Positions 1 through 25,275 of a stretch of 25,275 nucleotides of DNA are shown one piece after another; positions within the stretch are counted from its first letter, which is position 1, and each line of letters begins with the position of its first letter. The notes beneath the pieces are model-generated. The model saw only the letters and a list, made by a program, of their open reading frames with translations. It was not told the origin of the DNA and did no database searches. Origin of the DNA: a virus; the IMG/VR virus record IMGVR_UViG_3300025133_000554, positions 1 through 25,275 of that record; one strand, given 5' to 3'. The position numbers were made by a program, and so were the translations under genes.

Positions 1-145
1 TACAAATATTTAGTATTTGATCTTCGTTGATATATTTTACGTCGTAAATATGCCATAGGTTCTCTATAAAGTAGCCGTGTTTTTTTAGTAATTTTTTAGC
101 GTTGTGAATATCTCCTAGCGTATCTAGTTTTGGATCTGTTTTCAT
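1..145 (-). CDS. small phage protein, 3' end outside the window
   Basis: This is the first 48 residues of a gene that runs off the left edge. The ATG lies at 143-145 and the frame stays open to base 1. It begins MKTDPKLDTLGDIHNAKKLL and contains GYFIENLWHIYDVKYI. The pattern of an aromatic, N-L-W and D-V-K is one I associate with short uncharacterised proteins of Bacteroidota phages, but I cannot give a function. The start is 4 bases after the stop of the upstream gene at 150-326, so it is the distal part of the leftward accessory operon. The frame has no stop and the spacing is tight, so I think it is real. Confidence 0.6.
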   Translation of the reverse strand, partial: MKTDPKLDTLGDIHNAKKLLKKHGYFIENLWHIYDVKYINEDQILNIC

Positions 146-149
146 AATC

Positions 150-326
150 TTAGTTTTTTAAGTTATCAATAACCTTTTTTAAATTATCCCACTTATTAAA
201 AATAGGATTGATAAAATAATCATTCTTATAAGAATAAGCACATAATTTATTATTGTAACTGTGCTTTCTTATTATATACCCTTTATACATTAAAGGAAAT
301 TTTCCCTTTGTTTCTTTCTTTTTCAT
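150..326 (-). CDS. hypothetical protein, 58 aa
   Basis: A 58-residue basic protein beginning MKKKETKGKFPLMYKGYIIR and ending KKVIDNLKN. It has no membrane segment and no cysteine cluster; its single Cys is near residue 29. The middle is rich in Tyr, Lys and Asn, and the last third (NKWDNLKKVIDNL) should be helical. It sits between two leftward small genes: the upstream one ends at 332 and the next starts at 145. I do not recognise a family. The call rests on the open frame, tight packing and the direction shared with its neighbours. Confidence 0.6.
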   Translation of the reverse strand: MKKKETKGKFPLMYKGYIIRKHSYNNKLCAYSYKNDYFINPIFNKWDNLKKVIDNLKN

Positions 327-331
327 AATTT

Positions 332-658
332 CTAGTGTTTTTTTAGTTTAGTTAAATTTCGAGTAATTAAAGCAAAGTAATAAAGGTCTAAATTAACCCC
401 TTTTGCGGTGTGCGTGTTTAAATAGTGACGGGGGTTTCCTTTTGCATACTGTTTAAACTTTTCAAGCGTGTAAAATAGCTTAAAAACGTTCGTTATTGTT
501 CGAGCTGTACCTTTTTCAAAGTATATAAATTTTATTTGCTCAAATAGGGCAAATTTAACAGCTTCCAAAAACGTGGTAAATTTATACTCTTTTGTTACCT
601 CTTTACTGAAGAGGTTAAAAAAGCTTTTTTCTGTTGTGGTTTGTTTTACTTTGTACAT
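332..658 (-). CDS. hypothetical protein, 108 aa
   Basis: A basic, Phe/Tyr/Lys-rich protein of 108 residues with no transmembrane segment, signal peptide or motif that I recognise. It contains several short aromatic stretches (FFNLFSKEVTKEYKFTTF near the N-terminus). It follows the Gp88-like gene in the leftward operon, with a gap of about 33 bases that holds the direct repeat TAGTTAATAGTTAATAG on the plus strand (about 675-692). Nothing in the sequence shows a function. Such proteins are typical early-expressed accessory genes of phages, and a role against host defence or in host takeover is possible but not supported here. Confidence 0.65.
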   Translation of the reverse strand: MYKVKQTTTEKSFFNLFSKEVTKEYKFTTFLEAVKFALFEQIKFIYFEKGTARTITNVFKLFYTLEKFKQYAKGNPRHYLNTHTAKGVNLDLYYFALITRNLTKLKKH

Positions 659-691
659 AGTTGTTTCAATTTATAGTTAATAGTTAATAGT

Positions 692-1345
692 TTAGTGTAT
701 TACAAGTCCTATTTTATGATTCGTTTTGTTTATAGCTATCAAATCATTTTTTGAGGCGTTTATATAACCCTCTTTTAATAACTCCGCTTCGCTGTTAAAT
801 ATTTTTGAATGTCTATCTTTTTTTAGGTTTATCAAATTATCATTTTTTGACCCTAGTGAATATATAATTGTAAAGTTCTGAGGAATATCAATTTTACGTA
901 ATCTATCAAACAAAATTTTACTCTTTGTATATGCGTAAAATATTACATTTTCATTTTCTCGCATTATTTGAAACCAAATATTTATATACGCAAAATTGTA
1001 AAAATCGCCGGAATCGTGTATACGAATGTGACTCGCTTTTCTGCGTTGTATTGCATCCGTCATTTTAGATTTGAAAAGGTCGATTTCTTTAGTTAACAAA
1101 TAACGCTTTTCATAAGCTTTCTTCGTGTTCGTCCAAATAAACGAACCCTTTCGAGCATAGCAAAATTTTATACAATCTTTCGCAAAAGGGCAAGTAATTT
1201 TGCCTGTGCTATGCGATTTGTACGCCGTAATGCCAAAATTGTACAATCTTATATTGTTTTCTTTTGACGTTTTCCGCATTTTGTCGTTTTGCGTTAAGAT
1301 TTGAGTATGTTTCAAATCGATTAAATCGTTTTTTGTGAATTTCAT
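692..1345 (-). CDS. Gp88-family phage protein
   Basis: A 217-residue protein resembling the phage 'gene product 88' family (first known from mycobacteriophage L5). The features I see are a cysteine cluster C52-x5-C58-x3-C62 in TCPFAKDCIKFCYA, followed by RIHDSGDFY (residues 108-116) and FYAYTKS (about 135-141). This Cys cluster followed by HDSGDFY and YAYTKS is the hallmark of the family. The biochemical function of the family is not established; three closely spaced cysteines suggest metal binding. The ATG is preceded by AACCAAAA...CACGTT, the same leader as the gene at 1386-1559, so the two start sites are probably used in the same way. It belongs to the leftward accessory operon. Confidence 0.75.
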   Translation of the reverse strand: MKFTKNDLIDLKHTQILTQNDKMRKTSKENNIRLYNFGITAYKSHSTGKITCPFAKDCIKFCYARKGSFIWTNTKKAYEKRYLLTKEIDLFKSKMTDAIQRRKASHIRIHDSGDFYNFAYINIWFQIMRENENVIFYAYTKSKILFDRLRKIDIPQNFTIIYSLGSKNDNLINLKKDRHSKIFNSEAELLKEGYINASKNDLIAINKTNHKIGLVIH

Positions 1346-1385
1346 AACGTGTTTTTTTTTGGTTAATTTTTTTTCAGTCCAGGAC

Positions 1386-1559
1386 TTAAAAGGTCTTATA
1401 AATAAGGACTTTACAATTTTTTTTATCTACTCTAGCAAACAAATTTTTTTGATCTGTTTTTTTAAAAAATAAATTATTTGAGTTTGCAACTTTTACAGCC
1501 GTTTCAAAATCTGCATAAGTCCCGACCTCGGAAATAAATTTTTTTTGTGTTTTGATCAT
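1386..1559 (-). CDS. hypothetical protein, 57 aa, first gene of the leftward operon
   Basis: A 57-residue basic protein beginning MIKTQKKFISEVGTYADFET and ending KVLIYKTF. I chose the ATG at 1557-1559 and not the in-frame ATG at 1632-1634. The inner ATG follows the leader AACCAAAAAAAACACGTT, almost identical to the leader of the next gene, and the promoter at 1589-1620 would start transcription downstream of the outer ATG. The longer reading would only add about 25 residues encoded by that promoter and leader. The sequence has an alternating pattern that could form a small alpha/beta fold. No family is recognised. Confidence 0.6.
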   Translation of the reverse strand: MIKTQKKFISEVGTYADFETAVKVANSNNLFFKKTDQKNLFARVDKKNCKVLIYKTF

Positions 1560-1588
1560 AACGTGTTTTTTTTGGTTAAACAATAAAA

Positions 1589-1620
1589 CAAGAATACAAA
1601 TAAAATTTAAGCTCCACAAA
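1589..1620 (-). promoter_or_regulatory. Bacteroidota-type promoter for the leftward operon
   Basis: On the minus strand, TTTG (1617-1620) is followed by exactly 20 bases and then TATTCTTG (1589-1596), one mismatch from the Bacteroidota -7 consensus TAnnTTTG. The spacing equals that of two other promoters in this window. The leader box AACCAAAA begins 11 bases after the -7 element, much as at the promoter at 9476-9506. It would drive the genes from 1559 down to base 1. Confidence 0.6.
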
Positions 1621-1635
1621 TAGCAACTAAACACG

Positions 1636-1736
1636 GATGCAGGCGGTATATAAGAATAAAAAACGAATAAAAAAAACGCAAATAAAACATTGTGTTATAT
1701 AGATATGTAAGAACACATATATCTATATACCGCATC
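1636..1736. repeat. nested inverted repeats in the divergent control region
   Basis: GATGC-AGGC-GGTATATA (1636-1652) is the inverse of TATATACCGCATC (1724-1736), apart from a 4-base insertion in the left arm. Inside it lies a second dyad: ATATAGATATGT (about 1697-1708), 6 bases, then ACATATATCTATAT (about 1715-1728), with a 2-base insertion in the right arm. The nested dyads lie between the divergent early and leftward transcription units, so an operator for a phage regulator or an origin structure is plausible. Neither is shown by the sequence. Confidence 0.5.
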
Positions 1737-1871
1737 TCCCCTCCCCTCTTTGCCTCCCCTTCCCTATCTAATTTTTTTCTCTATTTACATTAATTATTTA
1801 AAATTGGGGGTGAAAAAATATAAAAAAACAATAATATTAAGAAACGATAAATCTATTTTAATTTATTCTAT

Positions 1872-1903
1872 TTTGTTTTTATTAAAAAAGTTTTATACAT
1901 TTG
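1872..1903 (+). promoter_or_regulatory. Bacteroidota-type promoter for the early replication operon
   Basis: TTTG (1872-1875), a 20-base spacer, then TACATTTG (1896-1903), a full match to the Bacteroidota pattern TTTG-N19/20-TAnnTTTG. Transcription should start about 7 bases after the -7 element, near 1910, giving a 5' leader of about 40 bases before the first larger gene at 1949. It is the only strong promoter I see for the rightward genes up to 7462. Confidence 0.75.
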
Positions 1904-1925
1904 TTGAAATAATATTAAAACCATT

Positions 1926-1964
1926 ATGAACGAAAAAAGATTAACTCTATGCAAAACGAATTAA
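1926..1964 (+). other. possible 12-codon leader ORF
   Basis: ATG at 1926 opens a short frame, MNEKRLTLCKTN, which stops at 1962-1964 and overlaps the start of the gene at 1949 in another frame. It is the first ATG on the transcript predicted from the promoter at 1872-1903. It may control translation of the gene behind it, or it may be chance. There is no codon bias to judge from. Confidence 0.25.
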
Positions 1965-2212
1965 AACGAGCAATTCGACCTATGTTAATTCGAGGTTGGA
2001 ATTTAAACAACGAAGAAAAGTGTTACGATGTAAATATATCGTTTGCTTATTTTCCTAAAGAATTTGATGGAGGAAACCCTCCTAGAATTAGATATGACAT
2101 TATTTTACAAAGTGGAAGAACTCAAGATAGATTTCATTGTTCTAAACATTTTGTGGAAATGATAGATTGTATTACTACTACTATGTATAAGCGTATGGTA
2201 GGGGTAGACTAG
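1949..2212 (+). CDS. hypothetical protein, 87 aa, first gene of the early operon
   Basis: An 87-residue soluble protein, MQNELKRAIRPMLIRGWNLN onward. It has a basic N-terminal helix-like stretch, a middle with beta character (CYDVNISFAYF and IRYDIILQ), and a C-terminal region with C, H and C (RFHCSKHFVEMIDCI). The cysteines and histidine do not form a clear zinc motif. It is the first gene after the promoter at 1872-1903, a place where phages often put a regulator or a host-takeover protein, but no DNA-binding motif is visible. A gap of about 95 bases with a possible hairpin separates it from the next gene. Function unknown. Confidence 0.65.
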   Translation: MQNELKRAIRPMLIRGWNLNNEEKCYDVNISFAYFPKEFDGGNPPRIRYDIILQSGRTQDRFHCSKHFVEMIDCITTTMYKRMVGVD

Positions 2213-2238
2213 GGGTAAATAGTGAAAGTTCCATTTTC

Positions 2239-2274
2239 GGAGGTTGTGGGATCAAGAAAACATACCACCCCTCC
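2239..2274 (+). other. possible RNA hairpin between the first two early genes
   Basis: GGAGG (2239-2243) can pair with CCTCC (2270-2274), and GTGG (2246-2249) with CCAC (2265-2268). They are separated by a TT/C internal loop, with a 15-base loop. No T-run follows, so it does not look like an intrinsic terminator. It could be an mRNA processing or attenuation element. The evidence is only the base pairing. Confidence 0.3.
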
Positions 2275-2307
2275 CTTTAACAATTAAAAACAATAACAAT
2301 AAAGATT

Positions 2308-2787
2308 ATGCAAGGACATTGGAAAAAGCAATTCAACTACGACTATCTAGGATCGTACTCTTTAGATGGAAAAAAAGAAGTAGTTGTAACAATTAAGAAG
2401 CTCGATACTGATAAGGTTGTAGGGCAACAAGGTAGAAAGGAAGATTGTTTCGTGGTTTATTTCAACGAGTTTGATAAGCCAATGATACTCAATCGAACCA
2501 ACGCTAAAGCTATTGAAAAGGTAGTAGGTAGTGGGTTAGTTCAGGACTGGATGGGAACTCAAGTTACGTTGTATGTAGAGAAAGGTGTAAAAGCTTTTGG
2601 CGAGGTAGTCGATGCGTTACGAATCAGGGATAAAAAACCTAGCCGACAAGATATGACTGATGATATTCTGAAACAAATGGAGTTTGCTATTAGTGAAGGA
2701 AAAGGTCAACAAGTAGAGATGGCTATGAGTAAATACACTATGACTAAAGGACAAGAATCAACTCTTTTAAAATCATTAAAGAAATGA
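2308..2787 (+). CDS. conserved phage protein of the recombination/replication module
   Basis: A 159-residue protein of a type often found beside phage recombination genes. Its conserved core reads DYLGSYSL near the N-terminus, then PMILNRTNAKAIEKV (about residues 58-72), DW-GTQVTLYVEKGVKAFGEV (80-101) and VDALRIR (102-108). The alternating hydrophobic strands of residues 20-110 fit a small beta-barrel such as an OB fold, so DNA binding is possible, but I infer this from pattern and context only. The C-terminal 45 residues are predicted helical and charged. Its stop overlaps the start of the next gene by ATGA, and the RecE-like exonuclease lies downstream. The exact role of the family is unknown to me. 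Confidence 0.75.
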   Translation: MQGHWKKQFNYDYLGSYSLDGKKEVVVTIKKLDTDKVVGQQGRKEDCFVVYFNEFDKPMILNRTNAKAIEKVVGSGLVQDWMGTQVTLYVEKGVKAFGEVVDALRIRDKKPSRQDMTDDILKQMEFAISEGKGQQVEMAMSKYTMTKGQESTLLKSLKK

Positions 2788-3095
2788 AAATAGGGACAAA
2801 AATAAGCAAAGTAGAGTCTTTATTACAAAGCAAACCTCATTTAAAGGATAACGATAATCTATTGTTGGCTAATATTTGGGCAAGTGAACTTGAAGAAATG
2901 GATATTGATTCTGCAAAAGTTTCTGTGTTTTTAGCATTATATGGATTAGGTCATCTTTCAAATGCAGAAAGCATAAGAAGATGTAGACAGAAACTCCAAC
3001 AAGAGAACCCTGAACTTAGGGGTAATAACTATAAGGGTAGGCAAATATCACCTGATAAAGTTAAGGATGAACTTAAAAACTGGGAACAGAAATGA
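2784..3095 (+). CDS. conserved phage protein with SIRR...NPELRG motif
   Basis: A 103-residue, mainly helical protein. The stretch LSNAESIRRCRQKLQQENPE (about residues 58-77) followed by LRG is conserved in many small proteins of phage replication modules, to my recollection. The charged helix and basic residues would suit nucleic-acid contact. The function is not known. It overlaps the previous gene by 4 bases (ATGA), and the following small membrane protein gene overlaps its stop, so the three are translationally coupled. No cysteine cluster or catalytic motif is visible. Confidence 0.7.
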   Translation: MKIGTKISKVESLLQSKPHLKDNDNLLLANIWASELEEMDIDSAKVSVFLALYGLGHLSNAESIRRCRQKLQQENPELRGNNYKGRQISPDKVKDELKNWEQK

Positions 3096-3250
3096 TGTTA
3101 CTTATAATCATAGCTTGGGTGTTGTTAGTAGCTAACGCACCTTGGTGGATATGGGCTTGTTATGTGGTACATATCTTAGGATTATTTTTCTCTTGGTTAT
3201 TTAGGGAAAACAAAGAGTTAGATAACTTAATCGATAAACTAAAAAAATAA
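3092..3250 (+). CDS. small membrane protein, 52 aa
   Basis: A 52-residue protein found by hand translation. It begins MMLLIIIAWVLLVANAPWWI and ends LDNLIDKLKK. Residues 2-14 and about 17-37 are strongly hydrophobic and rich in Trp, which makes one long or two hairpin membrane segments. A charged cytoplasmic-type tail (FRENKELDNLIDKLKK) follows. Its ATG overlaps the stop of the upstream gene, and it stops 11 bases before the exonuclease gene, so it fits the operon exactly. It is unusual inside a replication module. It could anchor a replication or recombination complex to the membrane or act in superinfection exclusion; both are guesses. Confidence 0.65.
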   Translation: MMLLIIIAWVLLVANAPWWIWACYVVHILGLFFSWLFRENKELDNLIDKLKK

Positions 3251-3261
3251 CTAAAAGTATT

Positions 3262-4038
3262 ATGAAAAACTTTCAAACAGACGAAGAGTATTACGGTGAC
3301 TACGAGTATGTCACTAACTCACAATTAGGTTACGTTAAGCGTTCTCCTGCTTATTATTGGAAGATGCGTAACGGAGGTAAGATAGATTCACCTGCTTTAA
3401 GATTTGGTGCTTTAGTCCACACTTTGATATTAGAGCCTGAGAAATACCAAGAGAACTTTGTGGTGTTTAATGCCGAGGATAGACCTGAACGAGATAAAAG
3501 TATGGCAAGTAAAATTAATAAAGCTTGGAAGATTGATTTAGAGCGAGATTGTTTAGAGGGTCGAAAGTATCTTATGACAATGGATCAGTACAACACAGCT
3601 CTAAAGTTAAAGAGTAAGTTATTATCTACTCCTGATGTAAAGAAGATTCTTGATAACTGTGAAACCGAAGTTCCTAAGTGTTGGTTAGATTTCAACACTA
3701 TGACTAAATGTAAAGGTAAAGCGGATATATTAGTTGATGGAGGCGATATGATAGTCGATATTAAGACAACTGGTAAAGATGTTGCTGACTTTAGAAAGAG
3801 TGCTTACAGGTACGCTTATAATCGCCAAGCTGCGTTTTATCTTGATGGCTTCGGTGCAAAAGAATTTGTTTTTATTGTTATAGAAACTAACGAACCACAT
3901 CAGATAGGTATCTTTAGATGCTCTGAAGCTTTTATAGATTCGGGTCGACAAGAGTACGTTGAGTTATTAGAAAAGAAAAATAAATATTGTGATACGATTG
4001 TAAAAGCAAATAATCACATAATACACGAAGAGTTATGA
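3262..4038 (+). CDS. RecE/YqaJ-like PD-(D/E)XK exonuclease
   Basis: A 258-residue nuclease of the PD-(D/E)XK superfamily, closest in motif layout to the RecE-type (exodeoxyribonuclease VIII C-terminal) phage enzymes. Visible motifs in order: SPAYYW near residue 28, GALVHTLILEPE with H53 (residues 49-60), KGKAD with D155, VDIKTT with D166 and K168, and YNRQAAFYLDG with Q189. These match motifs I, II and III plus the conserved Tyr/Gln helix of the family. Such enzymes degrade one strand of double-stranded DNA ends so that a partner protein can anneal the strands. No clear RecT or Red-beta partner is seen, though the proteins at 2308 and 2784 lie directly upstream. Its stop overlaps the next start (ATGA). 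Confidence 0.88.
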   Translation: MKNFQTDEEYYGDYEYVTNSQLGYVKRSPAYYWKMRNGGKIDSPALRFGALVHTLILEPEKYQENFVVFNAEDRPERDKSMASKINKAWKIDLERDCLEGRKYLMTMDQYNTALKLKSKLLSTPDVKKILDNCETEVPKCWLDFNTMTKCKGKADILVDGGDMIVDIKTTGKDVADFRKSAYRYAYNRQAAFYLDGFGAKEFVFIVIETNEPHQIGIFRCSEAFIDSGRQEYVELLEKKNKYCDTIVKANNHIIHEEL

Positions 4039-4451
4039 GAAGTAGTAAAATTAGTAAATACGGAAAAAGTAGATTGAACGAGGGGCTAACTGTTTGTAGT
4101 AATTTTTGGCGAGTGTCTAAAGAAGATATATTAGGTTCTTCAAGAAAACGACAAATAATTAACGCAAGACACTCTTTAAGGTATTATCTGTGCTTGAGTA
4201 ATGATTTAAGTTTGGCTGAGATAGGTGCTTTAACCGATAGCGACCACTCTTCGGTGATCCATTCTAGGGCAGTATTTGAGTGCCATTGTGAATATGAAGA
4301 AGATTTCAGGGCTATTAAGCGTATTATGAAAGGCGATGTAGCACATAAAAAAGAAATCAGTATAAGAAGAAGTATTAGAAACATTCTTAGTTCAGGAGAA
4401 TCATTAACTAGAAAAACTAACTTAATATTAGAGGTCTATGAAAATAAATAG
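4035..4451 (+). CDS. stand-alone DnaA domain IV (DnaA-box binding) protein
   Basis: A 138-residue protein whose middle is a DnaA C-terminal DNA-binding domain. RKRQIINARHSLRYYLCL (residues 37-54) matches the basic-loop helix with an (A)R..A.YL pattern, and LSLAEIGALTDSDHSSVIHS (58-77) is the DnaA helix-turn-helix signature, where cellular DnaA has DHTTVLHA. There is no AAA+ ATPase domain: the whole protein is smaller than half of DnaA. It could bind DnaA boxes on host or phage DNA to recruit or block initiation. The gene overlaps both neighbours (ATGA with the exonuclease, 14 bases with the following ORF). The identity of the domain is firm; the role is inferred. Confidence 0.85.
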   Translation: MRSSKISKYGKSRLNEGLTVCSNFWRVSKEDILGSSRKRQIINARHSLRYYLCLSNDLSLAEIGALTDSDHSSVIHSRAVFECHCEYEEDFRAIKRIMKGDVAHKKEISIRRSIRNILSSGESLTRKTNLILEVYENK

Positions 4452-4668
4452 ATTAGATGTTGCACACGAAGAGATAATCGAAAATTGCGAAGAGTATTTA
4501 GTCGTGTCTGCTGAGTTTAGTGATGATGATGAATATGTTACGAGAGCTTATGTGTCAACAGGAGGTGAGCTTTTAAAAGAAATAATCTTAGAAGAGATGT
4601 GTCATTCAGAAAAATTTGCTAACTTTGTAAAGGAAGTTGTTAACGAGTATAATCAATTAAATCAATAA
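4438..4668 (+). CDS. hypothetical acidic protein, 76 aa
   Basis: A 76-residue strongly acidic protein with about twenty Glu/Asp residues and few basic ones. It begins MKINRLDVAHEEIIENCEEY, followed by a beta-rich middle (YVTRAYVSTGGELL) and a C-terminal helix. It starts inside the end of the DnaA-like gene and stops two bases before the SSB-like gene, so it is surely translated with them. Acidic small phage proteins are often DNA mimics or bind basic host proteins, but nothing here proves it. No family recognised. Confidence 0.65.
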   Translation: MKINRLDVAHEEIIENCEEYLVVSAEFSDDDEYVTRAYVSTGGELLKEIILEEMCHSEKFANFVKEVVNEYNQLNQ

Positions 4669-4670
4669 AT

Positions 4671-5039
4671 ATGAGTAATTTACAAATTACAGGAGTAATC
4701 ACTAAGATTAGTGATGTTCAAGAAGGAACTTCTAAAGCAGGTAAATCCTGGAAGAAGTTAGGCTTTGTAGTGCAAACTGCAAGTGAGTACCCAAAAGATG
4801 TTTACTTCACCGTATTTGGTGAGGAAAAGGTAGACAACTTTTTAAAGTACAATAAGGTAGGTCAGAATGTTGATGTATCTTTCAACGTGGAGTCAAGAGA
4901 ATACAACGAAAGGTTCTATACAGACCTCCAAGCGTGGAAAGTATTTACAGCATCATCATCAGAAACAACAGAAAAGGTAGCTGCTACTAATGAAACAACT
5001 CAAGGTGAGTTTCATAAAGCAGATGACCTACCATTTTAG
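4671..5039 (+). CDS. DUF3127-type single-strand DNA-binding-like protein
   Basis: A 122-residue protein with an OB-fold-like domain at residues 1-95 and a flexible, Thr/Glu-rich linker ending in the acidic tip DDLPF (118-122), the tail by which bacterial SSB proteins recruit partners. The N-terminal pattern ITGVITKISDVQEGTSKAGK, WKK-GFVVQT and VGQNVDVSFNVESREYNERF is that of DUF3127, a family common in Bacteroidota and their phages. I infer that it coats single-stranded DNA during replication and recombination. It sits between the DnaA-like and loader-like genes, and an intrinsic terminator follows it. Confidence 0.82.
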   Translation: MSNLQITGVITKISDVQEGTSKAGKSWKKLGFVVQTASEYPKDVYFTVFGEEKVDNFLKYNKVGQNVDVSFNVESREYNERFYTDLQAWKVFTASSSETTEKVAATNETTQGEFHKADDLPF

Positions 5040-5047
5040 TAATTAGC

Positions 5048-5077
5048 GAGGGGCATAGTCCCCTCTCTATTTTTTTC
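5048..5077 (+). terminator. intrinsic terminator after the SSB-like gene
   Basis: GAGGGG (5048-5053), a 6-base loop CATAGT, then CCCCTC (5060-5065) and a T-rich tract up to 5077. No clear promoter lies between it and the next gene at 5116, so downstream replication genes would depend on read-through. It may serve to make more SSB-like protein than helicase. Confidence 0.75.
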
Positions 5078-5115
5078 CCTTACACTCTCTATATTACAAA
5101 TTAAATTAACCTTAA

Positions 5116-5748
5116 ATGATGGCTAAAAGATTTACAGACACAATGAAATGGAATGAAGATTGGTATTTAGACCTATCTTTATCTAATAAAATGTTTTGGA
5201 TATATATTTGTGATAACTGCGACCACGCAGGTATATTCAAACCAAATAAGAGAATGTTCGAGTTGTTAATCGGTGAAAAGGTTAACACTAATAAATTCCT
5301 AGAATCAATCAATCAAGATAAGCCTAGAATAATTGTACTCGGTAATGGTCGATGGTATCTGACTGGATTTATAGAGTTTCAATACGGTGGTAATTTAAGT
5401 CCAAACAATAGGGTTCATAAATCTATATTAACATTACTTAATAAGAACGATATAGATTGGGAACATATTGCCGATACAGAAGAAGCTACTAAGTTACCTA
5501 AACCTATAAAAGATGATGAATCTAAACCCAAATCTTTAGAGGTTGTTACTGAGTATTTTTTATCTAAGAAAAGTAATAAAAAAGAAGCGGAGCAATATTT
5601 TAATTTCTACGGATCAAAAGGTTGGAAGGTAGGAAAGAACCCAATGAAGAACTGGAAGATGGCTGCTAATAATTGGATTGCTAGAAATAGACAAGACAAA
5701 CCTGATTCGAGTTATTTAGGTGGCCAACTTAACGCTATGAAAGATTAA
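5116..5748 (+). CDS. replisome-organiser / helicase-loader-like protein
   Basis: A 210-residue protein of the type found just before phage helicase genes. The N-terminal half resembles a winged-helix replication-initiation domain: DTMKWNEDWYLDLSLSNKMF, then WIYICDNCDHAGIF (about residues 28-41). The C-terminal part carries AEQYFNFYGSKGWKVGKNPM (about 157-176), NWKMAANNW and a basic end. That C-terminal pattern is common in DnaD/loader-like phage proteins and probably contacts DNA or helicase. A linker rich in Lys, Pro and Glu (about residues 123-145) separates the halves. A second ATG three bases later (MMAK) is an equal start. It is likely to load the RecA-fold helicase that follows 5 bases downstream; this is inference from family and order. 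Confidence 0.75.
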   Translation: MMAKRFTDTMKWNEDWYLDLSLSNKMFWIYICDNCDHAGIFKPNKRMFELLIGEKVNTNKFLESINQDKPRIIVLGNGRWYLTGFIEFQYGGNLSPNNRVHKSILTLLNKNDIDWEHIADTEEATKLPKPIKDDESKPKSLEVVTEYFLSKKSNKKEAEQYFNFYGSKGWKVGKNPMKNWKMAANNWIARNRQDKPDSSYLGGQLNAMKD

Positions 5749-5753
5749 ACGGT

Positions 5754-6686
5754 ATGGCTATATATAGAGTCACATCGAAACAAGAGGTTACCGACTATTG
5801 TAAAGACATTTATAGTAAAGGGTACACAAAGGGGTTAACCACAGGTGTAAACCCATTAAACCCTCACTATACGCTCAGAAAAGGTGAACTTACTATTATG
5901 ACTGGGTTTGCTAACATCGGTAAAACTACTACTCAATTATTTCTTATGATAATGGCTTCTAAGCTTTACGGTTGGAAGTGGTTAATGTATTGTCCTGAGA
6001 ACGAACCTGTAGGTGATTTAATGATAGATATAGCTGAGATGTATTGTGGTAAGACAGCCGATAAGGATTTTTCTGATAGGGTGGATCAAGATAGTTACCT
6101 TAACGCTATTAATTGGGCTTACGACCATTTTACTGTTCTTACGTTTGATGAAACACCTACCGTAGAGGATGTACTTGGAGCGTTTGAGGACTATATGCAA
6201 GTAGAAAAGTTTGATGGGGTGTCCTTAGACCCTCTTAATGATTTGAAAGCAGCAGAGAAGCAATCTAAGTACGAGTATTACTACGATGCTTTAAGTAATA
6301 TTAGGAGGTTTATTAAGAAGCACAACATAGCTTTTTACTTAGTTGTTCATCCTGGCACAGCAGCGAACCGAAGAAGAAATGATGATGGTACTCGACCTGC
6401 TCCGAATATGAGCGATGTAGAGTTTGGTGCTATGTTCGGTAACAGGGCAGATAACTTTCTTGTGTTCCATCGTAACCCTCAAAGTGAAAAGTGGAACGTT
6501 ACTGAGATTCACGTTCAAAAGATAAAGTTTCAGAAGTTAGTTGGAGTACCTACTCCTGAACCTGACCCTATCTGTTTGTTTTATTCGTATAAAAAGCGTA
6601 GATTTCAGTACTTAAATGAAAACGGAACTCTAATAGACCCGATACAAGAAACAATAACCAAAACGAGAACTAACGATATATTTTAA
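5754..6686 (+). CDS. DnaB/Twinkle-like RecA-fold replicative helicase
   Basis: A 310-residue RecA-fold ATPase. Residues 36-65 hold the Walker A motif GFANIGKTT (51-59) after LRKGELTIMT. Walker B is GVSLDP (155-160), followed by YYYDALSNIRRFIKKH and the LVVHPGT segment (197-203), which is typical of DnaB/gp4 helicases. FGNRADNFLVFHRN (about 229-242) matches the C-terminal arginine/sensor region of phage helicases. It lacks the DnaB N-terminal collar domain and any primase domain, so it is much shorter than bacterial DnaB (about 450 residues). It would unwind the fork and would need a loader, probably the gene directly upstream. The next gene starts 4 bases after its stop. Confidence 0.85.
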   Translation: MAIYRVTSKQEVTDYCKDIYSKGYTKGLTTGVNPLNPHYTLRKGELTIMTGFANIGKTTTQLFLMIMASKLYGWKWLMYCPENEPVGDLMIDIAEMYCGKTADKDFSDRVDQDSYLNAINWAYDHFTVLTFDETPTVEDVLGAFEDYMQVEKFDGVSLDPLNDLKAAEKQSKYEYYYDALSNIRRFIKKHNIAFYLVVHPGTAANRRRNDDGTRPAPNMSDVEFGAMFGNRADNFLVFHRNPQSEKWNVTEIHVQKIKFQKLVGVPTPEPDPICLFYSYKKRRFQYLNENGTLIDPIQETITKTRTNDIF

Positions 6687-6689
6687 ATT

Positions 6690-7031
6690 ATGCCTGACGA
6701 AATCACATTAAAAGCAATTAATTTATTGCGAGAAGCCGACCCTAATTTAGACGAGATGAATAGCCTCGATAAGTTTATAGCACATCAAAGCGAGGTGATT
6801 AAGATGATGGAACAATACGCTACTTATGTGGATCACCCACAAGCAGAGCGAATGAAGAAACGGTTAAAGGTGTTCGAGGAAAGTGCTTTAGCTTTTACTT
6901 GGGTACATACGATGATGTTAGCCTATAAGAGAGAAAAGCTTTTGGCTAACGCAAATGAAATGGAGATGGCAAACGCTGTTATAGAATTGAAACAAGAATT
7001 GGATATATTAACTAAAATAGATAAAGAATAA
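6690..7031 (+). CDS. hypothetical helical protein, 113 aa
   Basis: A 113-residue protein predicted almost entirely helical, with a charged, Met-rich composition (MKKRLKVFEESALAFTWVHT and a Glu/Lys heptad-like end). It has no membrane segment, cysteine or catalytic motif. It lies between the helicase and a small PD-(D/E)XK protein, sharing the A of its TAA stop with the ATG of the next gene, so it is coupled to replication functions. Coiled-coil contact with the helicase or nuclease is possible, but it is unrecognised. Confidence 0.65.
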   Translation: MPDEITLKAINLLREADPNLDEMNSLDKFIAHQSEVIKMMEQYATYVDHPQAERMKKRLKVFEESALAFTWVHTMMLAYKREKLLANANEMEMANAVIELKQELDILTKIDKE

Positions 7032-7462
7032 TGAACGCAAGGGAGATAGGTTTAATGAATAGGTTTGCAGAGGCATATAAGATTGAGTGTGTTCCTGCTG
7101 ATGGCGCACATTCTAATTGGGATTTCACCTATCAATGGGATAATAGAAAGTTTTATTGCGAGATGAAAAGTAGAAACTTCAGTTTAGATTTTGCTACAAG
7201 TAAATACCCTGAAGGGTTAATCTTAGAGATGCACAAGTACGAAAGGTTATTAAGGCGAAGTAAGAACGAGAAAGGGTCACAATCTTTGTACATAAACTTT
7301 TTCGATGATGGTAATGTTTTGGTACACAACTTGAATAAGTTGAAAATAGATAATTGGTTTTGGAAAACCCTACCTGAAACAACTGATTTTAACAAAAGGA
7401 GATTTGTTTACAAGTACGTTACATTTGTTGATTATGATAAGGGAAAGGTTTTGTATATTTGA
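7031..7462 (+). CDS. small PD-(D/E)XK nuclease-like protein
   Basis: A 143-residue protein with the core signature of a small restriction-endonuclease fold: an N-terminal helix (EIGLMNRFAEAYKIEC), then HSNWDF (27-32), and a strand ending in CEMKSR with E44 and K46. The pattern is W-D...(12)...E-x-K, followed by SLDFATSKYPEGL and the helix containing KYERLLRR. Similar small proteins occur in many phage replication modules and may act on branched or damaged DNA. The substrate cannot be read from the sequence, and a T7 endonuclease I-like resolvase is encoded elsewhere (9661-10056). It ends the first part of the early operon, before the terminator at 7520-7556. Confidence 0.65.
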   Translation: MNAREIGLMNRFAEAYKIECVPADGAHSNWDFTYQWDNRKFYCEMKSRNFSLDFATSKYPEGLILEMHKYERLLRRSKNEKGSQSLYINFFDDGNVLVHNLNKLKIDNWFWKTLPETTDFNKRRFVYKYVTFVDYDKGKVLYI

Positions 7463-7519
7463 GTATCGTTATGATTTGAGAGTTCATAATTAGTTTCATT
7501 TTTGGTTAATTGGAAAAAG

Positions 7520-7556
7520 GAGAGGGAGTCAGTTTTGATTCTCTCTCTTTTTTTTT
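7520..7556 (+). terminator. strong intrinsic terminator overlapping a promoter
   Basis: A 12-bp stem with two G-U pairs: GAGAGGGAGTCA (7520-7531), loop GTTT, TGATTCTCTCTC (7536-7547), then nine T (7548-7556). It closes the replication operon. The -33 element of the next promoter lies in its loop and right arm. Confidence 0.85.
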
Positions 7557-7565
7557 GTATATTTG
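7534..7565 (+). promoter_or_regulatory. Bacteroidota-type promoter for the PAPS-reductase-like gene
   Basis: TTTG (7534-7537) lies in the loop and right arm of the terminator. A 20-base spacer that includes the T-tract follows, and then TATATTTG (7558-7565). The spacing equals that of the promoter at 1872-1903. The box AACCAAAA follows at about 7572-7579, and the gene's ATG is at 7593. Confidence 0.75.
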
Positions 7566-7592
7566 AGAAATAACCAAAATAATTAAAACGAT

Positions 7593-8435
7593 ATGAAAAC
7601 AGTAAACTCTTTAAGTGGAGGTAAATCATCAAGCTATATAGCGTTGAATTACCCTGCTGACTATAATGTTTTTAGTTTAGTCAGAACTAATGATAAATCT
7701 TGTATTTACCCTGATCCTAAAATAAGACAAATTGTATCTGATAAGATAGGTTGTGAATTTGTAGGTACAACCGAACAAGACGCAATCATAAAAATAATGT
7801 TGCAACTTTCTGAAAAAATTGATATTGATTGGGTTACTGGGGAGGCTTTTGAAGATGTTATAAAACATAAAGGAGGCTATTTACCTAATTTAATGGTAAG
7901 ATATTGCACCACTCACTTAAAGATGATGCCTATTTTTGATTATTGGAGAAAAAACATAAACGAAGTCTGTGAAATGAGGATTGGATTTAGAAGGGGGGAA
8001 GAAAGTAGGAGATTAAATATGTTAAATAAATTAAATGAGAATGGAAACGAGGAAATTAAAGTTGTAATAGGAAAACGTAAAACTAAAAATAAATGGGGAT
8101 TTGTGGAGTGGAGAAAACCTAGCTTTCCATTAATAGAAAATGGAATAGACAGTAAAGCAATACATCAATATTGGGGTAATAATAAAGACATACAATTTCC
8201 TACTGGATATTATAATAATTGTGTAGGATGTTTTCATAGAAGCCCTCTATTTTTAAGTAAAATGAATCAAGAACACCCTAATAAAATTAAATGGTTTTCT
8301 AAGATGGAGGAAGAAAATTCACCTAACACTTTTAGAAAAGATGTTACTTTTAAAGAGATAATTAAATTTAATCCTCAAATAGAAATGTCCTTCGATGACT
8401 TCAACGAATGTGATTCAGGTTATTGTGGACTATAA
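7593..8435 (+). CDS. PAPS-reductase-family ATP pyrophosphatase (PP-loop) protein
   Basis: A 280-residue member of the adenine-nucleotide alpha-hydrolase-like / PAPS reductase superfamily. The PP-loop is SLSGGKSSSY (residues 6-15). RYCTTHLK (103-110, C105) is the conserved post-loop segment of phage PAPS-reductase-like proteins. NNCVGC (C210, C213) and a C-terminal CDSGYC (C273, C278) supply cysteines that could hold an Fe-S cluster or zinc, as in DndC-type and assimilatory enzymes. True sulphate assimilation is unlikely in a phage; nucleic-acid or nucleotide modification is more plausible, but this is inference. The gene is bracketed by its own terminator-promoter pair and looks more AT-rich than the replication genes, with AGA/AGG common for Arg, so it may be a late acquisition (moron). 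Confidence 0.78.
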   Translation: MKTVNSLSGGKSSSYIALNYPADYNVFSLVRTNDKSCIYPDPKIRQIVSDKIGCEFVGTTEQDAIIKIMLQLSEKIDIDWVTGEAFEDVIKHKGGYLPNLMVRYCTTHLKMMPIFDYWRKNINEVCEMRIGFRRGEESRRLNMLNKLNENGNEEIKVVIGKRKTKNKWGFVEWRKPSFPLIENGIDSKAIHQYWGNNKDIQFPTGYYNNCVGCFHRSPLFLSKMNQEHPNKIKWFSKMEEENSPNTFRKDVTFKEIIKFNPQIEMSFDDFNECDSGYCGL

Positions 8436-8447
8436 ACAAAACGATAT

Positions 8448-8672
8448 ATGACAAACAAGAAAAAATTAACACCGAAGTACAACGACAATAAAGCTATCAG
8501 AGCTAAGATAGATAGATTGTTAGAACAGAACTCGTCTAATGTAGCCAATTCGGGTACAGGTAGTAAGAACGATATTGGGGATGACGAAGCTGTAAAACGA
8601 GCTTGGAGTAGTATTCAAGATAAGATAAAGGAGCTAGACCCTGCATTTTACCACATAATCAAAGAGCGATGA
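8448..8672 (+). CDS. hypothetical protein, 74 aa
   Basis: A 74-residue protein with a basic N-terminus (MTNKKKLTPKYNDNKAIRAK), a low-complexity Asn/Ser/Gly middle and a C-terminal helix (AVKRAWSSIQDKIKEL). It has no recognised motif. It starts 12 bases after the PAPS-reductase-like gene in the same A-rich context AAAACGATAT, and its stop overlaps the ATG of the next gene (ATGA). It is transcribed with the cargo gene, so it may share its purpose, but the sequence does not say. Confidence 0.6.
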   Translation: MTNKKKLTPKYNDNKAIRAKIDRLLEQNSSNVANSGTGSKNDIGDDEAVKRAWSSIQDKIKELDPAFYHIIKER

Positions 8673-8839
8673 AGGTACACAGACTATTAGATTTTGAAAC
8701 TACCGAAATTGTTTGGTTGATCCCTAATGTAGAGATAACTAATTATGATTATTCAGAGGGTACATTTTTAGATGTTCATATTGGTTGGTTAGGGTTAAGG
8801 TTATGTACTGAGTTTGAGTTTAACAAAAAAAGTAACTAA
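8669..8839 (+). CDS. hypothetical protein, 56 aa
   Basis: A 56-residue protein found by hand translation. It begins MKVHRLLDFETTEIVWLIPN and ends TEFEFNKKSN. It is acidic and rich in aromatic and hydrophobic residues with a beta-like pattern, and has no clear membrane segment. The ATG overlaps the previous stop by 4 bases and its stop precedes the next ATG by 2 bases. That is strong positional support although the ORF is short. No family recognised. Confidence 0.6.
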   Translation: MKVHRLLDFETTEIVWLIPNVEITNYDYSEGTFLDVHIGWLGLRLCTEFEFNKKSN

Positions 8840-8841
8840 TT

Positions 8842-9075
8842 ATGAGTAAGATAGAAGAAGAAGTTTGCTTTAAGATTTTAAAGCGTTCTGAGATGGGTAA
8901 AAAGAAATATGGCACTACGATGGAGCGAAACGATTTAAGTAGCTTAGATTGGCTTAAACACGCTCAAGAAGAGGCGATGGATTTAGCTGTGTACCTGGAG
9001 AAAATAATACAAGAGTTAGAGAATACACCGTTTCGATACGAGTGGAATATAACAAGTGAAAAAAAAGAGGACTAA
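8842..9075 (+). CDS. MazG-like NTP pyrophosphohydrolase-type small protein
   Basis: A 77-residue helical protein. KKYGTTMERNDLSSLDWLKH (residues 21-40) followed by AQEEAMDLAVYLEKI (41-55) gives the E-E-x2-D arrangement (E43, E44, D47) plus E53 found in all-alpha NTP pyrophosphohydrolases and in small phage homologues. Such enzymes remove unusual or excess nucleotides. At 77 residues it is shorter than a full MazG domain (about 100), so it may be a minimal form or a non-catalytic relative. It is the last gene of the rightward operon and ends in the shared hairpin before the convergent minus-strand gene. Confidence 0.55.
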   Translation: MSKIEEEVCFKILKRSEMGKKKYGTTMERNDLSSLDWLKHAQEEAMDLAVYLEKIIQELENTPFRYEWNITSEKKED

Positions 9076-9089
9076 GCCCCCTTTTCTTT
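9061..9089. terminator. bidirectional terminator between convergent units
   Basis: AAAAGAGG (about 9063-9070) pairs with CCCCTTTT (about 9078-9085) with one mismatch around the TAA stop of the gene ending at 9075. On the minus strand the hairpin is followed by eight T (from the A-run ending at 9066), and on the plus strand by a weaker T-rich stretch. It probably stops the minus-strand gene at 9135 better than the plus-strand operon. Confidence 0.5.
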
Positions 9090-9134
9090 AAAGTTTAATT
9101 TTATATTCTGCTTGTAAATGTTTAAAGGTTAAAA

Positions 9135-9446
9135 TTAACATCCATATACTAATTGGTCTGTATCGCAAACATCTCCATTACAAAATTCATCTTCAACGAA
9201 TTTTTGGTTGCCACATTTACACTCCAAACCAAGAACAACCATTTCGTTCTTTTCTTGCTCAAAAATTGCATCGTATATTGCTTGTCCTCTACTTGAGTGT
9301 CCATCCCAACCATTTAATTGATGGTGTAATGGCTTTACCTCTTTTTTAGGTGCTTTAAACCAATCTTGTTTAAGTAACCAGTCTTGATACCAATTTGGAG
9401 TGTTATTAAATTTTTGTCCTTTGAATTTTCCGAATCTTAAAATCAT
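9135..9446 (-). CDS. zinc-ribbon-like protein with ExoX-C-like N-terminus
   Basis: A 103-residue protein. Residues 1-27, MILRFGKFKGQKFNNTPNWY then QDWLLKQ, match the short 'GKFKGK...P.YL.WLL' module known from the C-terminus of ExoX-like proteins and several phage proteins. The C-terminal third has C76, C78, C89, C94 and C103, possibly a metal site. I chose the ATG at 9444-9446, not the upstream in-frame one at 9578, because the promoter and leader (AACCAAAA) lie between the two and the upstream 44 residues are encoded by terminator and promoter DNA. It forms a one-gene unit between the convergent early and late operons. Function unknown. Confidence 0.65.
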   Translation of the reverse strand: MILRFGKFKGQKFNNTPNWYQDWLLKQDWFKAPKKEVKPLHHQLNGWDGHSSRGQAIYDAIFEQEKNEMVVLGLECKCGNQKFVEDEFCNGDVCDTDQLVYGC

Positions 9447-9475
9447 AATAGTAGTTGTTTTGGTTAAACACATTT

Positions 9476-9506
9476 CAAATATATAAAGACTTTTTAACAA
9501 AACAAA
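9476..9506 (-). promoter_or_regulatory. Bacteroidota-type promoter for the zinc-ribbon-like gene
   Basis: On the minus strand, TTTG (9503-9506), a 19-base spacer, then TATATTTG (9476-9483), a full match to TTTG-N19/20-TAnnTTTG. It starts only 10 bases after the T-tract of the terminator at 9517-9543. The leader box AACCAAAA begins 10 bases after the -7 element. Confidence 0.75.
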
Positions 9507-9516
9507 ATAAATTGTT

Positions 9517-9543
9517 AAAAAAAAGAGGACTAAATTTGTCCTC
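9517..9543 (-). terminator. late-operon terminator
   Basis: On the minus strand, GAGGAC (9538-9543), a 7-base loop, GTCCTC (9525-9530), then eight T (9517-9524). It lies 13 bases after the stop of the small acidic gene and marks the end of the late operon. Confidence 0.85.
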
Positions 9544-9556
9544 TCTCTCTCTTCGT

Positions 9557-9697
9557 TTAGCTTCCACAAGCCTCGCAATCTTCATCATCGTCTATGTTAC
9601 ACGCTTCGGGTTGTTCCTTTTCTTCTAAGTCTTGAACCCAACTACCGAACACATCTTCTGCTACTTCTTCGGGTGTTTTTTTGTTTCCTTTATCCAT
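9557..9697 (-). CDS. small acidic Cys-containing protein, 46 aa
   Basis: A 46-residue protein found by hand translation: MDKGNKKTPEEVAEDVFGSW at the start, ending DDDEDCEACGS. It is very acidic and has C33, C41 and C44; CEAC is a CxxC pair, which could bind metal. Its ATG lies inside the 3' end of the T7 endonuclease I-like gene in another frame (overlap of 37 bases), and its stop is 13 bases before the late terminator. Position and composition suggest a real last gene of the late operon. Function unknown. Confidence 0.55.
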   Translation of the reverse strand: MDKGNKKTPEEVAEDVFGSWVQDLEEKEQPEACNIDDDEDCEACGS

Positions 9698-10056
9698 TCT
9701 ACTGGTATCTGTTTATCTGCCCACTTAATGTTGTGTTTATCACACCACTCAGAATAGGTCGTTTTACTTCCTTTGAACAATTTATTTTTATGTCTTTGAA
9801 ACACCATCCGAATATCTAAATCAGGGTGTTGTTTTATAACTAGCAGCATTTTTTTTCTATCGGTTGCTGAAAACCAACCCTTCAACTCCAAAATGATTCC
9901 GTTTGGTAATATAACATCGGGAGTATATTTGCGTTGTTCTGAAACCTCATAGTATAGATTTTTAGTTTCATATTCAAAGTTAACACCCAAACTATCAAGC
10001 TCGTCACAAACATCTTTCTCATAACCACTTCTGTATCTGTTAATCTTCTTTGTCAT
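9661..10056 (-). CDS. T7 endonuclease I-like Holliday-junction resolvase
   Basis: A 131-residue nuclease that I assign to the T7 gp3 family. The catalytic set is TPDVIL with D47, then ELKG with E57 and K59, plus an N-terminal E13 in GYEKD. The D-x9-E-x-K spacing is that of T7 endonuclease I (D55, E65, K67). Also family-like are DLDIRMVFQRHKNKLFKGSK (79-98), SEWCDKHNIKWAD and a final IPVEWI. The enzyme cleaves four-way and other branched DNA, needed to debranch replicated genomes before packaging. It overlaps the HNH gene upstream by 17 bases and is co-transcribed with lysis and virion genes, which fits late debranching. Confidence 0.9.
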   Translation of the reverse strand: MTKKINRYRSGYEKDVCDELDSLGVNFEYETKNLYYEVSEQRKYTPDVILPNGIILELKGWFSATDRKKMLLVIKQHPDLDIRMVFQRHKNKLFKGSKTTYSEWCDKHNIKWADKQIPVEWIKETKKHPKK

Positions 10057-10351
10057 ATTTACCTTTATTTTCTTCGTAAGTTTTTCTGTTGTGACAAGAG
10101 TGGCAAAGTGATTGAAGGTTATTTATGTCGTACATTTTACCGTTTTGTTTAACTGGTTTAATATGATCCACCACATCGGCTTCTTTTGTTCGACCCTCTA
10201 ACTCACAATGAATACATAAAGGATTACCACTAATCCATAAAGCTCTTAGCTTTCTCCACCTCGCCCTACTGTACTCAGAAGTATCACCTCCCCAAGATTT
10301 GTTTTTATCTACAGGTTTAACCCTACCTCTTCCTTTTGGTAAACTCGGCAT
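10040..10351 (-). CDS. HNH endonuclease
   Basis: A 103-residue HNH nuclease. CIHC (C46, C49) and CHSC (C83, C86) form the zinc-binding pairs. VDHIKP (D62, H63) holds the catalytic histidine, NNLQSLC gives the middle Asn (N78), and HNRKT (H87, N88) the closing part. The N-terminus is basic (KGRGRVKP). Free-standing HNH proteins of this size often sit by the terminase and help packaging (as HK97 gp74 does). Here it lies far from the portal, next to the resolvase, and could serve packaging, DNA repair or homing. It begins 6 bases after the stop of the DUF5675 gene. Confidence 0.88.
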   Translation of the reverse strand: MPSLPKGRGRVKPVDKNKSWGGDTSEYSRARWRKLRALWISGNPLCIHCELEGRTKEADVVDHIKPVKQNGKMYDINNLQSLCHSCHNRKTYEENKGKYDKED

Positions 10352-10357
10352 AATACG

Positions 10358-10765
10358 CTAAACTATAGTTAATTCAAATCCTTTTCCGTTGGTGATTGAT
10401 AGCAATTCAGAGATAGTCCTTCGTGATGCTGTAATATCCAGGAAAGCATCCCCGTTGATTTGTGCAAAGCTAGAGCCAAGCAAAATACACCCTCTTGTGT
10501 CGGAGTTAAAGTTTCCGTGGTGAATAAGTATGTATCTTCTATTGGGAACATTCTCTAATATATAATGATTTTTATACTTTTCCGAATATCTAGGAGAAAC
10601 TTTATAAACACCTATTGGAACACAACTAATATTAGTGTAATTCTCTTCCCAAGGCAACTCTAAAGTAACGCAATCAAACACCCTATCTAAGCCTTTAAAC
10701 AAAGTAAATCGACCTAAAGTTTGCTCCATACCTTGATCCAATCTAGCCAATACAGCTCTATACAT
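10358..10765 (-). CDS. DUF5675-family protein, probable lysis-related wall enzyme
   Basis: A 135-residue protein of the DUF5675 type, recognised by VPIGVYKV (49-56), YKNHYILENVPNRRYILIHH (64-83), then GNFNSDTRGCILLG with C93, and QINGDAFLDITASR. The conserved H82/H83 and C93 within IHHGN...RGC resemble the His and Cys of L,D-transpeptidase-like folds, so action on peptidoglycan cross-links is plausible. It follows two small membrane proteins in the late operon, where an endolysin is expected, and no other endolysin candidate is seen in the window. The wall role is therefore an inference from position and fold pattern; the family assignment is firmer. Confidence 0.75.
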   Translation of the reverse strand: MYRAVLARLDQGMEQTLGRFTLFKGLDRVFDCVTLELPWEENYTNISCVPIGVYKVSPRYSEKYKNHYILENVPNRRYILIHHGNFNSDTRGCILLGSSFAQINGDAFLDITASRRTISELLSITNGKGFELTIV

Positions 10766-10767
10766 CT

Positions 10768-11037
10768 TTAATCCTTTTTGTTAAAGATTTTTTTAAGTTT
10801 AGATTTGTCACATTTGTTGCACTTTTCATCACCTAAAAAACATAAAGGTAAAACAGCTATTAAAGCTAAACATAGAACTTGCCAAGTTATACCACTTGCA
10901 TCTATTTGAGCTACTGATGCAACTGCTAATACCCCTGACACAGTACGTTTACTACTCCACTTACCCTTGTTATCTTTAAACATTTCAGGGATAATAGCTA
11001 GAACACTTTTAGCTAATAACTTAGGGATAGCTCCCAT
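10768..11037 (-). CDS. membrane protein, holin/spanin-like position
   Basis: An 89-residue membrane protein. An amphipathic N-terminal part (MGAIPKLLAKSVLAIIPEMF) and a linker (KDNKGKWSSK) precede a hydrophobic region at about 32-43 and a clear membrane span at about 50-69 (TWQVLCLALIAVLPLCFLG). A CNKC pair (C73, C76) and a Lys-rich tail follow. It lies between the 60-residue membrane protein and the DUF5675 gene, with 2-base gaps on both sides. The position suggests a holin or accessory lysis protein. The CxxC after the membrane span is unusual for a holin and could allow disulphides or metal binding. Confidence 0.6.
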   Translation of the reverse strand: MGAIPKLLAKSVLAIIPEMFKDNKGKWSSKRTVSGVLAVASVAQIDASGITWQVLCLALIAVLPLCFLGDEKCNKCDKSKLKKIFNKKD

Positions 11038-11039
11038 AA

Positions 11040-11222
11040 CTATTTCTTTTTAGCTTTTCCTTCGTTGTTCTTTACAAAGAACGAAATAAGGTCATCTATG
11101 TAACCAAAGATTTTATTATCCTTTGTTGAAGGTGTTAATCTAACAATAATTTTAGCAACTGCTAATATGGCTAACAATAATTCTGCGCCATTTTGGGTTA
11201 AAAAACTTAAAACTTCTTGCAT
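11040..11222 (-). CDS. small membrane protein, holin-like
   Basis: A 60-residue protein with one strong membrane span at about residues 12-29 (AELLLAILAVAKIIVRL), an amphipathic helix (GYIDDLISFFV, about 40-50) and a Lys-rich end (EGKAKKK). Size, single span and charged tail fit small phage holins, and the genes around it are in lysis order. It could also be an antiholin to its neighbours. A possible weak terminator at 11264-11300 separates it from the 59-residue membrane protein upstream. Confidence 0.6.
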   Translation of the reverse strand: MQEVLSFLTQNGAELLLAILAVAKIIVRLTPSTKDNKIFGYIDDLISFFVKNNEGKAKKK

Positions 11223-11263
11223 AATATGTTTGTTTATTTAATTTAATTTATGTAAAGGTAATG

Positions 11264-11300
11264 AAAAAATAGGAGAAAAGGTAGCGAAAACCTACTTTTC
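11264..11300 (-). terminator. possible weak terminator or attenuator in the lysis cassette
   Basis: On the minus strand, a 9-bp stem with one bulge (GAAAA and GTAG on the plus strand at 11275-11284, CTAC and TTTTC at 11292-11300, loop CGAAAAC) is followed by TCCTA and six T. The right side overlaps the TAG stop of the gene at 11292. It could reduce expression of the downstream lysis genes. Confidence 0.35.
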
Positions 11301-11471
11301 CACCCCTTTACATTTTTTTCTTAACTTTCTTATTTCTACGAACCATTTGTATGCCCCAAATGATACAGCTAAAACTAACGATGTTATCTGAAGCCATTGT
11401 TCTACATCGGCTATACTTACACCTAAAGCCATTAATTGTGCTAAACCTACTTCTGTTGTTGCTTTATCCAT
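11292..11471 (-). CDS. small membrane protein, 59 aa
   Basis: A 59-residue protein found by hand translation. It begins MDKATTEVGLAQLMALGVSI, has a single membrane span at about 27-46 (LQITSLVLAVSFGAYKWFVE), and a very basic end (IRKLRKKCKGVEK). The short polar N-terminus, single span and basic C-terminal tail fit a small holin or pinholin-type protein. It starts 13 bases after the stop of the large tail protein and opens the lysis cassette of three small membrane proteins. The frame, start position and direction match the operon, so I regard it as real. Confidence 0.65.
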   Translation of the reverse strand: MDKATTEVGLAQLMALGVSIADVEQWLQITSLVLAVSFGAYKWFVEIRKLRKKCKGVEK

Positions 11472-11484
11472 CGTTTATTATTTT

Positions 11485-14400
11485 TTAAACCTTATTTAAA
11501 ATTATTCTTGCCCCGTAGAGCTTATCTGTACTGGAGCTGTTTTTTACTGATATAATATAATATGTATCATTTCCTACTACCTCTGCTGTAGTTAGCGTGA
11601 GTAAGGTGTTCACATATCCAGACTGTATAGCTGTAACAGTATCACTATCAAAATCACTTTTTCCTAGTGCCATTTGATTGGCAGTACTGCCGTGAACGTG
11701 TAAGCTATGTATCTCATAACCTTTGGGTAAAAATACCATTGCATAGCGTTCTTTAGCTCCGCTGTCATATCTTTGCTGCGATGATCCCCCCTCATCGCTA
11801 GTATATGAGAAATTTCTGTAGGATTTAGTTAGATTAAAGTCGTTAGGGTTTAGGTGGTAATATAAATTACTTCCAGAAATAGCAGTTCTATCACCAATGT
11901 TAATTCCAAAAAATTGCCCCTCTATATTATCGGCAGTTAAAAAATTTGTAGTCTTATCATACTCAAAAGTTGCTTCTGCACCAAAAGCTCCACCATCGTT
12001 AAATTGAACTTGAGTATCTGAACCTGCCGGAGCAGAACCACCTCCTATTACGTTGGTAAGGTCGTAAGATAATGGGCTGATTATACTACCTGAAGGGTAT
12101 ATCATTCTAGGTGTAAAAGTATCTATATTAATTTGGTCTGATGATGTTAAATTATCTCCATCAGAAGTAACTATAGTTGAGTTTGAACCATCAGGAAAAG
12201 AAAGTCTTATTTTTTGATTATCATAAATTTTACCTTTACTATTATCTGACAACTCTAGTTTATTTGTGCTTGATGCTGTTGTTAAATCTGCATCTAAAAC
12301 TCCATAAGCTTCGTCTAATAATTTTGCTTTAGTAGTGTTATCTAAAGAAAATGTTATTTCATTGTAAACACTTGGGTTCGCAATTATTTGTTCGGGTGAA
12401 GAAATTAATTCTGTAGGAGCAGGGGTAGGCTCGGTAACATAACTCGCTTGTGAGTTTATCTTATACCACTCTCCACTCATTATTTCACTTTGAGCCTTAA
12501 AAGAACCACCCATAAAAACATAATACTTATATGTACCATCGTTATTTATAGAGTATTTAATTAATTTTAATGGAGAAATATCTGCTGACTGTATATCGGC
12601 TTGTAATATTTCTAAAGGTTCAATTTGTAATGAAAGATATTCATTAACTAATAATTGAGTTATATTTTTAGGATCATCAGGTGTTGGATTACCTCTTTGA
12701 AATTCCATCGCAGGAGTATTTATACCTGATGAATTTTCATATTGTATAGAGTACAATTCATTTAATTGAGATGAACCTAACACTATACTACCTAAACTAA
12801 AGGATTCGTTTGATGGAATTTGTGATTGAATTGCAGAATACTCATATTCACTAGCAGTATTGTTATATTCGCTATTACCTGAGAAATAAAGAGATATATC
12901 GCCACAAGTTGTAGTTGTTGAGGTTGGCGTTGGGTCATTTAAGGTATTTATAGTATAACCAGTTAAATCATAAGTTGGACCATAACCATATTCATAAACT
13001 TCGGAATAATCATTTGAGGCTGTTACTTGAACCGATACACTACCTTGTATTCCAGGAGCATCTACGTTAGCACTAAAATATATATCAGTTCTAAACTTAT
13101 AATGTGGTGTACTATCATTTGGATATGTGTTCCTAGAACAAGGACCTTGTGAGTCATCATATATAAGCCCACCTTGCTCTAAAATATAATTAGATGTATC
13201 TCCAACAGCGTAAACAGAAGATAACCCACCTTGAGCATTATAACCTCTTTTTATTGTAAGACTTAAAGGTGTACCACTTGCAGTCCAAACTAAATTATTG
13301 TCAGCAGATGATATTGGACTTGGGGAAGGTTGTAAATACTTTGTAGTAGTTCCATCTGTGATAGATATAATTGCTGTTGCAGTAGTTAAAAATGATGAAT
13401 TTCTTACGGTTGAAGGTATATCTATTGATGGTGTAGGGTTAAATGATGTAAATGAAAAATCAGCAGTTGTTATTTGCTCTTGATGTATTGCGTGAAAATT
13501 TAAAGTAAAATATTCGTCAGTATCGGCAGGTACTTGAATACCACCTGCAACAAAAGAAGTTGTTAAATCAGCCCCTGGAGATATAAAAAATGTTGAATCC
13601 CCTAAAATATAATTTGCTGTTACACCTTCAAATGATGGTTCGTAATTAAAAGAACTTCCACCTAAAATTACATTATTTGATTGGTCTATAGTTAATAATG
13701 GTGTTATATCCCCAACATCTACCCCACCTATAGCACTATTTCTATATTGCCAAGCCTTTAATGTGGCAGTAGTGTTGTCTGCCAAACTATTTGGTTGTAT
13801 AAAATAATAATAACCTTCTGCTAAAAACCCAACGGTATTGAAGGTTTTTAAGACCCCATCAAAAACCTCTGAGCCTTTATATGTTAAAGCCTCGTCTATA
13901 TTAGTTATAACTCCATCTTCGTCAAATTCTGATTCAGGAGCAAAAGCACCTTTGGCAGCTTTATATATATTAAATGGATCATCTGATTGATAAGTGTCAG
14001 CAGTTCGCCACCAATCTACAGAAGTTCGTAACCAATTTCTCATTACAGGAACAGGGGTATCATCATCTGTACTTGTGTTTGCTAAAGACATTTTAGACCC
14101 AATATCTAATAAAATATCTTTTATTCTATGTGGTGTGTTTTTAATCGCCTCTGTACCAAAATTTGATTTTTTCAACTTAGAATAAAACCCGTAAGAATCG
14201 GTTGCAGTTAATTTTACAGAATAAGGAAAAGGTACATTTTCTATACTATCAAAAGAGGGTTGTAAATACCCAAACCACCAAAGATTAGCATCTGATACTG
14301 TGTTTTTATATATTCTTATAAAATGATACTTATCACCTTTCATAAAAACATCATTGTAAATCCAATCTTCATCATCTTGATTTTGAATAAACAAATTTAA

Positions 14401-14964
14401 AACACACTCAGAGGCAAGAAATGTTTTATCTCTAGTTCCACCTTGACCTGTCCATTTAACTTCAAAACCTTCGCCTTGAAGATTCATATCAAAGGTATTA
14501 TACTCTCCCGAAGCAAGGGAAACATAAATTCCTTCTACCTCACCTATGAAATTATTGTAATCAATTAAAGCTATCGAGGATGCAGTCGTACCCGATGTCA
14601 TTGTGAACTCGTGAGTTCCGTTTGTGGTTTTAGGTGAAGATTGTGTACCATTTAAACTTACACTAACCCCCCCTTGGGTGACATTTTTTAATACTAAAGT
14701 TACTTTATAGCTAGTGCTGTCCGATAATCCTGGCGATGAAGTCGTTGTTACTGATAAGGATGGTTGTGATCCATCGAAACTTAACGCACCATTACCTTGA
14801 TTGTTTATCCAAGTTACACCTGATGCTAATATCCAACCTGTACTACCCGATAAGAAACTAGGGTTTAAAACATATTGAATATAATCTTTTTTCCAAATTT
14901 CGGCATACCAAGTTGTTCCCTTTTCCCCTTTTATTTGGGTTTCTTTAAATTTTCCGTAAGCCAT
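11485..14964 (-). CDS. large tail-tip / fibre protein with inserted carbohydrate-binding-like module
   Basis: A 1159-residue virion protein made directly after the tape measure gene, where tail-tip proteins are encoded. Residues 1-30 (ending AEIWKKDY) and about 152-270 (FDMNLQGEGFEVKWTGQGGT; LASECVLNLFIQN; WWFGYLQPSFDSIENVPFPY; TATDSYGFY) look like one conserved tail-tip domain. It is interrupted at about 31-151 by a beta-rich module starting LNPSFLSGSTGW that resembles CBM4/9-type carbohydrate-binding folds. The middle (about 400-970) is Ser/Thr-rich beta structure. Residues from 981 (GSDTQVQFNDGGAFGAEATF) form the common phage-fibre stem motif, followed by a C-terminal head of about 110 residues ending in RIILNKV. 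It probably binds the host surface. The inserted module is inferred from pattern. Confidence 0.8.
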   Translation of the reverse strand: MAYGKFKETQIKGEKGTTWYAEIWKKDYIQYVLNPSFLSGSTGWILASGVTWINNQGNGALSFDGSQPSLSVTTTSSPGLSDSTSYKVTLVLKNVTQGGVSVSLNGTQSSPKTTNGTHEFTMTSGTTASSIALIDYNNFIGEVEGIYVSLASGEYNTFDMNLQGEGFEVKWTGQGGTRDKTFLASECVLNLFIQNQDDEDWIYNDVFMKGDKYHFIRIYKNTVSDANLWWFGYLQPSFDSIENVPFPYSVKLTATDSYGFYSKLKKSNFGTEAIKNTPHRIKDILLDIGSKMSLANTSTDDDTPVPVMRNWLRTSVDWWRTADTYQSDDPFNIYKAAKGAFAPESEFDEDGVITNIDEALTYKGSEVFDGVLKTFNTVGFLAEGYYYFIQPNSLADNTTATLKAWQYRNSAIGGVDVGDITPLLTIDQSNNVILGGSSFNYEPSFEGVTANYILGDSTFFISPGADLTTSFVAGGIQVPADTDEYFTLNFHAIHQEQITTADFSFTSFNPTPSIDIPSTVRNSSFLTTATAIISITDGTTTKYLQPSPSPISSADNNLVWTASGTPLSLTIKRGYNAQGGLSSVYAVGDTSNYILEQGGLIYDDSQGPCSRNTYPNDSTPHYKFRTDIYFSANVDAPGIQGSVSVQVTASNDYSEVYEYGYGPTYDLTGYTINTLNDPTPTSTTTTCGDISLYFSGNSEYNNTASEYEYSAIQSQIPSNESFSLGSIVLGSSQLNELYSIQYENSSGINTPAMEFQRGNPTPDDPKNITQLLVNEYLSLQIEPLEILQADIQSADISPLKLIKYSINNDGTYKYYVFMGGSFKAQSEIMSGEWYKINSQASYVTEPTPAPTELISSPEQIIANPSVYNEITFSLDNTTKAKLLDEAYGVLDADLTTASSTNKLELSDNSKGKIYDNQKIRLSFPDGSNSTIVTSDGDNLTSSDQINIDTFTPRMIYPSGSIISPLSYDLTNVIGGGSAPAGSDTQVQFNDGGAFGAEATFEYDKTTNFLTADNIEGQFFGINIGDRTAISGSNLYYHLNPNDFNLTKSYRNFSYTSDEGGSSQQRYDSGAKERYAMVFLPKGYEIHSLHVHGSTANQMALGKSDFDSDTVTAIQSGYVNTLLTLTTAEVVGNDTYYIISVKNSSSTDKLYGARIILNKV

Positions 14965-14977
14965 ACTACCTTTTTAT

Positions 14978-17491
14978 TTATCTATAAGATTTTCTTCTTT
15001 TCGCTCTATCAAATACAATCAATAAATCATCACCTGTTATTCTTACGTCGGGGATTGTTGTTCCACCACCAAAAGCCCCATTAGGAATAATTGTTCCTGC
15101 TGTATTTCCTGGATTAAATAATTCAGGTCCATTCTCACCCACTAAACTAAGTTGATTTGTAGGTGGTTGACCTCCATTAGCAAACCCTAGCCCACTAAAC
15201 ATATCACCACCCATAGCTAAGTTTTTAAAGTTCCCCATAAAACTAGCTCCACCTGCTGCTGCACCAGGCATAATTATACTAAGTAGAGCTGCAAGTACAG
15301 CAGTTTTCAATATCATTTTTCCGATTCCTACTAGAAAATCTTTCACAAAATTACCAAACTTATCACCAAAAGATAAAACCCTTTCTTGCATTTCTTCAAC
15401 ACCATCAACCATCACCGTAACGGTTTCAGTTTGCTTGTCAAATAAATTAGAAAACCCTGATGAAAAAGACTCCATTAAACCACCCCAAAACTCATTAGTT
15501 CGATCCTCCATTGCTTTAATAGCAGCAAAGTATTCCTTTACATAGTTTGATAAAGTACCCCCCTCCATCCAAGAGAAACCAGGTGGTACATCATCTTCAC
15601 CACCACCAGGAATAACAGGGTCAACAGGAGGGCTAATAGTAGGGCTAAATATATCAAATGCTGCTGAACCTGTTTCTTTTAATTCCTTCTTTAGATTAAA
15701 TACTTCTGAAGCAGTAGCACTCATCACATTTTCTGCTTCCTGAACACCCTCAATTAATGTTTGTAATTCTTCACGTAAATCAGTAGAAACCTCTATTTGA
15801 TCCCCAAAAGCATTTGTTAGTTTTGCAGTTTCAGTAAACCCTGAAGCACCACCATACATACCACCTCCAGGTGTTGTAATCACCCCAGATTTTATATCAC
15901 TTTGTAGCTTTATTAAATTTTCAGAAACTGACCATTCGTCATTTAATGAAATATTATATTTATCTTTTAGTTCTAATAATTTTTTTGTTGCATTTGTTTC
16001 TTTTTTATCTAAATTACTTTGAGCTTGTTTTTGTTTACTTAAAGCGTTGTAGACTCTTTCTTCCTCTAGTTGTAATTGTATCTTTTTAAAGTAACCTTTA
16101 TTAACATCATCTAATGCTGTTTTTAATTGTTCATTTGTTGTTTTTTCATCATCTAAATTAGAAATAAAATCAGGGTGAAGTGTCTTTAATTCATTTAATA
16201 ATCTTTTTCTTGTTTCAAGACTATCGTTAGCTCCTAATATTCTTGTAACTAATATATTTAATGATTCTTGTTCTGATTTTAAGGGAGATTTTGTTTTTTT
16301 AGATGAAACTGCAAGAGCTGTAAAAGCTGCTGCTAATGCTACTATTCCTATAGTTAAAGGGTTTACAAGTGCTATTAAAGCCCCTAATCCAATTAGTATA
16401 GGACCAACTGCTGCCATAATACCACCGAAAGTAAGTATCATTTTTTTAGTTCCATCATCCAATTCACCAAAATTAGATGCTAAACTAGTTACTTTATCAA
16501 TAATAGGTGTAATAGCATCAGCAATTAAAGCCCCCATTTCTATTTTCATTCCTTCAATAGCAGATTGCATCTTTTTTATCCTAGCGAAGGTTGTTTTACC
16601 CATCGCATCTGCCATTTTTTTAAGTCTACCCGTATTTGTTTTATACTCTTTAGTTAGTTCAGCTACCTTATCTTTATTTTTAGCTAAGATAAGTAATTGG
16701 TTAGCCGAGGTTACACCTGCTAATCTCATAGCCTTCTGTAAACCCATCTCACCTTGAGTAGCTAAATCTAAAACCTCCGTGAAGTTTCGACCCTCTTGGT
16801 CTAGTTTCATAAATATCTTACGAAGCCCTGTACCTGCTTTAGATGCTTTAATACCGTTATCCATTAAGACACCCATCATAGCAGACAATCTCTCTAAATC
16901 TACTCCTACAGCGTTAGCAGAAGCTCCTGCGTGACCGAAAGCTGTAGCAAATGTGCTAAGTTGAATTGATGAATTGGCTGCTGCTGAAGCTAAAGTATTA
17001 GATACCCTAGCAGCTTGGGTTGATTCTAATCCAAAAGCATTAATAGATGTAGATACGGTTTCTGCTGCAAGAGATAAATCTTCACCAGTTGCTAAAGCAA
17101 GGTCTAATATGGATTGCTCCATATTTTTAATTTGAGTAGGATCAAAACCTTTTCGACCTAAAACTAATTGTAAATCTGATACTTGTGAGGCTGTATATTG
17201 TGTTGTTGCTCCGAGTCGTTTAGCCTCAGATGTAAGCATCTTAAACTCCTCAACCGTAGCCCCTGTTACAGTATTAACCTTCATCATACTATTCTCAAAA
17301 TTAGAGAACGTATCGAAAGCAGCTTTACCCATAGCAACTAAAGGAGCTGTAACACCAAAAGACATCATCGAACCTAGTCGGGCTGATTTTGAAGCAAACG
17401 ATGCTAAAGATTTATTTGCTTTACCAAGACCTGATTCTAAGCCTTTGATATTAGCTGCTACAATTATCGATATAGTCTTTAATCCACCCAT
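14978..17491 (-). CDS. tail tape measure protein, TP901 type
   Basis: An 837-residue tape measure protein. Its N-terminal 250 residues show the TP901-family pattern: SFGVTAPLVAMGKAAFDTFS, FENSMMKVNTVTGATVEEF, RLGATTQYTASQVSDLQLVL and NALGV-like repeats of Ala-rich helices (GHAGASANAVGVDLERLSAM). Hydrophobic segments at about 355-395 and near 730-750 could insert into the host membrane. Residues about 400-560 are charged helices, and the end is basic (FDRAKRRKSYR). It sets tail length: at the usual 0.15 nm per residue the tail would be about 125 nm. Its ATG shares a base with the stop of the chaperone fusion, as usual in siphoviruses. Confidence 0.92.
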   Translation of the reverse strand: MGGLKTISIIVAANIKGLESGLGKANKSLASFASKSARLGSMMSFGVTAPLVAMGKAAFDTFSNFENSMMKVNTVTGATVEEFKMLTSEAKRLGATTQYTASQVSDLQLVLGRKGFDPTQIKNMEQSILDLALATGEDLSLAAETVSTSINAFGLESTQAARVSNTLASAAANSSIQLSTFATAFGHAGASANAVGVDLERLSAMMGVLMDNGIKASKAGTGLRKIFMKLDQEGRNFTEVLDLATQGEMGLQKAMRLAGVTSANQLLILAKNKDKVAELTKEYKTNTGRLKKMADAMGKTTFARIKKMQSAIEGMKIEMGALIADAITPIIDKVTSLASNFGELDDGTKKMILTFGGIMAAVGPILIGLGALIALVNPLTIGIVALAAAFTALAVSSKKTKSPLKSEQESLNILVTRILGANDSLETRKRLLNELKTLHPDFISNLDDEKTTNEQLKTALDDVNKGYFKKIQLQLEEERVYNALSKQKQAQSNLDKKETNATKKLLELKDKYNISLNDEWSVSENLIKLQSDIKSGVITTPGGGMYGGASGFTETAKLTNAFGDQIEVSTDLREELQTLIEGVQEAENVMSATASEVFNLKKELKETGSAAFDIFSPTISPPVDPVIPGGGEDDVPPGFSWMEGGTLSNYVKEYFAAIKAMEDRTNEFWGGLMESFSSGFSNLFDKQTETVTVMVDGVEEMQERVLSFGDKFGNFVKDFLVGIGKMILKTAVLAALLSIIMPGAAAGGASFMGNFKNLAMGGDMFSGLGFANGGQPPTNQLSLVGENGPELFNPGNTAGTIIPNGAFGGGTTIPDVRITGDDLLIVFDRAKRRKSYR

Positions 17492-18164
17492 TATTCAATC
17501 TTTATTTTCTTTGGTTCTATTAGTTTATATCTTTTTAAGACTTCTTGAATTTCCTCTTTACTAGCAACGTCTTTTTTAACTTTATTTTTACTATCCCAAG
17601 GGAAAGGCATTAACTCTTTTGGTTTAACCTTGTGCTTAGAGTGTGGTACGATGGCTGCGTGAACAATCATTCTAGTTTGTTCCCAATTATTCTGAGATAA
17701 TTGTTCATTGTATTTTTTGAACCCTATAAGTTTATTGTTAAAGGAACGTGGAGTGTAATCATATAAATTTTCATCTGATAACCCCAACATTCCTAAACCA
17801 ATTTCTTCTAACTTATCCCAATCGATTTCACCTGTATCTTTATCTATAATTTCCTTTCCCTCTTCTACTTTCCCTTTTTCTGAGGTTGGTCTAATTGGAA
17901 CGCTTCAAAGATTTCATTTATTTTACCGAAATCTTCATTGTCTATCCATTGTTCAATATCTCGAACTTTGTATTTAAACTCTTCTCCGTTCTTCTTAGCA
18001 CCGTATTTTAGACCGTAGTAAGCGATAATACCAACGTGGTCTATCTCTGTTCCTAACTGATCCATTTCGTTTAACTTTAATTTACAATCGTTACAGATGT
18101 CTTTTAAAGCTAAATAGCTAAATCTAATAGGTCGTTTTTGACCGCCTATTTCTACCTTTTTCAT
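17491..18164 (-). CDS. tail assembly chaperone GT, made by -1 frameshift
   Basis: A predicted 224-residue fusion: the 99 residues of the upstream chaperone, then a -1 shift at GGGAAAG (17868-17874), then 125 residues starting VEEGKEIIDKDTGEIDWDKL. The shifted frame has no stop until 17491, and it includes the stretch beginning MLGLSDENLYDY at 17790, which would otherwise look like a separate 99-residue gene. The same arrangement (G and GT in lambda) is known in many siphoviruses: the long form binds the tape measure and recruits tail-tube subunits. The T part ends basic (YKLIEPKKIKIE) and its stop overlaps the tape measure start. The frameshift itself is inferred from the site and reading frames. 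Confidence 0.85.
17865..18164 (-). CDS. tail assembly chaperone G
   Basis: A 99-residue protein, MKKVEIGGQKRPIRFSYLAL onward, with LKDICNDC near residue 20 and helices with YYGLKYGAKKNGEEFKYKV and IEQWIDNEDFGKINEIFEAF. It has the length and position (between tail tube and tape measure) of a GpG-type chaperone. It ends QLDQPQKKGK, with TAG at 17865-17867 directly after the slippery heptamer. It would hold the tape measure soluble and is absent from the virion in known systems. The gene starts 34 bases after the tail-tube-like gene upstream. Confidence 0.85.
   Translation of the reverse strand: MKKVEIGGQKRPIRFSYLALKDICNDCKLKLNEMDQLGTEIDHVGIIAYYGLKYGAKKNGEEFKYKVRDIEQWIDNEDFGKINEIFEAFQLDQPQKKGK
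17868..17874 (-). other. -1 frameshift slippery heptamer G GGA AAG
   Basis: The zero-frame codons at the end of gene G are CAG AAA AAG GGA AAG TAG. G GGA AAG keeps the X XXY YYZ phase exactly and is the heptamer used by lambda G/GT. The bases just before it also give A AAG GGA in the same phase, so two overlapping slippery sites precede the stop. Confidence 0.85.
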
Positions 18165-18197
18165 AATCTACCTTTTTTTTAATTGTTACTAATTGAT

Positions 18198-19940
18198 TTA
18201 TAAAACTTTCTTTAGTGATATTGAACTTAGCCAAATTGTTGTAGCCCCTGATACTCGTTGTATTGTTAGTTGGGTAGTGTCAGGTTTTAACAAAGCAGTA
18301 TAAGTACCTGTTGTAGTAGCTTTCAATAATACTACATCTGTAGATTCCCATCCATCCAAAACAGATATTGCTCCTGCCGTGCTTGTACTTGCAGTAAAAG
18401 TTAATAAATAATAATCTCCCACTACCATTAAACCTGAACGATAAATACTTGTATCATCGCCTGTGGTAATAATCTTACCATAACCACTTTCTACAACACT
18501 ACTAGCACCTGCTGCTGCATCATTTACACTCCACCAAGCTCCTGTATCTACTCCTACTGTACCTAAATCAAAGGTAGTGTCACCAATAAGTTCAGGACCA
18601 AGTCCATTCGGATAGATTTGACCTGTACCTGTGAAACTAGCCGAACAAGTTAAATTATCTTCGACTCCTGCATCAAAACTTACCGATGATACAAGTGCGT
18701 TACCTTGCCAATGTGTAATATCGGTAGGGTCTTGATAATCGGTTGCTTCAGGTGTTGTTTCTATTTGCCAAAAGCAAGTGTAAATAGAATCTGATGATTG
18801 AGCATTAGCTACACCTGGATATAGATTAAATATAAATGATGAATCACCATTTGTAATATGTATAGGCAAAGTTAAAGATATAGCTACCCTAGTCCAAGTA
18901 GAGGTACTTAATCCTGTCACTTTCCTCGAATTTAAACTACCTATAGCCTCTATAGTACCTTGTCCTGATATTATTTCATCTGAATAACCTATATCTTGGG
19001 TTACTGCGTAAGCATCTTCCGATGGTGTACTCATCATTATCCAACTAGCACTTGTCGTACTTCCACTACCTTTAACCCAAAAAGACCAAGTAATTTTTTT
19101 ATCTTCTAATCTAGTAGCATCAATAGTGTATGAAAGCCTATCCCAATTAGTAGTTGTGCTTGTAATTTGACTAGCAAAGTTTGTTCCGTTTTCGTCAAGT
19201 TGTAAATTACTTTGTGTTACACTTGATATACCAAACCCATCAACCCCACTTTGAGTAAGGTTAGTGCGAATAATATTTCTAATCCTATCAGAGAAACTTA
19301 AATCGACTATACTTCTTGCTTGTAGTTTATCGAAAAAATCAGTACCATCTAAAGGTGTATCAGGATTTATTGATTGTAATATATCAGTAGATACCTCAAA
19401 AGACTTTAAACCTGCCAAAGACTCAGACCATCCGTCTGAATCCTTGTTGGTTATATCTCTTAAATCCATATTCGTGCTAAACGAAGCTGATGTACTATAA
19501 GCTACAGGGTCAAATATTGCACTTGAACCAGGGGTAACTATTTCTATGTTAACAGCGTTTTCGTTAAGAGTTGCTGTGCCATCTACAATAGATAGTGTAG
19601 GTACTAAACCAACTGCACCATTCGTGAAATCTCTATAGGTATAGTCACCATCTGTTTGGTCTGAACCTGAAGAATCAACATAATCATACGTTGCAGATGT
19701 AAGTACAGCAGTTATAGCCGCTAAAACAGTAGCACCTGTATTGGTACTAGCTGCTGTAGATATATCATCATAAATAACACCCGCATCATTAGTAATGTTG
19801 TTTATTTTAACAGTACCAGTAGTTCCACCATCAGGAACAGTTATAGGATCAGTAGTTAATACCCTAATCCTAGTAACCTGTGCTGCTGCCGCACTCGTCT
19901 TAGCATAAACCAATAAATCCGAAGCGTTTTTAATTGCCAT
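18198..19940 (-). CDS. tail-tube paralogue with three large insertions, CBM-like
   Basis: A 580-residue protein whose core is a duplicate of the 135-residue tube protein encoded just upstream. The matching parts are MAIKNASDLL (1-13), then STSASFSTNMDLRDITNK to AGLKSFEVSTD (about 143-222), and GNALVSSVSFDAGVEDNL to SFTGTG (about 408-445). Between and after them are three additions: about 14-142 (beta-rich, Thr/Asp-rich), 223-407 (NWDRLSYTIDATRLEDKKIT then WSFWVKG, resembling a LamG/CBM-like jelly roll) and 446-580 (starting GPELIGDTTFDLGTVGVDTG, ending LSSISLKKVL, resembling a carbohydrate-binding module). It could be a minor tube subunit that shows sugar-binding domains on the tail surface, or a terminal tail protein. 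The homology of core segments is visible; domain identities are inferred. Confidence 0.78.
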   Translation of the reverse strand: MAIKNASDLLVYAKTSAAAAQVTRIRVLTTDPITVPDGGTTGTVKINNITNDAGVIYDDISTAASTNTGATVLAAITAVLTSATYDYVDSSGSDQTDGDYTYRDFTNGAVGLVPTLSIVDGTATLNENAVNIEIVTPGSSAIFDPVAYSTSASFSTNMDLRDITNKDSDGWSESLAGLKSFEVSTDILQSINPDTPLDGTDFFDKLQARSIVDLSFSDRIRNIIRTNLTQSGVDGFGISSVTQSNLQLDENGTNFASQITSTTTNWDRLSYTIDATRLEDKKITWSFWVKGSGSTTSASWIMMSTPSEDAYAVTQDIGYSDEIISGQGTIEAIGSLNSRKVTGLSTSTWTRVAISLTLPIHITNGDSSFIFNLYPGVANAQSSDSIYTCFWQIETTPEATDYQDPTDITHWQGNALVSSVSFDAGVEDNLTCSASFTGTGQIYPNGLGPELIGDTTFDLGTVGVDTGAWWSVNDAAAGASSVVESGYGKIITTGDDTSIYRSGLMVVGDYYLLTFTASTSTAGAISVLDGWESTDVVLLKATTTGTYTALLKPDTTQLTIQRVSGATTIWLSSISLKKVL

Positions 19941-19964
19941 AATTAATGGATTTAAAAGTTAATA

Positions 19965-20372
19965 TTATGCGTTAATGTCTAGTTCTCCAGTTCCTGTTAA
20001 AGAGATTGAATAAGTTGCGTTTTCTTCTACACCTGCATCTATAGAGATTGAAGTGATAAGTGCTGTACCATCATAAACCATACCTGAAACACCAAATGTA
20101 CATTGTACAGCCGCTCCTGCAAATAATGTATCAGTTAATTCAAGTATATCTGCTCCTGTAGCACCTGATACTTCAACGAAAGCATCACCACTCATTTCCC
20201 AAGATTTAAGACCACCTAAGTTGTCTTGCCATCCATTTGAAGATTTTGTTGTAGAGTCACGAAGATCCATATTCATAGATATTGAAGCTGAAGTACAATG
20301 AGCTACTGCTTCTAACGTACCACCATCAGGTGTTATACTTAAAACTACGTTTGTTGCGTTTTGAATTGCCAT
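19965..20372 (-). CDS. major tail (tube) protein
   Basis: A 135-residue protein that fits a siphovirus major tail protein by size and place: after the tail terminator and before the chaperone. Visible segments: CTSASISMNMDLRDSTTK (26-43), SNGWQDNLGGLKSWEMSGD (about 45-63) and ITSISIDAGVEENATYSISL (106-125), then TGTGELDINA. The SxSxxMDLRD...GWxxxLxGLKSWExSGD pattern is known from tail-tube proteins of Bacteroidota phages. It should form stacked hexamers around the tape measure. The longer paralogue follows 24 bases downstream. It is the smaller of the two and, being undecorated, is more likely the main tube subunit. Confidence 0.85.
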   Translation of the reverse strand: MAIQNATNVVLSITPDGGTLEAVAHCTSASISMNMDLRDSTTKSSNGWQDNLGGLKSWEMSGDAFVEVSGATGADILELTDTLFAGAAVQCTFGVSGMVYDGTALITSISIDAGVEENATYSISLTGTGELDINA

Positions 20373-20386
20373 AATTCCTTTTTATT

Positions 20387-20797
20387 TTAGTTTTTAATAA
20401 TTAAACAGTTAAAATTTATGTTTTTGTAGAACTTTTCGGGTAATTTATAATATTCGTCATCTAAGTCCGTAAACCTAAATTTAGCAATATAATCTACACC
20501 ATCCTCGGTATATTCTACCTCGAACAAGTCTAAAGCTTCTACAACTGCTTTAGCTTGATTATATGTTGTTGAATAGCTATCTGCAAAACAAGCAATCCGT
20601 ATTGATACATCACACGAGTTAAGTGAGCCACCTTTAGATAGAAAATTTGAAACATTAGCTATCTCAAATGTTGTGCAAGGGTAAGCCACTCCTTGTGGTA
20701 TGATTACAGGAAAAACCTTATCACTACCATTAGCAGAAGTAAAGGCTGCTGTAGCCTCTAATCTTGTAACTATCTCTTTTCCTATTACTGCAAACAT
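20387..20797 (-). CDS. tail terminator / DUF3168-like tail completion protein
   Basis: A 136-residue protein of the kind annotated DUF3168. FAVIGKEIVTRLEATAAF gives the N-terminal helix; VFPVIIPQGVAYPCTTFEIA (28-47) has the strand-Pro-strand pattern of the family; then CDVSIRIACFADSYSTTYNQ (63-82) and a final KFYKNINFNCLII strand. These proteins cap the tail tube and join it to the head connector. It lies one base after the HK97 gp10-like gene and 14 bases before the tube gene, as expected for the order adaptor, gp10-like, terminator, tube. Confidence 0.78.
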   Translation of the reverse strand: MFAVIGKEIVTRLEATAAFTSANGSDKVFPVIIPQGVAYPCTTFEIANVSNFLSKGGSLNSCDVSIRIACFADSYSTTYNQAKAVVEALDLFEVEYTEDGVDYIAKFRFTDLDDEYYKLPEKFYKNINFNCLIIKN

Positions 20798-21280
20798 CTA
20801 AAATCCTGCTTGTTTAATCATTCTATCCACTAATTTATCTAAATCTTTTTCAGCTTGTAAATAGATTTGTGTTTCCATTTTTGTCGCTGTAGCCTTGAAC
20901 ACATCAGGTCTAGGCTTTTGTATTGCGTTACCTTTAATCTGCATAGCAGCTAAATTGTAACTATCTTTTCCTTTTACTTTTATAGGTGAGGTTCTACGTT
21001 TAATAGGACCAACGTATAATCCTGGCTCTCTTGATTTACGAGCTGTGATTATACCTATTGTTTTCCAAGTAGGTTTTCTACCACTTCGTCTTTTGTAATC
21101 ACTATTACTATTAAACTCAGCCTTATAAGCATTTTGAATACCTCTAGCTAACATATTTGCAGCAGGTCTAAGGGCTTTATTGATAAGAGTGCGAGATTCT
21201 TTAGCTGTTTTACCTAGTCTTTTCAAACTACGTTGAACATCTTGAACACCTCTTACTACTATCTTTTGCTGCTTAGCCAT
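20798..21280 (-). CDS. HK97 gp10-like neck / head-tail joining protein
   Basis: A 160-residue basic protein. KIVVRGVQDVQRSLKRLGKT (6-25) and LINKALRPAANMLARGIQ (32-49) match the HK97 gp10-like family of phage neck proteins: a helix with GxxELxxxLxxL and a second helix with ALRxAAxxL. The remainder is Lys/Arg-rich (SGRKPTWKTIGIITARKSRE; VGPIKRRTSPIKVKGKDS) and ends in a helix LDKLVDRMIKQAGF. It joins tail to head in known phages. It starts 4 bases after the stop of the head-tail adaptor gene and ends 1 base before the terminator gene. Confidence 0.82.
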   Translation of the reverse strand: MAKQQKIVVRGVQDVQRSLKRLGKTAKESRTLINKALRPAANMLARGIQNAYKAEFNSNSDYKRRSGRKPTWKTIGIITARKSREPGLYVGPIKRRTSPIKVKGKDSYNLAAMQIKGNAIQKPRPDVFKATATKMETQIYLQAEKDLDKLVDRMIKQAGF

Positions 21281-21284
21281 AACT

Positions 21285-21659
21285 CTATACTGGTGAAGCT
21301 GTTGGTAAATCTTGCTTTACGAAAACCTCAATAAATTCTTTTCTAGGGTCTATAACGAAACCTAGTATTTCATAAGTGTCACTTGTTTCTACCTCTTCAA
21401 TGATCCAATTAGCTTTAATGCCTTTTGTTTCACTTGAATATCTTATAGTGTAAACAAACCTACCATAAGATTGTAATTCTTTTCCTTCAAACTTTTCTTC
21501 GATGTCCCTAAGAGTCTTTACATTCTTATTAGCCCAAACTGTTGTTTGAACGGAATAAGTGTCTGAAATCCCTCCAAAAGCATCTTGAGTCGAAGATACC
21601 GACTTTAACCTAATACGTTGGTTAAAATCTCCTGCCTTTATTTTAGCAATAAAAGCCAT
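21285..21659 (-). CDS. head-tail adaptor (SPP1 gp16-like)
   Basis: A 124-residue beta-rich protein. KAGDFNQRIRLKSVSSTQDA (8-27), then FGGISDTYSVQTTVWAN (28-44), matches the phage head-tail joining family: R-I-x-L near the start, D-x-F-G-G, and W-A-N/K strands. VKTLRDIEEKFEGKELQSYG and RFVYTIRYSS fit the family's D-E-...RFx(V/I)RY segment, and it ends with EILGFVIDPRKEFIEVFVK. It would form the ring closing the head below the connector. The gene lies 3 bases after the connector gene and 4 before the gp10-like gene. Confidence 0.83.
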   Translation of the reverse strand: MAFIAKIKAGDFNQRIRLKSVSSTQDAFGGISDTYSVQTTVWANKNVKTLRDIEEKFEGKELQSYGRFVYTIRYSSETKGIKANWIIEEVETSDTYEILGFVIDPRKEFIEVFVKQDLPTASPV

Positions 21660-21662
21660 CCG

Positions 21663-22259
21663 TTAATGATAGCATTTATAAGGTTGAAGTAAAATCTCAG
21701 AAGCCATTGGAAAACTACGCTTTCTATCTTCTCTGAAATAATACATATCACTCACAATTAATTTAATCGCTTGTTTTATTGCTTCAGGTACATCACTCGC
21801 TGCATCACCAAAACCTGTTTTAAACTCAAACCAAAAAGTATTGGCTGCGTTAGATTTTAATGTAGGAGTAGAAAAATCACTACTCAAATAAACTATAGAA
21901 GGATTCGAGTGAGCATCAATATAAGCATCATCAGAACCCTGAGTAGAACCTGCCGAATCAATCCATTTAACAGGGTTGTTTGGTCCACTTGTTTTTAAAG
22001 TACAATCAGGGAATATTAGTGAAGCTTGTGATACTACTGAATTAAAGTATAACTTATATTCGTGAGTAATAAAGTGCCTTACGCAATAGTGTTCAGCCAT
22101 CTCTGTAGCTGCATCTATATATACCCCTAACAAATCATTTTCATCATCCGTATCAATGCGTAAATGCTCTTTAATATCAGGAACAGAAACAACCTTAGTA
22201 GTAGGATTATCTAAAACTACTAAATCGCCTTGTATGTTATAGTTAGGGTCGAGATACAT
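21663..22259 (-). CDS. head-tail connector (HK97 gp6-like)
   Basis: A 198-residue protein with the head-tail connector pattern: VSVPDIKEHLRIDTDDENDL (24-43), then LLGVYIDAATEMAEHYC (about 42-58, an alpha-helix with (A/V)xxxAExxxxR) and FITHEYKLYF. Near the C-terminus, VPEAIKQAIKLIVSDMYYFR (158-177) then EDR is the 'Q-A-I..L..(D/H)-Y-x-x-R' helix of gp6-like connectors. It forms the ring under the portal. It is the first gene after the terminator that follows the capsid gene, so it needs read-through or an unseen promoter. Confidence 0.83.
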   Translation of the reverse strand: MYLDPNYNIQGDLVVLDNPTTKVVSVPDIKEHLRIDTDDENDLLGVYIDAATEMAEHYCVRHFITHEYKLYFNSVVSQASLIFPDCTLKTSGPNNPVKWIDSAGSTQGSDDAYIDAHSNPSIVYLSSDFSTPTLKSNAANTFWFEFKTGFGDAASDVPEAIKQAIKLIVSDMYYFREDRKRSFPMASEILLQPYKCYH

Positions 22260-22302
22260 AATTAATATTGAGATGTTTTTTTTTTAAAAATGAGAGTTAA
22301 AT

Positions 22303-22337
22303 AAAAAAAAGGGGGAAACTCCGAAGAGTCCCCTTTT
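22303..22337 (-). terminator. internal terminator after the capsid gene
   Basis: On the minus strand, GGGGACTC, a perfect C(TTCG)G tetraloop, and GAGTTTCCCC (2-base bulge) are followed by a further C and eight T (22303-22310). It lies 18 bases after the capsid stop, inside the late operon. No TAnnTTTG promoter is visible downstream, so it should give partial termination, lowering connector and tail mRNA relative to capsid. Confidence 0.8.
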
Positions 22338-22354
22338 ATTATCTAATTAACTTA

Positions 22355-23602
22355 CTATGCAGTTAATGAAGTTGCTTTAACAAAAGCTGCTCCATTAGCA
22401 ACACCAAAGTCCATATAGTTATTTAAAACTAAACGATTTTGGCCGCTAGCTGCTTGTGTATAAGGGTCTACCAAAATATCAACCCCGCCAAACATTCCAA
22501 CATATAAACGAGAGAAGTCACCGTAAACAAAGTCACCACTTGCACCTGCTGATTTAGAACAACCATTAGTGAAGTAAATTGGGTAACCATTTACAAGCAT
22601 ACCATCTAAACCTGCCGATACTGCTGCAACTTGAACACCACGCTTGATTTGAGAAATCAACTCAGGAGAACAAACGTAAGCTAAGTTCCCACTTAAACCT
22701 CCTGCTCCACCTAATTCTTTTTCAGCCTCTACTAAATCTTTCATAACAGAAACACCATCAGAGAAAGAAGCCTCAGTAATAGTCCCACAACCTGAAGTTG
22801 CAGAAATAGATGTAGGCGCACCTGTAATAGTAGTAGCGTTAAAGATTGCTTGGTCGATAGATTGACCTACAGCACGACCTAAATCAGCCATAATTGCACC
22901 TTCAGCTCCACCGTTTTGTAGCAATAATTGCTTAGAAATATCTACATAAGCAGAAATACGAGTTGGAGTTAATTCAACTTTTCCAAAGTTCGCACCACCA
23001 TCGGCAGCTGCATCTGTTTCACCTTCCCAAGCTACTGTTGAAGTACCTGTTACTGGAATAGTAGTGTTAGCAGATAAACTCGATAAAATGTTAGCACCTA
23101 CTTTGTCAAATACAGATGCTTCACGCATTGCTTCAGCATATCCTAATACGTTAGTAGGAGCGATTGCAGATGTAGTTTGAGTTACTGCTGCTCTTTGTTC
23201 CATCATAAAAGCAGGAATACCTAAACCTGCAACAGTAATTCCCGCTGCTCTTGCTTCGTTTACTGCTTGTTCGTGCATCTCTTTTTCAACACCATTAAGG
23301 TTGTTGTTTAGTAAGCCATTGATTGCTTTAAAAACAGAATAGTTACGAACCTCTTTAGATTCAGAAACATTTTGAACAGGAGCAGAACCTACGTTAGAGG
23401 CAATCTCAGCGTTCAATTTTTCTTGTCGCTCAACAGTTTCGATGTTTTTAGCTAATTTGTCAATAGCTGTCATTTTCTCGTCATAAGAAACTTGTTCAGT
23501 TTCGTTGAAATCACGAGATTCAGTTTTGCAAGTTTCAAGCATACCGTTTGCATCGGTAATTAAATCTGCTCGTTCTTGACGTAATTCTACAGAGTTTTTC
23601 AT
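22355..23602 (-). CDS. HK97-family major capsid protein
   Basis: A 415-residue protein. Residues 1-75 form the helical delta domain (ELRQERADLITDANGMLETC; DKLAKNIETVERQEKLNAEI), which is removed by the prohead protease in related phages. The rest is the HK97 fold: ETDAAADGGANFGKVELTPT with RISAYVDISKQLLLQN (P-domain spine region), AIFNATT, LAYVCSPELISQIKRG and the C-terminal FGGVDILVDPY and RLVLNNYMDFGVANGAAFVK. It makes the head shell. The start overlaps the protease stop by 4 bases (ATGA), so the two are coupled. A terminator follows the stop and should favour its abundance over later genes. Confidence 0.92.
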   Translation of the reverse strand: MKNSVELRQERADLITDANGMLETCKTESRDFNETEQVSYDEKMTAIDKLAKNIETVERQEKLNAEIASNVGSAPVQNVSESKEVRNYSVFKAINGLLNNNLNGVEKEMHEQAVNEARAAGITVAGLGIPAFMMEQRAAVTQTTSAIAPTNVLGYAEAMREASVFDKVGANILSSLSANTTIPVTGTSTVAWEGETDAAADGGANFGKVELTPTRISAYVDISKQLLLQNGGAEGAIMADLGRAVGQSIDQAIFNATTITGAPTSISATSGCGTITEASFSDGVSVMKDLVEAEKELGGAGGLSGNLAYVCSPELISQIKRGVQVAAVSAGLDGMLVNGYPIYFTNGCSKSAGASGDFVYGDFSRLYVGMFGGVDILVDPYTQAASGQNRLVLNNYMDFGVANGAAFVKATSLTA

Positions 23603-24249
23603 ATCCGTCTTTTTAATTTTAATTCGTTAGTTAATAAATTAATTTGTGAACCAACTTGTTCAGAGATTGCCTCCTGGTTATCTTGTTGCTCTCCTGTCGG
23701 TTCACTCACAACTTCTTCGCAAGTTTCTTTAGAAGAAATAGATTCTTCAAATTCTTGCTTAGAACGAAGTGCAACATCTGTGTTAGCGTAAGCTCCTACG
23801 CCAACTATAGAAACATCTACCAAACGACCAATTTTATTAATCGTTCTTCGAGTTGTATCGCCATCTTGCGACCAATCATCCTCTTCTACAGTAAAAGCAA
23901 AAGAAGATTCGTAGAGTAAACCTCTACGCATTAATTCAGCGACATCTTTTCCTGTCGTTGTATTTGGTAAAACAGCATCATACATTAATCCTCTTTCATC
24001 AACCGAAAGTTTTAAAGTACCACCTAGGTTTCTGTCAAGTATTAAATTAGGATCGTGATTAAAAGTTAAAATAACATTATCCTCTAATCGACCATCAAAT
24101 GCTCTAGTAGAAATGGTTTCTCTAAAACCTAAATCTCTACTGTCCGTATCGAATAACGCTGCGTAACCACGAACTCTAGTTTCGTCAGAGCCTTCCTCTA
24201 AACGAACCTCGTAATTACCGTTGTATATTCTTATTTCTTTATTTTTCAT
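23599..24249 (-). CDS. HK97-family prohead protease
   Basis: A 216-residue serine protease of the HK97 gp4 family. VRGYAALFDTDSRDLGFRET (26-45), then FDGRLEDNVILTFNHDPNLI (51-70) with the catalytic H65, then RGLLYESSFAFTV (109-121) with the catalytic serine (S115/S116) in the family's S-F-A-F motif, and VSIVGVGAYANTDVALR. The C-terminal 45 residues are Glu/Gln-rich and may be self-cleaved. It trims the capsid delta domain during maturation. Its stop overlaps the capsid start. Confidence 0.9.
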   Translation of the reverse strand: MKNKEIRIYNGNYEVRLEEGSDETRVRGYAALFDTDSRDLGFRETISTRAFDGRLEDNVILTFNHDPNLILDRNLGGTLKLSVDERGLMYDAVLPNTTTGKDVAELMRRGLLYESSFAFTVEEDDWSQDGDTTRRTINKIGRLVDVSIVGVGAYANTDVALRSKQEFEESISSKETCEEVVSEPTGEQQDNQEAISEQVGSQINLLTNELKLKRRI

Positions 24250-24260
24250 AATTTACGATT

Positions 24261-24539
24261 TTAGTAAATTGCTACTATATCTGAAGCTGTAGTGCCTGTA
24301 GAATGTACTTTATTTACAAAAATACCCTTTAAAAAAGTACCCGATGGAACGTTTTTCAAAACAACAATAGTTCCACCTGTTAAAGTCACCTTAATATGAC
24401 CCTTTGTACCTATAAACAGTTCGGCATCTTTTTCGGGTAAATCATTTCTATCGCTAGGAGTGATTGATTCACCAAACTCACCTTTGTTTTTATTCCAAGG
24501 GTCTTTTCTGTCTTGCCTTTGCTTTGAACTTAATGCCAT
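24261..24539 (-). CDS. head-spike base-like protein
   Basis: A 92-residue protein resembling the spike-base family first known from the Rhodobacter gene transfer agent (RCAP_Rcc01079). ESITPSDRNDLP (about 24-35) and the segment AELFIGTKGHIKVTLTGGTI (39-58), VVLKNVPSGTFLKGIFV and TGTTASDIVAIY at the very end match the family's TPSD-x-x-DLP, LYVG-x-x-GD-x-x-V and TGTTATDI-x-ALY blocks. In that system it sits at the head vertices and carries spikes. It lies between portal and protease, in the head gene cluster. Its N-terminal 23 residues are Lys-rich. The family call is from remembered motifs. Confidence 0.65.
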   Translation of the reverse strand: MALSSKQRQDRKDPWNKNKGEFGESITPSDRNDLPEKDAELFIGTKGHIKVTLTGGTIVVLKNVPSGTFLKGIFVNKVHSTGTTASDIVAIY

Positions 24540-24549
24540 TTATTTTGTT

Positions 24550-25275
24550 TTATTCTACGTTTGTTCTACTTGTATCTTCGCCTAACTTATCTAAAGGCAT
24601 CATATTGCTTTGCATATAAACCTTTTCACTTTCTCCACCCATAGGGTTTAAATCTTCAAAAGACCTAACCTCGTCAGGAGATAAAACACCGATATTTATA
24701 AGTGTTCTATAATAATCTGCTCTACTCTTAGAGTCACCTCTAAGTATAGCGTTTAGATTAAATTTGAAATATTGTTCACCTCTTTTATTAGAAGGAATTA
24801 ATTTATTGTTTAATTCGCTTTCAATACGTTTAACCCAAGGTGTAATAGTATGCACCACGAAATCTATTTGCTGTGCCTCTATATTACTGTAAGTTGCGTT
24901 AGAAAGGTCATTTACTAAGTGATTAGGTACTCTGAAAATACGACAAATATCACTTATTTGATACTCTCTCGACTCAATAAATTGAGCCTGATTGTTAGGT
25001 ACTGTCCGAGCCATCCATTCCATACCCTCTTCAAGAATAGCAGTTTTACCTGCGTTAGATACTCCTGAGTAGTTTGAACTCCAAGACTCTCTAAGTCGTT
25101 TAGCAGTTTCAGGTTTAAGTGTGCCAGGGTGTTTAAGAATACCACCTAATTGTGAGCCATTTCTAAACCAATTTCCTGCGTGTTTTTCTAAAGCTATAGA
25201 AATCCCTAATGTTTCAGCAGCAACTTCTATAGGGGATTTACCTACAACACCATTAAAAGATAACCCTTTAATGTG
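24550..25275 (-). CDS. HK97-family portal protein, 5' end outside the window
   Basis: The last 241 residues of a portal protein; the frame is open from base 25275. The ATG at 25021-25023 is internal, since the frame runs on upstream through GKSPIEVAAETLGISIALEK and then HAGNWFRNGSQLGGILKHPG, which is typical of HK97 portals. Downstream segments ESREYQISDICRIFRVPNHL, YSNIEAQQIDFVVHTITPWV, RGDSKSRADYYRTLINIGVL and SPDEVR match the core and clip/stem region of the family. It is the dodecameric channel for DNA packaging; the terminase should lie to the right of the window. The C-terminal end is short and hydrophilic. Confidence 0.9.
   Translation of the reverse strand, partial: HIKGLSFNGVVGKSPIEVAAETLGISIALEKHAGNWFRNGSQLGGILKHPGTLKPETAKRLRESWSSNYSGVSNAGKTAILEEGMEWMARTVPNNQAQFIESREYQISDICRIFRVPNHLVNDLSNATYSNIEAQQIDFVVHTITPWVKRIESELNNKLIPSNKRGEQYFKFNLNAILRGDSKSRADYYRTLINIGVLSPDEVRSFEDLNPMGGESEKVYMQSNMMPLDKLGEDTSRTNVE

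Follow-up and report, generated by a model that had tools for sequence, protein, structure and literature searches.

The tail operon and its tandem tube genes

The window, by which the whole stretch of DNA analysed here is meant, is 25,275 bases long and represents one uncultured virus record. Two genes for tail tube proteins lie next to each other on its minus strand, a plain tail tube gene encoding 135 aa (19965..20372) and a decorated paralogue encoding 580 aa (18198..19940). The coordinates and lengths given for both genes in an earlier note on this DNA were right; the strand was absent from it. Upstream of the pair, the same operon includes genes for the major capsid protein, an adaptor, a head closure protein and the tail terminator, the last of these (136 aa, 20387..20797, minus strand; phrog_347, PF11367) being undecorated in the window. 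Downstream, the tube genes are followed by a pair of small chaperone-like genes, then by the genes for the tape measure and for a probable tip protein of 1159 aa. This is a small siphovirus-type tail operon, and its order of terminator, tube, chaperones and tape measure is that of tail tube loci of the Phage_tail_2 / TP901-1 type.

A slippery heptamer, GGGAAAG, in frame for a -1 shift, was found at 17868-17874 of the window (minus strand), at the end of a chaperone-like gene of 99 aa (17865-18164). The heptamer was present in all 113 relatives checked, and in 109 of these the -1 frame stays open for more than 100 codons into the next gene. The same heptamer, GGGAAAG, is that of G/GT in phage lambda. 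A frameshift at GGGAAAG thus seems to occur in the tail operon, in the chaperone genes and not in the tube genes. Outside the tail operon, the segment 692-1345 (minus strand) encodes a GP88-family protein (PF17338, E 2.8e-36).

Relatives of the replication protein are overwhelmingly from Flavobacterium, and also from Cellulophaga, Maribacter and Tenacibaculum phages. Given this predominance of Flavobacterium, the host would be flavobacterial, and the virus probably belongs to a group of marine flavobacterial phages. In a search for cultured relatives among 50,697 phage records, the long protein had no match, and the plain tube matched 164 records at one place each, with no tandem pair at that sensitivity. 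Two scans of genome contigs identified no relative, and therefore no host genome or prophage.

Relationship between the two tube proteins

The 135-aa and 580-aa proteins of the record are 42% identical over residues 4-94 (E 2.5e-17) and 55% identical in a second block, residues 100-132 (E 8e-8), and a profile-profile comparison of plain and long tubes gave a probability of 99.9% (E 3e-36, 90 columns). Both proteins match phrog_1407 ('major tail protein') and PF06199 (Phage_tail_2), the latter at 55.4 bits for the plain and 26.3 bits for the long tube, against a cut-off of 23.8 bits. PF06199 was matched by all 35 aligned short tubes, and the profile of the short-tube family matched the solved RcGTA tube, Rcc01691, over its full length (E 2.8e-5). 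In a tree of the core, short and long copies form two separate clades (SH-aLRT 100), which argues for an old duplication and against chance resemblance; the duplication therefore predates the sampled diversity. Together, the matches within the record, PF06199, phrog_1407 and the separate clades bear out the tandem tail tube paralogues that the earlier note had recognised.

When 56 second tubes are aligned, the core of the long protein (all minus strand) consists of block N with the N-terminal arm and first strand (residues 1-13, 19902..19940), block B with beta2, the stacking loop, beta3, the helix and beta4 (residues 143-222, 19275..19514), and block C with beta5-beta6 (residues 408-445, 18606..18719). 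The additions, also on the minus strand, are designated I1 in the beta1-beta2 loop (residues 14-142, 19515..19901), I2 in the beta4-beta5 loop (residues 223-407, 18720..19274) and CT, a C-terminal module (residues 446-580, 18201..18605). This supports the view that the long copy holds a full tube core with additions at two loops and the C-terminus. Positions T27, S28, S30, D39, T41, K43, S45 and G47 are invariant in short tubes, and the counterparts T150, S153, D162, T164, K166, S168 and G170 are invariant in long tubes. In the alignment of second tubes, M1, A2, I3, N5, A6, S7, D8 and L9 at the N-terminus are invariant as well.

In plain tubes from loci with a single tube gene, the beta1-beta2 loop (short-tube alignment columns 10-24) is about 7 residues shorter than in two-tube loci, which may reflect only kinship.

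A graded series of second tubes in related phages

Distinct short/long pairs were counted from 80 loci found in the short-tube search and 77 from the long-tube alignment. A complete second tube was found in 78 of 95 distinct records with a plain tube, and was of ~255 aa (core and I1) in 26 records, of ~430 aa (core, I1 and I2) in 13, and of ~570 aa (core, I1, I2 and CT) in 39. The second tube is cut by the contig end in four records, two more end too soon to tell, and it is absent from 11 loci that have sequence beyond the plain gene and otherwise the same gene order. One tube gene only is present in three whole records of 28-30 kb. The lack of a second tube in the 11 loci and in the three whole records is as expected of an accessory gene.

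The borders that the earlier note had drawn for the insertions (14-142, 223-407 and 446-580) match the length steps in this series, with relatives that lack exactly I2 and the C-terminal block and others that lack exactly the C-terminal block. I1 is present in every second tube found. In the core tree, the I1+I2 and I1+I2+CT classes form one joint group (support 90) within which they are intermixed, and I2 appears to have been gained once.

In one relative (L018:6430-8035), the second tube is split into two overlapping frames of 440 and 105 aa, with the break right where CT begins. L018 and L101 are one contig, and its split long gene is attributed to a frameshift or an assembly error.

Nature of the insertions

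An AlphaFold2 model of the long tube, built on 47 sequences, places I1 in the beta1-beta2 loop, I2 in the beta4-beta5 loop and CT beyond the final strand. Its tube core is of low confidence (pLDDT about 50-60). I1 was modelled with a pLDDT of 94.7 alone and about 90 in the full model, I2 mostly with 80-97 and weaker stretches, and CT with about 75-88 over most of residues 475-580.

The best PDB matches of I1 were the D2-D3 domains of FliD and the sheaths of Mu and E217, all weak (E 0.015-0.2). I1 is of another kind than I2 and CT, and is probably structural, sheath/FliD-like. A Foldseek search with the whole long-tube model returned tandem CBM22, CenC-like phage proteins and other CBM-bearing proteins, in output that does not print the matched query stretch and with low global TM-scores, which are expected because only parts of the model match. 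By this whole-model comparison, I2 and CT have CBM-like folds, I2 being a CBM-like jelly roll. Thus, of the proposal that the last two additions look like jelly-roll carbohydrate-binding or LamG-like modules, the CBM-like fold is supported and a specific match to LamG was not obtained.

Pfam offered no convincing name for I1, I2 or CT, and neither I2 nor CT matched a named CBM family by sequence. I2 showed a weak sequence match to the RcGTA head spike fibre, Rcc01080 (E 0.056). CT is homologous to an insert in the terminator of relatives (hhalign 95%, E 3.4e-8), and one of these terminator-insert homologues matches CBM_4_9 (E 2.7e-6). Given the CBM-like folds, and the homology of CT to a module family with a CBM_4_9 match, it is reasonable to infer that I2 and CT bind sugar.

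Homology between I2 and CT themselves was unsupported (hhalign 0.1%), and a search for tandem repeats found none. Foldseek matches to insecticidal proteins were read as matches to their CBM-like domains and not as similarity to toxins. Nonlabens phage P12024S, also matched by Foldseek, was set aside as a parallel, as the protein that carries its modules is a putative tail fibre, not a tube.

Decoration elsewhere in the tail

The tail terminator is ~136 aa in most relatives and 272-280 aa in eight, where one loop includes a CT-type module. The full long tube is present in five of these eight loci. The CT profile also matches the tip protein of one relative (L006). Sequence comparison therefore indicates that decoration is spread over the tail, beyond the tube.

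The long terminators are those of L061 (5168-5995), L064 (4730-5572), L059, L123, L124, L132, L136 and L138. CT-like modules also form separate genes between the portal and the protease region, one of 148 aa near the portal with a single module (L026:1304-1750), the other of 277 aa with two (L105:324-1157). The tip protein of the window has an extra domain, residues 28-153 (14506..14883, minus strand), that is missing from relatives such as L091 and L073, and its homology to CT was unsupported by hhalign. In the tip protein of L061 (9638-12373), residues 128-212 match Lcl_C (PF07603), which is apparently inserted beside a CBM-like stretch.

Decorated terminators in the same phage family would also suit an arrangement in which the long paralogue forms one special ring, either at the tip in the manner of an 'evolved Dit' or beside the terminator, and not along the shaft. 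Dits share the tube fold and carry CBMs in their loops (PMC7291167), and the genes downstream of the tape measure gene include no evident Dit gene of its own. However, the long gene adjoins the tube gene and precedes the chaperone and tape measure genes, whereas an evolved Dit is an essential initiator encoded after the tape measure gene. The 11 loci with no long gene in an otherwise identical gene order likewise argue against an essential initiator ring, and a special ring is considered unlikely. Since DSR2 recognises a phage tail tube protein (PMC10981675), the long protein might instead be non-structural and act as a decoy, such as for tube-sensing defence proteins. It is hard to see what a decoy would gain from two large CBM-like modules that belong to the family found on the terminator, and the gene sits in the late tail operon; this idea is judged highly improbable. 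Both the Dit role and the decoy role were ranked below a mixed tube, in which plain and decorated subunits would be combined.

Apparent exchange of modules

Within the I1+I2+CT class, the mean pairwise identity is 86% for the core but 57% for I1, 48% for I2 and 52% for CT, and for most sequences of this class the nearest relative differs from module to module. Diverged as they are relative to the 86% core, and with nearest relatives that often differ, the inserts look like independently exchanged cassettes. For example, L022 and L029 are 94-100% identical in the core and 88% identical in I2 at the nucleotide level, but 71% in I1 and 61% in CT, and L036 and L050 are 73-89% identical in neighbouring genes but only 39% in the long tube. 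Short tubes with 92-95% identity can have long-tube partners that differ in class. On the short-tube tree, at least 19 changes of partner class are needed, compared with 41 for shuffled labels, the former value being an estimate only, as the tree is poorly resolved.

These patterns bear on the question of whether the inserts mainly stabilise or shape the tube with no sugar binding, as would be the case if they acted like domain2 of the YSD1 tube, which binds the neighbouring subunit (PMC8718954). Such a role would fit I1, which no second tube found here lacks and which resembles domains of sheaths and of FliD filaments. However, divergence and reassortment are far stronger in I2 and CT than in the core, which would be unlike buried structural parts, and modules of the CT type are found again on the terminator and in a gene of their own. 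A mainly structural role for the inserts is therefore rated as improbable, and glycan binding is the preferred role for I2 and CT.

Leader motif of the long gene

A conserved motif, TTAACTTTTAAATCC, precedes the long gene at 19948..19962 (minus strand). It includes the 5' arms of a possible hairpin, TAAATCC (19948-19954) for an inner helix and AACT (19957-19960) for an outer helix. TAAATCC is the reverse complement of GGATTTA (19914..19920, minus strand), the inner 3' arm, which is formed by the last base of codon 7 and codons 8-9 of the long gene; the outer 3' arm, GGTT, is at 19908-19911 on the same strand. The start codon of the long gene (19938-19940, minus strand) would lie in the hairpin loop, and the stop codon of the plain tube is just upstream of the inner 5' arm. 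In 78 of 82 cases, the short stop and the long start are 24 or 25 nt apart.

Across 78 distinct leaders, codon 7 is TCG in 74, codon 8 is GAT in 76 and codon 9 is TTA in 78, and the synonymous sites at codons 6, 10 and 11 vary. Where codons 7-9 encode Ser-Asp-Leu, TCG GAT TTA is used in 74 of 76 distinct cases as compared with an expected 3% of triplets (TCG makes up 6% of serine codons in these genomes), though the sequences are related and this contrast is not a probability. In the two sequences with Ser7 replaced by Thr (ACG) the pairing G is kept, and in one clade (L150 and L246) both arms are lost together. Other gaps in the operon are variable, the motif is absent after the tube gene in single-tube loci, and its core occurs only once in any locus with the motif.

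The helix was predicted with a median probability of 1.0. Covariation is almost absent because the arms hardly vary, the folding z-score (-1.65) is ordinary, and random recodings fold equally well in a median of 16% of cases. Predicted openness from -8 to +3 is the same for the long (0.76) and the short gene (0.78), as the long start codon sits in the loop. The case for the putative hairpin is the joint conservation of its arms, not folding energy. No Rfam family matched positions 19800-20100 up to E 1.

The arms also make an inverted repeat in the DNA, phages exchange the second gene and its modules with one another, and upstream bases outside the helix are also conserved. The conserved arms could accordingly be a DNA site, serving as a recombination anchor or a protein-binding inverted repeat and unrelated to dosage. 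However, the motif brackets the start codon at a fixed distance, and the neighbouring synonymous sites vary freely. A DNA site is thus considered rather unlikely, and an RNA hairpin is preferred. Flavobacterium has no Shine-Dalgarno sites, and mRNA structure near the start codon tunes initiation (PMC6847099).

A proposed mixed tail tube

The stepwise lengths of the second tube among relatives, the apparent reassortment of its modules and the conserved leader with its probable hairpin go beyond what the earlier note had described. These features would fit a mixed tail tube of two subunits, in which a decorated minority subunit displays glycan-binding modules outwards and a hairpin limits its translation. 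Based on sequence comparison, structure models and analogy with known phages, this explanation is given an even chance of being correct.

In such a tail, the short protein would form the bulk of the tube. The long paralogue could join the rings because the whole tube core is retained, including the N-terminal arm and the ring-stacking loop, and its subunits would enter the tube as a minority. I1, I2 and CT, inserted at sites that hold additional loops or domains in known tubes (PMC8718954), would be carried outwards on the long subunit. I1 would probably be structural, whereas I2 and CT would face outwards and probably bind host-surface glycans, which could keep the particle on the cell before the tip binds. 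By sequence, the modules differ between otherwise near-identical cores as though they had been swapped within a fixed frame. The hairpin around the long start, 24 nt after the short stop, would probably limit initiation at the long gene, so that decorated subunits stay in the minority. A ribosome ending on the short gene may open the hairpin and so couple translation of the long gene to it.

More tentatively, the duplicated tube gene may be viewed as a display platform with three sockets for swappable domains, its dose set by a start-codon hairpin that is opened by ribosomes finishing the plain gene, giving a two-form tail free of frameshifting.

The natural series runs from loci with no second tube to second tubes with one, two or three additions, with a plain tube that is nearly the same throughout, and what tail decoration is for can thereby be tested directly. 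The apparently independent exchange of modules points to adaptation to the host surface on the shaft of the tail as well as at its tip, and, if the leader hairpin sets the subunit ratio, this would be a new kind of control of virion composition.

Comparison with known systems

Extra parts in known tubes include a long beta1-beta2 loop in lambda, a beta4-beta5.1 loop in 80alpha and C-terminal Ig domains (PMC8718954). The tube protein of YSD1, YSD1_22, likewise combines, in a single subunit, an N-loop, a domain inserted beside helix 1 and an Ig domain at the C-terminus (PMC8718954). Hence, the statement that three additions in one subunit are unusual is roughly right, but with a precedent in YSD1. 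YSD1_22 differs in being a single tube protein as described, in having an inserted domain that binds the neighbour, and in the site of this domain, which is between helix 1 and beta4, whereas I2 is between beta4 and beta5. In JBD30, the major tail protein gp44 also has a decoration domain within the tube protein (residues 88-175; PMC11445458), but this is a single Ig-like decoration on all subunits. The RcGTA tube, Rcc01691, is the closest minimal solved tube to the short family; it is undecorated, and no second tube was matched there. Evolved Dits have a tube-like fold with CBMs inserted in loops (PMC7291167), but are part of the initiator complex, whereas the long gene precedes the tape measure gene and is absent in some relatives.

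An undecorated twin, the other feature that had been called unusual, is less so, as mixing of plain and decorated forms occurs by frameshift in SPP1 and the 936 phages (PMC8718954, PMC6669499). In the literature, a search for two tail tube paralogues identified only podovirus 'tail tube A and B' or unrelated cases, a weak absence as few subscription papers were covered. The Bacillus phage SPP1 has plain (gp17.1) and decorated (gp17.1*) tube subunits, as predicted here from the genes. SPP1 gp17.1* is dispensable and was proposed to touch cell-wall carbohydrate (PMC8718954), but is made by ribosomal frameshift with one C-terminal FN3, whereas a second gene with up to three extra domains is found here. 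Three length groups of tube proteins also occur among the 936 lactococcal phages with MTP and TpeX, in which the Ig-like and CBM extension of TpeX gives a mixed tube by frameshift and its CBM was shown to bind host cells (PMC6669499). The TpeX extension is entirely C-terminal and arises by frameshift; the long tube described here is a separate gene with its own ATG, for which a frameshift origin of the gp17.1* or TpeX type does not apply, and has arisen by duplication; its additions include insertions into loops, and its CBM-like folds belong to another family. By analogy, the long tube therefore resembles SPP1 gp17.1* and 936 TpeX in function, but is built by gene duplication. Tails that mix plain and decorated subunits are made by frameshifting in Gram-positive phages, and the same end seems to have been reached here via a duplicated gene.
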